Source of the DNA: Spiroplasma endosymbiont of Atherix ibis
Lineage (GTDB): Bacteria > Bacillota_I > Bacilli_A > Mycoplasmatales > Mycoplasmataceae
NCBI RefSeq assembly: GCF_964020005.1
Contig: NZ_OZ026474.1
Span: forward strand, 248,001 to 312,000
Direction: 5' to 3'
Length of the DNA stretch: 64,000 nt
Position numbers and translations under genes: made by a program. Positions 1 through 64,000 of the stretch are shown here, piece by piece; position 1 is the stretch's first letter, and the number at the start of each line of letters is the position of its first letter. Below the pieces are notes generated by a model. That model was not told the DNA's origin and did not search any database. It was given only the letters and a program-made list of their open reading frames with translations.

Positions 1-128
1 TAGTTATTTGTGTTGTATTTTGAATTGCAGGATTTTGAATAAGTTATGCTGTTGCAGATGAAGATGCAAAACAAGAAAAAGTTAATAATGTGGAATATGA
101 TTTAATTGATGATGCATTATCTAGATAA
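1..128 (+). CDS. C-terminal end of a membrane protein (partial)
   Basis: The frame enters from the left edge and closes at TAA 126-128 with TGA read as Trp. The visible 41 residues start with a hydrophobic stretch (VICVVFWIAGFWISYAV), probably the last membrane helix, followed by a charged cytoplasmic tail ending DDALSR. Too little is present to name a family. A strong hairpin terminator follows at once, so this is the last gene of its operon. Confidence 0.6.
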
Positions 129-136
129 AATATCCT

Positions 137-170
137 AAAATAGCAAAATTCATATTTTGCTATTTTATTT
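137..170 (+). terminator. Rho-independent terminator
   Basis: Perfect 13-bp stem (aaaatagcaaaat / attttgctatttt) with a 4-nt loop, followed by T-rich DNA. It ends the upstream membrane-protein transcript. Confidence 0.8.
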
Positions 171-174
171 ATAT

Positions 175-3100
175 ATGAAAAAAGTAATATTAAGTTTATT
201 TTTATTTATGAATTTAAGTTATATTCCATTAAAACAGTTTAATAATAATATTGAACAAAAAGAGTTAAAAAATAATTTGGAAGATATTTCAAATTATAGT
301 TATGATCCTTCATATCCTAGTTTTAATTTATATTCAGATTTTTATTCAAGAACTCAAAGACTTTATATTGATAGTGGTAAAGAAGTTGATTCATTACCAA
401 GTTGTTCAAATTGCAGTGATCAAAGACATAACAAAGTTAGTAACGGAGAATGATATTATTCTGAATGACAAGCAAAAGAAATAAATGTATTAAATTATGC
501 TCCAAATAAGCAAGTTTTTTTAGATAATTATAAAGAGATTAAAGTTAGTTTTTATTATAATTACAACACCTGAGATGGAGGAACAGGATGAAGTGATAAT
601 GATGAGAAAAATATATCACCTAGACTAAATAAAGATATAGATTATAATTTCTCATCAAATAGTGGATGAATATATGCACATTCTTATCACAATGAAATTA
701 ATAAAGCTCTTTTAAAAATAGAGTTTGGACATTCATGAAGAGGTAATAATTTAATATTAAAATGAAAATTAGGAGCCTCGGTATATTGAAAAGGTGGTTC
801 TTGATATAATCATGCAAGTTTTGTCATATTAAGTATAGATTCATTTCAATTTAAATCAAATTTTAATCAAAATAATTTAAAAAATAAAATACAAAGTGCT
901 CTGTCTAAAAATTTTACTATAAAAAGTGATACATCTCCTGATATTAGCAATAATGAAAAAAATGGTTTACCAGGTAAATTATTAAAATCTAATAAAGAAT
1001 TAATTTTAGAAGAAATTGATAAAAGATTGAGAGTCTCTTTTGGAATAGACTATTCTGCTTGATTTAGTAAACCTATTTTAAAAATAAATGATACTTTTAA
1101 TGATGAGAAGAGTTATGTTTCCATAACTTTTAAAGATGAACAACAAATTTCAGGTTCAAAGCAATTTTTAACAAATGTTATAATGCCAGTTAATATTACT
1201 TTAACTGATTTCTATTATCAAAGGTCTGCACAAAAAAGATTAGTAATTAATCCTGGAAAAATTGTTAATCCAAATTCTCAACTTAATGAACTAATTATTG
1301 ATAAACCTGAATATGATGTTAAAAATAATACATTTGTATATCATAACTCCATTGATGTTACTTTTACTGCAATAAGTGAATCTGAAATCCTAACTGTAAA
1401 TGGTCAAGAAGTTCCTGTATTTAATAATATCTATAGAATTAAATTAGATAATAATTTGAATACTTATAAAATTGAAGTAAATGGTATTAAAAATTTAAAA
1501 GGTATTACAAAACTAAGTTTAAATATTAATATTCAATCTCTTGCTAATAAATTAAATTATAGATGAGTTGGTTGAAATCCTAAAGAAAATTTAGAGCAAA
1601 GTAAATTAATAGAAAAAACGCTAGGAGATGGAAAACCAAATCCTGATTATGATCCTTCCATTAATTCTAAAACTGGAATGAGAAATGAATATATTTATAT
1701 TGAAAGAGATATGAAATTTCCTTTTTATCAAGACCCTCTTGATAAATTTGGTAACATAATAACTGATTATAAAAATATTAATAAGTCTATAATAGTTGAA
1801 GCGGCTGTTGCAAATAGTGGAGTTACATTATTAGAAAAATTTGATAAAGCAAAAATTTATAGAGTTGATAGATTAAAGTTGGATGAAAATTTTAAAGTTA
1901 TCAGTAAACAAGAAAATGTGAATATAAATCAAAATGAGCAATGATCAATAGAGGGACTTTGACATTATGTAATTTATTTACAAGATTATGTTAAAGAAAC
2001 TATTGACCCATCAAATCCAGGGAATCAGGATATAAATGCAACTAAAGGAAGTACTATTCACAAATTGCTTTATATTTCAAATAAATCAAAAGATTATACA
2101 AGGTTTACAAGTCTTGATTTTGTTTCAAAAAATCAATCTATATTTAAATTTTGAGATTCTTTAGCTGGTATTCATTTGAAAAATTATTTAATCTCTTATA
2201 CTTCTATAAATACAAGTCAAAAAATTGAAGAGTTAACTTATGAACAAATTATCATGTATTGAAAAAAATATGTTAGCGACCAAATAAGTCAAAAAATTGA
2301 TGTCCCACAAAATCCTGTAAGTTATAAAGATTTAAAAAAATTAAATATAAGTAGTTTAAAAATTAATGAAATTAATCCTTTAGAAGTAAAAAATAAAATT
2401 ATAAATCATGTTAAAAAGTATATAGAAAAATTTATTAAAAATACTGTATATAAAACAGACTATATAATATGTGATGAAAATGAAAAACAAATTGAAGAAT
2501 TAGATTTTCAAGATTTTATAAATTTATCAGAGAGTAATAAATATAAAAAGATTATTTTATTTATTAAAGCAGTAAGTACTTCCTCATTGTTAATAGGAAA
2601 ACAAAATTTTAATGTTATTAATAATAAAGAATTTGAGGAAAGTAAAAATTTTGATTTATCAACAATTAAAGATTTGAAATCAATTAGATATAATTTTACT
2701 AATGCTGATAATCAAATAAAGAAGAACTTTTTAAATAATTATATTTATGAATATGTTAAAAAAATATTACAAACATATAAACCTAAAAAAATAGATTGAG
2801 AATATGAATATGACAAAGATTATTATATTTCTTTAAATTCAAGTCAAGCAAAAGATATAAAAATAGATACGGATTTAGAAAATGTTTTATATAAATTTCT
2901 TAATTCAAAAACTCAAGTTATTTTAGAGATATTTATAGTTTCTAAAGATGAATCAATTAAACTAAGTGGTTTGACAAGTTATAAAATTATTAATGATCCA
3001 AAAGATAACAATGTTGCACCTGAGGTTCCTGAACCTCCCTTTAAACCAGAAGTTAGTAAGAAAAACAATATTTCTAATAAAACTGTAAGATGATGAATTA

Positions 3101-3186
3101 TTTTAATTATTTGTTTTTCAATAGTACTTTTAATTTTATTTGGAGTTATTTTATGAAAACGAAGAAAAGTAAAAAAAATAAAATAG
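175..3186 (+). CDS. Large surface protein, single C-terminal membrane anchor (1003 aa)
   Basis: One continuous frame if TGA is Trp. The start MKKVILSLFLF is a short secretion signal without a lipobox Cys. The ectodomain is about 940 residues, rich in Asn, Lys, Ile and Tyr. Near the end comes a Pro/Glu linker (VAPEVPEPPFKPEV), then one membrane helix at about 960-985 (IILIICFSIVLLILFGVI) and a basic tail (KRRKVKKIK). This is the topology of adhesin-like surface proteins in wall-less bacteria: secreted, anchored once, exposed outside. No family motif was recognised, so an adhesion role is inference. An in-frame upstream start at 157 lies inside the terminator stem and is unlikely. Terminators on both sides indicate a one-gene transcript. 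Confidence 0.8.
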
Positions 3187-3212
3187 TTTAAATAAACTAT
3201 TTTATTTTTTTA
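3181..3212 (+). terminator. Rho-independent terminator after the surface protein
   Basis: Stem aaaatagttta / taaactatttta followed by a T-run. The stem overlaps the TAG stop codon. Confidence 0.8.
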
Positions 3213-3270
3213 AAGCTTTTTATTTTCTTTAAAGTTAAAATTTACTTATAAGAGATTAAAAGGTGTATTT

Positions 3271-4680
3271 ATGGGAAAGTACAATTTTGCAAATTATAAA
3301 AAAACTGTCTACTTTAATCAAAATCTTTATTTTTAAGATTTCGAAGAGAAGTTACTAGATAAAGCTAAAAAAGATATTCAAAAAGAATTTGAAAGAATAG
3401 ATTTAAGAATAAGATATGACAAAAAAAGAATTGCTTGTGGATGGCAAATAAAAGATTATAGATATAGAAAAATAAAAACTTTATATGGTGATGTAAGTTT
3501 TTTAAGAACTAGATATTGAAATAAATTTACAAAGGAAGTTAAAGTTTTAGTTGATCAAGAAATTCCTATTGAAAAATATCAAAGAATAATACCAAATTTA
3601 AAGATAGAGATTTTAAATCGAGTTGGGAGAGGAAACAGATACTGTGATATTGTTGATTGTTTACGTAACAGTAAAATTAGTGAACAAACAATCTCAAACA
3701 TAGTTAAAAAATTTAATATATCTCAAGATACAATTGAAGATTTAAAAGGCAATAAAATAGATGTTTCAAAAAAAGAATACATTTATATTGAAACTGATGA
3801 TACTTTTTCAAATTTTGTTAAAGATAATAAAAAAACTAATTTTAGAATTAGAATTGCAACTATTCATACTGGTGCAAGAAAAGGTATTCATAATAGAAAA
3901 TATTTGGAAAATAAGAAAATAGATTATATGTTAATTGAAAAAGGTAAAGGAATTTCTACATTAGATTATTCAAAAAGAATTAAAGCTTTTATAAATAATC
4001 ATTATAGAAACTACGAAAATAAACAACTAATTATTTTAGGAGATAATGCGACATGAATAAATAATTTGGCATATGAACTTGGAGGGTTTTATGTTTTAGA
4101 TAAGTATCATTTATTAAAAAAATTATCTAATGTGTTTCCTTATAATAATCGTAATAGATTTACTAGTGAGAAATGAAAAAAACCCTTTTTATATATAAAA
4201 ACCTCTATATTAAAAGGATTAAGTTATAACTATGTTCTAGATGCTCTAAACGAGGTATTTTTATGATTAGAATCGAGCAATGAAAAAGAAAAATTAAGAG
4301 AGTTTATTAAATTCATAAGTTTTATTAAAAGAAACAGTTGTGCCATAAAAAATTATTATAAAAAGTTCGATTCATCATCTCATACTGAAGGACAAGTATC
4401 ATCTTTTGTAAAACAAACATTAGGTTATGGAAAAAAAATATATGGCTTTAAAACCTTTAGTAATTTATTAAAAATTAAACAAATACATGCTAATGGTTAT
4501 GATATATGTGAGTTATTAGAGTATGAAATAGAAACACTACAAATTAATAATTTGGACTATATATATAAAGAAGTAATAGAATACAAAACTATAGGTTTAT
4601 TATGAAAAGATAAAAAATCAGATATATCAAGAAAAGGCTCATGAGCTAAAATAAAACAACCAGGATTTAAAAGAGTTTAA
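3271..4680 (+). pseudogene. UPF0236/ISLre2-like transposase, interrupted by one TAA
   Basis: The frame starts at ATG 3271 and runs to TAA 4678-4680 with a single in-frame TAA at 3334-3336 (codon 22). It otherwise encodes about 469 residues. It has the UPF0236-type layout also labelled Mbov_0401 or ICE-transposase-like in mollicutes: an N-terminal region with LYGDVSFLRTRYW, then candidate acidic catalytic segments IETDDTFSN, LGDNATWINNLAY with YVLDKYHLLKK, and a C-terminal SSHTEGQVSSFVKQ. A second, intact and diverged member lies at 49086. Only the first 21 codons are cut off and no good internal ATG with a ribosome site was seen, so it is probably inactive. Terminal inverted repeats were not recognised. 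Confidence 0.75.
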
Positions 4681-4707
4681 ATATTTTTGTTTCCTTATTT
4701 ATAGTAA

Positions 4708-4750
4708 AAATTAACATAGAAATATGTCATTTTTATGTTAATTTTTTTTA
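4708..4750 (+). terminator. Rho-independent terminator after the transposase
   Basis: Stem attaacata (4710-4718) / tatgttaat (4734-4742) followed by a run of Ts. Confidence 0.7.
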
Positions 4751-4889
4751 AAATTATTCATATTTTATATTCTTTTTTTACAAAAAAATAATATAATTAT
4801 TTTAAGAAAGCACTTTTTATATAAAAAAATCAAATCATCCATAATATATACACCCCACATTTTTTATATAACCCCCATTAATATTTATT

Positions 4890-4958
4890 AGCATAAAAGT
4901 TAAATATTTGGTATTATCTATAAGTTATTAAATTATTAAAGACTAAATAGGAGAACAT
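4890..4958 (+). promoter_or_regulatory. Probable typA promoter and ribosome site
   Basis: The 210 bases before typA are very AT-rich and hold no gene. A -10-like tattat lies at 4912-4917 and a clear aggag at 4949-4953, seven bases before the ATG. Confidence 0.45.
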
Positions 4959-4959
4959 T

Positions 4960-6783
4960 ATGAATAAAAAAATAATAAATATAGCAGTTATTGCTCACGT
5001 AGATGCTGGAAAATCTACTCTAGTTGATGCTTTTTTAAGTCAATCAAATGTTTTTAGAGCAAATGAAGAAGTAAAAGAGCAAGTTATGGATAGTAATGAT
5101 CAAGAAAGAGAACGTGGAATTACAATTTATTCAAAGAATTGTGCTATTGAATATAATGGATACAAAATTAATATTGTTGATACTCCAGGCCATGCTGATT
5201 TTTCAAGTGAAGTTGAAAGAATAATGAAAACGGTTGATACAGTAATATTATTGGTAGATTCAGCTGAAGGGCCAATGCCTCAAACAAGATTTGTTCTTTC
5301 TAAAGCATTAGAATTGGGATTAAGACCTATACTTTTAGTGAATAAAATTGATAAAAAAGATCAAAGAGCTTTAGAAGTAGTTGATGAAGTACTAGAATTA
5401 GTTATGGAACTTGATGCAAATGATGAACAAATAGAATTTCCTTCATTGTTTGGAACAGCTCGTGAAGGTATTGTACAGTATTCAATGGAAGAAAAAAGTG
5501 ACAATTTAGTTCCTTTATTTGAAACAATTATAAAGCAAGTAGGAAATTATCCATTAGAATTGGCAAAAGAGCCAGTTCAATTGCAAATTTCTTCTCTAGC
5601 ATATGATTCATTTATTGGAAGATTGGGAATTGGAAGATTATTTAAAGGTGTTTTAAAAGAAGGACAACAAGTTGCTATTAGCAAAAATGATGGAAGTGTT
5701 GCAAAAGGTAAAGTCTCAGGATTATTTATTTATGAAGGCTTAAAAAGAGTTGCTGTAAAAGAAGCTCGAGCTGGAGAAATTGTTGTTATTTCAGGAATTA
5801 GTGATTTAACAATTGGAGATACAGTGTGTGAACCAGATAAAATTGATGCATTACCTCCAATTGTTATTGAAGAACCAACTATGAGTATGAATTTTTTAGT
5901 AAATACTTCTCCATTTGCTGGAAGAGTTGGTAAATATGTTACTACAAGAAACATCAAAGAAAGATTAGATAAAGAATTAGAAGTAAATGTTGGTTTAAGA
6001 GTAGAATCTTTAACTGATTCATCTGCTGATGGATTTAAAGTTCTAGGTAGAGGTGAACTTCATTTATCTGTTTTAATTGAAACTATGAGAAGAGAAGGAT
6101 TTGAACTAGGAATTTCAAGACCAGAAGTAGTTATTAAAATTGATGAAAAAGGTAACAAGTTAGAACCAATGGAAAAAGTAACAATTGATGTTCCAACAGA
6201 ATATTCAGGGACAGTTATTAATAAATTAAATTTAAGAAAAGGTATAATGACTGACATGGATTCTGATGGAATAAGAGATAAAGTAACATATCATATTCCA
6301 ACAAGAGGATTAATTGGATTTAAATCAGAATTTACAAATGATACTCGTGGGGAAGGGGTTATGGTTAAATCAAGTATTGGTTATGAAGAATATAAAGGAA
6401 AAATTGAAGGAAGACAAAATGGTACCTTAGTTTCTATGGCAAATGGAGTAACTCTTCCTTATGCTCTAAATAACTTAGAAGAGAGAGGTATTTTATTTGT
6501 TGGACCTCAAGTTGAAGTTTATGATGGAATGATTGTAGGATTGCATTCACGTGACAATGACTTAAATGTTAACCCAACAACAGGTAAGAAATTAACAAAT
6601 ACTAGAGCATCAGGAAGTGATGATTCAGTTAAACTGACTCCACCAAGAAAATTCACTCTTGAAGAAGCTTTAGAGTTTATTGAATGAGATGAACTTGTTG
6701 AAGTAACTCCTGAAGATATTAGATTAAGAAAAAAATGACTTTCAGAAAACGAAAGAAAACAGCATAGAAATGATCCACATTAG
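4960..6783 (+). CDS. typA: Translational GTPase TypA/BipA
   Basis: The 607-residue product is full length for BipA. The GTPase domain shows the G1 loop AHVDAGKST at about 12-20, the switch II motif DTPGHADFS and the G4 motif NKID. EF-G-like domains III and V and the BipA-specific C-terminal domain follow (SGSDDSVKLTPPRKF near the end). BipA binds the 70S ribosome and helps 50S assembly and stress adaptation. TGA codons near the C-terminus (EFIEWDELVEV, RKKWLSENE) must be Trp for the protein to reach its normal end, which is direct evidence for the mollicute code. It appears monocistronic, with its own promoter region and a terminator. Confidence 0.96.
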
Positions 6784-6785
6784 TG

Positions 6786-6812
6786 AAAAATTCCATATAG
6801 GAATTTTTTTTT
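6786..6812 (+). terminator. Rho-independent terminator after typA
   Basis: Stem aaaaattcc / ggaattttt with loop atata, followed by a T-run. Confidence 0.8.
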
Positions 6813-6876
6813 AAAAAAAGTTCCACTCATATCAATAAAAAATTCTAAATAATCTAGAAAAATAGGGTTATTATAG

Positions 6877-8250
<1,374 letters not shown>

Positions 8251-8268
8251 TAAAAATATAAATTTTAC

Positions 8269-8296
8269 TCGAACCTTAAAAAGGTTCGTTTTTTAT
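8269..8296 (+). terminator. Rho-independent terminator after eno
   Basis: Stem cgaacctt / aaggttcg followed by six Ts. Only 24 bases separate it from the next start codon, so the next genes depend on readthrough or on a promoter overlapping the hairpin. Confidence 0.8.
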
Positions 8297-8320
8297 TTAT
8301 AATTAAATAAGGTGATTTTT

Positions 8321-9211
8321 ATGTTGAAAAAGAGGAAAAATTGAACATTAATATTTTTATTATTAGTTTTTTTATTGTATTTTATAATAATTGCAATTTA
8401 TGATTATAAAATTGCATTAATGATAGGCAATAATTTGACAAATAGTTTCTTTTCTCTTTTTTTTGATAAGATAGGTTCACTTATAATAATTTTTCCTATT
8501 TATATAATCTGTTTAGCGTATTTTTTAAAACTTATAAATACAAAAAAAATTAGCAGTATAGTTAAAATATTAGTAATTGTATTATTTGATTTAATTTATA
8601 TTGCAATTTCTTTTTATTTATTTGTTAGTATTAAAAATTCTAACAATGATTTATCAAATAAAATTTCTATAGCAATTATGTGTTTATTTCTTACATTATT
8701 AATTTTTTGAATTAGTTATATATGAATTAAACTTTTATTATCTAATAATATTGAAAGAATAAATAGAATATTTTATTGTGCAAATATTAGTATTGTATTT
8801 ATGATTTTATGTTGAACAAATTTAATATTGTTCAAGTATATATTTGGAAGAAATAGGCCTGAAGCAGTAATTGAACTTAAAAACTCATTTCAGTATGTAT
8901 TTCAAATAAACTTTAATAGAGTTGGTAAACAAAGTACAAGTTTTCCTTCTGGTCATACTATGGCAATCGCTCAATTAATTATTTTATTATATTTTATAAT
9001 TTTTAAAAATAAAAAGTGAGAGAATATATTTAGAATTTTATTATTTTCATTAGTAATAATTTTAATTATGTTAATGGCAATTTCAAGAATGACAATGCAA
9101 AAACATTTCATAACAGATTTATCATTTTCAATGTTTTTAATTATTCTATATTATCTTGTAACACTAAAAATTGTAGAAAAATTATATAAGAGGATAAAAA
9201 GAAATGGCTAA
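8321..9211 (+). CDS. PAP2-family membrane phosphatase
   Basis: The 296-residue protein has about six hydrophobic helices. All three motifs of the PAP2 lipid-phosphatase superfamily are present: KYIFGRNRP (KX6RP), SFPSGHT (PSGH) and SRMTMQKHFITD (SRX5HX3D). The likely substrates are phosphatidic acid, phosphatidylglycerol phosphate or an isoprenoid pyrophosphate at the membrane; the sequence does not decide between them. The start has ggtg upstream. The last eight bases overlap ruvX, so the two are translationally coupled. Several Trp residues are TGA codons. Confidence 0.88.
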
Positions 9212-9626
9212 ATATATTGGATTAGATTTGGGAAGTAAAACAATAGGAATCGCTACAAGTGAAGGTTATTTTGCAAATCCTAAAGAAACAATTAGATATC
9301 AAGAAAATAATTTTCTTGAAGCTATTACAAAACTAAATTCCTTTCTTAAAAAAGAGGGATTTGAAAAAATAATAGTTGGATATCCAAAAAATATGGATGG
9401 TTCAAAAGGGCATAGAGTTGAAATGGTTGAAGAATTTATTGATAAAATGATTGAGCAAAAGATTATTTCAAGTGACTTAATTGAAAGAGTAGATGAAAGA
9501 TTAACAACAAGAATGGCAAAACAAGTTATGATTTCTGCTGATTTAAGTAGAAAAAAACAAAAAGAAAATAAAGATCAAATTGCTGCTAAATTAATTTTAG
9601 AAACATATATCAACTCAATTAAGTAA
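9204..9626 (+). CDS. ruvX: Putative Holliday junction resolvase YqgF/RuvX
   Basis: The 140-residue protein has the YqgF RNase H-like fold: GLDLGSKTIGIATSE at the N-terminus with the first catalytic Asp, IVGYPKNMDGSKGHR in the middle, and DERLTTRMA followed by KDQIAAKLILE with the C-terminal Asp. The family acts in pre-16S rRNA maturation and is annotated as a Holliday junction resolvase. It starts inside the end of the PAP2 gene and is followed 35 bases later by hpt, forming a three-gene operon. Confidence 0.93.
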   Translation: MAKYIGLDLGSKTIGIATSEGYFANPKETIRYQENNFLEAITKLNSFLKKEGFEKIIVGYPKNMDGSKGHRVEMVEEFIDKMIEQKIISSDLIERVDERLTTRMAKQVMISADLSRKKQKENKDQIAAKLILETYINSIK

Positions 9627-9661
9627 GTATATAATCAATTTGTAAATAAGTGGAGGTATAA

Positions 9662-10231
9662 ATGAAAAATCATCCTTTAGTTAAAGAAATTCTATTTTCA
9701 AAAGAAGAAATAGAGACAAGAACTAAACAGTTAGCAAAAGAAATAGAAAGTTATTATAAAAGTAAAAATGTAAATGAAAATACAGTTATTCTTATAGGTC
9801 TTTTAAAAGGTTGTATTCCTTTTATGGCAGATTTTATTAAATATTTTGACCATGAATGTCAAACAGAATATATGGTCGTTTCTTCCTATTTGGGAGGAAC
9901 AAAAACAACAGGAGAACCTAAAATTAATTTGGATTTAAATATTTCTATTAAAGATAAACATGTATTAATAATAGAAGATATTATTGACTCTGGAATAACA
10001 TTAAAATATGTTAAGAATTATATTTCTTTTAAAGGAGCAAAAGAAGTTAAAGTAGTAACTCTTTTAGATAAACCTGAAGGAAGAACAGTTAAGATAGATG
10101 CTGATTGAAGTGGTTTTGTTATTAAACATGAATTTGTTATTGGCTATGGATTGGACTATGATGAAAGATTAAGGAATCTTCCTTATATTGCAGTTTGTGA
10201 TGTAGATAAACTTAAAGTTTGAAAATGATAA
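9662..10231 (+). CDS. hpt: Hypoxanthine(-guanine) phosphoribosyltransferase
   Basis: The 189-residue purine salvage enzyme makes IMP/GMP from hypoxanthine/guanine and PRPP. The PRPP-binding motif [14 protein letters not shown] is typical, and a flexible-loop segment (VVSSYLGGT) and a C-terminal [11 protein letters not shown] complete the family pattern. Ribosome site ggaggt lies six bases before ATG. The C-terminal third is reached only by reading TGA as Trp (DADWSGFV, KVWKW). Salvage of this kind is expected in mollicutes, which lack de novo purine synthesis. Confidence 0.95.
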
Positions 10232-10259
10232 TTTAATGTCATTTTTATTATTTAATTAG

Positions 10260-11270
<1,011 letters not shown>

Positions 11271-11289
11271 TAATAAGGAGAAAATAATT

Positions 11290-12744
11290 ATGGATAAAGA
11301 AATAGAATTTTATGAACCAAGTAAAATTGCAAAAAAAATTAAAAGAACTAAAATAGTTACAACAATAGGACCAAGTACTCATTCAAAAGACGATATTAGA
11401 AAATTATTTGAATCAGGAATGAATGTTGTTAGGTTAAATTTCTCTCATGGAAAACAAGAAGAGCAATCAGAAAAAATTAAATCAGTAATTGAATTAAGAG
11501 AAGAATTAGAAAAACCAATTTCAATTATGTTAGATACAAAAGGTCCAGAAATTAGAATTGGAAAAGTTTTTGATGGAGCACAAGAAATTAAAGCTGGATC
11601 AGATATTAGAGTTTATACAACTCAAGAAGAATATTTAAATCGTGAATGTAAAGCAACTGAAATGACAGTTTCATATGATATGAGTATTGATTTAAAACCA
11701 GGAGATACAGTTTTAGTAGATGATGGAAAATTGACATTAAATGTTATTAATGTCGAATTAGGATTTATTAATTGTAAAGCTTTTAATACACATACTATAA
11801 AAACAAATAAAAGGGTAAATTTACCAGGTGTTGATTTTTCATTACCATTTTTAGCTCAAAAAGATATTGATGATATTAAATATGGAGTAAAAATGAAAGT
11901 TGATTATATTGCAGCATCATTTGTTAATTCAGCAGATAATGTAAAAGAAATTAGAAATATTTTAAAAGAATGTAAAGCTGAACATATTCAAATTATTTCA
12001 AAAATAGAATCAAAAATAGGTATTTTTAATATCGATTCAATTATTGAAGCATCAGATGGAATTATGGTTGCTCGTGGAGATTTAGGATTAGAAATTCCTT
12101 ATTATGAAGTGCCATATTGAGAAAAACAAATGATTAGAAAATGTAGAAAAGCCGGAAAAGTAGTAGTAGTTGCAACACAAATGTTAGAATCAATGACTGA
12201 TAATCCTCATCCAACAAGAGCTGAAGTCACAGATGTTTATTATGCAACTGAATTAGGAGCTGATGCAACTATGTTAAGTGGTGAATCAGCTGCAGGTATT
12301 TATCCATTTATAACAACAGAAACTATGGCAACAATTAATAAGCGTGCAGAATTAGGTTTTTATGGAAAAATTTATTATGATAGAGCATTAGAAGTTGCAA
12401 GAAATAGCTCATCTGGTAAAAGAGCACAAATTGCAGATGAATTGGCAAATATTACAAGAAATGGGAAATATGAATTTGCATTAGTACTTTCAAGAACTGG
12501 TGAATTGTTAAGAACTATTTCAAAATTTAGACCAAATGTTACAATCTTAGGTGTTTGTGATAATGAAAAATTATGAACTGGTTTTGGCGCAATGCATTCA
12601 ATTTTTATGAATAGAGTTAAAAGCATTAATAAAATTATTGACAATAATGAAGAATTATCAGAAATTGCAAGATCATGAGGTGCAAAAAAAGGAGAACAAA
12701 TTCTTATTGTTAGAAGTCAAAATATTAAAGTTCATACAGTTTAA
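11290..12744 (+). CDS. pyk: Pyruvate kinase, first copy
   Basis: The 484-residue protein transfers phosphate from phosphoenolpyruvate to ADP. The catalytic barrel shows [28 protein letters not shown], the metal/substrate segments [11 protein letters not shown] and [19 protein letters not shown], and the TRAEVTDV and MLSGESAAG motifs. It carries a short N-terminal extension ([16 protein letters not shown]) absent from the second copy. It lies in the pfkA operon. Three blocks of near-perfect DNA identity with the next gene are described in the findings. Confidence 0.96.
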
Positions 12745-12789
12745 AAAGCTAAATAGTAGTTTTTTAAACTATTCTATTTAAATAAAATA

Positions 12790-12812
12790 TACTATATAAT
12801 GTTATAATTTTT
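12790..12812 (+). promoter_or_regulatory. Promoter region for the second pyruvate kinase
   Basis: Two exact tataat boxes (12795-12800 and 12803-12808) lie in the 92-base gap between the pyk genes, just upstream of a ribosome site (aaggag). The second copy can therefore be transcribed on its own. Confidence 0.55.
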
Positions 12813-12836
12813 TTGTTATTTATAAGGAGAAATAAG

Positions 12837-14273
12837 ATGAATAAATTTAATTTAAATGAAAAAATGAAAAGAACCAAAGTTATTACAACTATTGGTCCAA
12901 GTGTTCACTCAAAAGAAGCTATCAAAGAATTATTTGATAAAGGAATGACAACAATTCGTTTGAACTTTTCACATGCAGATTTTCAAGAACATGGAGAAAG
13001 ATTTGAATGAGTTAAAACTTTAAGAAAAGAAATAAATAAACCAATTTCAATTTTATTAGATACAAAAGGTCCAGAAATTAGAATTGGAAAAATGAAAAAT
13101 GGAAAACAAGAAGTTAAAGTAGGAACTGAAGTAACTGTTTATACTGATCCAAAAGATTTCTCAACAAGAGAGTGTTCAGCAAATGAAATGCAAATGTCAT
13201 ATGATATGTCTCAAGATGTTAAAGTTGGAGATGTTGTTTTAGTAGATGATGGAAAATTAACAATGCATGTAACAAGTGTTGATAAATATAAAGTTATGTG
13301 TAAGGCATTTAATACTCATTTAGTAAAAACAAATAAAAGAGTAAATTTACCAGGTGTAGAATTTACATTACCATTTTTAGCTGAAAAAGATTATAAAGAT
13401 ATCCATTTTGGAATCGAAAATAATATTGATTATATTGCAGCATCATTTGTTAATTCAGCAGATAATGTAAAAGAAATTAGAAATATTTTAAAAGAATGTA
13501 AAGCTGAACATATTCAAATTATTTCAAAAATAGAATCACAAGTTGGATGTGATAATATTGATTCAATTATTACAGCTTCAGATGGAATTATGGTTGCTCG
13601 TGGAGATTTAGGATTAGAAATTCCTTATTATGATGTACCATATTGAGAAAAACAAATTATTAGAAAATGTAGAGAGCAAGGAAAATTAGTTATTGTCGCA
13701 ACACAAATGTTAGAATCAATGACTGACAATCCTCAACCAACAAGAGCTGAAGTAACAGATGTTTATTATGCAACTGAATTAGGAGCTGATGCAACTATGT
13801 TAAGTGGTGAATCAGCAAATGGAGATTTCCCATTTATTACAGTTGAAACTATGTCAACAATTAATAAACGTGCTGAAATTGAATTCTATGAAAAAAATTA
13901 TTATATTAAACAATTAGAAAATGCTAGAAAATCAAGTTCAGGAAAAAGAGCAGAAATTGCAAATCAATTAGCAAATACTACTTTAGGTGGAAATTATGAA
14001 TATGCTGTTGTTTTATCAAGAACTGGTGAATTGTTAAGAACTATTTCAAAATTTAGACCAAATGTTACAATCTTAGGTGTTTGTGATAATAAAAAATTAT
14101 GAACTGGATTTGGAGCAATGCACTCAATCTTTATGAATCAAGTAGCTAATTTAGATTCATTCATGGATGATCAAAAAGCTATCTCAGAAGTTGCAAAATC
14201 ATGAGGTGCAAAATCAGGAGAAAGAATTTTGTTTGTTAGAAGTGAAAATATTAAAGAAATTACAGTATTATAA
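12837..14273 (+). CDS. pyk: Pyruvate kinase, second tandem copy
   Basis: The 478-residue protein retains the same catalytic motifs as the first copy ([54 protein letters not shown]) and looks fully active. ATG 12837 is chosen because aaggag lies eight bases upstream; an in-frame upstream extension to 12813 has none. A tandem paralogue with its own promoter suggests different expression or allosteric behaviour. The middle and C-terminal regions are locally identical at DNA level to copy one, while the flanks are diverged. Confidence 0.95.
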
Positions 14274-14284
14274 TTTTAAAAAAT

Positions 14285-14311
14285 TAAACATTTTTATGTT
14301 TACTTTTTTTC
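14285..14311 (+). terminator. Terminator after the second pyk
   Basis: Stem taaacat / atgttta with a 4-nt loop, then a run of seven Ts. Confidence 0.6.
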
Positions 14312-14387
14312 TTTGTAAGTTAATAAAATTATGTATAATATAAATTGATGTTTTAAATATAAGTAATTGAAAAAGGTGGAAGTATAG

Positions 14388-16331
14388 ATGAAAATAAAAT
14401 TATTAGATGGAAAAGTAATGAGTTTTGAAACTCCAAAAACTGTCTTAGAAATTGCTCAAGAAATATCTATATCATTAGGTAAAAAATGTGTTGGAGCAAT
14501 TATTAATAGTAAAGAAGTGGTTCCAGCTAAAGCAACTATAGATAAAGATTGCAAATTGGAATTAATTACAGAAAGACATGAATTGTTTAATTCTGTTGTA
14601 AATTACACTGCTAAAATAATTACAAGTTTTGCTTTAAAAACTTTATTTCCACAAGGAAGTCTTTATCCTGAATCTGAAGGATATGATAAACCAGAGTTCT
14701 TTGTGTATTATGACTTACCAACCAAATTAACATTAGAAGACTTGAAAGAAGTAGAAAAATTAGCAAATGATTTTATTAATAAAAAAATAGAAATTAAATT
14801 TGAAGATACAGTTATTACAGATGAAAAATATAAAGAGATAATGAGCTCTATTAATATTAAAAAAAAATATATAGATATTATGTTGGAAAAAAATAAAAAT
14901 AGATATATAAAATTTCCAGTTGGATCATTAAATAATGTTATATATTATTCTAGATATGCTAATTTAAATAATACAGGTGATTTATTTAAAATTGAATTAA
15001 ATGAAATAACTGCCTTTCAAATAGAAAATAATAAATATGTATATAAAATTCATGGTTTAACTGCAACTAGTGAAAAAGAACTTGAAGAAAAGAAAAGAAA
15101 AATTGAAGAATTAAAAGAAAGTGATCATAAATATATTGCTAAAAATTTAGAAATATATCATTTAGATCCTTTAATTGGACAAGGTTTACCTATTTGATTG
15201 CCAAATGGTACTATTTTAAAACAAGAAATTAAAAAATATTTAATGGAAAAAGAATATGAATATGACTTCATTCAAATTGAAACTCCTGTAATTGGAACAA
15301 GTAAACTTTATAAAACTTCAGGACATTGAGATCATTATAGAGATGATATGTTTGCCTCTATGAATCTTCCAAAAGAAGAAATGGTTTTAAAACCAATGAG
15401 TTGTCCTCATCATATTTCAGTTTATAGATATAAGCCAAGAAGTTATAGAGATTTACCTTTAAGATTTGCAGAACATGCATTACAACACAGATATGAATCA
15501 TCTGGAAGTTTAACAGGACTTGAAAGAGTTAGAGCAATGGAATTAACAGATTCACATATTTTTGTAAGAGCAGACCAAGTTAAAGATGAATTTATAAGAT
15601 GTTTTAATTTAATAACAGAAGTTTTAAAAACTTTTGATATTAAAATTGATTATTTATCTTTATCATTAAGAGATCCAGAAGATAAAGAAAAATATTTTAA
15701 TGATGATAAAATGTGAAATTCTGCAGAAGCAGAACTTGAAAAAGTTTTAAATGAATTAAAAATTAATTATAAAAAAATGATTGGTGAAGCTGCATTTTAT
15801 GGACCTAAATTAGATATTCAAGCAAAAACTGCTTTAGGACATGAGATTACAGTTTCAACAATACAATTAGATTTTTTATTACCTCAAAAATTTGAACTTA
15901 TTTATATAAATTATGCTGGAGAATTAGAAAGACCTATTATGATTCATAGAGGTCTTGTAGGAACTTATGAGAGATTTATTTCAGTTCTTTTGGAACAAAC
16001 AAAAGGAGTTTTACCATTATGATGTACTCCTCAACAAGTTGAAATAATTCCTGTAAATATTTCTAAAAAAGATTATGCAGAAAAAGTAAGAGAAGAATTA
16101 AAATCAAAATTAATAAGAACAAAAATAGATCTTAGAGATGAAAGATTGAGTTATAAAATTCGTGATGCACAAGTTAGAAAAATACCTTATCAATTAGTAT
16201 TAGGAGATAAGGAAGCTGAAAATAATATGGTAACATATAGAAAATATGGTAGTGAAGAACAAATTACTATAACTCTTAAAGAATTCATTAAAATGGTTAA
16301 AAATAAAGTTAAAGAAAAAATATATAATTAA
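14388..16331 (+). CDS. thrS: Threonyl-tRNA synthetase with a degenerate editing domain
   Basis: The 647-residue enzyme charges tRNA-Thr. Layout: TGS domain at 1-60, N2 editing-type domain at about 65-230, class II core at about 250-530 (zinc segment MSCPHHI, motif 2 [27 protein letters not shown], motif 3 GLVGTYERF), and an anticodon-binding domain at about 540-647. In the N2 domain the HSxxHLL motif that hydrolyses Ser-tRNA-Thr reads NYTAKII, and the CRGPH motif reads roughly YSRYANL. The serine-editing site therefore appears lost while the charging site is intact. Ribosome site ggtgga. No T-box leader was seen. FNT follows after 20 bases, possibly co-transcribed. Confidence 0.94.
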
Positions 16332-16351
16332 ATTAGGAGATTTAAAAAAAT

Positions 16352-17461
16352 ATGAATAAAAATATAAATATAGAAGAAGAAATTAGGTCTCTTAAAGAAG
16401 TAGATTATGGAATTTTGGATGCACAACATTCATTTATGGTAGATGGCGTATTAGGAGGTTTTAAAGCTGCAATGCATAAGTTGCATTATACTTTTATAAA
16501 ACAAATATTGCTTGGAATTATGAGTGGTGTAATTATTGGTTTTGGATATGTAGCATGTATTATTGCAATGGTCTCTCTTAAGGGAACTGGTTTTGAAGCA
16601 TTTGGAACAATTTTATTAGGTTTTATTTTTCCAGGATGTATTATTATGATTACATTTCTTGGAGGAGGATTGTTTACAAGTCATGTCTTTAGTACAATTC
16701 CAATTTTTAAAGGTTGTGGAAGTAAAAGACTTTACTTAAAAGGAATTTTTGGAGTGCTTTTAGGAAATTTAGTTGGAACATTTATTTTTGTAGCAATTTT
16801 TTCAGGAGCTGGAGGACTTTGAAATAATGGTCCTTTTCTAAATAAAGTTTTTGCTATGTCAATGCATAAATTATATTTAGTAAATTATGATTTACAAAAT
16901 AATGAATCAATTAAAGCAGTAAGCATTCTTGCAACAATTGGAATAGGTATTTGCTCAGGAATTTTATGTAATATAATGGTTTGTTCAACATTACCATTAG
17001 CAAGTACAACAAAAAATGCAGCTGCAATTATTTTACTAATGATTTTCCCAATTGCTTACTTTGCAATTGGAAGTTTCCAACATGGACCTGCAAATTCTTT
17101 CTTTATGTGAATGTTATTGTTTGAAATAATTTTTAATCACAGTCAAGTAGCAATAACAAGTGGAAGTGGAGAAATTTTATTACGTCCTCAATTCTATCAT
17201 TTTGTTTTATTTATTGGTTTAAGTACAATACCTACTTTAATTGGTAATTGAATTGGTGGAGCATTATTATTGTCAGGAGTCTTATATTTTATTAATAAAG
17301 AATATGTATCAATTTTATTTAAAAAAATTAAATTAGAATATTTAGAAGAAAAAATGCGTAGTTTTAAAGAAATTGCTGATAAACAAATTAAAAAAAATGA
17401 TAAAAAATTAAAACAAAAAGCTAATATTCAAGTTAGAAAAAATGATAAAAATTCAGAATAA
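16352..17461 (+). CDS. Formate/nitrite transporter family channel (FocA-like)
   Basis: The 369-residue membrane protein has six hydrophobic segments and the FNT signatures: FLGGGLFTSHVF, GILCNIMVC in the third conserved region, FQHGPANSFFM and NWIGGALL. FNT channels pass small monocarboxylates with protons; in a fermenting mollicute, export of formate, acetate or lactate is the likely job (inference). A charged, Lys-rich C-terminal tail of about 50 residues extends beyond the usual length. It lies 20 bases after thrS and ends at a strong terminator. Confidence 0.88.
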
Positions 17462-17519
17462 AAATATTTAATTATTATTCTGAATGTATTTTGAAAATTA
17501 TATAAAAGGTTTTTATAAA

Positions 17520-17550
17520 GTAGTTGTTTTAAATGCAACTACTTTTATTT
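17520..17550 (+). terminator. Rho-independent terminator after the FNT channel gene
   Basis: Stem gtagttg / caactac with a 9-nt loop, followed by tttatttt. Confidence 0.8.
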
Positions 17551-17649
17551 TGCTCAAATTACTAACTTAGAAAAATATATTAATTTAATTATGGTTTTTA
17601 TCTTTTTTTATATATAATAAAAAAAGATAAATGCACAGGAGTATTTTTA

Positions 17650-17694
17650 TGAGATTAATAATCAAACAAATTAGTAAGGGCAAACGAAAGTAGT
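17650..17694 (+). CDS. Possible 14-residue basic leader peptide, or gene remnant
   Basis: A mini-ORF MRLIIKQISKGKRK begins at ATG 17650 behind aggag (eight bases upstream). A -10-like tatataat (about 17611-17618) precedes it. Six of the 14 residues are Lys or Arg. The next gene, 139 bases on, is a YfcC-family transporter; this superfamily includes basic amino acid exchangers. It could be a translated leader, or the surviving start of a lost gene. The rest of the gap up to 17833 is AT-rich with nothing recognisable. Confidence 0.35.
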
Positions 17695-17833
17695 TTTATT
17701 AACTATTGATTTTTTTGATTACAAATACATAAATACTTATTTTTAAAATTTAAATAATAAATACAAATAATAAATAATATATCAAAATTTAAACTTAATA
17801 TAAAAAATAACAATTAGAATGAGAGACTTAAAA

Positions 17834-19348
17834 ATGAATAATAAAGAACCTAAATTTAAAATACCCACTTCGTTTACAATACTTTTTGCTGTATTGATAA
17901 TGATAATGATAATATCTTGAATATTGTACTATTCAGGAGTAACTTATAATAAGCTTGGTGCAAGCGAGGTAGAACCATCAATTCCAACTGTAATTAAAGC
18001 TATTGGAATAATTGATTTATTTGTATCTATATTTAAAGGATTTGAAAATAAAGTAGAAATTATTGTATTTGTTTTATCAATTGGAGCATTTATTTACATT
18101 GTAATGAAGTCAAAATCATTAGATGCATTGACTCAAAAAATAGCATGAAAATTTAAAGAAAAAACAATTTGAACAATTCCAATTATTGTTATATTTTTAA
18201 GTTTTTGTGGATCTGCATATGGAATGTCAGAAGAAGCTTTAGGATTTCATATGATAGTTATTCCATTAATGTTAGTAGCAGGTTTTGATGTTTTCACAGC
18301 GTTAATAACAGTATTGCTTGGTGGGGGAATTGGTCCAATGCTAGCAACATTTGATCCTTTCTTAATTTTTACAGCTGCAGATGCTGCAAATTCTCAAGCA
18401 ATGGATGGTCTAATTTTTAGATTAGTAGCTTGAGTTCTTGTAACAGGATTTACTTCAGGATGAATAATGTTTTATGCAAGAAGTGTAAAAAAGAATCCTC
18501 AACTTTCATACACATTTTCAACATTAGAAGAAGATAAAAAATTCTTTTTAAAAGAACAAATTAATGAAATTCCTTTAACTAAAAAAAGAATAGTAATTAG
18601 TGTAATGTTTTTAGTAATGTTTTTAGTAATGATTGCATATTTATTTCCTTGAGATGAATTATTTAAAACAACTGCTATGCATGATTTTGGAAAATGAGTT
18701 AATAAGTATATTCCTTTTTTAACAGGTTTAGTTCCTGGAATGGGATATGGGGATATGTTTGTAGTTTCTGGTTTCTTTCTAATAGGTTCATTAATTGTTG
18801 CTATTCTAAAATGAGAAGGAGAAGAGACTTTTATTGAAGATCTTATGACAGGTGCAAAAGATATGATAGGAGTAGCATTTATTATTTCAATTGCAGGAGC
18901 TATTACTTATCTTTTAAAAGAAACTGGTATTCAAGCTCTTATGCTTACAGGTATTAGAAATTCAAATATAGGTAATATAAATCCATTTTTATTTATAATT
19001 ATGACTTTCTTACTTTTTATACCTATGTCATTTGCTTTGCCTTCAACTTCAGGATTTTCAAGTGCAGTATTTCCGGTTTGAGGACCATTAGCAGGTTCTA
19101 TAACTATTGGTTCAACTGTAACTAATATGATTTCTGGAAGTATAACTGCATTTGCATATGCTAATGGAATGGCAAATATGGTTTCTCCAGCTTCTGGAAT
19201 TGTTGTTGGAGCAGCACAAATTGGTAGAACAAGTTATGGTACAATTTTAAAAGGAACTTGAAAATTTCATTTAAGCTTATTTGTTATAAATATATCATTA
19301 CTTTTAATTGGGACAGGTTTAAATTATACAGGAGCTCATATTTTTTAA
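17834..19348 (+). CDS. YfcC-family (ArcD/DcuC-type) membrane antiporter
   Basis: The 504-residue protein has about 12 hydrophobic segments. It carries family features: FKIPTSFTILF at the start, a GSAYGMSEEALGFH loop, GGGIGPMLATFDPF, and LPSTSGFSSAVFPVWGPL near the C-terminus. YfcC proteins belong to the superfamily of arginine/ornithine and C4-dicarboxylate exchangers; the substrate cannot be told from sequence. The start (gagagact upstream) is the first ATG in frame and gives the usual N-terminal length. A possible basic leader peptide precedes it and a terminator follows. Confidence 0.85.
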
Positions 19349-19363
19349 AAGATATTATTGTTA

Positions 19364-19389
19364 AAAAACCTAAGGGTTTTTATTTTTTT
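19364..19389 (+). terminator. Terminator between the YfcC-type and ABC transporter genes
   Basis: Stem aaaaacc / ggttttt with a 4-nt loop, then T-rich. It ends only about a dozen bases before the next ATG, as seen elsewhere in this window. Confidence 0.6.
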
Positions 19390-19400
19390 GGGGGTAGTTT

Positions 19401-21209
19401 ATGAAAGGAAAAAAATTTAAAAGCGAAAGAGCTTTTTCAGCCAAGAAATTTTTTGATTCATTTAAAATGATTGGAAAGGGTATCAAAAAAAATCCTAAAA
19501 TATTTATTGGCTATTTAATTTTTACAATTATAGATTCAATTTTGTATTCTTCAATGACTATTGTTGTTAGTCAAATGACAAAAAATCTTACAAGTTTAGG
19601 TTTACAAGCAAATCATTTTTTATGATTTACAATGAGTTGAATTAGTTGAGTCTATGTAGGTATAGTTTTGCTTTTTGCAATTATATTTTTTGATTACTTA
19701 ACAAATATATATGCAGCTATTTTTGCAAAAAGAGTTGAAATTTATTTAAGAATAAAAGCACTTAAAAAATTAGTTGAAGTTGATATTAGTTATTATTCAA
19801 AAAATCAAATAGGATTAATAATGTCTAGAGTAATAAATGATAGTCAAGGTTCAGGCGATTCATTTAATGACTTTTTGTTAAATTTGCTATTTAGTAGTGT
19901 AAGTTTTATAACAATGGCAATTTTTATGTTTACTATTGATATTACTCTTACTTTAATTGTTATAGGTATTTTTGCACTTTTAGTAATAATAATTTGAATT
20001 ATTTTTGTATATTATAGAAGAGCAATTATTGTTTTTGCTGACATAAAACAAGCAATTGATACAGATATTACAGACAGATTAATAAATATTAGAGCAATTA
20101 AAGCTAATGCTTCTGAAAATAGAGAAACTATTAGAAATAAAAAATTACATGAAAAGTATGATCAAAAATTAAGTAAAGTTATTTGACTACAATCACTTTT
20201 ATCTTTTTTTGCTTATAGTTTTGCTTGAGCTTTACCAATTATTACTATTATTTCTGCAATTGGATTATATAGTAATTCAATGAAACCTAATGAACTTTCA
20301 AATTTACTTGTAGCATTTACATCAGCTACAAATAATGTTTTATATGCATTATTGACATTGCCAATATGAATGAGAGGATTAACTAAATTATCAAATTGTA
20401 TTATGAGACTTAATTATATTTATAATTCAAATTCATTGTTAAATTTTGTAGATAATCCAGAAAAAGTTGGAGATATTGAAAATATAGTTTTTAATAAAGT
20501 AACTTTTAATTATCCTGAGTCACCAAAAAAACAAATATTGGCAACAATTAGTTTAAATTTTGAAAAAAATAAAAGTTATGCTTTTGTTGGAGAAACAGGT
20601 GTAGGTAAATCAACAATAGCAAAGTTATTATTAAGATTTTATGATGTTACAACAGGAGAACTTTTAATAAATGGTAAAAATATAAAAAAAATAGATCATA
20701 ATGATTATTTAAATAGAGTTGGATATGTTGAACAAGAACCACAAATATTTTATGGAACAGTTATGGAGAACTTAAAATATCCATTTTTTGATAAATCAGA
20801 TGAAGAAGCAATTGAAGCAGCTAAAAAAGCTAAAATCCACAATTACATAAAAAAATTACCAATTGGCTATGATACAATTTTAGGAGAACGAGGGTTTATG
20901 TTAAGTGGTGGACAAAAACAACGTTTAGTAATTGCACGTATTTTTTTAAAGGATCCACAATTATTAATTCTTGATGAAGCTACAAGTGCTTTAGATAATG
21001 TAGTTGAAAAAGAAATTCAATCAGAGTTAAATAAGCTAATGATTGGAAGAACCACTGTTGTAATAGCACATAGATTAAGCACAATTATGAATGTAGATGA
21101 AATCATTGTTTTAGATAAAAATGGGATTGTTCAAAAAGGAAATTTTAATGAATTAAAAGAAAAAGAAGGTCATTTTAAAAAACTTTATACACTAGGTTTA
21201 ATGAAATAG
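19401..21209 (+). CDS. ABC exporter half-transporter (permease-ATPase fusion)
   Basis: The 602-residue protein has a six-helix type I exporter domain at about 30-330 and an ATPase domain at about 355-600. ATPase motifs are complete: Walker A GETGVGKST, signature LSGGQKQR, Walker B LLILDEATS and H-loop VVIAHRLST. It belongs to the MsbA/LmrA-like group and probably works as a homodimer; substrate unknown (lipid, drug or peptide). It has no peptidase C39 domain, so it is not an obvious partner for the double-glycine peptide at 58886. The PTS IIA gene begins 12 bases downstream. Confidence 0.93.
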
Positions 21210-21221
21210 AGGTTAAGAAGT

Positions 21222-21540
21222 ATGAATGAAATTAATTGAAATGAAATATCAATGGAAATGATTTCTTGTATAGGAACTTCAAAATCAAATGCAATATTGG
21301 CTATTAGAGCAGCTAGACAAAAAGAATTTGATAAATCAAAAGAATTAATTAAATTAGCTGAATTAGAAATGAATAAAGCACATAATTTACATTTTGATAT
21401 AGTAGCAAGAGAAGCAAATGGAGAAAAACTTGATTTAAAATTAATTTTTTTACATGCAGAAGATCAAATGCTTACAACACAAGCAAATAATTGATTTAGG
21501 TAAAGAAATGATTGAAATGTATAAAATTATAAATAAATAG
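21222..21540 (+). pseudogene. PTS lactose/cellobiose-type IIA, frameshifted near the C-terminus
   Basis: From ATG 21222 the frame gives a normal IIA helix bundle (MNEINWNEISMEMIS, NKAHNLHFDIVAREANGEK, then the active-site-type segment FLHAEDQMLTTQ). At about 21482-21490 it loses register and stops at TAA 21501. The neighbouring frame continues exactly as the family expects (IIDLGKEMIEMYKIINK) to TAG 21538-21540. One indel in the stretch gcaaataatt explains this. The phosphorylatable His is upstream of the break, but the last helix is lost, so function is doubtful. It is the first gene of a decaying sugar PTS operon. Confidence 0.82.
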
Positions 21541-21554
21541 AATTTAAAAAAATA

Positions 21555-21584
21555 AAAAAAATAAATGTATATTTATTTTTTTTA
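21555..21584 (+). terminator. Hairpin terminator after PTS IIA
   Basis: A-rich stem aaaaaaataaat paired with atttattttttt around gtat. All A-T, so moderate strength; it can work in either direction. Confidence 0.5.
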
Positions 21585-21625
21585 TTTTAGTAATTATTAT
21601 AAAATAAATATGAAGGAGTTTTTAC

Positions 21626-22614
21626 ATGAAAAAAATATTAGCTTTATTTAGCATAATTTCTTTAGCATCTTCTCCAATTTTATTATCTACTCAAGTAATT
21701 TCATGTAATACATGATCTTTAGTTTTCAAAGATATCTTGAAAAAAGATGTAGAATCTTTAACTCAACTTACTTACTATAATATTGCAAAAGAATGTGTTC
21801 AAATTGATGATAATGAACATAATGAAAAAGAAAATGGACAAATGATGTCAACACTTTCTTTGTCAATTAATAAAACTATTGTTAATGATACTGAAGGTAT
21901 GTTAAAAAAATTACAGATGTGTCATTAGAATTATTTAAAGAAGCTAGTAATTATTTTAATAAATTAGTTCCAAAATTTAATAAGGATAATGAAAATGGAA
22001 ATTATTATTATTACTACTATGTAATTGATGATAAAGGAGAATATGGTAGTGCATCAACTGAAATTAACTATGATTCAGAAAAAAATTTACTAGAATATTT
22101 TGGAGATGAAATTATAAAACCAGAATTTCAAGTAAATACAGCTAGATTTGCTGTTCTAAAAAATAATTTAGAATTTAACCAAGCTTTTTATAAAAAAAAT
22201 CTAAATAATTTAGATGAAAAAGATGAATATATGAAAAGCATTAATTATATGAATAAATATATCGAAGATTGATGATTTGTTCCTATGTTTAAAATAGTAA
22301 ACAAAGGTAAAGCAAAAAGTAAGGGTACTGCTCTTACAAAAATTAAATTTGATCAAACATTAGTTAAATATATTAATGTTGGTGGACTTGATGAAAATTA
22401 TATTAGAAAATATGAGGGGTATTGATTTGAAGAAAATAATCAAATTAATAGTCCTAATAGTGGTGTAATTACTTTTGATAATACTAATAAAATAATATCA
22501 TCAAAAAAAATAAAAACTGTTTCTGCAAGAGAAGTATCAATTAAAATGAAAAATGAGCAAATAATGAGATTTTATAATTATGGATTTGAAAATATTTCCG
22601 GAGGTAATGTATAA
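21626..22614 (+). pseudogene. Lipoprotein, frameshifted in a poly-A tract
   Basis: It starts MKKILALFSIISLASSP and carries the lipobox TQVISC, so it was exported and lipid-anchored. After about 95 residues the frame leaves at TAG 21926-21928; the next frame over resumes without a gap (KITDVSLELFKEASNYFN) and runs to TAA 22612-22614. A run of seven As at 21904-21910 is one A short of keeping frame (GMLKKITDV). The whole would be about 330 residues. Position between PTS genes suggests a sugar-binding or substrate-processing lipoprotein. Slippage in the A-run could also switch it on and off. Confidence 0.75.
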
Positions 22615-22616
22615 AT

Positions 22617-24659
22617 ATGCTTAAATATGAAAAATACCATGATATATTTGATACTTGGAATTCAATTAAATCAAGTAAACAAAAAATAAAGAAAATAAAA
22701 AAAGAAATTTTTGAAGCAAAAAATGAGCTTCATCTTTTAAAAAATAAACATAAAGAAATCTCATCAACTTTCAATAAAATTAGAAAAGAAAAAGAAAAAG
22801 AACTTATAACTAATTTTAATTTGGATTTATTAAATGCTAAATATAAAAAAGCTGATATCAATAAAATATATGAAGACTACAATTCTAATATTGTAAATTT
22901 AAAAGAAGAATATGAACAGAAAAAAGAGTCTAGACTGGAAAAAAGTAAAAATAATATTCAAGAGCTTAAAAATAAAGTTAAAATTGCATTAAAAGAGTCA
23001 AAAACTGAATATAATAAACAATATAGTATTTTAATAGAAAAATGAAAAAATGAAAATAAAAGTTCAGAAAATATTTGTTACCTTTTTGGAAAATTAGGTC
23101 ATAAAAAAAGACTTAAGCCTTTAAAATCAGAAATTGATGAAACAGTTTATGAATTATCTTTAAAAATTAATGATTTAAAAGTGAATTATGAAAATGAGCT
23201 TTTTAAAGAAAAAAGTAAAATTAAAAATCAAAAATTAAAGATTAGATATAATGCTGGTAAAGCAGATTTAATAACTATTAGAACCTCAATTGATAAAATT
23301 ACTTGAGCATCAGGTAAATTATCAAATTGAAAATTTATGGTTTCTATAAAAAATGGATTTTTTTCATTAATGCCTTTAGTTATTGTTGGAGCTATATTTA
23401 TTTTAATAAATAATATTTTTTTTGGAGCAGGTAATGGAGGTTTATTTAATTTATTTTATTTGACATCAGATCAACTTGCAACTTTAGAACAATTTAAAAC
23501 AATAGGTTCTTACATTTGAAATGGAACTTATGCTTTTTTTGGATTTTTATTAGCAGGTGCAATTGCATACCATTTAGCTCCATATTATAAAGTTAATCAA
23601 TGAGCAGCAGCAATTATGGCTTTTATTTCATTTTTAATTATAAGTCCTTCATTTTGAACAAATTTAGCAGTTTTTGGAAGTACAGGAATGTTTATTGCAA
23701 TGCTTGTTGGTATTTTTTCAACTGTTTTATTTGGGCATCTTTCAAAAAACCAAAAACTAAAAATAAAAATGCCAGATTAAGTTCCAGATGGTGTTGCAAA
23801 GTCATTTAATGTTTTAATTCCTTATGGAATTACATCTATAGTTTTTGGAGTAATTGCTTTTTCAATTACTTGAATAGGTGAAAGCGTTGGAGAAATAACT
23901 ATTGGAACAAATAAAGTAACATTTATAGATATTAATGGTTTAATTACTGTTGCAATACAAAAACCTCTTGTAAATGTAGTATCAGGATTTGTAGGAATGA
24001 TATCTATTGTCTTTCTATGACAATTTTTGTGATTTATGGGAATTCACGCAAGTGGAATATTGTCACCAATTGTAGAACCAATACAATTAGATGGTTTAAT
24101 TCAAAATCAACAAGCACTTGCTAATGGAACAACTCCTCAATATGTATTTACAAATCCATTTATGAATAATTTTCTATTTATGGGAGGAACTGGGGGAACA
24201 ATTGGTTTAATAATTGCTATTTTCATATTTTCTAAACGTGGTGATTATAAAACAATGGCTAAAATTACATTAATACCAGCAATATTTTGCATTAATGAGC
24301 CTTTATTATTTGGATTACCAATTGTTCTTAATCCAATCTTTGTTATTCCATTTATACTTGGACCATTGTTAGCAGTTATTTTTGCTTATTTAGCAACTAC
24401 TTTAGGAATGATGCCTCATTCTAGTGTTATTGTTCCTTGAACAACACCACCAATAATTGGGGGAATATTAACAACTAAGAGTTTAATTGGTGGTCTTGTA
24501 GCATTGATTAATCTTGTAATATTAATTACTATGTATTCACCATTTGTTATGCTTGAAAATAAAATAGAAAAACGTGAACTTTTAAATAAGTTTGCCAAAA
24601 ATAAAAATATATTAGATGGAAATATAGTAAAATTAAATAGTAATTTAAAAATATCATAA
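22617..24659 (+). pseudogene. Coiled-coil domain fused to PTS lactose/cellobiose-type IIC, with one nonsense codon
   Basis: The frame starts two bases after the lipoprotein stop and spans 681 codons. Residues 1-230 are a charged Lys/Glu coiled coil (EKYHDIFDTWNSIKSSKQKIK onward) with no membrane segment. From about 240 it becomes a typical IIC permease with about ten helices, FMGIHASGILSPI, MGGTGGTIGL, and the family NEPLLFGLPIVLNPI. A single TAA at 23778-23780 interrupts a conserved cytoplasmic loop (IKMPD-stop-VPDGVAKSFN). Downstream sequence is otherwise intact, so the mutation looks recent. The N-terminal coiled coil is not part of standard IIC proteins. Confidence 0.85.
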
Positions 24660-24689
24660 ATTTAGTTTATTTGAAAGGAATTAAAATTA

Positions 24690-24989
24690 ATGAATAAAAA
24701 GGTACTTTTAGCGTGTAATGCAGGAATGAGCACATCAATTTTGGTTAAAAATATGCAAAATTATGCTTTTGAAGAGGACATTAATGTAGAAATCAAAGCA
24801 GTTTCAATAAATGAAGCTAAACTTAATGGAAATAATTGAGATATAGTTTTATTAGGTCCACAAATTGCATATGAGCTTGATGAAATAAAAACATATTTTG
24901 ATACACCAGTATTTGTAATTGATAAAGAAGATTATGCTAAAGCAAATGGTGAAAAAGTTTTAAATTTTGCATTAGAAAATTGTAAATAA
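24690..24989 (+). CDS. PTS lactose/cellobiose-type IIB
   Basis: The 99-residue cytoplasmic phosphocarrier has its active-site Cys at residue 9 in VLLACNAGMSTSILV. The rest follows the IIB fold (NWDIVLLGPQIAYELDEI, YFDTPVFVIDKEDYAKANG). It takes phosphate from IIA and passes it to the sugar in IIC. It is the only member of this operon without a lesion, yet it can hardly work here with IIA and IIC broken unless other partners exist elsewhere. Confidence 0.9.
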
Positions 24990-25360
24990 AAAATAATATA
25001 AGTTTTTACTTGAAATAAAAAATTGAATAAAATAGAAAATTATCGTAAAAAGATAGTTTTTTTAATTCAAATTTAATAATAAAATTATTGAAAAGCATAA
25101 AAAAATAATAGAATATTAAATATAAAGATAGCTTTTAAAAATTAAATAAAAAATATAAATATATATAACTAAAAAGATTTGATTAAATTTTTAATTAGTT
25201 ATAAAAAATAAACAAACTTAATAGGCAAAATTTTTATGTTTTTTATTAATTTAAAAATACAATAAAATAATTTATTGATACAAAGTAAATTTAATATAAT
25301 AAAAAAATTACTTTTTAAAGTGATTTTTTTATTGTTAAAATTATATTGGTGAGGAAAATT
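24990..25360 (+). other. Gene-free AT-rich gap with terminator and leader hairpin
   Basis: No coding capacity was seen. A terminator for the PTS operon lies at 25036-25063 (aaattatc / gatagttt, T-run). A -10-like taatataat is at about 25292-25300, followed by a small hairpin with a T-run at 25303-25330 (ttactt / aagtga), ending about 30 bases before the next start. That second hairpin would sit in the 5' leader and may act as an attenuator. Confidence 0.5.
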
Positions 25361-26464
25361 ATGAAAAGAAAAATTGGAATATCAATATATCCTGAACAAT
25401 CAACTTTTGAAAAAGATAAAGATTATTTAGAATTAGCTAAAAAATTAGGATATGAAGTAGTTTTTACAAGTTTATTACATTTTGTTGGACAAAAAGATGA
25501 TAATAAAAAAGCAGAAATGGTTTTAAAAAGTATTAAATATGCAAAAAAAATTGGTTTTTATACAATAGTTGATGTTGAATATAAATCAATGGAATTAATA
25601 GGAATTAATGTTAATGATTTATCAAAATGTAGTGAATATGGAATAGATTGTTTAAGACTAGATTCTCCAAGTTTACCTTTTGAAATAGCAAATATTACAC
25701 ATAATAAATATGATATAGATATTCAATTAAATATGTCAAATAATGATAGTTTAATTGATAATGTTATTGATTTTAAGCCAATTAAAGAAAGACTAAGTGG
25801 ATGCCATAACTTTTATCCTTTAGAATATACTGCATTACCTTTTAATTATTTTAAACAGTCAAACCAAAAATATTTAAAATATAACCTTTCAACAGCAGCT
25901 TTTGTGGGAAGCCATTTTGGAGAAATGACAACAGCTGTAGGGTGAAAGGAATTGCCTACCTTAGAAGAACAAAGAAATCTTTCTATATCTGAGCAAGCTA
26001 AAATTTTATTTTATACTAATGAAATAAAACTTGTATTAATTTGAAATGCCTATTCATTAAAAGAGGAATTAGAAGAACTTGCAAGCATTGACAGATATGA
26101 AATAACTTTAACTGTAAAACCATTTTACAAATTAAATAAAGTTGAAAAAGACATATTAAATTTTGATCATTTTAGAAGGGGAGATATTACAGAATATTTT
26201 ATAAGATCTACTTTTTCAAGAGTAAAGTTTAAAAATGAATCTATTGAACCAAAAAATACAAAAAAAACTTATAATAAAGGAGATGTTGTCATTATAAATA
26301 ATAATGACTCAAAATATAAGGGTGAATGTCATATTATTTTAAAAAATGACTTTGAAGATAAACAACAAAAATATAATTGAATGGGTACTATTAAGGATAG
26401 TGAAAAGAGATTAATTGATTTTATTGGACCATGAAATCACTTTAGATTTGGAATAGAGGAATAA
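25361..26464 (+). CDS. MupG/DUF871-family TIM-barrel protein
   Basis: The 367-residue protein begins KRKIGISIYPEQSTFEKDKDYLELA and contains the family features GFYTIVDVE, GIDCLRLDSP, LSGCHNFYPLEYTAL and a C-terminal HFRRGDITEYFIRS followed by a small beta domain. The family includes the 6-phospho-N-acetylmuramidase MupG, a phospho-disaccharide hydrolase, and its members often sit beside PTS genes. It lies between the broken cellobiose-type PTS and a glucose/GlcNAc-type PTS, so it probably processes a phosphorylated sugar from one of them. ATG 25361 is chosen over TTG 25346 because ggtgagga lies at the right distance. Confidence 0.85.
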
Positions 26465-26466
26465 AT

Positions 26467-26730
26467 ATGTTATTAGCTAGTTTAAGTGCTGGAACATTTT
26501 GAACATTGCTAGGCTTTGGTATTTTAGGATTAGTTTTAGGAATATGTTCAACTATCTTTTTTGTAGTTTTTAGAAGAAATAAAAAACTGGAAAAAGATTC
26601 ATTTAAAGTAATATCAACAAAATTTAAAATATTTAGATTTTGACAATATTATGGAATTTTTACATTAGCTTTAGTAGGATATTTAATGGCTTTAATATTT
26701 TTAGGTATTTGTATAGGAGAAATTATTTAA
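26467..26730 (+). CDS. Small two-helix membrane protein
   Basis: The 87-residue protein has two hydrophobic helices (TLLGFGILGLVLGICSTIFF and a second near IFTLALVGYLMALIFLGICI) joined by a basic loop. It starts two bases after the MupG-like gene, so it is co-translated with it. No family was recognised. Confidence 0.65.
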
Positions 26731-26833
26731 TAAGAATTTTTTTACTAAATTTAGTAATAAATTGGAAAATTTTTATTTTTTTATTTTTTTTGTAGTAAAA
26801 TATTATTAAGTTTTAATAGAAAGGAAAATAAAA

Positions 26834-28606
26834 ATGAAAAATAAAAGTATACATTTAACTAATGAAAAAAAGTTAAAAGTGAAAAAAAATAAAGATGAGA
26901 ACAATTCAAAGGGTAGCTGAAGCAAGTTTTTAACAATGCTTCAAGAATTGGGAAAAGTTTTACAATTTCCAATTGCTGTTCTTCCTTTTGCAGCTATTCT
27001 AAATAGATTTGGTGCTTTGGGTATTGAATATTCATCTCATACAGCAGAAAATGGAGTTCTTGTAATAACAAATCAAGTAGGTTATTGAATATCACTAATT
27101 ATTCAAAAACCAGGATTAATTCCATTTGAAAATTTACCTATGCTATTTGCAATAGGTTGTGCATTTGGTCTTGCAAAAGATCATAGAGGTGAGGCAGCTT
27201 TAGTTGCAGTAATTTTTTATTTATCAGTTACTGCTTTAACAGGAGAAGGAACTTTACCAAATATGATTTGAGGAAAAACTTTAAAATTTACAGATTCAAG
27301 TGGTAAAGAATGATCTAAACTGCTTTATGTAAAAGTTATGGAAAATAAAGATGTTATTAAAAAAGGAACTTATGTATTGAGTACAGGAGTTCTTGGAGGT
27401 ATTGTAACAGGTTGCCTTTCAGCATACTTTTATAATAGGTTAAAAGAAATTAAACTTCCAACAGCTTTGTCATTTTTTGGAGGTCGTAGATTTGTTCCAA
27501 TGGTTGCTTTAACAGCAGCTATTCCAACAGCATTAGTTTTTGCAGTTATTTGACCATGAATTCAATTGGGATTAATTAGTTTTGGAACAGCTGTTGCTAA
27601 TCCAGACAACCCAGCTGTTGCTATACCCGGAACAACAGTTTATGCAATTCTAAATAGATTATTGCTTCCATTTGGTTTACATCAAATTATGAATACATTC
27701 TTTTGATTCCAAATGCCAGTATCTGGAAACATTGTATCTCCTGGATTTGGTTCAAATCCAACTATAAGTAGTGAAATAGTAACAGAAATGGGAGATATAA
27801 CAGCTTTTTCTAAAGGAATAAGTACTTCAGGATTATTTCAATCAGGATTCTTTCCAATTATGATGGGTGGATTACCAATGGCAGCCATTGCTATGATTAT
27901 GACAGCTGATAAATCTAACAGAAAAGAAATAGCTGGATTCCTTGGAGGAGTAGCTGGAGTTTCATTCTTATCAGGAATTACAGAGCCATTAGAATTCTCA
28001 TTTGTATTTATTGCTCCTGCATTATTAGGAATTCATGCAGGATTAACAGGAATATTTATGGCAATAACAACATCAATGAAAATTCAAATAGGATTTGGAT
28101 TTAGTGCAGGATTTATTGATTATGCAGCTTCTCTTCCTCAATCTTGGGCATTAGCAAATGTACGTGATTCAATTATTTCAAATCCATTATGAATACTTGC
28201 TTTATCTGCTGGAGCTGGAGCTACATATTACTTTGTATTCTACTTTATAATAAAAGGTATGAATTTAAGTACACCAGGTAGAAATGTGGAAGATACTTCA
28301 AATAATCAAGTAAATACTGCTAGCAAATCATCAACTATAAAAGAAAATTCATCAAAAATTGATAAATATGATTATATGGCAGAAAAAATAGTACAAGCAA
28401 TTGGAAAAGAAAATTTTGTAAGTATTGACAATTGTGCAACTAGATTGCGACTTGTACTAAAAGATAACAATAAAATAGACGATGTTCTTATAAAATCAGC
28501 AGGAACATATGGAATTAAACGATTAGGAAATGAAAGTTTGCAAATTGTTATTGGACCAGATGTTGAACATGTTGCAAATTCTGTAAGAAAAATTGTTGAA
28601 AAATAG
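26834..28606 (+). CDS. PTS glucose/N-acetylglucosamine-type IICB permease
   Basis: The 590-residue protein joins a IIC membrane domain (about 35-480) to a IIB domain (about 515-590). IIC shows MLQELGKVLQFPIAVLPFAAI, LPMLFAIGCAFGLAKDHRGEA, LLPFGLHQIMNTFFWFQ and FLSGITEPLEF, the glucose superfamily pattern. IIB holds the phosphorylated Cys in SIDNCATRLRLVLKD. There is no IIA domain, so a separate glucose-type IIA must serve it. It carries an unusually charged N-terminal extension of about 30 residues. Glucose and N-acetylglucosamine cannot be told apart here; the MupG-like neighbour makes an amino sugar plausible. Confidence 0.92.
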
Positions 28607-28615
28607 TTTAAAATC

Positions 28616-28645
28616 TAAAAAGGAAATGATTACATTTCTTTTTAT
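28616..28645 (+). terminator. Rho-independent terminator after PTS IICB
   Basis: Stem aaaaaggaaatg / catttcttttt around atta, T-rich after it. The next ATG is only about 15 bases away. Confidence 0.7.
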
Positions 28646-28659
28646 TTTGGAGGTATTTT

Positions 28660-28869
28660 ATGGCATTTAATTTTGATAAAGATACTGATTGAATATTTAC
28701 TTTTTGTAAAAATTGTTGAGATTTTAAAAAGTTTGTATTTTCTAAACCAATAAATTTTTCAACAAAGGATTTTTATAAAGGTATTTGTATTAATTGTAAA
28801 AAAAATCAAAGAATAAATTTAAAAGAAGCAAGGGATTATTATGATCATTTAAATGATCATAATAATTAA
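28660..28869 (+). CDS. Small zinc-ribbon protein
   Basis: The 69-residue protein carries two CxxC knuckles (FCKNCWDFKKF and GICINCKKNQR) that would bind one zinc ion. A charged C-terminus follows (READYYDHLNDHNN-like region). It has a good ribosome site (ggaggt) and is followed by the minor-capsid-2-like gene after 8 bases, so the two are coupled. Function unknown. Confidence 0.75.
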
Positions 28870-28877
28870 TTAAAATT

Positions 28878-29555
28878 ATGAATAAATTTCCTTTATGAAT
28901 AATACTTATAGTTATTGTTGTTCTTTTAATACTTTATTTTGCTATTCCTTGAAGTAAAATTAATGCAAAAAGAAAAGAAAAGTCAGATTTAATAAATGAA
29001 CCAAAAGAGTATATAGATTCTGAAATTGATAAAAAAATAACAGAGGCAAAAGAAAATCCAAATAATAAACCAATGTTAGGTATTTATAATTGATTTGGTA
29101 AAAAAGAAGCTTTAAGATTAAAAACTATTGTTTATGTTCAACCAGAAGAAGATAGTTGTGAATTTTGTAGACCTTTTGAAAATCAAATACTTTCACTTGA
29201 AGAATATGATAATCAATATATAACAATGAAAGAAGCAATTTCTAAAGGTTATCATCACATAGGATGTAAGCATATTGATATTGACTATTTTACTGGAACT
29301 ACAAAAATTCCAGATAAAAGATTTAGTGAAAAAGAGCAAATTAAAAAACACAATATAGTTTTAGGACTTTATAAATTAGAAAATAGTATAAGAAATCTAA
29401 AATATGAATATGATAATGTTAAATCATCAGAAGAATTAAATTTAAAAATAAACCAAAAATCTAATGAAATTGATGAATATTGTAAAAAAAATAAAATTGA
29501 TAGAAATTTAGAAAGAGAAAATTCAAGTATTACAGATCTTGAAAAATTTAGATAA
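28878..29555 (+). CDS. Membrane-anchored protein resembling phage minor capsid protein 2
   Basis: The 225-residue protein has one N-terminal membrane helix (about 5-25, WIILIVIVVLLILYFAIPW) and a soluble remainder. Residues about 90-145 read EEDSCEFCRPFENQILSL, then MKEAISKGYHHIGCKHIDI, then YFTG. This matches the ending of phage minor capsid protein 2, where CxxC, an EAI..G segment and H-x-x-C-x-H bind zinc. It sits in a host region, not in the prophage. A charged helical tail follows. The similarity is from memory of the family pattern; the role, perhaps phage-derived and domesticated, is inference. Confidence 0.6.
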
Positions 29556-29595
29556 AACCTCATAAGAAAATAATTTATTATTATGAGGTTTTTAA
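29556..29595 (+). terminator. Bidirectional terminator
   Basis: Long stem aaacctcataa / ttatgaggttt followed by Ts (and preceded by As on the other strand). It can serve the capsid-2-like gene and the reverse-strand remnant. Confidence 0.75.
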
Positions 29596-29770
29596 ATTAA
29601 AATTTTATCAATATCATATTGTTTAATAGAATTTAAAATAGTTGATTTTTTTATTATTTTTCCTTCTTTAAAATACATTCTTGCATTATTACCATCATAT
29701 TTTGTTTATGGACAGTTAATAGTTAAAAATATTAATTTTTTTGCATGAAGTGTTAATATATAAAATAAAT
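29592..29770 (-). pseudogene. Short reverse-strand gene remnant
   Basis: On the minus strand a frame of about 60 codons ends at 29592 and reads LHAKKLIFLTINCP, one stop (29706-29708), then TKYDGNNARMYFKEGKII and further ordinary protein-like sequence. No start, no ribosome site, and an upstream stop just beyond. It looks like the 3' end of a gene lost by deletion and point mutation. The family was not recognised. Confidence 0.35.
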
Positions 29771-29840
29771 ATTAATGTAATAACTAGTGAAAGTACAATT
29801 TGATAAAAAATTTAAAAAAATTTATCTTTTTTTAAAAAAC

Positions 29841-29994
29841 TATAATATAATAATTAAGGTTTAAAGAAAGAAGCACACAGCTCACCGCAATTTTTAAAGA
29901 AGCGGTAAAAACTTATTTATTTATTAGTATATATGAATAAATAAATTTTAAGTGTGCTCCTAATCTTTTAATGGCACACTTTTTATTTTGGAGG
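29841..29994 (+). promoter_or_regulatory. infC-rpmI-rplT leader (L20-type ribosomal protein leader) with promoter
   Basis: A tataat lies at 29841-29846. The transcript then holds gcacac with ctcaccgc, a matching gcggta, and farther on gtgtgctcctaat followed by gcacacttttt. The last parts pair as a terminator (agtgtgc / gcacact) that competes with earlier pairing. This arrangement, directly upstream of infC, is that of the Firmicutes L20 leader, in which L20 represses its own operon. Confidence 0.8.
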
Positions 29995-29998
29995 ACAA

Positions 29999-30529
29999 AT
30001 GGCAGACAATAGAAATATAAAAACAGATTTTATTAATAGAGAAATTAGAGCAAAACAAGTTTTAATTATTAATGATGATGGTACAAAGAATGGACCACTA
30101 AATAAGTTTGAAGCTTTAAAATTAGCAGAAGAAGCAGGTTTAGATCTATTTCAAGTGGGTATGCAAGATAATTCGACAGCTATAGCTAAAATACTTGATT
30201 ATGGAAAATATAAATACGAACAAAAACGTAAACAAAAAGAAAATAAAAAAAATCAAGTAAAAGTTGAAAACAAAGAAATTCGTTTAACTGTTGGAATTGG
30301 TGAACATGATATGGATACAAAAGCTAGAAAAGCTAGAGAATTTTTATTAGCAGGAGATAGAGTTAAAATTTCATTGAAATTTAAAGGTAGAGAAATAACT
30401 TTTCAAGAATTTGGAAAAGAAACACTAGATAAGTTTTTTGCAAAAATTGAAGATGTTGCAAAAATTGAAAAAGAAGCCAAACTAAATACAAGATTCTTAG
30501 ATATGTATATAGTGCCAAAAAAAGGTTAA
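29999..30529 (+). CDS. infC: Translation initiation factor IF-3
   Basis: The 176-residue factor binds the 30S subunit and checks the start codon-initiator tRNA pair. N-domain: [20 protein letters not shown] and [16 protein letters not shown]. Linker: [23 protein letters not shown]-domain: [21 protein letters not shown] and [11 protein letters not shown]. It starts with ATG behind ggagga. First gene of the L20-regulated operon. Confidence 0.97.
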
Positions 30530-30548
30530 TTATAGGAGGAGAGAATTT

Positions 30549-30743
30549 ATGCCAAAAATGAAGACAAAAAGCTCTTTAGCAAAAAGAGTTAAAAAAACTG
30601 GTGCAGGTAAATTAAAAAGAGGTAAAGCTTATAGATCTCACTTAGCACAAAATAAATCAACAAAACAAAAAAGACATCTTAAAAAAGCAACTTTTGTCTC
30701 AGCTGGAGATATGAAACGTTTAAAAGGATTATTACAAAACTAA
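30549..30743 (+). CDS. rpmI: 50S ribosomal protein L35
   Basis: The 64-residue basic protein begins [20 protein letters not shown] and contains [17 protein letters not shown], the L35 signature. Good ribosome site (aggagga). Middle gene of the infC operon, 19 bases after infC. Confidence 0.97.
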
Positions 30744-30762
30744 AAATAGGAGGTAGAACAAT

Positions 30763-31128
30763 ATGGCAAGAGTAAAATTTGGTAAAGTAACTAGAGCAAG
30801 AAGAAAACGTTGAATTAAAAGAGCAAAAGGTTACTATGGAACAAAAAAAGCAAACTATAAAAAGGCTCATGAACAAGTTTTACGTTCTATGGCTTATGCT
30901 TTTGTTGGACGTAAACTTAAGAAACGTGATTTTAGAAAATTATGAATTATTCGTATAAATGCAGCTGTTAGACCATTAGGTTTAAGTTATTCAAAATTTA
31001 TGAATGGTTTAAAAATAGCAGGAATTGATATTAACAGAAAAATGTTATCTGAATTAGCAATTCATGAACCAAAGCAATTTGAAGCAATTGTAACTTCATC
31101 TAAAAAAGCATTAGATTATAAAAAATAA
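30763..31128 (+). CDS. rplT: 50S ribosomal protein L20
   Basis: The 121-residue rRNA-binding protein begins [20 protein letters not shown] with [17 protein letters not shown] and [17 protein letters not shown]. It is needed for early 50S assembly and, in Firmicutes, represses this operon by binding the leader. Trp codons in KRWIK and KLWII are TGA. The ribosome site is ggaggt. Confidence 0.97.
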
Positions 31129-31131
31129 TAC

Positions 31132-31158
31132 AAATGAGCTTATTACTCATTTTTTATT
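31132..31158 (+). terminator. Terminator of the infC operon
   Basis: Stem aatgag / ctcatt with a 7-nt loop, followed by six Ts. Confidence 0.75.
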
Positions 31159-31195
31159 TATGATAAAATGTTGTTATATTTATAAGAGGTAAATT

Positions 31196-31513
31196 ATGGC
31201 AAAAATTTTAGAAAATAATGAAATTGAATTTACAAAAGAAGATTTAGAAGTAGCTTGACAAAATTCTCCAACTCTAATTAACAAAGATGAAAAAGACTTT
31301 AGAATGTGTTTTATTTGTAAATTTTTTATGATTAGAGAGAATTTTAAACAAGGAGATTTATCTTGAATTTGTGAATTTATTGATTTAAAACATTTTAGTT
31401 TAGAACCTACAAATTTAATTGCAATTCATCCAAACTGTAAAGAATTAAGACATAAAGATGATTGCACAAAAATTGTTAAAAAAATAAAGGCTGTAAAATG
31501 AAATGCAGTTTAA
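31196..31513 (+). CDS. Small cysteine-rich protein
   Basis: The 105-residue protein has cysteines arranged as MCFICKFF, SWICEF, HPNCKEL and DDCTK, suggesting a bound zinc. It starts behind gaggta after the rplT terminator. It shares the Cys-knuckle style with the 69-residue protein at 28660 but is not an obvious paralogue. No known family recognised. Confidence 0.7.
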
Positions 31514-31934
31514 AAAAGTAGAAAATTAATTATAGAATACTATCTAAAATAAGTGTTTAAATTTAAAAACAGATATTTTTTTTATAATAATTATAATAAA
31601 TATAATATAAACTAGTAAATTTAGTTACAATAAACAATAAATTAAGTAAGTTTAGCAACATCACTTATCATTGAGGCTAAAGTTACTTTTTATAATTCAT
31701 AGCAGTTTAGTTAATATTAATAAAATTAAAATTGATCAAGAAGAGTAATTAATAATAGTTTTAAGAGAAATATATTTTAGTACAGGAAAAAGAATGGAAA
31801 TCAAGTAAAGTTGATGTTTATATAGTTTTTATTGTAAAAATCAAAATTAAGAAGATGAAATTAAATTATAAGTAATAATTTTTATATAAGACAAGTTACT
31901 AAAGTAAAAGGAAAAATTAAAAAAATAATGTAAT
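31514..31934 (+). other. Gene-free, degraded-looking gap
   Basis: All frames are full of TAA/TAG. Base composition is like coding DNA in places and short protein-like fragments appear (for example VTKVKGKIKK at about 31895-31925), so it may be an eroded gene. Nothing can be named. Confidence 0.4.
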
Positions 31935-31967
31935 AAAAACACAGAATTACTTAGAATCTGTGTTTTT
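31935..31967. terminator. Bidirectional terminator at the 3' end of trpS
   Basis: Stem aaaaacacaga / tctgtgttttt. A-run on one side and T-run on the other let it serve the reverse-strand trpS transcript as well as any forward transcript. Confidence 0.8.
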
Positions 31968-32015
31968 ATTAATTTTAAGTTAATACTTAGTATTTATGTA
32001 TTGCTATATTATTTG

Positions 32016-33029
32016 TTATTTTCTTTTATAATTAATTCCAGTTAAATTTTGAACTTTTGTAAGTTTTTTTCTAGCTATTTTTTTAGCTTTTTCAGCACCT
32101 TGTTCTAATCAATTATCTACTAAATTTGAATTGCTTAATTCTTTAAAACGTTTTTGAATTTTTTCTAATAATTCAACTACAACATTTGTAACTTCCTCTT
32201 TTAAAAATCCATAATCTTTTCCTTCAAAGAACTTTTCAGTTTCTTCAATTGATATATTTTTTAAAGCAGAGTATATTGTTAATAAATTACTTATTCCTGG
32301 TTTATTTTCTCGATCATATTTTATTAAATTTTCTGAATCAGTTACTGCTGATTTAATTTTCTTTTTAACTTCATTTATATCATCTAAAAGAGCAATATAG
32401 CTTTTTGGATTTATAGCTGATTTTGACATTTTTTTTGTTGGATCTTGTAAATCCATTATTTTTGAACCAACCTTAGGAGTATAGTCTCCTGGAATTGTAA
32501 ACATTTCTCCAAATTTATTGTTCATTCTTTCAGCTATATTTCTTGCTAATTCAATATGCTGCTTTTGATCTTTTCCAACTGGTACAAAAGCAGGATCATA
32601 AAGTAAAATGTCTGCTGCCATTAAAACAGGATAAGTTAATAAACCTGTTGGAATATATTCAGTTCCATTTTCTGATTTTACTTTGGTTGATTTATCTTTA
32701 AATTGAGTCATTCTTTGCAATTCTCCAATTGTAGTATTACAAGTAAGTATCCATGCAAGTTGTGTATGTTCTAAAATTTCACTTTGAACAAAAACTGTTG
32801 ATTTTTCAGCGTCCATTCCACAAGCAAAGTATAAAGTTACCATATTTTTTATATTTTGCCTTAATGTTTCTTTTTCGATTGGTGATGTTATTCCATGTAG
32901 ATTTGCAACAAAAACATACATCTCAAATTCATCTTGAAGAGCAACAAAGTTTCTCATTGCTCCAATATAATTTCCTAATGTCATTTGCCCAGTTGTTGTT
33001 ATTCCAGATAGCATTATTTTTTTATTCAT
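32016..33029 (-). CDS. trpS: Tryptophanyl-tRNA synthetase
   Basis: The 337-residue class I synthetase shows GITTTGQMTLGNYIGA (the HIGH-type motif within TLGNYIG), VANLHGIT, the GKDQKQHIELARNIA segment and PTKKMSKS (KMSKS loop). The last about 30 residues (VDNWLEQGAEKAKKIARKK) lie beyond a TGA that must be Trp. In mollicutes this enzyme charges both the UGG and UGA-reading tRNA-Trp. Reverse orientation to its neighbours; ribosome site aaggag just upstream of the start. Confidence 0.96.
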
Positions 33030-33126
33030 ATTTTTTACTCCTTGATTTACAAATAATATTATACAATCTTTATATATTTTTCTTTTAAAAATAAGTAAAA
33101 TTAATTATAGTTTAGAGGTGAAATTG

Positions 33127-33927
33127 GTGTTTTTTTTTAGCATAATTAAAAATGATTATAAAGCTACAAAAGAGGTAGTTTCAAGTTTAAGAGAAAAACT
33201 TGAAAAAAGAGGTTGAAAATATAGCGAGTTGAATCCTAATTATGTTTTTATATTTGGAGGAGATGGAACTTTTTTAAAAGCTGTTTCAACTTATAAAGAT
33301 AAAATAAAAGATATTGAATTTGTTCCTTTTAAATCTGGGGGAATTGGTTTTTATACAAATAAAAATAGAGTAGAAAATATTGACAATACAATTAAATCAA
33401 TTGAAAGTAAAAAATATCAAATAAATAATTTTGAACTATTAGAAATTAAGACAAAAACAAAAAACTTAATAGCTACAAATGAAATTAAAATTTTAAATGA
33501 AAAAAATCCTTTGTATGTAGAAATATATATAAATGATGAATTTTTAGAAAGATTTCATGGAACAGGAATAGTGGTTTCAACTTCAAATGGAAGTAGTGGA
33601 TATATGAAATCAACAGGGGGAGCTGTAATTCTCTCAAAAGATAGTCAAATTTATCAAATGCAAGAATTAGTACCTGTAAGTACAAATAAGTTTAGAACAC
33701 TAAATGCACCTTTAATTTTGAATAATAAACATGTATTAAAATTCAAATTTGAAAAGCAATCAAATGAAATAATGATAATTGACACTGTAGAGTATCCAAT
33801 TGATGAATTAGAAATCGAAATAAAACCTTCTAAAATTAATATAAAAGTAGTAGCAGATGGTAACTATGTAAGTAAAATAAAAATATTGAGAGATATTTTT
33901 ATAAAAGATAAGGAAAGTATAGAATAA
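33127..33927 (+). CDS. nadK: NAD kinase
   Basis: About 266 residues; makes NADP from NAD with ATP. Motifs: FIFGGDGTFLKAV (GGDGT), the GGIGFYTNK loop, and GIVVSTSNGSSGYMKSTGG, all standard for the family. No ATG fits: the likely start is GTG 33127, seven bases after gaggtg, or TTG 33124 directly before it. The next gene starts one base after its stop. Confidence 0.92.
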
Positions 33928-33928
33928 A

Positions 33929-34288
33929 ATGAATTCAACTATATATATTTTATTGGCTATAGCTTTTGCAATTTGTTTTATATCTTTATTTGCATATTTT
34001 TCAATAACAAAGTTTATTAAAAATAAAAAAGCAAAGTTTGGAATTGACACTATTGAAAGATCTTCAACTATTTATAATAAAATTTTAATAGAAATTGGAA
34101 CTATAGATAATATTGATGAGATTAAGGAAGATAAAATAATAGTTTTATCTAATCAATTAGTAAACATTGAAAATTTAAAAAAAATAAAAATAAAAGCTCA
34201 ATTAATAGAAAAAGAATTAACTTTAACATCTAAAGAATTTGCTATTAAACTTTTTATTAAAAGATTAAAAGAAGATATAAAAAAATAA
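33929..34288 (+). CDS. Single-helix membrane protein with a small cytoplasmic domain
   Basis: The 119-residue protein has an N-terminal helix (IYILLAIAFAICFISLFAYF) and a basic junction (KFIKNKKAKFG). The remaining about 85 residues (IYNKILIEIGTIDNIDEI, then LSNQLVNIENLKKIKIKAQL) vaguely follow the PTS glucose-type IIB fold but lack its phosphorylated Cys. A degenerate IIB-like domain is a guess. Coupled to nadK. Confidence 0.65.
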   Translation: MNSTIYILLAIAFAICFISLFAYFSITKFIKNKKAKFGIDTIERSSTIYNKILIEIGTIDNIDEIKEDKIIVLSNQLVNIENLKKIKIKAQLIEKELTLTSKEFAIKLFIKRLKEDIKK

Positions 34289-34310
34289 GATAAAATTATC
34301 TTATTTTTTT
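34284..34310. terminator. Bidirectional terminator between converging genes
   Basis: Stem aataagata / tatcttatt with loop aaat, followed by Ts. It overlaps the stop codons of the forward small membrane protein and the reverse rhodanese gene. Confidence 0.75.
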
Positions 34311-34598
34311 ATTGTAATTGTATATGTCACCTTGAAGTGTTTTTGCATTGTAACCTAATTGACTGAGAAAATTAGATACTTGACCACTTCTATTTCCAGC
34401 ATTACATACAGTTACAATAGGTTTATTAGTTTGATTGTATTCCTCAAGATATTTTTTAAAATTTTCTAAAAATTGATCTATATGGATATTTACTGCTCAA
34501 CTAAAATGAGGAAGCGTTTGAAATTCTGTTCGAGTTCTTACATCTAATGTAAAATATTTATCCTTATTTTGTGCATATTCTTCTACTGAAATAAACAT
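34296..34598 (-). CDS. Rhodanese-like sulfurtransferase domain protein
   Basis: The 100-residue single-domain protein reads MFISVEEYAQNKDKYFTLDV, then RTRTEFQTLPHFSWAVNIHI, and holds the active-site Cys in VTVCNAGNRSGQVSNFL. It probably moves sulfane sulfur or senses sulfur/redox state. One Trp is a TGA codon. Its start lies behind a good ribosome site (aaagga on the minus strand). It is the last clear host gene before the prophage. Confidence 0.88.
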
Positions 34599-34626
34599 AC
34601 TATGACGTCCTTTCTCGTAAATATTT

Positions 34627-34720
34627 TATTGTTTTATTTAAAAATAAAACAATATTTTTATTGTGCGTATAACAAAGAATTAGGGGCAAATAGGAAAAGA
34701 CGATAAATATCGTCTTTTTT
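34627..34720. promoter_or_regulatory. Two strong hairpins at the left edge of the prophage
   Basis: A 12-bp stem (attgttttatt / aataaaacaat core) at 34627-34654, and a second hairpin (aaaagacgat / atcgtctttt) with a T-run at 34695-34720. No gene lies between them. The second is a forward terminator that isolates the prophage operon from host transcription. Confidence 0.6.
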
Positions 34721-34728
34721 TGTTCTTT

Positions 34729-34750
34729 TGTAAAACCAAATAAACACTTC
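34729..34750 (+). repeat. 22-bp direct repeat, copy 1 (putative phage promoter element)
   Basis: Contains gtaaaaccaaataaacac and is identical to 40912-40933. Both copies lie 27-28 bases before a start codon, with a TATA-like box (here cgtataaat) right after. The ttgtaa at its left edge could be a -35. Confidence 0.65.
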
Positions 34751-34777
34751 GTATAAATATTGAAAAGAGATTTTAAT

Positions 34778-35059
34778 ATGCATGCAAGAATAGAATTTAA
34801 ATATATGAGTTTTTCCAGAGGTTCTAAAGAATTTAGACTTTTATACAAAATTGAAGAATTTAGTTCTTATCAATTAGAATGAGAAGAAATCATTAAATTT
34901 GAATTACCTATTTTCAGTAAAGTTAAAGAATGTCTAATTTGATTAAAAAATAATTTATATGAAGTGTATGAAATGCTGGATCTAGAAATTCCATTTGAGG
35001 CTATTGAATTTAAATTTCAAAGAAGTCCAAAAAGTATGGGAGTTGATTTATATGAATAG
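34778..35059 (+). CDS. Prophage protein of unknown function (93 aa)
   Basis: A soluble, mixed-charge protein beginning MHARIEFKYMSFSRGSKEFR. It follows the 22-bp repeat and a ribosome site (aaagag). It overlaps the resolvase gene by eight bases, so it is the first gene of the early operon. Not recognised; the position suggests a replication or recombination accessory. Confidence 0.65.
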
Positions 35060-35516
35060 TTACTATTTAGGAATCGATATTTCTGGAACTGGAACAACCT
35101 CAATTTTTGATGGTTTTAATATTCATACATTTTTTAGTAAAGAGTGAAAAGAACATTTTAAATTCATACAAAGAATTAGAAGTCTATATCCATCAATTAA
35201 TGAGTGTATTATTTTTGAAGAAATGAGACCCTTACAAAATAATGTAGCTAATACAGATATGGTTTCATATGCAAAGTTAATAGGTGCTATCGAAATTAAA
35301 TATAAAAATATATTTAAAATTAATTCATTTATGATTAAAAACTTTAAAGATAAAATTCGAAATAATAAAAAATCAATTGATGAACTCATATTTAAGACTG
35401 GTCGTGCTAGGGGTTGATTTTGGTGCTCCAAACGCATTAATGAGCATGAAGTAGATGCAATTATCATTTACTATTATGGATCAGCAAAAAAAGAAAATCA
35501 GATAAAAATTATTTAA
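35052..35516 (+). CDS. RuvC-like Holliday junction resolvase (phage type)
   Basis: The 154-residue RNase H-fold protein has GIDISGTGTTSIF with the first Asp, a central CIIFEEMRPLQNN with Glu, and a C-terminal NEHEVDAIIIYYYG with the last Asp. This is the catalytic pattern of phage and poxvirus-type RuvC resolvases, which trim branched DNA before packaging. It overlaps the upstream gene by eight bases. The G+C-rich element begins right after its stop. Confidence 0.8.
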
Positions 35517-35519
35517 ATC

Positions 35520-35880
35520 CTATTTATATAGATTGGGTAGAGACACCTTATGCGACTTGCGAAAGCAGCAAAATTGTACTCCGGTTATGGTATACGTGAA
35601 CCATTAGAGACCGCATCTATTAAAAGGCGGGGTAGTTTTGGGGTTGCGCTCAAAACACGTCTAGCATTAGCTAGAGGTAGATAGTTTTAACTATGGCAGT
35701 CTGAACTCTTACGAGTTGCAAAAGCGAGACTCCTGAAAAGGTTTTTGGGGCAGAAAATGTAAATTATGCTCGCGTGCATGCTGGCCGTTGCGTGGTGACG
35801 GAAAGAATGACACTTTGCTCTTTTGTAGGGCAAAGTGCGTCTAACCTTAGCGGGCTCTGGAAAGAATGTGATTTTTTTCG
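35520..35880 (+). ncRNA. G+C-rich, hairpin-dense noncoding element, long form
   Basis: About 360 bases, clearly richer in G and C than any neighbour, without a plausible gene. Hairpins seen: ttgc-gaaa-gcag (35557-35568), atggt/accat (35587-35604), ccgc/gcgg (35611-35630), gttttg/caaaac (35635-35656), tctagc/gctaga (35660-35675), atagtt/aactat (35681-35694), aactc/gagtt (35704-35717), cct-gaaa-agg (35732-35741), ccgt/acgg (35785-35801) and cactttgc/gcaaagtg (35811-35837). Two GAAA tetraloops are typical of folded RNA. It shares blocks and a hairpin with 42782-42915. Phage-borne large structured RNAs (GOLLD, ROOL) are precedents; identity unknown. A DNA function such as packaging site or origin is the alternative. 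Confidence 0.6.
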
Positions 35881-35911
35881 AAGGTTTTTAATAATTCAAG
35901 AAAGGAAAAAT

Positions 35912-36097
35912 ATGAAAAATAAATGTCAAAACATTAAATGTAACAAAGAATTTAGTTATTATCCAAACTCAAGCTATTTAATAGCTAAAGGTAAAGTTTT
36001 AAAAGTTTGTAATGAATGCAATTTAATTGAAATTTCATTACGTTTAAAAAAATTATATAAAGGTCCAAACAGAAAGATAATGAAGCATATTGAATAA
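35912..36097 (+). CDS. Small zinc-ribbon prophage protein
   Basis: The 61-residue protein has MKNKCQNIKCNKEFSYY and VCNECNLIE, four Cys in two knuckles, and a basic tail. An in-frame upstream extension to 35774 runs through the G+C-rich element and is rejected: only ATG 35912 has a ribosome site (aaagga). Probably DNA- or RNA-binding. Confidence 0.7.
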   Translation: MKNKCQNIKCNKEFSYYPNSSYLIAKGKVLKVCNECNLIEISLRLKKLYKGPNRKIMKHIE

Positions 36098-36170
36098 TTA
36101 ATTGGAATTATTGATACTCAATCTAAAACTATTTCAAATTTAATAATAGATAAATACAGAGGTGATAATA

Positions 36171-36563
36171 ATGGATAAAGATATAATTAAACACAATCTA
36201 ATACATCTATCGGGCCAAGTCTACTCTAACCCAGAAGAACATTCTGGTAAAAATGCTAACGGTTCTGGTGAATGATTAATTAGAAAAATTAAGATTATAT
36301 TTGATAATAATCAATGAATAGATCTAATTTTTGAAGATTTAGAATTATGAAATAAATATAAAAAAATTCTAATTGGTTACTATATTGAAGTTAATGGATT
36401 ATTAAAAAATTCATTTAATAGAAAAGCTAATCAATCCAAAGCTCAAATTGAAGTTATTGAAGTCTTATATACATGTCCAATTAAAACAACAACAAAAAAT
36501 AAGTTTTTAATGTCTAAAGATACCTTGCAAAAAAGAAAATTGAAAATAAAAGGAGATAAATAA
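36171..36563 (+). CDS. SSB-like single-strand DNA-binding protein (phage)
   Basis: The 130-residue protein begins MDKDIIKHNLIHLSGQVYSN and contains GEWLIRKIKIIFDNNQWIDL and KKILIGYYIEVNGLLKNSF, matching the OB-fold strand pattern of SSB (loop, aromatic residues, hydrophobic strand, then VEVIEV-type strand). The tail is basic rather than the acidic tip of cellular SSB. The DnaC-like gene follows directly at its stop codon, which supports a replication role. The family call is by pattern, not by a strong motif. Confidence 0.6.
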
Positions 36564-37115
36564 ATGACTAAAATTCAAAATGATTTTTATGATATTTTAA
36601 ATCAATTTCTAAAATATAAAAACAATTATAATAAATTAGATTTTAAAACTCAATGAGATACAAATTTTAAATCATTATCTACAAGATTAAAAGAATCAGA
36701 TTTATTGAATAATAATTTATATATATTTGGAAATACTGGTGTTGGTAAGACTTATTTTTCTCAAGAATTAATTAATGGAAGAGGAATGTATTATAAGTGA
36801 TATGAAATAATAAATGATGTATTAAATGGTGATAATAAAATTAGAAAATACTTTAATTCAGATATTATAGTTATTGATGATTTTTTATCTAAAAAACCCA
36901 CTGAATATAATATTAATATATTTTATGAGATAATCGATACAAGATTAGAAAACAAAAAACAAACAATAATTACTACAAATTATAGTCCAAAAGAGTTTAA
37001 AAATATTTTACAAAATTTAGGAACAATAGAGCATTATTTACAAAATAGAATATCTAGCAGAATGAATTTATTTGATTTTTATGAATTTAAAGGAAATGAT
37101 AAAAGAAAAAAATAG
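36564..37115 (+). CDS. DnaC-like helicase loader, AAA+ ATPase (phage)
   Basis: The 183-residue protein has Walker A IFGNTGVGKTYFSQ, Walker B DIIVIDDFLS, sensor 1 QTIITTNYS and an arginine-finger region YLQNRISSRM. These match DnaC/IstB-type ATPases that load the replicative helicase. Its ATG follows directly after the SSB-like stop codon. The early transcript ends at the terminator just downstream. The phage probably recruits the host helicase, since none is encoded here. Confidence 0.85.
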
Positions 37116-37135
37116 ATTTTAAAGATTTCTTAAAT

Positions 37136-37180
37136 TCTTCTAAAAAACCAAACCTCTTTATTTTTAAAGAGGTTTTTTTA
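37136..37180 (+). terminator. Terminator of the prophage early operon, with repeated 18-nt module
   Basis: Stem aaacctcttt / aaagaggttt (37150-37175) and a T-run. The 5' part tcttctaaaaaaccaaac (37136-37153) recurs at 40364-40381 and 42730-42747. Confidence 0.8.
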
Positions 37181-37183
37181 TAC

Positions 37184-37212
37184 TTAACTTATTGGTGCTC
37201 ACCAAATGTTAA
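37184..37212 (+). promoter_or_regulatory. Nested inverted repeat before the structural genes (possible operator)
   Basis: ttggtg-ct-caccaa (37192-37205) is flanked by ttaac (37184-37188) and gttaa (37208-37212). This symmetric site lies between the early terminator and the first structural gene, where a late-operon regulator would bind. Confidence 0.45.
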
Positions 37213-37225
37213 AGGATAAACAAAA

Positions 37226-37699
37226 ATGACAGAAGAAACAAAAGTAGATGAAATTATTCAGGAGACTGCACCTGAAACTTCTGAGGAATTAGATAAATCA
37301 AAATCTTCTAATGAAGAAGAAAATCAAACTGAAGAAGTACAATTTAGTGATGAACAAAAAGCAAAAATTAATGAAATTATTAAAGAAAATATTAATAATA
37401 AAAATATTGAAATTTTAGCTTTACAAGATTCATTAAAAGATAAAGATTATCAAATTCAATCTTTAAATAATCAATTAATTCAAAAAGAATTATTTTCACA
37501 AAACTTAGATATCACAGATACACAATTAGAATTTATTAAGCAATTGGTCAATAATTTTACATTTGCAAATATTGAGGAAATTGTTAGATCTGTTAAAGAA
37601 TTAATTGGAAAACAAGTCGAAATAGTTGATGAACAAGACTTTGGCGGAAAAAAAGAAAAAATATATATAGATCCAAGTAATCCTCTTGGATTAGAATAG
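37226..37699 (+). CDS. Probable capsid scaffolding protein
   Basis: The 157-residue protein is acidic and Glu/Gln-rich at the N-terminus (TEETKVDEIIQETAPETSEE) and helical in the middle (EIIKENINNKNIEILALQDS and following coiled-coil region). It ends with a short hydrophobic patch near YIDPSNPLGLE. It sits directly before the major capsid gene, the usual scaffold position. No sequence motif defines the family, so the call rests on position, charge and coiled coil. Confidence 0.6.
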   Translation: MTEETKVDEIIQETAPETSEELDKSKSSNEEENQTEEVQFSDEQKAKINEIIKENINNKNIEILALQDSLKDKDYQIQSLNNQLIQKELFSQNLDITDTQLEFIKQLVNNFTFANIEEIVRSVKELIGKQVEIVDEQDFGGKKEKIYIDPSNPLGLE

Positions 37700-37707
37700 G
37701 AGAAATT

Positions 37708-38691
37708 ATGGCATTAAAAGATTTTAAAAATCAAAAAGGTTTTATTGATCTAAACAATGCAACTTCAAGAACTGAAGTTGTTCAAGGAATTTATAATGAA
37801 GTTTATCCAACAAAAATTGGTTTTGAAGATTTAATTCCTTTTGAAACTGTTAGAGAACGTAATCAAAGAGTTACTAGAAGAAAACCTTTAAAATTTACAG
37901 TAACAACAGGTGAAGATATTGGTAAAATTTATGAACAAAAAGGTGTAATTTTTGAAGAATATTCAAAAGCTGAATATATAGAAGAAAATATCACAATTGA
38001 TAAAGCATTTACAATAGCGAGAAAATATTCACCACTCGAAACTTTAACACCAGAATTAATTGCAGCTGATTTATCATAGGCCGCTGTCGCTGAAACTCAG
38101 TATAAAAGAAAAGCATTATTAGATACAGCATTAGAAGCTCATAAGTTAGTTTTAGGTAAATTAGATTTAAGAAAAGATGCTTTAAAAATTCATGATAAAA
38201 TAATTGATCATTGTTATGAAATGGGAATTAATATTGAAAACTTATGAATTTTTTCAGATATTGAATTAAATAGAGGTTTTAGAGACCAATTAAAATTAAC
38301 AATTGGAGCAACACAACAAATTCAAGATGTATTAGACGGTAAAGACGTAACTATATCAGGTATTCAATCATCAGTTGAAGGAATTAATTATGTTGGTATT
38401 CCAAAAAAAGTAGCAGTATTAGATCCCACTGGCAAAGCTGGAGTTACTACAAATTTATTACCAAAAGGAATAATTGTTTATTTAGTTGAAATGAATCCAC
38501 AATATCGACCATTTAAAGCTATGGAATGAACACATACGCCATTAAGATGTAAAAAAAATCCAGTCGGTAATGGAGAGGGTTCTGTTGATATTATGGAATA
38601 TGCAAAAGGTTATGATGTTAAATTGATTGAATCATTAAAAGTATTTGCTGTTACTGTTGAACCTGAAACACCAGAAGAATCAGAAGAATAG
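37708..38691 (+). pseudogene. Major capsid protein, interrupted by one TAG
   Basis: The frame encodes about 327 residues. It starts ALKDFKNQKGFIDLNNATSR and ends EPETPEESEE, with one in-frame TAG at 38077-38079 between IAADLS and AAVAETQYKRK. The size, the place after the scaffold, and the region VQGIYNEVYPTKIGFEDL followed by a central domain with GINYVGIPKKVAVLDP fit a tailed-phage capsid. No internal start with a ribosome site was seen after the TAG. A terminator overlaps the final stop. If the TAG is not read through, no capsid can form. Confidence 0.65.
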
Positions 38692-38708
38692 TTATACTAT
38701 TCTTTTTT
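38683..38708 (+). terminator. Terminator after the capsid gene
   Basis: Stem agaatag / ctattct around ttata, then six Ts. The stem includes the capsid stop codon. Confidence 0.7.
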
Positions 38709-38728
38709 ATTAATTAAAGGAGAAAAAC

Positions 38729-40362
38729 ATGGTTGGTACTAAATCTTTAAAATTAAAAATTATTAAGAATAATAATTTAAAATTAACTAATTTAAAAAAA
38801 ATACAAGTTGATTGGTAGAAATTCTTAAGATAATTGGAGTTGGAGTTTTAGCAGCTGCACTTGGAGCTGTTGGTCAAGCATGAGCTAGTGTAGGACTAGT
38901 TGCTATGGGCGCAGGAGAACTTGGAGTAGGAGTCGGGGCTGCATTTGTTGGGGCATCAGTAGAATTTGCTACAATGACTGCATATGATGCTATTACTGGT
39001 AATTTAGATCCATTGAGTTTAGCATTAAATGCATTATCTTTTGCAAAAGTTGGTAAAGTAGCTTCTACTGAAGTAAAAATGGCTAAAGCATTAAAATTAG
39101 CAGAAGTAACTGGTTTATTTAAACAAATTGCTATTAAAGCAGGAGAAGTTAAAAATTATACTGATTTATTAAAAGTTTTATAAGGTAAAAAAATTGTTTT
39201 GAAACAAACAATTTTTGATTTTTCAAAAGGAATTAATAGAAGTGATATTCTTCAAATGTTTTCTACATGATCTACAAAAAATGCGGTATCTAATATTTCA
39301 AAAATAATGAAAACACAAAAAGGAATATTAGCTTCAAAATTAGATGATTTAATTAAATTACAAAATATTCTTACAAATATTAATCCAAAACTATTTCCTA
39401 AAATTCAGTCAAAATATTGAAAAGAAGCTAAAGATTTACTAGCTAGAAAAGGGTTAAAACCTAAAGATTTATTAAATGATTCTAAATTTAGTAAATTAGT
39501 TTTATCAGCTCGTACAAGTGCAGGTAATGTATCTGGTCAATTAATTTGATCACTTTATAGTTTAAGATTTACAAAATCATTAGACTTACAATTATCAGCA
39601 AAATTAATGAAATATATTAAAGGTGCAAATAAAGCACTATCATATTTAGATTTACAAAAGCATTTTAATAAAATATTGTCTAGTACTGTTGATATAGTAA
39701 TGAAACCAATACAAAAAGTAGTTACTAAAATTAAGAAAAAATTAATTAAAAAAATTGATCAATTAATTAAAAAAATGGGTATATCAAAATTAGGTAAAGC
39801 AACATATAAAAATATCGATAAAATTTTAATCCCTGTAATTTCTGAATGAATTTTAGGTTATAAAGTTAAACCTTTGCCAACAGGGACATATACAGTAATT
39901 ATTTATTTTAAAAATTTAAAATATAAACCAAGAATATTTTATTGAAATCAAAAAGAAATGATGTTATGATTAACAGTATGCAATAAACAAAAGGTAGGAG
40001 AATATTATAAACAAAACTTAGAGTTAGGTTATCATTTAAAAAATTCTTCTATTTTGGGTGCATTAAATTTTTTACCGCCTATAATAACTGGTTTTATTAA
40101 AGAGGGAATTAAAACATGAAAGGAAATGAATAAAATTATTAATACATTTAAAACTTCTCCTAAATCATATTTAAATGATGCAATGAACAATGCTAATAAA
40201 TTATTAAATTCAAAGAAAAATAATTTTATAGTTGCTACAGTATTTTTTAGAGGTGTATTAAAGAATTTTTTAAATGATAAATCAAATAAAAACTATTTTA
40301 GAAATTATTTAATCAATAAAGGAATACAAAAATTTAATAATAAAATTAAAACAATACACTAA
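38729..40362 (+). pseudogene. Gly/Ala-rich membrane-interacting phage protein, with frameshift and TAA
   Basis: ATG 38729 with aggaga opens MVGTKSLKLKIIKNNNL but stops at TAG 38816-38818. The next frame continues at the same place (LVEILKIIGVGVLAAALGAV) and runs, with one TAA at 39181-39183, to TAA 40360-40362, about 540 residues in all. The first part is a long Gly/Ala hydrophobic region (VGVGAAFVGASVEFATMTAY). The rest is Lys-rich and helical. This resembles internal virion, pilot or tape-measure type proteins that cross membranes during DNA entry, but no family was recognised. Confidence 0.55.
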
Positions 40363-40433
40363 TTCTTCTAAAAAACCAAACTTCTTTTTTTCTTAAAAAG
40401 AAAATATATTATTTTTTTATAGGAGGAATTCAT

Positions 40434-40865
40434 ATGAATAAAAATAAAAAATTACGTAATTTTGTAATTTTGAAAGTATTACCTTTATTGTTATCATTAG
40501 GTCTTTCAATTGGTATTGGTTATATGATAAATGCTATACCCTTTATCAATAAACTAGATAAATCAGATACTATTGCTATTATTGTAGGATTTGCAGTAAT
40601 TTCAGCTTTTATGTTTTTTGGATTATTTTATAAAGCGATTCAAATGCTAGATAAAGCTCGTGCAGAAAAAGCAATTGATGCAAAAATGATGCTTGGACAT
40701 AGAATTGTATCAGCTGATATTTCAAATGCAAAAGAAGCTAAAGAATATGCAAAAAATAAAAAACTTGAAATGGAAAAAGCAATTCAAGAACATAATGCAG
40801 CAATTAAAACTGCTAAACATTTTGAAAGAAAAGCAAAACATATTAATGAAATTAAAACAGTTTAA
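40434..40865 (+). CDS. Two-helix membrane protein with helical tail (prophage)
   Basis: The 143-residue protein has two hydrophobic helices (VLPLLLSLGLSIGIGYMI and IAIIVGFAVISAFMFFGLF) followed by a long charged helix (KAIDAKMMLGHRIVSADISN and on). Very good ribosome site (aggagg). It lies between capsid and terminase genes. The role is unknown; virion membrane or entry protein, or lysis accessory, are possibilities. Confidence 0.65.
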   Translation: MNKNKKLRNFVILKVLPLLLSLGLSIGIGYMINAIPFINKLDKSDTIAIIVGFAVISAFMFFGLFYKAIQMLDKARAEKAIDAKMMLGHRIVSADISNAKEAKEYAKNKKLEMEKAIQEHNAAIKTAKHFERKAKHINEIKTV

Positions 40866-40871
40866 AAATTA

Positions 40872-40901
40872 AAAAGGTTCAAAATTAACTGGACCTTTTA
40901 T
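40872..40901 (+). terminator. Terminator before the terminase gene
   Basis: Stem aaaaggttc / ggacctttt (one G-T pair) with a 10-nt loop, followed by AT-rich DNA. Confidence 0.6.
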
Positions 40902-40911
40902 AATTAAATTA

Positions 40912-40933
40912 TGTAAAACCAAATAAACACTTC
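40912..40933 (+). repeat. 22-bp direct repeat, copy 2 (putative phage promoter element)
   Basis: Identical to 34729-34750. It is followed by catatatatt and ribosome site aggag before the terminase ATG. It probably starts a second phage transcript. Confidence 0.65.
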
Positions 40934-40961
40934 ATATATATTATATAGGAGTTTTAATATT

Positions 40962-42692
40962 ATGTATACAAAAAGCAAAAATTTATTATCTAAAAATTCA
41001 ATATCTAAATTTAGTATAGATATAGAAAATATTAACAAAATTGGATTTACCTGAGATTTATTTATTAATTTAGTTCCATGACCATTCAGAAGATTTATTT
41101 GTACTGGCAAAAAAGATAGGATAGCAGAAACTGCTCGTTATACTGGAAAGAGTTGATTATTTGCTCTTGATAAACTTTTTAGATTAATTACATTTAAAGA
41201 TGAAAATTCAATTGTTGGTCGTTATAATTTTTCAACGCATAAAAATACTACCTGAGTTCAATTTCAAAAAGTAGCAAATTTATTAGAACAAGAATTTGAT
41301 ATCCAAATTGGACCTGAAAATATAAACGGATTAAAATGAATTATGACAAAAGATGAAGGTTATATTTTATGAAATAAAAGAAAAATAAAATTTGAATCTA
41401 TTGGAAAGTTTAAAGATTCTACACTGGGTATGGAATTTGTTGTTGGGGTATTAGGTGGAATTTGAGTTGATGAAGCTTCTAAGCAACCAAAAGAATCAAC
41501 AACAGAAGATATTGGTAAATTAATATATGATAATGCAGATACAATTTTAGGTTCTGCTGTTCGTTCAGAATATTCTGGTTTTAATGAACCAATACCAGAA
41601 TTTGTAACTGAAATTCCTGTTGTTAATGAAGATGGTTTCTATGTTTTAGATCGAAATGGTAAAGAGTTTCCTGTATGAGATGAAAAAAATAGAAAATTAA
41701 TACAAGTGAAATTTAAAACAGAAAAAATAAATTATTTTAAAACAACACATTTATATTTTTCATTAAACGGTTGAGATCCTGAAAATATGTTACATGAAAA
41801 ATATTTTGAAGATTTATAAGAATTAAACTTTGAAATTAAACAGCAAATGCTAAATTTGAATTCTGCATATTTTGAAGATAAGAATTTAGATTGCGCTTTA
41901 ATTAGGGCAACATCATGAATGGCTAAAGCATGTGGAATTATGTCTTCAAGAACTGAAATGCATTTGATAAATGTAATGGTGAAAAACCCAGGTAAAGCAG
42001 AAGGGATAGTTCTAGGATATATTGCAGAAGATGATAATTTAAGTTTATTTACATATAGACCACATATGGATAATACAAATATTTTTAATTTAAAAGACTC
42101 GTTGACTGATAAGAAAACAATATTAATAGATAAAAAGGAATATATAATAAAACATTTAACATTTGGTTTAGATTGAGGTTTTTCAAAAATAAAAGCAAAA
42201 AATTCAGCAATAACAGTTGAAGGCTATTCTGATTGAAATAGTGAACATAAAGCATATGAGTATACATTTTCATTGGGAGATTGACATGCAATAACAAAAT
42301 CAAATAAAGTAGATTCAGAAGAAATTAAAATTCTAAATGCTGCTAAATTTATCTATGAGACTTTTAATAAATGAAAGAGATATTTACATTATATACCTAT
42401 AGTATGATATGACTTACAAGATAAAGTAACTGCATGACAAGTTCAAAAAGAGTTAGAAAAATTGGGGCTAAAATTTAATTTTTTACCAGGTGCAAAACAT
42501 GTACAAAAGAAATGAGATAGATCAGATAGACAAGCTTGAATGCAACAAATTTTAGCTTCAAAAAGATATTTTATAGATCCTAGAATTTCGCCTTTGCTTT
42601 ATAAAGAAATAACACAATCAAGATTAGCTAAAGGTAGTTTACAAGCGGACAAAAATTCAAAAGATGATGCAATTACTGCATTAGGGTATTAA
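40962..42692 (+). pseudogene. Terminase large subunit, interrupted by one TAA
   Basis: The frame spans 576 codons with one TAA at 41817-41819 (KYFEDL-stop-ELNFEIKQQ). ATPase part: Walker A-like ARYTGKSWLFAL and Walker B GGIWVDEAS. Nuclease part (RuvC-like): HLTFGLDWGFS with the first Asp, IVWYDLQD, and a C-terminal NSKDDAITALGY. This is the DNA packaging motor and headful nuclease. The TAA falls between ATPase and nuclease domains, so neither a complete motor nor a clear separate nuclease start is available. It starts behind the second 22-bp repeat with aggag. Confidence 0.85.
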
Positions 42693-42729
42693 AGAACGAT
42701 GACTAGATATCATGTTAAAAAATCTTTTA

Positions 42730-42747
42730 TCTTCTAAAAAACCAAAC
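42730..42747 (+). repeat. 18-nt terminator module without its 3' stem
   Basis: The same tcttctaaaaaaccaaac as at 37136 and 40364, again right after a gene end, but here the pairing half is missing and the G+C-rich element follows. Confidence 0.6.
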
Positions 42748-42781
42748 CTCTTTATTTTAATAAAATTGATTATTATAATTG

Positions 42782-42915
42782 CAGTAACGTGACAAATGCA
42801 AAACACGCGTAGCAAAAAAACTGTTCCGCCTTTTGTTCTCTTTGGGGAGCAAGCCGGAGCGGGCTCTGGCGAGCAAGGGGTCCCCAGAACGAAAACAGAA
42901 AGTGGTCCCAGTTGT
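42782..42915 (+). ncRNA. G+C-rich noncoding element, short form
   Basis: About 130 bases, roughly half G+C, between terminase and portal genes. It shares with the long element caaaacacg..tagc (42799-42813; two mismatches) and agcgggctctgg (42858-42869; identical), in the same order. Just before the second block it has a hairpin ttgttctc / gggagcaa (42833-42852) matching the position of cactttgc / gcaaagtg in the long form, with several paired bases differing. Also tctgg / ccaga and gttg / caac hairpins. An ORF of 63 codons across it is not credible. RNA or DNA packaging signal; not identified. Confidence 0.55.
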
Positions 42916-42964
42916 TTTTGCAACAGCGTCAAAAACCTAAACTCAAATAAAATAGGAGGCATAT

Positions 42965-44104
42965 ATGATAAAGATAACGCCAGTTGAACGTAATGCTGAT
43001 GATAATTACTTTGAAGCTTTACAAGTCTTGAATCTTAAACCATCTAATGCAGGTTCATTAATGATAGATAGTTTGGCATCTGAACGCGCGAACTCATTTG
43101 ACTGAAAAAATATAGAAACTAACTCACATAAGTTTAATAAATATATAAAAGATAAACCGTGATTTATAGAAGATTTATATGATTTATCTAAACGTTCATT
43201 GTTAAAAGAAAGAGTATGATTTGTAATTATCGATGATTACATTGAACCTTGCTTAATTAATCAAATTTCAGTTAGAAATAGAGATAAAAAAATTTTAAAG
43301 GCTATTATTACTGTTGCAACCATAAACTTTAAAGATTGTGACTGATTAGTTCAATATAGCTATGATATTACAAAAGATAAAGTTGAATTTAACTTAGATT
43401 CATTACAAAAAAATGAGCAAAAAATAGATGATATAGAACGAATTATAAGGGACAAAATTTTAGAAAATAATTGAAATCCAAAACAAAATGGAATTCCAAT
43501 TGTACAATGAAATTCATTTCCCAAAAATACTAATTTCTATGACTTAGCAATTGAGAAGGCAGAGAAATTAAACATTGTAAATGATGTAATAGTTGACCAA
43601 ATTCTTAATTTAATGCAAAAACAACAAGAATTTAATTCTGATCAAGAAACCGGTAATCCTGATTCTGCTACAAACCTGAAAGATTCAAAAAATAGATATA
43701 TGAAAATATCTAATCAAGTATCTTCAATGACGACAGAAGAATGAACTAAACAAATAGCTTTATACTCACCTAATTCTTTGATATTAAAAGAGTTTAGAGA
43801 TACTGCTGATTGGTTAGAAGAAGACATAAAAAAACATGGTAAGGCTATTAAGGATGATGATAATGATTCAGCTCAAAAAAATAATGCAGAAATATTAAAT
43901 ATTAATAGAAGCGCAACTGATGCATTAGAACTTAATAAAGATCAATATGAAAATAATTTAAGAATATTAATATCACTATTTGATAAAACAGAAATTGAAA
44001 ATGTTAATGTTAAATTGCCATTTAGAACTATTAACAAAACAATCATAGATAATGCAGAAGAGATAATGATTAAATCAGGCAATTCAAAAGGGGGAATAAA
44101 ATAA
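42965..44104 (+). CDS. Probable portal protein
   Basis: The 379-residue protein follows the terminase, the standard portal position. It begins MIKITPVERNADDNYFEALQ. It has no membrane segment and carries a portal-like segment (NGIPIVQWNSFPKNTN followed by AIEKAEKLNIVNDVIVDQIL), where portals have I-P-V-V then an Asn-rich loop and a helix. It ends with a long helical region. It is shorter than most portals. The stop overlaps the next ATG. This structural gene has no lesion. Confidence 0.6.
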
Positions 44105-44694
44105 TGAAAAAGTTACCATATGAACAAATATGATTTTCACTTGAAGAATATTTGAAAGATAATACATTTGGTAAACCTTATTTGTCTACAGTTCCTTCAA
44201 AATGAAAAAAAGAGTTTTCAACAGTAACGGATATGTATAACACAATAATGTTAGATATTCAGTATCATGTAAATCTTTTCTTTAATGAATTATTTTCACA
44301 TATTGAAGTACATGTATTGCCTATTAATAAATTGAAATTAATTAAAGCCGCATGTTATTCTACATTTGTTTCAAAATTATATGGAATGCTAATTACAGAT
44401 AAAAATGTAAAACAAACTTTTTCAAATAATTAAGGTTATTCAATTGAAGAAAATCAAACAAGAGAAACTAATCATTATCAAGATATATTTACACCAAGTG
44501 CTATTAAAGCTCTTAATCAGACTCAAATAAAACAATTATAAAAAATATACACAACATGAGAAGAAGTATTTGCACATATTAAAGACAAAAATTTTGATTA
44601 TATCTATACATCAGCTGAAATTGATGAATTAATTGAAATTATAAAAATTGAATCTGAAAACTTATTTAAAGATATTGCAACATATGTTGGATAG
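44104..44694 (+). pseudogene. Phage head-completion-type protein with two in-frame TAA codons
   Basis: ATG 44104 overlaps the portal stop. The frame runs 196 codons to TAG 44692-44694 with TAA at 44431-44433 and 44539-44541. Protein-like sequence continues across both (VKQTFSNN, then GYSIEENQTRETNHY, then KIYTTWEEVFAHIKDK). Helical and charged, no motif recognised; position after the portal suggests a connector or adaptor. Confidence 0.55.
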
Positions 44695-45388
44695 GTTAGA
44701 CAAACATAAAACAGAGTTAGCTAATAATAAAGATATTATTAATAATATTTCAGTATCATTAGTAGAAAATGAAGAATTAGTGAATAAATTTGAGGAAAAA
44801 CTTGAAACAAAATTTACAAAAGAATTAGATACTTTAAAAAATCAATTTAAAAATTTAAATAATTTATTGTTAAAATCAATACCACCAATAATTAGAGTTC
44901 CTTTGGATTTCGGTTTTGATGAAGATTTATGAGAATTAATAGATGAACCAATTAAAATGAAAAAATTAAAAATTAATCCAAAGGATATTAAAGTTAGTGG
45001 TAAACTTTCTGATGCAAATTTCATCTATGAAATAAAAAATGTTAGCAAATAATATAATTATTACTTATTTTTTGCATGAAGAATTGCTTTATCAAATTCA
45101 CTTCTTTTTGGCAAAAATATATCAATTGTTTCTCAATCAATATGAACAAACGACATTAGAACTTACGAATTCTTTAATGCAATTAGTAATGAAACTAGAA
45201 TTATAGCTTCAGGAGAAAATTATACATTATTTAAGAAACTAATCATTCAAAAAGAATATGACATCTTTTCTGAAGGCATAAAAAATAATCTTTTTATAGA
45301 AACAACAAGACAAAAGTTTAAGGAAATTTATAGTTATGATTCTGAAACACCAAAAAATGAAATTGTATTAAAATATAAAAATTTATAA
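44684..45388 (+). pseudogene. Prophage coiled-coil protein, probably one gene split by a TAA
   Basis: ATG 44684 opens a 122-residue frame (MLDRLDKHKTELANNKDIIN, helical; then IIRVPLDFGFDEDLWELIDE) that stops at TAA 45050-45052. The same frame continues without any start codon or ribosome site for another 111 codons (LFFAWRIALSNSLLFGKNIS to IVLKYKNL) to TAA 45386-45388. The simplest reading is one gene of 234 codons with a nonsense codon. Its role is unknown; joining or tail protein by position. Confidence 0.5.
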
Positions 45389-45420
45389 TAATGGAAAATA
45401 TTATCTTCAGGAGGTAAAAG

Positions 45421-45903
45421 ATGCAAAATAATGAAATATTTAAAGAAATTATTAAAAATGTTAATAAAAAAGTTGTAATAAATTTGGATTTAATGACAGA
45501 TAAACAAAAAGCAATTTTTCATTGGAATTGTTTTATTAAATGATTTACTCATTTTTTATATTTTGTTTTATATAATGCTTTTGCTACTGTTGGTTGATTT
45601 AGTATTATACAAAGTAATGGTTTAGATAATACATATCATCAATTAGCACAATATTCAGGTATTACATTTTATTGTGCTGGTCACGTTACTTTAAATTTAG
45701 TTCAAGGAGTTGTTGTTTGATTTACTAAAAGACCTAAATATGACAAAAAAATACAAGAAGGTGGAAATCCAATAATTAAAAAAACTGGGTTTAGAATAAC
45801 AATGTTTTCAATAATTGTTTTACCACTTGTTTTATATTCAATAGGGAGATTAATAATTAATATTAAATATAAAGATCAAAAAATAAAAAAACTAGTAATT
45901 TAA
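45421..45903 (+). CDS. Three-helix membrane protein, possible holin
   Basis: The 160-residue protein begins MQNNEIFKEIIKNVNKKVVI and has hydrophobic helices near FTHFLYFVLYNAFATVGWF, YSGITFYCAGHVTLNLVQGV and MFSIIVLPLVLYSIGRLII. Ribosome site aggagg. Its place among late genes and its topology suggest a holin. A wall-less host needs no endolysin, and none is seen, so the lysis or release mechanism would rest on the membrane alone (inference). Confidence 0.55.
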
Positions 45904-45921
45904 AAAGATTGGAGAAACAAA

Positions 45922-46203
45922 ATGGGTCTACAACAAAAATTAATTAATGAGTATAAAAAAAATCAAAATATTAAAAAGCAAATTTTAGAATTAGAAAAAC
46001 AACATAAACTTAATTTAGTTTATAAAAAAGATTTAGAAGAATTAGATGATTTAAAAAATCAATTAAAAGAAATTACATATAAATCTGATTCTTCTTATAA
46101 TGAATGAAATTACTTAAAGAAATCGATGGATACACCATCAATGGAGGAAATATATGTCAAAGATTCGCAAGAAGATAGACCCAGTGAATTACCACAGGTT
46201 TAA
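45922..46203 (+). CDS. Small coiled-coil prophage protein
   Basis: The 93-residue protein is a Lys/Glu-rich helix (LQQKLINEYKKNQNIKKQIL on) with a short acidic tail. It begins behind ggag and overlaps the next gene by about 50 bases in another frame. Unknown function. Confidence 0.5.
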
Positions 46204-46360
46204 AAAAGATATTGAATAAAAGTATCAAAAAGTAGAAGAAGAATATAATGAACTAGTTAAGCAAAATGGTTGAAAAGATGGTAAAGCTAGAACATTTGCA
46301 ATGATGAAAAATTATATTTCATATATGAAAAAAGAACGTTTAGAATACGAAGGAGATTAA
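46154..46360 (+). pseudogene. Small basic prophage protein with an in-frame TAA
   Basis: ATG 46154 behind ggagg opens MSKIRKKIDPVNYHRFKKDI, is cut by TAA 46217-46219, and continues KYQKVEEEYNELVKQNGWKD to TAA 46358-46360. In all 68 codons. Helical, charged, not recognised. Confidence 0.45.
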
Positions 46361-46361
46361 T

Positions 46362-48395
46362 ATGCCTAATCCCATGACTTTAAATCCAGATGAAATTATT
46401 TATGAATAAGATGAACAAATAGAAAGTTTACCAATTGGTCAAAGAAAAACATATTATATTTATGAGCTTAAAAAGCTTATAAAAGGAAAGACTGATTCAC
46501 TTTTAACATTTTCGCCCAATAGTGTAAATTTAGTGATAATTGATAAAGATGAATATTTGAAGTTTGAAGTTTGAAGACCAGATGCTCAAACATATGAATA
46601 TCGTACTAAACAATCTGTATCAAATATAGATGGTGAAGTTGATATTGCTCAATATGAAAAAGAAAATGTATATTCATATTTAGATTTAACAGGATCTTTA
46701 AATTTTGAAAATGGAAAGATATTTAAATATTCAAGAAATAAGTTATATATGGTATCTGAATTTATTTTAGAAACAGATGACGATATAACTAATTTTTGTT
46801 ATTTAATTCAAAAAATAGATGCAGATAGTCCATTAACAGATAACATGAATGGAAATAAAAATATTGAAATTGTAGATCTAAATACATGAGCTGCCCGTGA
46901 TAGCAATAATGCAATATTTAGAATTGGTAAACAGTTAAATTCTCTTGAATTAAAAGAATTAAAAATAACTGCACCTAGTTCATTTTTACTTTCCAATTTA
47001 AAAGTATTGGGGGAAACAAAAGAGGGTACTGAATTATTTCCTGAAATTATATCTAAAAGTGATTTAATTCCAATTTGAGTTAATCCTATTGAAATTAATG
47101 ATCAAGGTGAAGTTAATTTATTTAATTTTTGAATGACAGATAATATTCTTCCATGAGAAAAAGCAAAAAAATTTATAAATACAACAGAAATAAATGACTT
47201 GATAAAGGGTGAAGAAGTGGAAGAAATTAGTGATTCTGTAACATTCAATTAGGACGAATTAGATAAATTAGAATTTGATTACAAAGGACAATACACTGAA
47301 AAAACATGAGTAACAACAGGTATTGGTGAAGGATATTGAGATAAAAAATAATTTTATTATGAAAGAAAAACACAACAAATACCAGGTAATAGTCCTACAT
47401 TTGAAGAATATAATAGAAAAATTAAATATGCTAATAGCTATGAAAAATTAAGATCTGTTAGCGTTTATTTTAGAAGTAAATTAATTAAATCAACACTTAT
47501 TAATTTACTTTCTGAAATATTAACAGCAAGTTTTAATTACAAAAATAATTTTAAAGGTGCAGGATATAAAGATAATCAGACGGGTGAACTTAATGAAATG
47601 GCAAAATATAAACAAGAATTTGAAGGTAAAACAATTGTTGAATATATTGATGGACTTGAAAAAAATTGAGAACAAAAATATCCTAATGAAATTGAAAAAG
47701 AACAATATAAAAATTACAAAGCAATTAGATCAATGTTATCTCACAATATATTTGGTTCATTATCAATTAATGAGGGTAAAAATGAGGATAACAAAATATT
47801 GTTACCTTGATTTTTTGAATTACAAACTAATCCGGTTTGGACAGGCAAAAATCCTGATGATGGAACAGGTATTTGAAAATTCAAAGATACAATTAAAGTT
47901 AAATTAAAAAGCTCATACTTTAATTTAGAGAATATATTAAATAATAAATTTCAAGCCTCTTTAAAAAATACTATTTCAGATTCAATAGCAATCAAAACAA
48001 ATAAGGACAGATTTATTTGACCTTTTCTACCAAATCAAATTGATGAAACACAATTACCTTCGTTATCTGTCAAAGATTTCAAATTAGAAGATGAAAATAT
48101 AGGTAAATTTATTGTTAATGTTTCAAAGACATGAATAAATTATTTTGGCAAAAAAGATGAAATATTTAAAATTAATTATCAAAATGTAGTTAATTTAAAT
48201 AATAAAAGTAATTTGGAGTACATTTTTGAGTTAGAAACTGTAAATCCAAAGTTAATAGATATCTCCGGTATTTACGGTTCAGGTAATTGAAAAATTGAAT
48301 TTATTGATAAGGGAGGAAAGAGTATTTTAATAGATAATTTAATTTTATTTAAAATAAATAAACAAAATATTACTAAAGTAAAAATGCTAATATAA
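46362..48395 (+). pseudogene. Large tail or receptor-binding-type protein with three in-frame stops
   Basis: ATG 46362, right after aggag, opens a frame of 677 codons with TAA 46407-46409, TAG 47250-47252 and TAA 47349-47351, and ends at TAA 48393-48395. Protein-like sequence is continuous across the stops (EIIYE/DEQIESLPIGQRK; SVTFN/DELDKLEF; GYWDKK/FYYERK). The product is beta-rich with many aromatic and Asn residues and no membrane segment. Its size and place at the end of the late operon suggest a tail spike or fibre. No motif recognised. Confidence 0.55.
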
Positions 48396-48412
48396 TAAAT
48401 AGAGGTGAAAAA

Positions 48413-49024
48413 ATGTTTAAAAAAATTTTATCTTTATTATCATTGCCTGTGTTGACTGTAACACCAATGGTTGTAGTTTCATGTTCTAATAAATTCAGTT
48501 ACAATTTAAATGAAAATGACATGTCTTTAATAACCAAGATATCTCAAGAATTAAGTGATTTTTCAATTAAAAAAGAAACTTTGTTAAAAGATATTTTTGG
48601 AGAATTAGATAAACAAAAAGCATTGATTTTTAATAAATTTCAAGAAGAAATAAATGGTCAATATACAGATAAGGAATATACTGAAAAGAAAAAGGAATTC
48701 AATAAATTAGATATTTCTATTGTTTATTTTAATAAAGAATATGATGTTGTCAGAGATGAAAGCGGGCATGGATGAAGTTATTACAAAAAAAGTTATAATA
48801 AAAATTCAGAACAATTTAAACAGGGTAATTGGTCAGAATGATTAGAATTATCTATAAATAACTTTTCAGTTGCAAGAACTGGTAAAAAATGAAAAACTGA
48901 CAAATATTCTGAAATTTCAAAAAATATGTTAATAGTATTAGGTGACATAAAAATTAGTCATGATAAAGAACAACTGAAAAATGCTTGAATTGATGGTATA
49001 AAAGTTAATACTAAATTTGAATAG
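48413..49024 (+). CDS. Prophage-encoded lipoprotein
   Basis: The 203-residue protein has a lipoprotein signal (MFKKILSLLSLPVLTVTPM, lipobox VVSC, Cys at 24) and a soluble domain of about 180 residues (SYNLNENDMSLITKISQELS). It is the last gene of the late operon, 17 bases after the tail-type gene, ended by a strong terminator. It is intact while its neighbours are broken. A surface lipoprotein from a prophage may change receptor properties or block superinfection (inference). Confidence 0.78.
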
Positions 49025-49045
49025 AGCTTATGCTCTATTTTTATT
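49020..49045 (+). terminator. Terminator of the prophage late operon
   Basis: Stem aatagagc / gctctatt with loop ttat, then Ts. The stem includes the lipoprotein stop codon. Confidence 0.8.
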
Positions 49046-49085
49046 TAAATAAATAATATAATTATCTAGAAAGGAGGTAAATAAT

Positions 49086-50231
49086 ATGTTATTTAATCGT
49101 AAAGAAGAATATAAATTTTTATTAAACAAAAGAAGGGGAGAAATTGAAGCAAGAGATATAGAACTTCTTGAAAATAGAGACAAAAAAAGATATATCCTCA
49201 TTAAAGTCAAATCCAGAACAATCACAACAGAGTTTGGAAATTTAACATTCGATAGACATATCTATAAACATTATATAAAGAAAAAATGAAAATATATAGC
49301 CCTAATTGATGAAGAATTAAAATTAAAGAAATGATCTAAACTAGATTTAAATTTAGTTGAATTAATCAAAGAACAATTAGGTACTGGAAAACGTTATAGA
49401 GATATTATTGATATGTTCCCGGAAGCTAAATTATCTTTAATGACTATTTCAAGAATCTTTAAATCTATAAAAAATGAAGATAAAAGAAACAAAGTTGAGA
49501 GAAAAATCAGTTTAGTTGATAAACAAAGAGTATATATTTTTGTTGATGATGCATTTGTTAATGTTGATAGGTTTAAAAATAAATATAAATGAAGAAAGTT
49601 AAAAATAAATAAGGATACTCAAATAAGAGTAGTTTCTTTTTGCACAGGTTTTGATATTAAAACAATTCATAAAAAACGTAGGAAATTAAAAGATAAAAGA
49701 ACTACATTTTTTATAGGAAAAGATGAAAAATTAACAACAGAAAAATTAGCTATAAGAATTTATGAATTAGGATGTAATTTTTATGATAACTTTGAAAATG
49801 CTAAATTAGTAGTTGGAGGAGATGGTGCTATTTGAATTAAAGAGTTGGCATCGTTTATAGGAGCTAATTACATTTTAGACAGATTCCATGCAGTTAGAGA
49901 ATTTAGAAAACTATTTTTATTTAACGGTAAATATCATGGTAAAGAATTATTTAGAATAGCGATAAATTTATTTTATTCAGGTAATTATAAAGAATTAATA
50001 CAATTATTAGAAATTGAAGCACCAAAAGAAGTATTCAAATATTTTAAAAATAATAGGATAGGAATAATTAATCAAAGTGCAGAATGAAATATAGGAGTAT
50101 CAGCTGAATCAGAAGTTTCAAGACTTGTTAAATCTGCATTAGGATATGGAAGTAAAGTATATTCACTAATAGTATTAAAAAATATGCTCAATGAAAGAGC
50201 ATATAAATTAAATAATAACTTAATATTTTAA
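49086..50231 (+). CDS. Intact UPF0236/ISLre2-like transposase (Mbov_0401-like)
   Basis: The 381-residue protein starts behind aaaggagg. It shows TEFGNLTFDRHIYKHYIKKK, a helix-turn-helix-like GKRYRDIIDMFPEAKLS, and candidate catalytic segments YIFVDDAFVNVD, VVGGDGAIWIKELA with YILDRFHAVREF, and a C-terminal SAESEVSRLVKSALGYGS. It is related to, but strongly diverged from, the broken copy at 3271. It may be an independent insertion at the prophage edge or the mobility gene of the prophage itself. No terminal repeats were recognised. Confidence 0.8.
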
Positions 50232-50236
50232 GTCAA

Positions 50237-50500
50237 TTACAATACTTTAATTTCAGTTATGATTCTAAAATATTTTTTATCATCATTTGTTAATAAATGA
50301 ATTTCACCTGCGTTTATAATTTCTAAATTTCAATCCTTTGTTAAAATTAGAAATTTATCCTTATCAATTACTTTAGAAGTTTTAAAAGGATAAGAAACAT
50401 GCTTCTTAGCATCATCAAAACTTTTGAATGAATTAACTAGTATAATTTTTGCACTTTCATTTGCATTTTTGCTAATTTCTATAATTGGATATATGTACAT
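50237..50500 (-). CDS. Small cytoplasmic protein of unknown function (87 aa)
   Basis: Reverse strand, 87 residues: MYIYPIIEISKNANESAKII, then KVIDKDKFLILTKDWNLEII and LLTNDDKKYFRIITEIKVL. Ribosome site aaggag. It ends six bases after the transposase stop and is transcribed from the divergent promoter shared with the RNase J-like gene. No family recognised. Confidence 0.65.
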
Positions 50501-50523
50501 TTTATAATTCTCCTTTCATTTTT

Positions 50524-50596
50524 AATTATACATTTTTTAACAAATCTAAAAAATTTGTATTTTTTGCTTTGTTTAAATGTTAAAAAATGTATAATA
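50524..50596. promoter_or_regulatory. Divergent promoter with a 16-bp inverted repeat
   Basis: ttatacattttttaac (50526-50541) is the exact reverse complement of gttaaaaaatgtataa (50579-50594). The tips hold tataat boxes facing both ways (minus strand about 50524-50529; plus strand 50590-50595). Inside are caaat / atttg. This can be two symmetric promoters, an operator, or both. The plus-strand transcript has a 5' leader of about 180 bases. Confidence 0.55.
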
Positions 50597-50784
50597 AAAG
50601 TACAATTGAATGAAAATCGTATTTTCCGTTCCCTACCTTTAAGTTATGCACCCATTTTAAAAACTTTACTTTAACTTTAAATAAATTATAATTAAAAAGT
50701 ATTTAATTCTGATTGACGTTTATTTTAAAAAAGAACTAAACAAAAAATAATAAAAAAAATAAAGAAATGGAGAAAAATAAAAAT

Positions 50785-52500
50785 ATGGCAGATATTAAAT
50801 TTATGGCCCTAGGGGGTCAAGATGAGAGAGGAAAAAATATTTTTGTTATAAGTGTTAACGATAATTTATATATTTTTGATGCAGGAATTAAATTTCCAGA
50901 AAGAAGTGTTTTGGGAATAGATATAATTATTCCTAATTTTGAATATTTAAAAGCAAATGCAAAAAAAATTAAAGGAATTTTTCTTTCAAATCCAAGCTCA
51001 AATAATTCAGGAGCAATTAGTTATATTTTAAGAGAAATTGATGTACCAGTTTATTGTAATGAACTTACAACAACAATTTTAAAATATAGAAATATGAAGT
51101 ATAGAATTAAAAATAGAGAAAATAATTTTAAAATTATAAATGATAAAGATGTAATATCATTTGAAGATGTAAAAATTGAAGTTTTTAGAACAACTGCAGC
51201 ATTTCCAGAGTCTTTTGGATTTGCAATTCATACAGAAGATGGAGTTATAGTTTATGCAGGTGATTACATTATTGATGGAAATGAGCAATCATATTTTTCA
51301 ACAGATATGAATCATTTAAATCAAATTTCTCAAAAAGGAGTTTTAGCTTTTATTAGTGATGCAGAATATGCTTCAAGAATTGATTATACTGTTCCAAATC
51401 ATAGAATTGAAAAATTTATTTCAGCACCAATGAAAGATAAAAAAAGACGTCTAATTTTAGGAATGTTTGAAGAAGATGTATTTAAACTATTTGAAATAAT
51501 AAAACAAGCAAAAGCAAATGAAAGAAAGATTGCTGTTTATGGCAAAACAATTAAAAAAGTAGTTGAATCAAAAGTAATTCAAGAAAGTTTACAAATATCT
51601 TCAAAAGATATTATAAGTATTGAGGAGTTTATGAAATCAGAAGATGGAATTTTACTTTTAACTGGAGCAGGAGATCTTTTATATACAAGACTTGCTAAAA
51701 TTGCTGCTGGAAATGATGAAAAAGTTGAATTTACAGAGAATGATACAATTATTTTGGCAACTCCTCCAGCTGCAGGAGTTGAAAAAAGACATGCAGAAAT
51801 TTTAGATGAATTGGCAAGAACAAATGCTAAATTAGTATCATTGAGTGATAAAAATATTTGATCAATGAGAGCAAGTTATGAAGATATTAAATTAATGACA
51901 AGAATAATGAAACCAAAATCATTTATTCCTATTAAAGGTTTATATAAAGATTTTTTAAATGCGGAAAGAGCAGCTATAGAAGCTGGAGTTCAAAAGAAAA
52001 ATATTCAATTAATTAATAATGGTCAAATTTTAAAAATAGGAAATGATGGTAAATTAGTAATTGCATCTGATTTAATTAAAACAGCAGATGTTTATGTAGA
52101 TGGAATTGGTGTTGGTGATATTGGATCTGTTGTTTTAAATGAAAGAAAGCAATTAGCAACAGATGGTGCTGTTATAATTGGAGCTAATGTTAATAATAAG
52201 ACCAAAGATTTAATATCATTAATTGATATTCAAATGCGTGGAGTTATTTATATAACAGAAGAAAATGCAATTTTTAAATTAATGCAAAAGCAAATTATTG
52301 ATATTTTAGATAAATATAAAAATGAATCTAAAACAAATCCAAATGCATATGATTTAAATGCAATTAAAAAAGAAATTGTTTCTAGAATTAGAACTACTTT
52401 AAAGCAAGAAACAGGAAAACAACCGATTGTTTTAGTTATAATTAATGAACTTGATGGATCATTTTTTGAACCCAAATCTAATAAAATAAAAAATTCATAG
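50785..52500 (+). CDS. RNase J-family protein with a lost metal site (RNase J2-like)
   Basis: About 571 residues with the RNase J layout: split beta-lactamase domain, beta-CASP domain and C-terminal domain (from about 470). It keeps MALGGQDERGKNIFVI, DAGIKFPE and GVDII-like folds. The HxHxDH metal motif, expected as THGHEDHIGA, is here LSNPSSNNSGA; the SGHG and HGEYR segments read SMRAS and KGLYK. The metallo-nuclease site is therefore gone. Such a protein would act as a structural partner of an active RNase J1 encoded elsewhere. ATG 50785 (ggag 13 bases upstream) and in-frame ATG 50767 are both possible starts. Confidence 0.85.
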
Positions 52501-52525
52501 TTATTAATAACTGTGAATTTTATTA
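52490..52525 (+). terminator. Terminator after the RNase J-like gene
   Basis: Stem aaaattcatagtt / aactgtgaatttt (one G-T pair), overlapping the stop codon, followed by Ts. Confidence 0.75.
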
Positions 52526-52595
52526 TTTGATTAAAAAAAGTCATTAAAATATATTAAAATTATAAGGTAAGGGCAAATAAATATAAGGTGAAATC

Positions 52596-55544
52596 ATGAA
52601 TAATTTCAATGGGCAAAACAATCAAAATGATAATGATCGCACAATAGCTTTTACTATTCAAAAAAAGCAAAGAAAAGTAGATTCAGTAGCTTGAATAGTT
52701 GGAGCTTTATTATTATTTTTTTTAAATTTAATATCATTGGGTAGAATTACTATAATTGGTCAATTTATAGATGATGTAATTTTTAATTTACCTTTTGGAT
52801 GATTTAAGTATTTTTTATATGCTTTATTTTTTCTAATTGATTTTGCAATTTATTTTGGAATTAAATTTAAACCAAAAAAAAGATTTATTGCAATGATTTT
52901 ATTAACTTGAGTTGTATTGTGTTGAATAATATCATCAATTTTATTCATAGTTGCATATCATGTTAATACATATCAATTTAAAGTTGACAATATTTGATCA
53001 AAAACAATATTAAAAGATTCTATAAATTCATATATTTCAAATTGAAAGAATAACTCTTTATGAGGAGAAGATAATGGAACTATTTGATTGGCTAAGCCAA
53101 ATACATATTTTACTTTTTGAGCAGGGGGAGGATTAATAGGAACAATCCTTTCAGGTATAGGAGCATATACTTCAATTTATTTTGGACTAATTATCTCACT
53201 ATTTTTCTTTACTTTGGATATGATTTGAATTTTTACAGGAGATGCATTTTTCTTTTTTAAACCGAAATCAAAAAGAGTTGGAAAAAGATTAAGAATTTTA
53301 TCTTTAAAAAATAATAAAATTAAAATTGCTGATCATAATTATAATTCAAAACCTAAAAGAGAAAAAATAATTAAAGGTATTTTCAATATTATAAATGTTG
53401 AAGACGATGTTACTTTTGATGAAAGAGAAATTTTAGCTTCTGTAAAAGAATCAGATATAACTATAGAAATGCCAAGTTTTAATAGATATAAAGAGAAAAA
53501 TATATATGCAGAAGTTGACAATGATTTTTACAATGATGACTTTGCAAATATAGATTTAGAAAGATATAACTTAAATAGAAATTACCCAGAAGAGTTTGCT
53601 CAACAACCAAATCAAGGTATGAATAGATTTGTAGATTTTGATTTGGACAAAAGAAGAGAAGAAGCTAAAAATCGAGTACAATCATTAGTAAAAGATGAAC
53701 CACAATCTTATATACCTAGAAGAGAAAAAGATTCTGATTACAATATTTCTATGCCTATAGAGTCAAAGTATGGTCAAATTTCAACAGAAGAAGCAAGAAA
53801 AGAATTGGCAAAAGAAACTAATATAACACCATTTGGTGCAAATGGAAAAACTCAAGAGCTTTTAAAAACAAGAAATAAAAAAGATAAATTAAGTGATAAT
53901 TTAAATGGCCAAATTACTTTAGAACATTTTATTAATGAAACTCAAAAAGAAAAAGAAGAAGCAAAAAAACAAGTTGAAGATTATGGAACTTATACTTCAC
54001 CAATGCAAGAAAATCTTGCAAGAAATATTTTATATTCTTCAAATGGATATCAATCAAGAAATAATTATAATCAAACAATTGAGGTTAATAAAAATAAAGC
54101 AATTGAAAAAAAACAATATGTAAATACTTCATATCAATTACCTTCAATTGATATTCTTAAAGAAAGTATTACGAATTCTAAAGATCAAGAAGAAACAAGA
54201 ATGATTGCTAAAGAAAAAGCTGAAAGAATTAATGAAACATTTAAACAATTTGGTGTAAAAGCAGCTGTAAAACATATGAATATTGGTCCAAGTGTAATAA
54301 AATTTGAAATTCAACCAGAACCAGGAACAAAAGTTAATAGTATTACTTCTCTTGAAAATGATTTAAAATTAGCACTTGCAAGTCAAAATGTTAGAATTGA
54401 AGCTCCAATTCAAGGAAAAGCTGCAGTTGGTATTGAAGTGCCAAACGAAAAACCAGAAATGGTACCAATGAGAGGTGTTATTGAAAATACACCAATTGTT
54501 AAAATGGGCAATAAATTATTATTTGCTATTGGAAAAACTGTTACTGGAGAATTATTATTTGGTGAATTAGATAAAATGCCACATTTACTAGTTGCTGGAT
54601 CAACTGGAAGTGGTAAGTCAGTTATGATAAATGGAATTATCTCATCTATTTTAATGAGAGCAAAACCTCATGAAGTTAAATTCTTAATGATCGATCCTAA
54701 AAAAGTTGAAATGTCAGTATATTCTACAATACCACATTTATTAGCACCTGTTATAAGTGATATGAATATTGCAAACAGTGCACTTAAAAAAGTAATAAAT
54801 GAAATGGAAAGAAGATATGCATTATTTACAACTCATGGTGTAAAAAATATATCAGGATTTAATGCAAAACAGAATTCTGCAACAAATAAATTGCCTTATT
54901 TTGTAATTATTATTGATGAATTAGCTGATTTAATGATGACTTCAAATAAAAAAGATGTTGAAGACTCAATTATGAGACTTACACAATTGTCACGTGCTGC
55001 AGGAATTCATTTAATTGTTGCAACTCAAAGACCTTCAACAGATGTTATTACTGGAGTTATTAAATCAAATATTCCTGTAAGAATAGCATTTTCTGTTGCT
55101 TCATCAATTGACTCAAGAACTATTCTTGATTCAAATGGAGCAGAAAAATTAATTGGTAAAGGTGATTTATTATATACAATACCTGGAATTACTTCACTTG
55201 TAAGAGCACAAGGTGCGTATATTAGTGATGATGAAATTGAACGATTAGTAAAACATTGTTCAAGCCAACAACAACAAATTTTTGAAACAGAGTTTATAAA
55301 ACAAGATGAAGAAGAAACATATTCAGTTCATTTGGGAGTTGGAAGAGATTCAATGTTTGATGAAATTAAAGATTATGTAATTAGAACTCAAAAAGCATCT
55401 ACAAGTTTAATTCAAAGAAAATTTAATATAGGTTATAATCGTGCTGCAAGAATAATTGATGAACTTGAAGAGAGCGGAATTATTGGACCACAAAATGGTT
55501 CAAAACCAAGAGAAGTTTATATTAAAAATGAAGATATGTATTAA
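52596..55544 (+). CDS. ftsK: DNA translocase FtsK/SpoIIIE
   Basis: The 982-residue protein has four N-terminal membrane helices (about 35-240), a charged linker rich in Asn and Glu (about 280-560), and a motor domain from about 570. Motor motifs: Walker A AGSTGSGKSVMIN at about 665-677, FLMIDPKKVEMS, Walker B VIIIDELADLM and QLSRAAGIHLIVATQRPS. A C-terminal winged-helix gamma domain (SLIQRKFNIGYNRAARIIDE) recognises chromosome orientation sequences. It pumps chromosomal DNA through the division site. Start ATG 52596 behind aaggtg; the N-terminal part needs many TGA-Trp codons. Confidence 0.95.
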
Positions 55545-55572
55545 AATCAACAAATTAACTGTTGATTTTTTT
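55543..55572 (+). terminator. Terminator after ftsK
   Basis: Stem aaaatcaac / gttgatttt with a 9-nt loop, followed by a T-run. Confidence 0.8.
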
Positions 55573-55604
55573 ACACTATATAATAAATAAAAAGGAGAAA
55601 TTTT

Positions 55605-57371
55605 ATGGAAAACATAGTAAAAAACTTACCAGAAAAACCTGGTTGTTATTTGTATAAAAATAAAGATAATAAAATAATCTATGTTGGTAAAGCAAAAAAT
55701 CTCAAAAAAAGAGTCTCAAGTTATTTTAATAAAGCTCATAATTATAAAACTACTAAATTAGTAAGAGATATATGTGATATTGAAACTATAGTTACAGAAA
55801 ATGAAAAAGAGTCATTAATTCTAGAACAAAATTTAATAAAAAAATATAGACCAAGATATAATATTGTATTAAATGATGACAAAAAATATCCTTATATTGC
55901 AATAACAAAAGAAAAAGATCCTATATATGTTTATACAAGAAATTATGACAATAAAAATCAAATATATTTTGGACCACTTCCTGATGGAACTAGTGCTAGA
56001 AATATTTTAAAAACATTAGAAAGAATCTATCCTTTAAGAAGATGTAAAGGTAATTTAAATAAACCCTGTATTCATTTTCATATTGATCATTGTTCAGGGG
56101 CTTGTTTTAAAGAAGTGGATCAAAATTATTATAAAAATCAAATAAATAATGTAAAGAATTTTTTTAATAGAACAAATGATGATTTTAAAAGTAAATTAGA
56201 AGAAAAAATGTTTATTGCATCTAATAATTTACAATTTGAAGAAGCACAAAGAATTAAAAATATTATATCTCACTTAAATTTCTCAATTATTGAACAGTTT
56301 GTTGATTTTAATGATAATTTGAATAGAGATGTATTTAATTATTATCAAACAGAAGAGTACGTTTGTTTTATAGTTTTGTTTTATAGAAGTGGAAAATTAA
56401 TATTAAAGGATCAAATAATAATTAAAAATGAAATAGAAGATATAAACTCATTATTTGAAAATTTTATTATGCAAATATATTCAAAGAATATGCTTCCTGA
56501 CTATATTGTTATTCCACAATCTTTAAATAGTAGTAGTTTAAAATTATTATTTCAAAATAAAATAACATATCCTTTAGACGATTCAACATTAAAAATTTTG
56601 GAATTAGCAGAAAATAATGCAAAAGAATATATAAGACAAGAAGAACTTTATAAAAAGCAAAAATCAATTAGTAAAGAAGAACTTTTAAATGAAGTTCAAA
56701 AAACATTAAATTTACCAAAATATCCTTATCATATAGAAATGTTTGATGTTGCAAATATTTTAGATGAATTTGTAACAGGAGCAATGGTTGTCTTTAAAGG
56801 AGGTCAACCAAGTTTTAATGATTTTAGAAAATATAACATAATAATTGATGAAAAAGGTGATTTTCAAAGAATGCAAAATATTATTTATAGAAGATATCAA
56901 AAAGATATTGCAAGTAGTGCAAATTTACCAGATTTAATAATAATGGATGGGGGTAAAATTCAATTACATGCTGCTAAATCTCAATTAGAACTTTTAGATT
57001 TAGATATTCCAGTTATTGGACTTGCAAAAAATGATAAGCATAAAACAGAATATATTTTGAATTTTAATGAAAAAGAAATATATTTAGAAAAAACAACTGA
57101 GGTTTTTAAATTTTTAGAGTTGATTCAAAATAGAGTTCATAATTATGCAATATCTAGTTTTAGAAAAAAACATACAAAGTCTTTCTCAAAAGATGATTTA
57201 TCACAAATAAAAGGTGTTGGAGAAAAAACAATTCAAAAAATAAATCAACTTTATCCTTCAAGAATGGATTTTTATAATTTAAATTATCAGGATATAAAAA
57301 AAATAGTTAAGAAAGATCATATAGTATTAGCTATTAAGGAAATAAAAAGAAAAATAGAAAGTAAAAAATAA
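55605..57371 (+). CDS. uvrC: Excinuclease ABC subunit C
   Basis: The 588-residue nuclease makes both cuts in nucleotide excision repair with UvrA and UvrB. GIY-YIG domain at about 8-95 (PEKPGCYLYKNKDNKIIYVG), UVR motif around 200 (LEEKMFIASNNLQFEEAQRI), UvrC RNase H-like domain at about 375-530 (IEMFDVANILDEFVTGAMVV, LIIMDGGKIQLHAA), and a C-terminal helix-hairpin-helix (LSQIKGVGEKTIQKI). Full length, with ribosome site aaggag. Own terminator region upstream. Confidence 0.96.
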   Translation: MENIVKNLPEKPGCYLYKNKDNKIIYVGKAKNLKKRVSSYFNKAHNYKTTKLVRDICDIETIVTENEKESLILEQNLIKKYRPRYNIVLNDDKKYPYIAITKEKDPIYVYTRNYDNKNQIYFGPLPDGTSARNILKTLERIYPLRRCKGNLNKPCIHFHIDHCSGACFKEVDQNYYKNQINNVKNFFNRTNDDFKSKLEEKMFIASNNLQFEEAQRIKNIISHLNFSIIEQFVDFNDNLNRDVFNYYQTEEYVCFIVLFYRSGKLILKDQIIIKNEIEDINSLFENFIMQIYSKNMLPDYIVIPQSLNSSSLKLLFQNKITYPLDDSTLKILELAENNAKEYIRQEELYKKQKSISKEELLNEVQKTLNLPKYPYHIEMFDVANILDEFVTGAMVVFKGGQPSFNDFRKYNIIIDEKGDFQRMQNIIYRRYQKDIASSANLPDLIIMDGGKIQLHAAKSQLELLDLDIPVIGLAKNDKHKTEYILNFNEKEIYLEKTTEVFKFLELIQNRVHNYAISSFRKKHTKSFSKDDLSQIKGVGEKTIQKINQLYPSRMDFYNLNYQDIKKIVKKDHIVLAIKEIKRKIESKK

Positions 57372-57437
57372 CAATATAATACTTATTTTTTTATTAAAAA
57401 AATGTATAATATTTTAGTTAAATAAAAGGGGATTAAT

Positions 57438-57911
57438 ATGACAGATAAAGATATTATTTTAACTGCAGAAGGTTTAGAAGAATTAAAAGATGAGTTAGCA
57501 CATTTAATTAATAATGTTCGTCCACAAGTTATTGAAGAATTGGTTGAAGCTCGTGCGCAAGGAGATTTATCAGAAAATGCAGATTATGATGCAGCAAGAA
57601 ATAGACAAGCAGAAGTAGAAGCAAGAATTAAAGAAGTAGAAGCAATGCTGTCTAAAGCAAAAATTATTGAAGATACTAATTCAAAAAATAAAGAAGTTAA
57701 AATTGGAAGTCAAGTAATTTTTACAAATCAAAAAACTAAAAAAGAAATGAAAGTAAAAATTGTTGGAGCTATTGAAGCTGATCCATTTGAAAATAAAATT
57801 TCAAATGAATCACCATTAGCAAAAGCTATGATGAGTAAAGTAGTTGGAGATTCAGTTGAAGTTAGAGAACTTAAAGAACCTTACAAAATAACAATTAATG
57901 ATATTAAATAA
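57438..57911 (+). CDS. greA: Transcription elongation factor GreA
   Basis: The 157-residue factor rescues backtracked RNA polymerase by stimulating transcript cleavage. N-terminal coiled coil with the acidic tip (ILTAEGLEELKDELAHL, EARAQGDLSENADYDAARN) and C-terminal domain (IGSQVIFTNQKT, ISNESPLAKAMMSKVVGDSV). Exact family length. Confidence 0.97.
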   Translation: MTDKDIILTAEGLEELKDELAHLINNVRPQVIEELVEARAQGDLSENADYDAARNRQAEVEARIKEVEAMLSKAKIIEDTNSKNKEVKIGSQVIFTNQKTKKEMKVKIVGAIEADPFENKISNESPLAKAMMSKVVGDSVEVRELKEPYKITINDIK

Positions 57912-57915
57912 TTTG

Positions 57916-57942
57916 ACCTAATAAAGATATTAGGTTTTTTTA
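57916..57942 (+). terminator. Terminator after greA
   Basis: Stem acctaat / attaggt followed by six Ts; the rsmI ATG lies about 15 bases on. Confidence 0.75.
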
Positions 57943-57957
57943 TATAAGGAGAAAACT

Positions 57958-58836
57958 ATGATAAAAGTTCAAAGTACATTTAAAAATAATTTACCAACAA
58001 TTTATCTAGTTGGAACTCCAATTGGTAATTTAGATGATATCTCTAAAAGAGTTATAGAAGTTTTTCAAAAAGCTGATGTTATTTATTGTGAAGACACTAG
58101 AGTAAGCTTTAAATTATTTGACAAGTTAAATATAAACAAAAAGCTTAAATCTTTACATAAATTTAATGAATATTTAATTAGTGAAAGTTTTATTGAAGAT
58201 ATTAACAAACATAAAAATATAGTAATTATAAGTGATTCTGGAGTTCCTTGTATAAGTGATCCAGGAGCAATAATTATAAGTAAAGTTTTAGAAAGTAACA
58301 TTTTAGTCAATATTACTTCAGTTAATTGTGGTCCTGCATATATTCATGCACTTGCTTCAAGTGGTTTTGTTTCTAGAAAAAATTTATTTTTAGGTTTTTT
58401 GGATAAAAAAAATATTGAAAAAGAATTTTATGAAATTCTTAATAAACATAAAAATAATGAAGTTATTATAAGTTTTTATGAATCTGTTCATAGAATTCAA
58501 TCAACTATAAATCAATTATCTTTAATCTTAAATAAAAATACAAAATTATTACTTGCTAGAGAATTAACTAAAATAAATGAAGAATTTTTAAGAGGCACAA
58601 TAGCTGAAATTTGTGATTATATAAATAACAATCAATTAACTCTTAAAGGAGAATTTTGTGTAGTTATAGATTCTAACTATAATTTAGAACAAGAAATAAA
58701 AATTGATATAGAAAAAATATTAATTGAAGTAGAAAATTTAATAAAAGAAAATGTAAGTAAAAAAGATGCAATAAAAACTATTTCAAAAAAATATAATATT
58801 AAAAAAAATGAATTAACTAAATTTTTTTATAAATAA
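57958..58836 (+). CDS. rsmI: 16S rRNA (cytidine-2'-O-)-methyltransferase RsmI
   Basis: The 292-residue enzyme methylates C1402 of 16S rRNA near the P site. Tetrapyrrole-methylase-like fold with YLVGTPIGNLDDIS, DVIYCEDTRVSFKLFDKLNI, VIISDSGVPCISDPG and the C-terminal LTLKGEFCVVID. These are standard family segments. Ribosome site aaggag. Confidence 0.93.
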   Translation: MIKVQSTFKNNLPTIYLVGTPIGNLDDISKRVIEVFQKADVIYCEDTRVSFKLFDKLNINKKLKSLHKFNEYLISESFIEDINKHKNIVIISDSGVPCISDPGAIIISKVLESNILVNITSVNCGPAYIHALASSGFVSRKNLFLGFLDKKNIEKEFYEILNKHKNNEVIISFYESVHRIQSTINQLSLILNKNTKLLLARELTKINEEFLRGTIAEICDYINNNQLTLKGEFCVVIDSNYNLEQEIKIDIEKILIEVENLIKENVSKKDAIKTISKKYNIKKNELTKFFYK

Positions 58837-58885
58837 TAAAATTTTTCTGATATTTATAAAGATATAAATATAAGGAGGTTTTTAT

Positions 58886-59173
58886 ATGGAAAAATTAACT
58901 GTAGAACAATCAATAAAAGTAGTTGGGGGAAAAGCAGCTAGTGGAGCTCTTTTTAATGGTATAGGTTCAATTATAAAAAGTACTTCAGATTTATTTACAA
59001 ACTTAATTGGAGCAATTTCAACAACTGTATTTGGAGCTTTAACTATAAATAGAAATGATAAAGTTGAGTTAAAAATAGGTAATTCTACTTTTAAAGCTGA
59101 CAATAGTATTTCAAATAAAGTAAATGCAGAAAATAAAGTCTCACAAATGCCAAATGTTGTAAATTTATTTTAG
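58886..59173 (+). CDS. Small peptide with double-glycine-type leader (bacteriocin-like candidate)
   Basis: The 95-residue product starts MEKLTVEQSIKVVGG followed by KAASGALFNGIGSIIKS. The first 15 residues fit the leader of class II bacteriocins and related peptides (Leu at -12, Val at -4, Gly-Gly at -2/-1; the usual Glu -8 is one place off). The next about 45 residues are Gly/Ala/Ile-rich and amphipathic (LFTNLIGAISTTVFGALTI). The C-terminal third is polar. The ribosome site aaggagg is one of the strongest here. It is monocistronic, with a terminator. No peptidase-type ABC exporter is in the window. Export and activity are inference. Confidence 0.6.
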   Translation: MEKLTVEQSIKVVGGKAASGALFNGIGSIIKSTSDLFTNLIGAISTTVFGALTINRNDKVELKIGNSTFKADNSISNKVNAENKVSQMPNVVNLF

Positions 59174-59195
59174 GGTTCATGAGAACCTTTTTTAT
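59172..59195 (+). terminator. Terminator after the double-glycine peptide gene
   Basis: Stem agggttc / gaacctt (one G-T pair) with loop atga, followed by Ts. Confidence 0.75.
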
Positions 59196-59229
59196 TTAAA
59201 AATATAAAAAAAAATATAAATTTGTTCTT

Positions 59230-59338
59230 AAAATGGTATAAAATAATTTAGGTTGCTAGTTTCAACCGCACTTTTGTATGTAAAAAAAAGTAGTTTGAAA
59301 AATAACTCACATACAAGGCGAGTCTAGACTGGAGGAAT
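59230..59338 (+). promoter_or_regulatory. L21 ribosomal protein leader with promoter
   Basis: A -10-like tataaaat lies at about 59235-59242. The leader then reads gttgctagtttcaaccgcac, ttgtatgt with its partner acatacaa, and ggcgagtctagactggagg just before the rplU ATG. These blocks match the Firmicutes L21 leader, which couples rplU operon expression to L21 supply. Confidence 0.78.
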
Positions 59339-59342
59339 AAAG

Positions 59343-59732
59343 ATGTTCGCAATTATAAAAACAGGTGGAAAACAAATTAAAGTTTCAAAAGATGATGAAA
59401 TCTATGTAGAAAAATTAGACATAGAAGAAGGTAAAAAAGTTATTTTTAATGAAATTTTAATGATTGATGGAACTGTAGGTTCTCCTTTAATTAAAGGAGT
59501 AACAGTTATTGGAACTGTTGTTAAACAAGGTAAAGGAAAAAAACTTAGAGTTGTTAGATATCACCCTAAAAAAAATGTTAATAAAGTGTATGGTCATAGA
59601 CAACCATACACAAAAGTAAAAATTGAAGAAATTTCATTAAGTGGTACAAAATCTATAGTAAATACATCAACTGAATCAAAAACTACAGTTTCTGTAGAAA
59701 AAGCTGCACCAAAACCAAAAACTGAGGAATAG
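59343..59732 (+). CDS. rplU: 50S ribosomal protein L21
   Basis: The 129-residue rRNA-binding protein begins MFAIIKTGGKQIKVSKDDEI and has KGKKLRVVRYHPKKNVNKVY and GHRQPYTKVKIEEI. The core of about 100 residues is standard; a Ser/Thr/Lys-rich tail of about 25 residues is extra. First gene of rplU-prp-rpmA. Confidence 0.96.
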   Translation: MFAIIKTGGKQIKVSKDDEIYVEKLDIEEGKKVIFNEILMIDGTVGSPLIKGVTVIGTVVKQGKGKKLRVVRYHPKKNVNKVYGHRQPYTKVKIEEISLSGTKSIVNTSTESKTTVSVEKAAPKPKTEE

Positions 59733-59735
59733 TAA

Positions 59736-60047
59736 ATGGTAAAATCTAAAATTGTTAAAAAAAACAATATAATAAATTCATTTGTAATAAAAGGACATGC
59801 AAATTTTGATCAATTTGGTCAAGATTTAGTATGTGCTGGAATTACAGCAATAGTTTCTGGAACATTAAATGCTTTAGATATTAAGTTTAAGAATTATGTT
59901 GAACTTAATGTTGATAAAAATGAAATAAGTATAAAAGTTATAAAAAATGATAATTTATTAAATCATTTGTTAGAATTTATGATTATTCAGTTAGAAACTA
60001 TTGAGGTACAATACCCAAAGAATTTTAAAATAGAAAGGATGATTTAA
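59736..60047 (+). CDS. prp: Ribosomal-processing cysteine protease Prp
   Basis: The 103-residue protease has the catalytic His in [15 protein letters not shown] and Cys in [16 protein letters not shown], the family dyad. In Firmicutes Prp removes the N-terminal extension of L27. It lies between rplU and rpmA, as usual, and the L27 gene right after it encodes the matching extension. It starts four bases after rplU. Confidence 0.93.
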
Positions 60048-60048
60048 T

Positions 60049-60339
60049 ATGCGTTTCTTATTAGGATTACAATATTTTGCTTCTAAAAAGGGAGTTGGTT
60101 CAACTAAAAATGGACGTGACTCAGAATCAAAACGTTTAGGAGCTAAAAAAGCAGATGGTCAATTTGCTAATGCAGGTTCAATTATTTTCAGACAAAGAGG
60201 AACAAAAATCCATCCAGGTGTAAATGTTGGACTTGGTGGAGATGATACATTATTTGCTTTAGTTTCAGGTATAGTTAAGTACCAAAAGTTTGGTAAAAAT
60301 AGAACTAGAGCAGTAGTTATTCCACAAGAATCTAAATAA
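60049..60339 (+). CDS. rpmA: 50S ribosomal protein L27 with Prp-cleavable N-terminal extension
   Basis: The 96-residue protein begins [19 protein letters not shown]. Residues 1-10 are the extension; the predicted Prp cut is between Phe10 and Ala11. The mature protein continues [18 protein letters not shown] and [21 protein letters not shown]27's N-terminus reaches the peptidyl transferase centre, so processing is needed for activity. One base separates it from prp. Confidence 0.97.
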
Positions 60340-60349
60340 TAATATAAGA

Positions 60350-60372
60350 CCCCATTAGAGGGTTTTTTTAAT
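60350..60372 (+). terminator. Weak terminator of the rplU operon
   Basis: Short stem accc / gggt around cattaga, followed by a run of seven Ts. Confidence 0.55.
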
Positions 60373-60390
60373 AAAATGGGGAAGATATTG

Positions 60391-61242
60391 ATGTTAATTT
60401 TGTTATTTGTTGGATTTATTTTTATAGTATTAGTATTTTTAGTTTTTTATTTTTTTAAAATATATAAACTTAAAAATAAGTAAAATACTAATAAAAATAT
60501 AAAAAAAGATTTAGAAGAGTTTAAAAAAACTTTTCAAAATAAGGCAGACAAAAAAGTTTTAATTAAACAATTGAATATAAATGAATTTTTTAATATTTTT
60601 CCTTTTATGAGTTAATTTAAGGAAATTAAAAAAATATATTTCAATGAAGATTTATTAAAAATTTTAAAGCATACTCAAAATAGTTTTTATAAATTTTGAG
60701 CAAATAAAGAGTATGAGCTTTTTATTATTTTGGAAAAGCTTTCAAAAGAGAAACTCATAATATTTTCATCAGAAAATATAATTAAAATTTATAATGAATT
60801 TTCAATAGAAATTTTTAATTTATTTCAAAATACTTTTATTCAAGAAATAGTTCCAGCAACTATATATAAATTTGAGAAAAAAAATTATAAGAAATTAAGT
60901 CCAGATATGATAAATGATTTTATAGATGAACAATTTAATGAATTTTGTAAGAGAATAGATAAAATAATTCAAATTATGCAATCAGAACTTTATGATAAAC
61001 AAAATGAATATTATACAAAAACACAAAATAATTTTAATAATGACAATGAACAAAAATTAAGTAAAGCATATAAAATCTTAGAAGTATCACCTTTAGATAC
61101 AGATGATAAAATAAAAAAAGCATATTTAAAATTAGCAAAGCTTTATCATCCAGATAAAAATAATACAGAATATGCAAAACAAAAAATGGTTGAAATAAAT
61201 AATGCTTATGATATTGTCCAAAAGAATAGAAAGAAAAATTAA
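60391..61242 (+). pseudogene. Membrane-anchored J-domain protein with two in-frame TAA codons
   Basis: The frame from ATG 60391 reads a membrane helix (MLILLFVGFIFIVLVFLVFY), TAA 60481-60483, a helical region, TAA 60613-60615, then about 200 further codons to TAA 61240-61242. The last about 60 residues are a J domain: KAYKILEVSPLDTDDKIKKA and LAKLYHPDKNNTEYAKQK with the HPD motif. J domains at the C-terminus recruit DnaK to a client or site. Codon usage and sequence stay protein-like between stops, so the lesions look recent. A shorter product from an internal TTG (60730) is conceivable but has no good ribosome site. Confidence 0.75.
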
Positions 61243-61253
61243 GGTAATTAAAA

Positions 61254-62606
61254 ATGAATGTAGAAAAAGATATATTACTTGGTCAATATTTTGATCAAGC
61301 CTTAGAAGAAACAAAAAAAATAGTTGCAATTCCTTCATATAGAAGAGATTTAACATATGGAGCTGCTGTTAACGAAGATATTAAAAAAGTTTTAAAACAT
61401 TGTATAGAATTATTAAAATCTTTTGGTTTTGAAACATTTGTAGCTCCAGATTATAGATATGGTTATGCAGACTATGAAACTGGTGATAAATTATTTGGTA
61501 TTATTTGTCACTTAGATGTTGTTCCAGCTGGAAATATTGATGAGTGAAAAACTAATCCATTTGAACCTATAATTAAAGATGGAAAATTAATAGGTAGAGG
61601 AACTTTTGATGATAAAGGACCTACAATGATTAATATTTTTGCTTTTAAATATTTAATTGATCATGGATTTAAACCAGATTATAAAATAAGATTTATTTTT
61701 GGAACAAGTGAAGAAACAAATTGAGAATGTATGGAAGCTTATGTTAAAAATGAACAATTATGTGATTTGGGATATGTTCCAGATGGACATTTTCCAGTTG
61801 TTTATGCTGAAAAATGAATTGCTGATGTAGATTTAATTGGAAAATTTAATTCAGAATTTGAAATAAGTGGAGGAGAAGTTTATAATGCAGTAAACGATTT
61901 GGTTAAATATAAAGGACCAAAACAAAAAGAAATAGCTTCTTGATTAAAAGAAAACTCAATAGATTCATATGAAAATGAAGGATATTTATTTGTTAAAGGT
62001 GTATCAGCACATGGAAGTTTACCATTTAAAGGTATATCAGCTTCAACTTGATTGTTAAAAGCAATTGATAAAAGTGGATTAAAACATCCTTTAGCACAAT
62101 TTGTTGCAAAATATGGACATTTAAATTTTGATATGAAAGAAATTTTTGGAGATTTAACAGATGAAACTGGTAATTTAACAGCATGTAATGGAATTATAAA
62201 CATTTCAAAAGATGATTTTAGATTTACAATAAATTTTAGAATTCCTTGTACAAGAGATCCTAAAAAAGATGTTGTAGATGTATTAGAAAAGTTTGTAAAA
62301 GATAAAGGTTTAGAATTAAAATTATCTTCAATTGAAGACAGAGTTTATTTTCCAAAAGATAGTGATGTTGTAAAAAACATTATGGAAGTTTATAAAGAAG
62401 TTACTGGAGATTTAAATGCAGAACCAATTGCAATTGGAGGGGGAACATTTGCAAAATCAATGCCTAATATGATTGCTTTTGGAGCAGAATTTGATTTAAA
62501 TGATTCAACAATGCATGCTTACAATGAATATGTAAAAATAGATGATTTGAAAAAAATGATGGAAATTTATGCAAAATCATTGGTTAAATTAACAAAGTTT
62601 AAATAA
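61254..62606 (+). CDS. pepV: M20-family dipeptidase PepV
   Basis: The 450-residue zinc peptidase hydrolyses dipeptides in the cytoplasm. Metal-binding segments: FGIICHLDVVPAG (His, Asp), GRGTFDDKGPT (Asp) and IFGTSEETNWECME (Glu pair). The lid domain with KGVSAHGSLP follows, and the C-terminal AIGGGTFAKSMPNMIAFGAE closes the site, all as in lactic acid bacterial PepV. It starts 11 bases after the J-protein gene. It fits an organism that imports peptides. Confidence 0.94.
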
Positions 62607-62650
62607 TGTTTAAAAGCACTAATTAATAAATAAAAAAGAAGTATACAAAA

Positions 62651-62699
62651 AATATTAAAAACACATGTAATATTTAAAGATGTGTTTTTAATATTTTTT
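62651..62699 (+). terminator. Strong terminator after pepV
   Basis: 16-bp stem aatattaaaaacacat / atgtgtttttaatatt with a 13-nt loop, then T-rich. Confidence 0.8.
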
Positions 62700-62844
62700 A
62701 TTTCTTTTTATTAAAGAACTAAAAATACTTAAAAGCAGTTTAAATTATAATTAATGTTTAGCAATGAAAAATCAATTAAATAATAATATTTTTAATATTT
62801 TTCATTTTGTATTATTTTTTTGTTTAAAATATAGCTTTAAAAAA

Positions 62845-62996
62845 TGTTATACTATATTTGTTTGTATATTTATTTTGGGTATGCAATCACATTTGGGAAT
62901 TTTATATCCTAGTGCTTGTTAACTTTAATTAAACGAGTGGATATATTTAGAACCATAATGGAAGACTAACGAATAAAAATTAAGGAGGCCTTAAAA
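62845..62996 (+). promoter_or_regulatory. rpsB promoter and structured 5' leader
   Basis: Extended -10 tgttatact at 62845-62853. The leader of about 125 bases contains a hairpin atatcc ... cttgtt / aacgag ... ggatat (62908-62955), more G+C-rich than the surroundings, and ends with a strong aaggagg before ATG. Autoregulatory S2 leaders are known in other bacteria; whether this one belongs to a described class cannot be told here. The 150 bases before it (62700-62844) hold no gene. Confidence 0.55.
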
Positions 62997-63836
62997 ATGG
63001 CAAAAGATTTAACAAGAGAACAGTTATGAGACGCTGGAGCTCAATTTGGACATCAAACTAAACGTTGAAATCCAAAAATGAAACCATATATTTATGGAGC
63101 AAAAAACAAAAATCATATTATTGATTTACAACAAACAATTTGAAGATTAGAAGATGTTAAAAAATATGTTACTTCAATTGGACAAAAAAAAGAAAAAATT
63201 ATTTTTGTTGGTACAAAAAGAAGTGCTAAAAATGCAGTAAAAGAAGCTGCATTAAGAAGTGGAAACTTTTTTGTTAACTCAAGATGATTGGGTGGAACTT
63301 TAACAAACATGAAAACTATTTCACTAAGAATTAAAGCTTTATGAGATATTGAAAATGAAGAAAAAACTGGAAAAATTAACTTAAGACCTAAAAAAGAACA
63401 AATTTTAATTAGAAAAGAAAAAGCAAAATTAGAAAAAACTTTAGGTGGAATTAAACAAATGCATAAACTACCTGCAGCTATGTTTGTAGTTGATCCAAAA
63501 ACTGATGAAATTGCAGTAAAAGAAGCAAGAAAATTAAGAATACCAGTTATTGCAATTTGTGATACAAATGTGGATCCAGATATGGTTGACTTTGTAATTC
63601 CTGCAAATGATGATATTCAAGAATCAGTAAATATTATTACTAATTTTATAGTTAATGTTTATGCTGAAGCAGCTGGAATTAAAATGCAACCAAGTAATTT
63701 AAAAGTTGTTGCACAGAAAAAAGAAGAAAAACAATATGATGGAGAAAGAAAACCATATACACCAAGAAATAATGATTTTAATAATGAAAGACCAGCATAT
63801 AAAAAACCTGCAGTAAAAAATGAAGAAATAAAATAG
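62997..63836 (+). CDS. rpsB: 30S ribosomal protein S2
   Basis: The 279-residue protein begins MAKDLTREQLWDAGAQFGHQ with TKRWNPKMKPYIYGAKNKNH, LGGTLTNMKTI-like DSRWLGGTLTNMK and MHKLPAAMFVVDPKTDEIAV. Trp in QLWDAG and TKRWN are TGA. A charged C-terminal tail of about 45 residues is longer than usual (RKPYTPRNNDFNNERPAYKK). tsf follows after 12 bases, the conserved rpsB-tsf operon. Confidence 0.97.
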
Positions 63837-63848
63837 GAGAGATGAAAA

Positions 63849-64000
63849 ATGGCAGTTACACCACAATTAATTAAAGAATTAAGAGAAATGACTTCTGCTG
63901 GAATGATGGACTGTAAAAAAGCTTTAGAAGCTACAAACGGAAACATTGATGAAGCAGTAGTATGATTAAGAGAAAATGGTTTAGCAAAAGCAGCTAAAAA
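63849..64000 (+). CDS. tsf: Elongation factor Ts (partial, cut by window edge)
   Basis: The first 50 residues are visible: [20 protein letters not shown], then [20 protein letters not shown]. This is the N-terminal UBA-like domain and signature of EF-Ts, the nucleotide exchange factor of EF-Tu. Ribosome site aggagag; second gene of the rpsB operon. Confidence 0.95.

What the first reader, a model, noticed from the sequence alone, without database searches (positions are those of the whole stretch)
35520..35880. Long G+C-rich, hairpin-dense element inside the prophage
In a very AT-rich window this 360-base stretch stands out by G+C content, lacks a credible gene, and contains at least ten short hairpins, two closed by GAAA tetraloops. 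It lies between a RuvC-like resolvase gene and a zinc-ribbon gene, in the region where phages carry large structured RNAs (GOLLD, ROOL are known examples) or DNA signals. The sequence shows composition and hairpins; the RNA identity is inference.
Basis: partly seen in the sequence, partly recalled or inferred. Interest (0 to 1): 0.85.

Follow-up and report, generated by a model that had tools for sequence, protein, structure and literature searches.

The report
New structured RNA in mobile elements
A 340-base stretch in a bacterial prophage encodes a previously uncatalogued, elaborately folded RNA whose shape (not sequence) is conserved in seven phages and conjugative elements of related wall-less bacteria; it looks like a new family of 'ornate' mobile-element RNA whose job is still unknown.

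Summary
Observation confirmed. Bases ~35530-35870 (+) form a 46% G+C, ORF-less island in a 24% G+C window. It is a real structured RNA. Iterated BLAST and covariance-model searches found seven members in 320 genomes of the order, all in one family (7 of 60 genomes, four genera): five in prophages, two in integrated conjugative elements. Two divergent members were found out of sample (41 bits, E 3e-6; 59 bits, E 3e-11). In the modelled 5' domain 19 of 24 base pairs show changes on both sides (0/500 shuffles; slid controls 3-7). The P2 loop is GNRA in all seven although its stem changes. G.U pairs outnumber A.C 11:2, favouring the plus strand. No reading frame is conserved, and no Rfam family matches, including GOLLD and ROOL. 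Downstream genes and positions differ, so a dedicated leader is unlikely; occurrence in conjugative elements argues against a purely virion role. Most likely it is a stand-alone, trans-acting structural RNA, sometimes paired with a small zinc-ribbon protein (five of seven carriers, none of 53 other genomes). Molecular function and expression are unproven. A new family of a known kind (large ornate mobile-element RNAs).

The parts
35530..35870 (+). whole structured RNA (approximate ends; conserved from just before P1 to the CUCUGGAA motif)
   Evidence: homologues L003-L006, L052, L151; GC island; covariation
35535..35548 (+). P1 hairpin GGGU-AGAGAC-ACCU; becomes GGCU/GGCU (G034, G045) and GCCU/GGGU (G057)
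   Evidence: hand alignment
35540..35581 (+). candidate pseudoknot PK1: P1 loop GAGAC (35540-35544) with GU[A]CUC (35576-35581); AAGAU/AUCUU in G058, AGGUC/GAUCU in G057
   Evidence: 33 of 3000 shuffled linkers pair as well; tentative
35558..35567 (+). P2 hairpin UGC-GAAA-GCA; loop is GNRA in all seven homologues (GAAA, GGAA, GUGA, GAGA)
35587..35604 (+). P3 hairpin AUGGU-AUACGUGA-ACCAU, ACGU-type loop
35611..35630 (+). P4 hairpin CCGC...GCGG (CUAC/GUAG in G058)
35635..35656 (+). P5 hairpin GUUUUG...CAAAAC with conserved UUGC loop (ACUUCA/UGAAGU in G045)
35660..35675 (+). P6 hairpin UCUAGC-AUUA-GCUAGA, followed by the conserved GGUAGAU linker
35681..35694 (+). P7 hairpin AUAGU-UUUA-ACUAU
35704..35717 (+). 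P7a hairpin AACUC-UUAC-GAGUU (window-type members only)
35724..35773 (+). P8 long-range helix GCGAG/CUCGC (GUGAG/CUCAC, CAUCA/UGAUG, CACCA/UGGUG elsewhere), enclosing P8a CCU-GAAA-AGG (35732-35741)
35777..35794 (+). P9 hairpin CAUGC-UGGCCGUU-GCGUG (window-type members; replaced by another hairpin in the conjugative-element copies)
35811..35837 (+). P10 hairpin CACUUUGC...GCAAAGUG (CAGUUUGC/GCAAACUG in G058)
35912..36097 (+). small zinc-ribbon-like protein gene (61 aa, ends at an early stop relative to the 85-aa homologue in G058); possible partner
35055..35516 (+). upstream RuvC-like gene (context only, not conserved with the RNA)

Best explanation
The stretch is the gene of a stand-alone, trans-acting structured noncoding RNA of about 340-380 nt. 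It folds into a co-linear chain of about ten helices (P1-P10, with P8 long-range and a probable pseudoknot between the P1 loop and the P2/P3 linker). It is an accessory cassette of mobile elements: several prophages and two integrated conjugative elements of this bacterial family carry it. Shown: conserved RNA-type structure, plus-strand polarity, absence of a coding frame, exchangeable neighbours and positions. Inferred: that it acts in trans as a structural RNA or ribonucleoprotein serving the element in the host cell (establishment, counter-defence or host takeover) rather than in the virion, and that the small zinc-ribbon protein is its protein partner in the elements that have both. Not shown: transcription, oligomer formation, any phenotype.
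For: Homology by DNA: 95%, 93% and 78% copies plus a divergent one in another genus, and a further one found from that. Out-of-sample covariance-model recovery: G057 by R1, 41 bits, E 3e-6; G012 by R2, 59 bits, E 2.7e-11. Covariation: A6, 17 of 24 pairs with both-side changes; A8, 19 of 24 pairs and 41 cells, 0/500 shuffles, slid versions at most 7 pairs. Hand alignment over ten helices: 36 of 51 pairs, 296 of 300 cells paired (hand-picked). GNRA loop in 7 of 7, G.U 11 against A.C 2. No frame open across homologues. Stand-alone: in G034 another ORF follows the RNA before the zinc-ribbon gene; in G057 a tRNA follows; in G012 the RNA lies opposite to the neighbouring genes, with a TATAAT box upstream. 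Element types: MobL relaxase and T4SS coupling protein; prophage genes. Cassette behaviour: against G034 the RNA is 94% identical while flanking genes are 74-84%; against G045 the RNA is 83% while upstream genes are 94-97%. Zinc-ribbon: 5 of 60 genomes, all RNA carriers.
Against: No transcript evidence. The zinc-ribbon gene is damaged or shortened in all four window-type prophages, so those copies may be decaying. No conserved sigma-70 promoter. In four copies the RNA lies close upstream of a gene in the same direction, so a leader role is not fully excluded there. Only seven members, three of them very similar.
Confidence: 0.72

Rival explanations
1. Cis-acting leader RNA (riboswitch, attenuator or translational control) of the downstream zinc-ribbon operon.
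For: In the window, G004 and G045 the RNA ends about 40 nt before the start codon of the zinc-ribbon gene, same strand.
Against: In G034 a different 126-codon ORF stands in between; in G058 the zinc-ribbon gene is over 5 kb away on the same element; G057 has a tRNA downstream and no zinc-ribbon gene found; G012 has an unrelated 70-codon ORF. At about 340 nt with ten helices it is large for a leader.
Confidence: 0.12
2. Structured single-stranded DNA element (origin of transfer or replication, attachment or recombination site) of mobile elements.
For: Found only in mobile elements, both phage and conjugative; hairpin-dense on both strands.
Against: Plus-strand G.U pairs accepted 11 times against 2 A.C; GNRA loop conserved in all seven; position within the element varies; not beside the relaxase in the conjugative elements.
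Confidence: 0.08
3. Divergent member of a catalogued RNA class (ROOL, GOLLD, tmRNA, RNase P RNA, group I intron) too far from its Rfam model to be recognised.
For: Context (prophage; tRNA beside G057) and ornate fold resemble ROOL/GOLLD as described in PMC12286853.
Against: No match of any such family at E up to 10 on the element alone; no tmRNA in the window by ARAGORN; length 340-380 nt against 659 nt (ROOL env-120) and often over 800 nt (GOLLD).
Confidence: 0.06
4. Protein-coding or decaying G+C-rich insert without RNA function.
For: An ORF from 35693 runs into the zinc-ribbon gene; neighbouring genes are damaged in several copies.
Against: Frames are not conserved; compensatory base-pair changes show long-term selection on structure.
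Confidence: 0.02

Closest known systems
ROOL RNA (Rumen-Originating, Ornate, Large)
   Same: Large ornate noncoding RNA with many hairpins and pseudoknots in prophages, unknown function, no fixed protein neighbour
   Different: No sequence or model match; about half the length (340-380 against 659 nt for ROOL env-120); also in conjugative elements; octameric cage assembly not tested; no sign of high abundance
[quoted passage not shown]
   Same: Prophage-borne, tRNA-linked in some cases, unknown function
   Different: No match; less than half the length (GOLLD often over 800 nt); only one of seven copies was seen with a tRNA within 100 bases
HEARO RNA / omega RNA of IscB-TnpB elements (from my own knowledge)
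   Same: Similar size, mobile-element RNA; here a RuvC-like gene and a zinc-ribbon gene flank it
   Different: No Rfam match; the RuvC-like protein is a 153-aa resolvase-type protein and is not found beside three of seven copies, so no RNA-guided nuclease was recognised

Membership tests
ROOL (Rfam) | match to the Rfam covariance model | tested here: not met
   cmscan, gathering and E up to 10: no ROOL match
ROOL (Rfam) | length about 580-660 nt with stems P1 to P19 | tested here: not met
   340-380 nt, about ten helices; ROOL env-120 figures from PMC12286853
ROOL (Rfam) | encoded in phages or prophages | tested here: met
   five of seven copies in prophages
ROOL (Rfam) | homo-oligomeric RNA cage | not testable with these tools
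   needs native gels or cryo-EM
GOLLD (Rfam) | match to the Rfam covariance model, length often over 800 nt | tested here: not met
   length
tmRNA | tRNA-like domain and tag reading frame | tested here: not met
   ARAGORN and Rfam negative
Cis-regulatory leader / riboswitch | conserved position in front of one gene class | tested here: not met
   downstream features differ: zinc-ribbon gene, other ORF, tRNA, 70-codon ORF
Conserved structured noncoding RNA (general class) | compensatory base-pair changes beyond shuffled and slid controls | tested here: met
Conserved structured noncoding RNA (general class) | is transcribed | not tested
   no expression data on hand; SRR3466528-SRR3466531 (PMC5726471) could test it if G034 and G045 are those species

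The most novel reading that the evidence does not exclude
A new family of compact ornate RNA that mobile elements of two unrelated lifestyles (phage and conjugative element) exchange as a cassette, forming with a small zinc-ribbon protein a ribonucleoprotein that acts inside the host cell, for example against host defence. It would be an ornate phage-type RNA with a candidate protein partner and a function independent of the virion.
Probability: 0.2. Interest if true: 0.85.

Novelty: new variant of a known kind. Interest (0 to 1): 0.68.

Why it matters
Large ornate RNAs of phages (ROOL, GOLLD) have structures but no known function. A smaller, independent family shared by phages and conjugative elements narrows the possible functions to something useful for both kinds of element inside the cell, and argues against genome packaging or virion assembly as the general role. 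It offers a tractable 340-nt system in bacteria with very small genomes, with a candidate protein partner.

Tried and rejected
Rfam at E up to 10 gave only AT-rich snoRNA-like and other chance matches. BLAST of the element or its homologues against INPHARED phages and PLSDB plasmids: none. DNA-pattern scans of IMG/VR: none, or three chance hits that fail the model; GTDB contigs: six chance hits that fail the model. Protein-guided scans of IMG/VR with RuvC, DnaC, zinc-ribbon and terminase queries: no relatives. Note that these collections may leave out the window's near relatives. The related phage of G005, other loci with RuvC relatives, and most elements with related relaxases lack the RNA. 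Weak R2 matches of 17-21 bits are gap-ridden and judged chance. AlphaFold2 of the zinc-ribbon protein is poor (pLDDT 67, pTM 0.35) and has no PDB match. A pseudoknot between the P3 loop and CACG was considered and dropped because G004, G034 and G057 break it; a UUGC-GCAA contact between the P5 loop and the P7/P8 linker is possible but nearly invariant, hence uninformative. Folding energy does not distinguish the strands. A literature search for structured RNAs in this group or in conjugative elements found nothing that describes this RNA.

Full report
Observation. Window 35500-35900 reaches 39-46% G+C in 200-base windows while both sides lie near 20-27%. It is the highest of three such islands in the window. 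The element lies between a RuvC-like gene (weak PHROG match, E 0.044) and a small cysteine-patterned gene, in a prophage with a DnaC-like loader (E 3e-21) and a terminase large subunit (E 5e-7). The genetic code is table 4 (UGA = Trp). Folding energy is only modestly better than shuffled sequence (z -2.0 plus, -2.2 minus), so energy alone would not have settled the matter.

Homologues. BLAST over 60 genomes of the family gave copies of 95% (G004), 93% (G034) and 78% (G045) identity and a 47-base match in another genus (G058). Reading that locus showed a full-length divergent copy. Searching with it pointed to a fifth homologue, G057, which lies beside a tRNA with anticodon UCA. A covariance model of the 5' domain built without G057 (R1) found G057 with 41 bits, E 3e-6 in 173 kb. 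A second model (R2) found a sixth, G012, with 59 bits, E 2.7e-11. A third model (R3) added none. Counting the window there are seven members, all in the window's family (7 of 60 genomes, four genera), and none in the other 260 genomes of the order. The large scans use stricter filters and can lose weak members: R1 missed G057 there.

Structure. On the model-fitted alignment of seven sequences, 95% of cells pair. Nineteen of 24 pairs have a change on both sides (shuffled mean 8.3, 0/500), 41 cells change on both sides (mean 10.2), and partners slid by one to three columns give at most 7 such pairs and at most 49% paired. The alignment was fitted to the model, which leans towards the structure, but G057 and G012 were each found by a model that had not used them. 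A hand alignment of ten helices in six members gives 36 of 51 pairs with both-side changes; its arms were chosen by eye, so its 296 of 300 paired cells are biased upward. P8 is a good example: GCGAG/CUCGC, GUGAG/CUCAC, CAUCA/UGAUG and CACCA/UGGUG. P2 keeps a GNRA loop in all seven (GAAA, GGAA, GUGA, GAGA) while its stem changes. Plus-strand G.U pairs occur 11 times and A.C twice, which indicates RNA on the plus strand. A pseudoknot between the P1 loop and the P2/P3 linker is plausible (33 of 3000 shuffles as good) but not secured, and it was not resolved in G012. No reading frame is open across the homologues.

Context. The window, G004, G034 and G045 copies are in related prophage segments. 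G012 is in a prophage with RecT-like and exonuclease genes, with the RNA opposite to its neighbours and a TATAAT box upstream. G058 and G057 lie in integrated conjugative elements: related relaxases (Pfam MobL in G057) and, in G058, a T4SS coupling protein (E 2e-39). The G057 contig ends just after the relaxase, so its element is seen only in part. The feature after the RNA varies: zinc-ribbon gene, another ORF (G034), a tRNA (G057), unrelated small ORFs (G058; G012). Against G034 the RNA is 94% identical while flanking genes are 74-84%; against G045 the RNA is 83% while the upstream genes are 94-97%. The RNA therefore behaves as an exchangeable cassette under its own constraint. A small zinc-ribbon-like protein was found in exactly five of the 60 genomes, all RNA carriers. 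It adjoins the RNA in three, follows one extra ORF in G034, and lies over 5 kb away on the same element in G058. It is shortened by a stop in the window and G045, has lost a cysteine and its C-terminal frame in G034, and is damaged at its N-terminus in G004; only the G058 copy looks intact.

Interpretation. The conserved structure, plus-strand polarity, lack of a coding frame, variable neighbours and occurrence in both phages and conjugative elements favour a stand-alone trans-acting structural RNA that serves mobile elements in the host cell. A leader RNA for the zinc-ribbon gene fits at most four copies. A DNA signal does not explain the G.U bias and the GNRA loop. A virion role does not fit conjugative elements. 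The zinc-ribbon protein is the best candidate partner, on co-occurrence alone.

Relation to known RNAs. ROOL and GOLLD are large prophage RNAs of unknown function, often near tRNA islands, that form homo-oligomeric cages (PMC12286853). The present RNA shares the general character but no sequence, model match or length. It is filed as a new family within that broad kind, not as a member of either.

Noticed in passing
window 42780-42955: A second G+C-rich noncoding island of the same prophage, between the terminase and a portal-like gene, folds into one long rod (MFE -57.2, z -3.5, 0 of 200 shuffles). No copy in 59 other genomes of the family and no Rfam match.
   Followed up: partly
window 35912-36172: The zinc-ribbon gene ends at a stop after 61 codons while its frame continues with sequence similar to the 85-aa G058 homologue; copies in G004, G034 and G045 are damaged in other ways.
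   Followed up: partly
window 40909-40960: A 52-base stretch is about 81% identical to sequence upstream of the ORF-34760 homologues in G004 and G045: possibly a repeated regulatory site of the phage.
   Followed up: no
L066 13162-13552 (minus strand): A roughly 126-codon ORF (MEKITLKSP...) is inserted between the RNA and the zinc-ribbon gene in G034.
   Followed up: no
L064 6590-7076: In G057 the RNA ends a few tens of bases before a tRNA with anticodon UCA (called SeC by ARAGORN; a UGA-reading tRNA-Trp is likely in this code), next to DNA methylase genes.
   Followed up: no
window 59254-59335: Ribosomal protein L21 leader (Rfam RF00559, 37.5 bits).
   Followed up: no

Follow-up and report, generated by a model that had tools for sequence, protein, structure and literature searches.

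Introduction

Genome erosion in host-associated Spiroplasma has been described for a pair of close relatives, S. atrichopogonis with 158 pseudogenes and S. eriocheiris with 30 (PMC4607517). In-frame stops are also on record for recombination genes: premature termination of recA is documented for Spiroplasma melliferum (PMC3563533, citing Marais 1996), and the recA of Borrelia recurrentis carries an in-frame stop (PMC2525819). The closest measured neutral yardstick for the decay discussed here is mutation accumulation in Mesoplasma florum, which gave 23.1e-10 indels and 97.8e-10 substitutions per site per generation (PMC4978911).

The genome under study (G000) and its 93% identical sister, G008, resemble the Spiroplasma pair in that one close relative gains pseudogenes while the other stays intact. 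G000 differs in that its lesions lean to stops with raised G>T; the accessible text of PMC4607517 makes no such comparison. Its recA, like those of S. melliferum and B. recurrentis, is close to intact apart from an in-frame stop, but G000 combines such damage to recA in one genome with stops in ruvB and, twice over, in ruvA. Moreover, G000 lesions hold far fewer indels than the M. florum ratio predicts. The prophage considered here shares its transposase family with the mycoplasma ICEs that have an Mbov_0401-type DDE transposase; their cargo is a conjugation module, whereas the G000 element carries packaging and structural genes of tailed-phage type.

Results

Positions refer to the 64,000-nt window, the whole stretch of DNA that was analysed, G000 is read with code 4 (TGA = Trp) and the features listed within the element lie on the + strand. 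A tailed-phage-type element of ~16 kb occupies ~34660-50655, between a rhodanese-like gene and rnjA, with exact breakpoints taken from blastn to G008; by this empty-site comparison, the extent of 37708-48395 given in the first-pass annotation is too small. As in a cryptic prophage, the insertion is discrete and its site is empty in relatives: in at least eight related genomes (G008, G014, G013, G007, G012, G016, G015 and G002) the flanks are contiguous, ~150-210 bp apart. The insertion is recent and lineage-specific. The left end (34661..34690, GTGCGTATAAC..), at the empty-site junction, is tentatively called a terminal inverted repeat, the call being tentative because the repeat is short and imperfect. 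An intact DDE transposase gene of the Mbov_0401 (mycoplasma ICE) family is found at 49062..50231 (an end-to-end match above cut-off to NCBIfam NF046004, with E = 1e-73; Pfam UPF0236). The element thus carries an ICE-type DDE transposase, and its relative in G024 has an IS3 transposase and perfect 15-bp terminal inverted repeats.

The structural and packaging genes are syntenic with an intact set in G024, again as in a cryptic prophage, and lesions were called by frame-aware alignment (27-53% identity) to the intact proteins of this collinear relative. In collections of phages, viral contigs and genome contigs, queries with the terminase, capsid or portal returned no close relatives of the phage. 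No lesion falls in the early genes (34.7-37.7 kb). These include a small gene that is SSB-like by inspection (36150..36563; 37% identity to its G024 homologue, no Pfam match), a DnaC-like helicase loader (36564..37115; PHROG 50, E = 3e-21) and a putative scaffold gene (37220..37699; 31% identity to the G024 gene 5' of the capsid gene). Ahead of them, a GC-rich (~45%) stretch at 35520..35900, with 92% identity over 538 bp to a phage remnant in another host, G023, is probably a non-coding structured RNA; it has no Rfam match, and its folding signal is weak (z = -1.8).

All lesions fall in structural genes. The putative major capsid gene (37708..38691), whose role is assigned by position only, has TAG at 38077 and aligns at 53% identity through the stop to an intact 465-aa G024 protein. 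A 570-aa structural gene (38714..40362; 34% identity through both lesions) has a frameshift at ~38800 and TAA at 39181, and the small membrane protein gene that follows (40434..40865; 40% identity to G024, 85% to G023) is intact. The terminase large subunit gene (40968..42692), only weakly recognised by Pfam (Terminase_6N, E = 6e-4, below cut-off), has TAA at 41817 and aligns at 45% identity through it to an intact 599-aa G024 protein. It is separated by a GC-rich hairpin sequence (42693..42960; folding z = -3.4, with a short stretch resembling the corresponding intergenic site of G024) from a lesion-free putative portal/connector gene (42965..44104; 28% identity, role by position). AlphaFold models of the capsid and portal proteins (mean pLDDT 43.5 and 45.0) were too poor to be searched for an HK97-type capsid fold or a portal fold. 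A 542-aa-type tail gene (44101..45388) carries stops at 44431 and 44539, a frameshift at ~44680 and a possible stop at 45050, with 34% identity through the lesions to 45049. An 83-aa gene (46142..46360; 37% identity to an intact G024 ORF) has TAA at 46217, and a 707-aa-type tail gene (46374..48395; 38% identity to an intact single ORF) has TAA at 46407, TAG at 47250 and TAA at 47349. Apparent frame changes at ~45903-46118 and 46360-46374 were rejected as frameshifts, being true gene boundaries that are present in G024 too.

Each of the ten stops first noted was confirmed as TAA or TAG. That they interrupt continuous frames holds for nine, across which homology to G024 continues in frame; at 45050, a possible interruption, the frame is open for 111 codons and G024 homology ends. 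A single frameshift (~38812) had been claimed, but the G024 alignment reveals two. Nine in-frame stops and two frameshifts are thus spread over six genes, the disabled state of a cryptic prophage, and stops number 9-10 against 2 frameshifts. If indels relate to substitutions as 0.24-0.32 to 1, and a fraction of 0.08-0.10 of substitutions is nonsense, stops are expected to make up 22-32% of lesions; the observed 10/12 exceeds this with P between 1e-5 and 4e-4. The earlier description of decay almost entirely by stops was therefore right as to the excess and, given two frameshifts, slightly overstated. The suggested use of homologues to recover ancestral codons gave poor resolution, with only two of the stops aligning to Glu and one to Trp in G024.

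Host genes carry the same type of lesion, recA, ruvA and ruvB included. Across stretches covering ~383 kb of G000 and 193 host genes, genes that are intact in G008 have 23 stops and ~12 frameshifts in G000; in the reverse direction, G008 has 2 stops and ~3-5 frameshifts. Apparent host frameshifts that were ORF extensions 5' of the true start, or a G008 lesion, had been removed by hand (G008 ORFs 313037, 342858, 455743, 429973 and 505312). Stops make up 66% of host lesions and 83% of prophage lesions, and the ratios of 23:12 and 10:2 do not differ (Fisher P = 0.30). Glu codons were replaced at 14/23 host stops, and C>T (CAA to TAA) lies behind 2/23. The genes hit include recA, ruvA (two stops), ruvB and hemW, with a stop the sole lesion type found in recA, ruvB and hemW; NCBIfam confirmed RecA and HemW, and RuvA and RuvB weakly. 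Recognised stop-bearing genes belong to recombination, sugar, regulator, lipoprotein, transport and IS functions, and no tRNA synthetase or ribosomal protein gene is among them.

The G000 branch shows a G>T excess and relaxed constraint of its own. Polarised changes are near equal in total (4930 on the G000 branch, 4742 on the G008 branch), but G>T numbers 176 vs 28 (P = 1e-26), or 103 vs 21 when only genes that both genomes keep intact are counted. Substitution on the G000 branch is biased GC>AT. Its most raised class is G>T, which turns a Glu codon into a stop, at 6-fold over the sister, with C>A raised 3-fold; four-fold G sites changed to T in 10/52 cases vs 1/52. In a four-way comparison the G>T share is 4.2% in G000, 0.7% in G008, 2.0% in G007 and 1.2% in G014, and by the G>T/G>A ratio (0.35 in G000, 0.30 in G007, 0.38 in G014) G008 is the low one. 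Nonsynonymous/synonymous counts in intact genes are 0.44 in G000 vs 0.23 in G008 (P = 8e-19), and genes with Glu-derived stops reach 0.67 against that 0.44 (P = 0.047). G>T alone was rejected as the cause of the stop ratio, since the nonsense share of substitutions rises only from 8 to 10%. Glu-derived host stops also exceed the branch's own spectrum (14/23 vs 32% expected, P = 0.004), an expectation that uses four-fold-site rates resting on 52 G sites.

The remnant of the same phage in G023 is ~89% identical to that in G000 and has 3 stops and 12 frameshifts, a ratio that differs from that of the G000 prophage (Fisher P = 0.002). One further stop and one frameshift were left out of this count because they are inside the probably non-coding GC-rich stretch. 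The G023 remnant decayed in the usual, frameshift-led way.

Discussion

We favour, with a probability of about 0.72, a recent insertion that then eroded neutrally while selection was relaxed and substitution was AT-biased and enriched in G>T. A tailed-phage-type element would have entered a Spiroplasma-type chromosome recently and decayed neutrally in a host lineage that is itself eroding as purifying selection is relaxed. AT-biased substitution, with G>T raised most, would often convert GAA and GAG Glu codons to stops, and host and prophage lesions would both be stop-rich because of this bias. The prophage would be broken mostly by stops because the whole bacterial lineage erodes so, recA, ruvA and ruvB included. 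We infer that most prophage stops arose by the same substitution process as the host stops, and the low indel share is probably a property of the G000 lineage. The scarcity of frameshifts is only partly accounted for, the 22-32% of stops predicted by the measured spectrum falling short of the proportions in both host and prophage. The first-pass proposal of very recent decay under a C-to-T or G-to-T bias is thus supported in part, by the lineage-specific insertion, the GC>AT bias and the raised G>T; C>T is minor among host stops.

A recent G:C>T:A mutator of the 8-oxoguanine type, under which substitutions outran indels and prophage and host lesions both date from that period, is possible but unlikely. 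The raised G>T and C>A, the four-fold G sites and the dominance of Glu-derived stops all fit such a mutator, and a higher substitution rate would also account for the few frameshifts. Moreover, MutY/Nth-type glycosylases (PF00730) were not found in any of the 20 genomes of the genus searched, so there would be no backup. However, no lineage-specific mutM lesion was found, MutM being full length with its conserved motifs, the branch totals are equal, and the G:C>T:A excess expected of an 8-oxoG mutator, though present, is moderate beside G007 and G014, whose G>T/G>A ratios G000 does not exceed.

Tolerated readthrough of TAA and TAG, also raised in the first-pass annotation, would leave the genes functional. 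Although the residue lost at a stop is often the same one, Glu, and recA, ruvB and hemW have no other lesion, we regard it as very improbable. None of the 29 tRNA genes, a set the same as that of G008, has a suppressor anticodon UUA or CUA. Frequent in-frame TAA or TAG in core genes was not found among the 193 host genes, stops being confined to relaxed or apparently dispensable genes; constraint is relaxed in genes with Glu-derived stops, frameshifts are present in the prophage too, and the intact relative has no stops at those sites. A new genetic code in G000 is not supported. There is similarly little likelihood that UAA is partly tolerated at former Glu codons through misreading by an ordinary tRNA, with no suppressor gene. 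Such misreading would leave recA, ruvAB, hemW and the phage genes with Glu-to-stop changes not fully dead, and nonsense at Glu would accumulate beyond the mutation spectrum.

The stops might instead be real gene ends or local gene architecture, to which the divergence of the tail genes and the position of 45050 lend something. This is highly unlikely: in G024 each of the capsid, 570-aa, terminase and 707-aa genes forms one intact ORF, and homology extends to either side of every stop, so these homologues do not end at the same positions. A mutagenic anti-phage system that struck the prophage specifically would suit the count of 10 stops against 2 frameshifts and their confinement to structural genes, the early genes being spared; it is scarcely credible here, and no phage-directed mutagen need be invoked, since lesions of the same kind occur at a similar ratio in host genes, recA, ruvA and ruvB among them. 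Sequencing or assembly artefact has a negligible chance of being correct, as long-read errors are mostly indels rather than substitutions and the stops share the spectrum of polarised substitutions in intact genes.

An odd-looking prophage thereby becomes a measure of the mode of decay in a small-genome bacterium. One phage in two hosts has decayed with different lesions, the ratio of stops to frameshifts being 10:2 in one and 3:12 in the other; in the host with the stop excess, recA, ruvA and ruvB carry stops and the G>T share is raised. The case is also a warning that, in genomes of this kind, an in-frame stop in place of a Glu codon does not on its own indicate recoding. How repair and relaxed selection relate to the mode of gene death becomes directly testable in sister strains.

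Results

The chromosome of the Atherix ibis endosymbiont (G000), a Mollicute, is complete at 1.07 Mb and requires genetic code 4 (TGA = Trp) to be read; the window spans its bases 248001-312000. Among the named relatives seen, Spiroplasma sp. TIUS-1 is the closest (73% identity in RecA). Alignment to the ~93% identical sister genome, G008, bounds the tailed-phage-type element at ~34660-50655, a wider span than the 37708-48395 assigned by the first-pass annotation, and the genes that flank it lie 150-210 bp apart in G008, G014, G013, G007, G012, G016, G015 and G002. Given the alignment and the empty site in these eight relatives, the element is a discrete insertion in the G000 lineage; the sister has not lost it. 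The plus-strand genes of the element end with an intact one for an Mbov_0401-family transposase (49062-50231, + strand; NCBIfam E = 1e-73), of a family known from mycoplasma ICEs. An IS3-family transposase occupies the same place in a related element of G024 (stretches L016/L022), which is bordered by perfect inverted repeats of 15 bp at a distance of 17.3 kb from each other; a swap of integration modules seems to have taken place. In the early region, positions 35520-35900 have ~45% GC in a 24% GC genome, are 92% identical in G023 (another host with a phage remnant), find no match in Rfam and fold only weakly better than shuffles (z -1.8); they may be a phage non-coding RNA.

G024, a genome from a different genus within the family of G000, has the same gene set, intact and collinear. 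Its proteins (a capsid-position protein of 465 aa, one of 570 aa, a membrane protein, a 599-aa terminase, a portal-position protein of 380 aa, and others of 542, 190, 83 and 707 aa) were aligned to the DNA of the window by a dynamic programme that keeps track of the reading frame and permits stops and frameshifts. Each of the ten stops first annotated is TAA or TAG where placed, and in-frame homology crosses nine of them (38077, 39181, 41817, 44431, 44539, 46217, 46407, 47250 and 47349); at the tenth, 45050, earlier called probable and here only a possible lesion, the frame is still open but the homology ends. Two frameshifts are found, at ~38800 and ~44680, where only one (~38812) had been proposed, and the remaining frame changes are gene boundaries common to G024. 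The scaffold-position and portal-position genes, a membrane protein gene and the early genes are free of lesions. Over its N-terminal two thirds the 542-aa-type tail gene (44101-45388) resembles that of G024, but its C-terminal end is unrelated, as would be expected of a swapped receptor-binding part. Between the terminase and portal genes lies a GC-rich hairpin (42760-42960; folding z -3.4), to which G024 has a short conserved match in the equivalent place. A distant second phage-like segment (G000 498383-504435; L023, L024) contains a 692-aa homologue of the 707-aa tail gene and a terminase-like ORF, both intact, together with an IS3-type transposase that is split.

Indels accumulate at 0.236 of the substitution rate in Mesoplasma florum (PMC4978911), and the indel/substitution ratio in non-coding DNA between G000 and G008 is 0.27-0.32. 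With a nonsense share of 8-10% of substitutions in the genes concerned, 22-32% of lesions are therefore expected to be stops. Stops make up 10 of the 12 prophage lesions (P 1e-5 to 4e-4). The G023 remnant, ~89% identical to the window phage across its remaining genes, matches the neutral expectation with 3 stops and 12 frameshifts, a count that leaves out a probably non-coding stretch (10:2 versus 3:12, Fisher P = 0.002). The stop excess is therefore not chance.

Nor is it specific to the prophage. Across ~383 kb of G000 compared with G008 by the same alignment programme, 193 genes intact in G008 are interrupted in G000 by 23 in-frame stops and by 19 frameshifts before curation (~12 after it), a ratio no different from that of the prophage (P = 0.30); the reverse comparison gives 2 stops and 5 raw frameshifts. 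Outside the window, recA (G000 ~353593; one stop) and ruvA and ruvB (~544071-545550; two and one) are broken by in-frame stops and intact in G008. Genes for HemW, a DeoR-type regulator, a GH1 beta-glucosidase, chitinase-like lipoproteins and an IS transposase are also broken.

CAA is the classic C>T source of stops; it was the codon replaced in 2 of the 23 host stops, and Glu codons in 14. A substitution bias, one of the options originally raised, is supported in part, for G>T, with C>T a minor contributor. With G007 as outgroup, total changes are equal on the G000 and G008 branches, and those on the G000 branch include more G>T (176 versus 28; 103 versus 21 in genes intact in all), C>A (145 versus 49), G>A (615 versus 326) and C>T (468 versus 204). 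In a four-way comparison G>T is 4.2% of changes in G000 versus 0.7, 2.0 and 1.2% in the others. Relative to G>A, however, G>T in G000 is unexceptional next to G007 and G014, so the contrast with G008 partly reflects a low G008 value. The ratio of nonsynonymous to synonymous counts (N/S) in intact genes is 0.44 for the G000 branch, against 0.23 for that of G008; constraint on the G000 branch is relaxed genome-wide.

Discussion

Most likely, the element inserted recently through its own transposase and then decayed neutrally in a lineage where selection is relaxed and substitution is AT-biased and enriched in G>T. Because this enrichment increases the nonsense share only modestly, it leaves part of the frameshift shortage unexplained. 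The shortage would be accounted for by a recent mutator phase with substitutions outrunning indels; however, mutM is intact in G000 and a search of 20 genomes in the genus recovered no MutY/Nth, so no repair lesion specific to the G000 lineage is identified. The loss of recA-ruvAB counts as a correlate and is only a possible cause.

Functional readthrough of TAA/TAG, also suggested at first, finds no support. The 29 tRNA genes of G000, an identical set to that of G008, include none reading UAA or UAG, the UCA-anticodon tRNA in both being the code-4 tRNA-Trp. Genes broken only by Glu-to-stop changes have an N/S of 0.67, higher than that of intact genes (0.44) and lower than that of genes broken in other ways (0.82), as expected of young pseudogenes, and GAA to TAA occurs at only 4 of 2392 conserved GAA codons (three-way set). 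A mutagenic anti-phage process is not needed, given the comparable lesions in host genes.

The finding fits what is documented for Spiroplasma: one of two close relatives piling up pseudogenes (PMC4607517), a recA of S. melliferum cut short by a premature stop (PMC3563533), and genomes lacking mutS/mutL with GC>AT-biased change (PMC8208695). The decay of the G000 prophage is an event of an ordinary kind whose lesion spectrum is unusual.

Follow-up and report, generated by a model that had tools for sequence, protein, structure and literature searches.

A structured stretch of DNA is situated between the terminase gene and the next gene in a prophage of the Spiroplasma endosymbiont of Atherix ibis (contig NZ_OZ026474.1). 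In a preliminary description this short element was regarded as a second, shorter copy of a long noncoding element of the same phage, and from the presence of two related elements, one of them next to the terminase, a possible role in packaging was raised. This leads to the questions whether the two elements belong to one family, and what the short one would do for the phage.

The prophage and its terminase region

The window, i.e. the whole stretch of 64,000 nt that was analysed, originates from a mollicute in which TGA is read as tryptophan (code 4). From the gene content on either side, the prophage extends over roughly 34.3-50.5 kb of the window. Judged against its relative in genome G005 (locus L066), it is a decayed and cryptic prophage. 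The capsid gene (37708-38691) and another structural gene are broken in this comparison, and an in-frame TAA at 41817-41819 splits the gene for the large terminase (40962-42692, plus strand). The latter has both an ATPase and a nuclease half (PHROG terminase, 4.7e-7; Pfam Terminase_6N, 2.1e-4). Its homologue in G005, with about 41-50% identity, is an intact frame of 599 amino acids that matches Terminase_3 (1.2e-6). Of the genes scanned with profiles, none was recognised as coding for a small terminase. Elsewhere in the window, the ribosomal protein L21 leader (Rfam RF00559) was found at 59254-59335, the sole Rfam match at gathering level.

The element had been placed between terminase and portal. 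PHROG and Pfam confirmed the terminase side, whereas the portal side follows from position: the downstream gene (42965-44104, plus strand), which is preceded by AGGAGG, had no match in the PHROG and Pfam profile searches. A two-sequence AlphaFold model of its product had a pLDDT of 32 and was unusable. The gene is 27% identical to the G005 gene at the same place and is called the putative portal gene below.

The rod and its counterpart in G005

The gap between the terminase gene and the gene at 42965 contains a rod of about 130 nt. The GC content of the short element is 51%, against a window mean of 24%, and only 6 of 7983 stretches of the same size reach this value. On the plus strand, positions 42800-42935 are predicted to fold as an RNA rod consisting of one continuous imperfect stem (MFE -54.9 kcal/mol). 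The z-score of the fold was -3.8 for the short element and -4.3 for the trimmed rod, and the pair probabilities along the rod were mostly above 0.9. The 5' outer arm (42805-42823, ACGC.GU.GCAAAAAAACTG) pairs with the 3' outer arm (42909-42929, CAGTT.G.TTTTTGC.A.AC.A.GCGT). Between these arms and the tip is a core, of which the 5' side (42826-42850, CCGCC TTTTGTT CTCTTT GGGGAGC) is common to the window genome, G000, and G005, and the 3' side (42881-42905, TCCCCAGA..AACAGAA A GTGG) was recognised as conserved by comparison with G005. The core helices are CCGC/GTGG, TTTTGTT/AACAGAA and TTTGGGGA/TCCCCAGA. The rod is closed by a variable terminal hairpin in the predicted fold (42853-42870, GCCGGAG-CGGG-CTCTGGC). 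All these parts are on the plus strand. The preliminary description let the element end at 42915, which truncates the 3' strand of the rod; this runs to about 42929, and the 3' outer arm is thus partly beyond that end. The local hairpin ttgttctc/gggagcaa that it proposed had a pairing probability of 0.0 in the full element, as those bases belong to the rod.

A positional counterpart is present in G005 between the terminase gene and the next gene (L066, 6974-7166, minus strand; 190 nt). The local alignment score of the two short elements was reached by none of 500 shuffles. When their helices were compared by hand, the helix order and the core were found to be the same in the G005 rod. The arms and the tip are of quite different sequence and yet pair; in place of the terminal hairpin of the window, the G005 tip is GGCAAAAAAA-TTTA-TTTTTTTGTC. 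The core common to both reads, in order, CCGCC(C)TTTTGTT, GGGGAGC, TCCC and AACAGAAAGT. MAFFT put this core out of register, which precluded a covariance model of the short family. None of 500 shuffles confined to the arms folded as well as the real sequence, in the window or in G005. Shuffles confined to the tip did so in 70 of 500 cases for the window and in 2 of 500 for G005. Because of these 70 shuffles the tip hairpin of the window is unsupported. The two elements are homologous, with the same position, a conserved core and paired arms, and they are noncoding. The view that a noncoding element under selection for structure adjoins the terminase gene was borne out.

The noncoding nature was considered against the reading that the region encodes a small protein. 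It is crossed by a frame of 93 codons (42712-42993), and G005 has one of 85 codons there, both open in code 4. An 11-residue match at the first block (KKTVPPFVLFG/EKTLPPFCCMG; E 0.011 in a single comparison) was the only clear resemblance between them. However, the frames in which TTTTGTT, GGGGAGC and AACAGAAAG lie are not the same in one phage as in the other, no Shine-Dalgarno sequence precedes either frame, and there was no Pfam match. As the conserved blocks change frame between the phages, nucleotides and not codons are conserved. This indicates that the element does not encode a protein; the small-gene reading is largely refuted and has next to no probability left.

Of 298 genomes of the order, G000 and G005 alone had the 5' pattern of the core, and its place was the same in the two. 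With a looser two-sided pattern, 320 genomes of the order yielded the same two and G604, which fails the fuller descriptor. Genomes G001-G059 represent one per species, and further members may therefore exist in other strains. In viral contigs the core patterns gave 10 and then at least 120 matches; L201 alone among the fetched stretches agreed with one of two fuller descriptors, the looser one, and this match was taken as chance. No relatives were found in viral contigs, genome contigs, or phage and plasmid records when these were searched with the terminase, capsid, putative portal and RuvC-like proteins. No known Rfam family matched the rod of the window or that of G005. Sub-threshold microRNA matches to the G005 rod were far below gathering and were taken as chance matches to any long hairpin. 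On these patterns, the rod would constitute a small RNA family, with a core specific enough for searching and two known members, one of them in a decayed prophage.

Relation to the long element

The long element (35527-35880, plus strand), which had no Rfam match in the window, is a separate structured noncoding family that adjoins a RuvC-like gene (about 34995-35516). Homologues were found in G004, G034 and G045 (95, 93 and 78%, respectively), with the RuvC-like gene adjacent, and a diverged homologue was found in G058 (L067, about 9490-9945, minus strand), the alignment of which was better than 300 of 300 shuffles. Besides L067, its loci outside the window, all on minus strands, are L062 (about 15193-15563), L064 (about 9575-9960) and L065 (about 9685-10045). 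In four genomes the RuvC-like gene is the neighbour of the long element; the surroundings in G058 differ, and the element is close to rpsO there. The 3' hairpin of the long element varies (CACTTTGC/GCAAAGTG versus CAGTTTGC/GCAAACTG) and is paired in both forms.

The blocks on which the claim of a single family was based do exist. AGCGGGCTCTGG is present exactly at 35849 and 42858, and AAAACACG(N2-3)TAGC at 35652 and 42800. The order of the blocks is the same, with a spacing of about 197 bases in the long and 58 bases in the short element. AGCGGGCTCTGG is a 12-mer, located in the 3' half of the variable terminal hairpin of the short rod, which holds most of it. A common substring of at least 12 was seen in 10 of 3000 dinucleotide-shuffled pairs, about 1 in 300 before allowing for the places where a reader looks. 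The local alignment score of the long and short elements was reached by 5 of 500 shuffles. The end-to-end score, however, was reached by 169 of 500, the outcome that the preliminary description itself had named as contradicting a shorter copy. The end-to-end alignment of the long element with the short element of G005 did not exceed shuffles either. Moreover, AGCGGGCTCTGG is absent from the short homologue in G005 and from the long homologue in G058, and in the long homologue of G034 it has two changes. Each element aligns above shuffles with its own positional relative (the short one with that in G005, the long one with that in G058), and both relatives are without the 12-mer. Because the 12-mer is absent from each outgroup, the shared block is conserved in neither family at depth; the elements form two families. 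That the short element is a shorter copy of the RNA family of the long one has become very improbable, in spite of the exact 12-mer and the second block in the same order. The record is thereby corrected to two unrelated structured elements, about 7 kb apart, instead of one family.

Possible roles of the rod

The strand bears on whether the element acts as RNA or as DNA. For G005 the fold of the plus strand is the stronger one (z -9.1 versus -6.9 for the minus strand, with 7 versus 1 G-U pairs), and the core retains U-G and G-U pairs in both rods. This favours RNA of the plus strand. In the window the two strands are equally unusual (z -4.3 and -4.2). The inverted repeat could alternatively work as DNA, i.e. 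as a pac, cos or origin signal for terminase or replication proteins. Packaging sites are typically found next to the terminase gene, and rods of another family in the Spiroplasma citri clade occur also on plasmids, with no terminase noticed in their neighbourhood, as would be expected of a cis signal for DNA transfer. But the U-G and G-U pairs of the core would be mismatches in DNA, the arms pair imperfectly and differ in sequence between the phages, and the plasmid-borne rods belong to a different family. We regard a DNA signal as unlikely.

A possible sigma-70 promoter, TTTATT-17-TATAAT, was noticed by eye just upstream (42751-42779, plus strand); its -35 is weak and it falls below the scan threshold. 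At the matching spot just before the G005 rod is TTGATT-17-TATAAT (10/12). Promoter matches in the window and in G005 were no more frequent than in shuffles. The scan of both found no terminator on the strand of the rod, and the distance from the end of the rod to the downstream ribosome-binding site is about 24 nt in the window and 8 nt in G005.

Transcribed from a promoter of its own and released, the rod could act in trans as a packaging RNA, a part of the terminase-portal motor that would resemble the pRNA of phi29 in its working and be unrelated to it. The phi29 pRNA has 174 nt, of which 120 nt suffice, and it has been called a feature unique to phi29-like phages (PMC11476376). Like pRNA, the rod is a phage-encoded structured RNA of similar size (130-190 nt) that adjoins motor genes: it is found between the terminase gene and the putative portal gene in both phages. 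The promoter-like sequence before the G005 rod, the promoter-bearing rods beside the terminase gene in other spiroplasma prophages and the failure to recognise a small-terminase gene among the genes scanned are also consistent with such a role. On the other hand, both members are predicted to be single rods, whereas pRNA has a three-way junction with interlocking loops, which was not predicted here. No match to the phi29 RNA family was obtained with the Rfam covariance model at gathering or at E<=5, and the window terminase retains its nuclease half, unlike gp16 of phi29. Nor is the window rod matched by the covariance model built for the rods of the S. citri clade. A packaging role as such is suggested by position, and a packaging RNA acting in trans is possible but doubtful. 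Slightly less probable is the specific proposal that a small lineage of spiroplasma phages, in which the terminase bears a nuclease and no small terminase was recognised, uses a packaging-motor RNA that does not belong to the phi29 group.

Other structured stretches were seen near terminase genes in spiroplasma. In the S. citri clade, an imperfect inverted repeat of about 210 nt (L137-L166) is present dozens of times in the genomes, mostly immediately 3' of a phage terminase gene; it contains a promoter-like motif, and an example is L077, about 8200-8410. Among the 30 loci fetched, a terminase gene was within the stretch in 20 of 28 distinct places. Where such a rod stands beside a terminase gene, it is followed by other genes. 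Plasmids of S. citri and its relatives carry the family as well, among them pSci2, on which conjugation genes are found. One further relative, in G024, was detected with the covariance model of the family; several of its pairs are altered in both partners. In three prophages (L071, L079 and L080) a third, sequence-distinct structured stretch precedes the terminase start by about 50-450 bases, with TTGACT-17-(T/G)AGAAT and GC-rich closing arms. This suggests that rods beside terminase genes recur in spiroplasma phages, in groups for which a relationship is unproven. With the present rod, those of the S. citri clade have in common the imperfect inverted repeat, the promoter-like motif and the frequent neighbourhood of a terminase gene; in contrast, their covariance model (R1) matches neither the window nor the G005 element and they have plasmid copies too. 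Because of these copies, that family at least appears not to be packaging-specific. As its members precede other genes and occur on plasmids, the window rod need not lead the downstream gene.

The reading that we consider most likely, with a probability of about 0.45, is that the rod acts in cis as an RNA within the late transcript, as a leader or a processing rod upstream of the putative portal gene, and that its core is bound by a protein. It is placed first because the rod ends close before the ribosome-binding site and no terminator was found there. In both members the element is structured, noncoding and directly before the downstream ribosome-binding site. The same gap is occupied in the two phages despite terminases that are about 41-50% and next genes that are 27% identical. 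Arms of unlike sequence pair in both, the core pattern is confined to two of 298 genomes, the plus-strand fold is the stronger one in G005, and the U-G and G-U pairs of the core are kept. Against it stand the number of sequences, two, one of which is in a decayed prophage, the promoter matches at chance level and the equally unusual folds of the two strands in the window.

As a cis-acting RNA, the rod would be a structured part of the late transcript of the phage, located after the stop codon of the terminase gene and ahead of the downstream ribosome-binding site. In the outer arms and the tip, pairing alone would be required. The core (UUUUGUU/AACAGAA, the CCGC/GUGG side and GGGGA/UCCC) is kept nearly letter for letter, unlike the arms and the tip, and is for that reason probably a protein-binding site. 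Candidate binders are a host double-strand RNase that would cut the transcript there, or a phage head protein. In cis, the rod would separate the expression of the terminase from that of the downstream gene and would protect or control the downstream mRNA. We infer that the rod is transcribed, is bound by a protein and has a regulatory outcome.

The RNase III processing sites (R sites) of phage T7 are intercistronic hairpins in the phage transcript, with double-stranded arms and an irregular centre. In these general features the rod is like them; it differs in being longer and in its core, which is conserved nearly letter for letter, and its cleavage is putative. Should the rod prove to be part of a packaging motor, motor RNA could no longer be viewed as unique to phi29-like phages. 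As a cis-acting element, it would add another case of structured control between head genes in these little-known phages.
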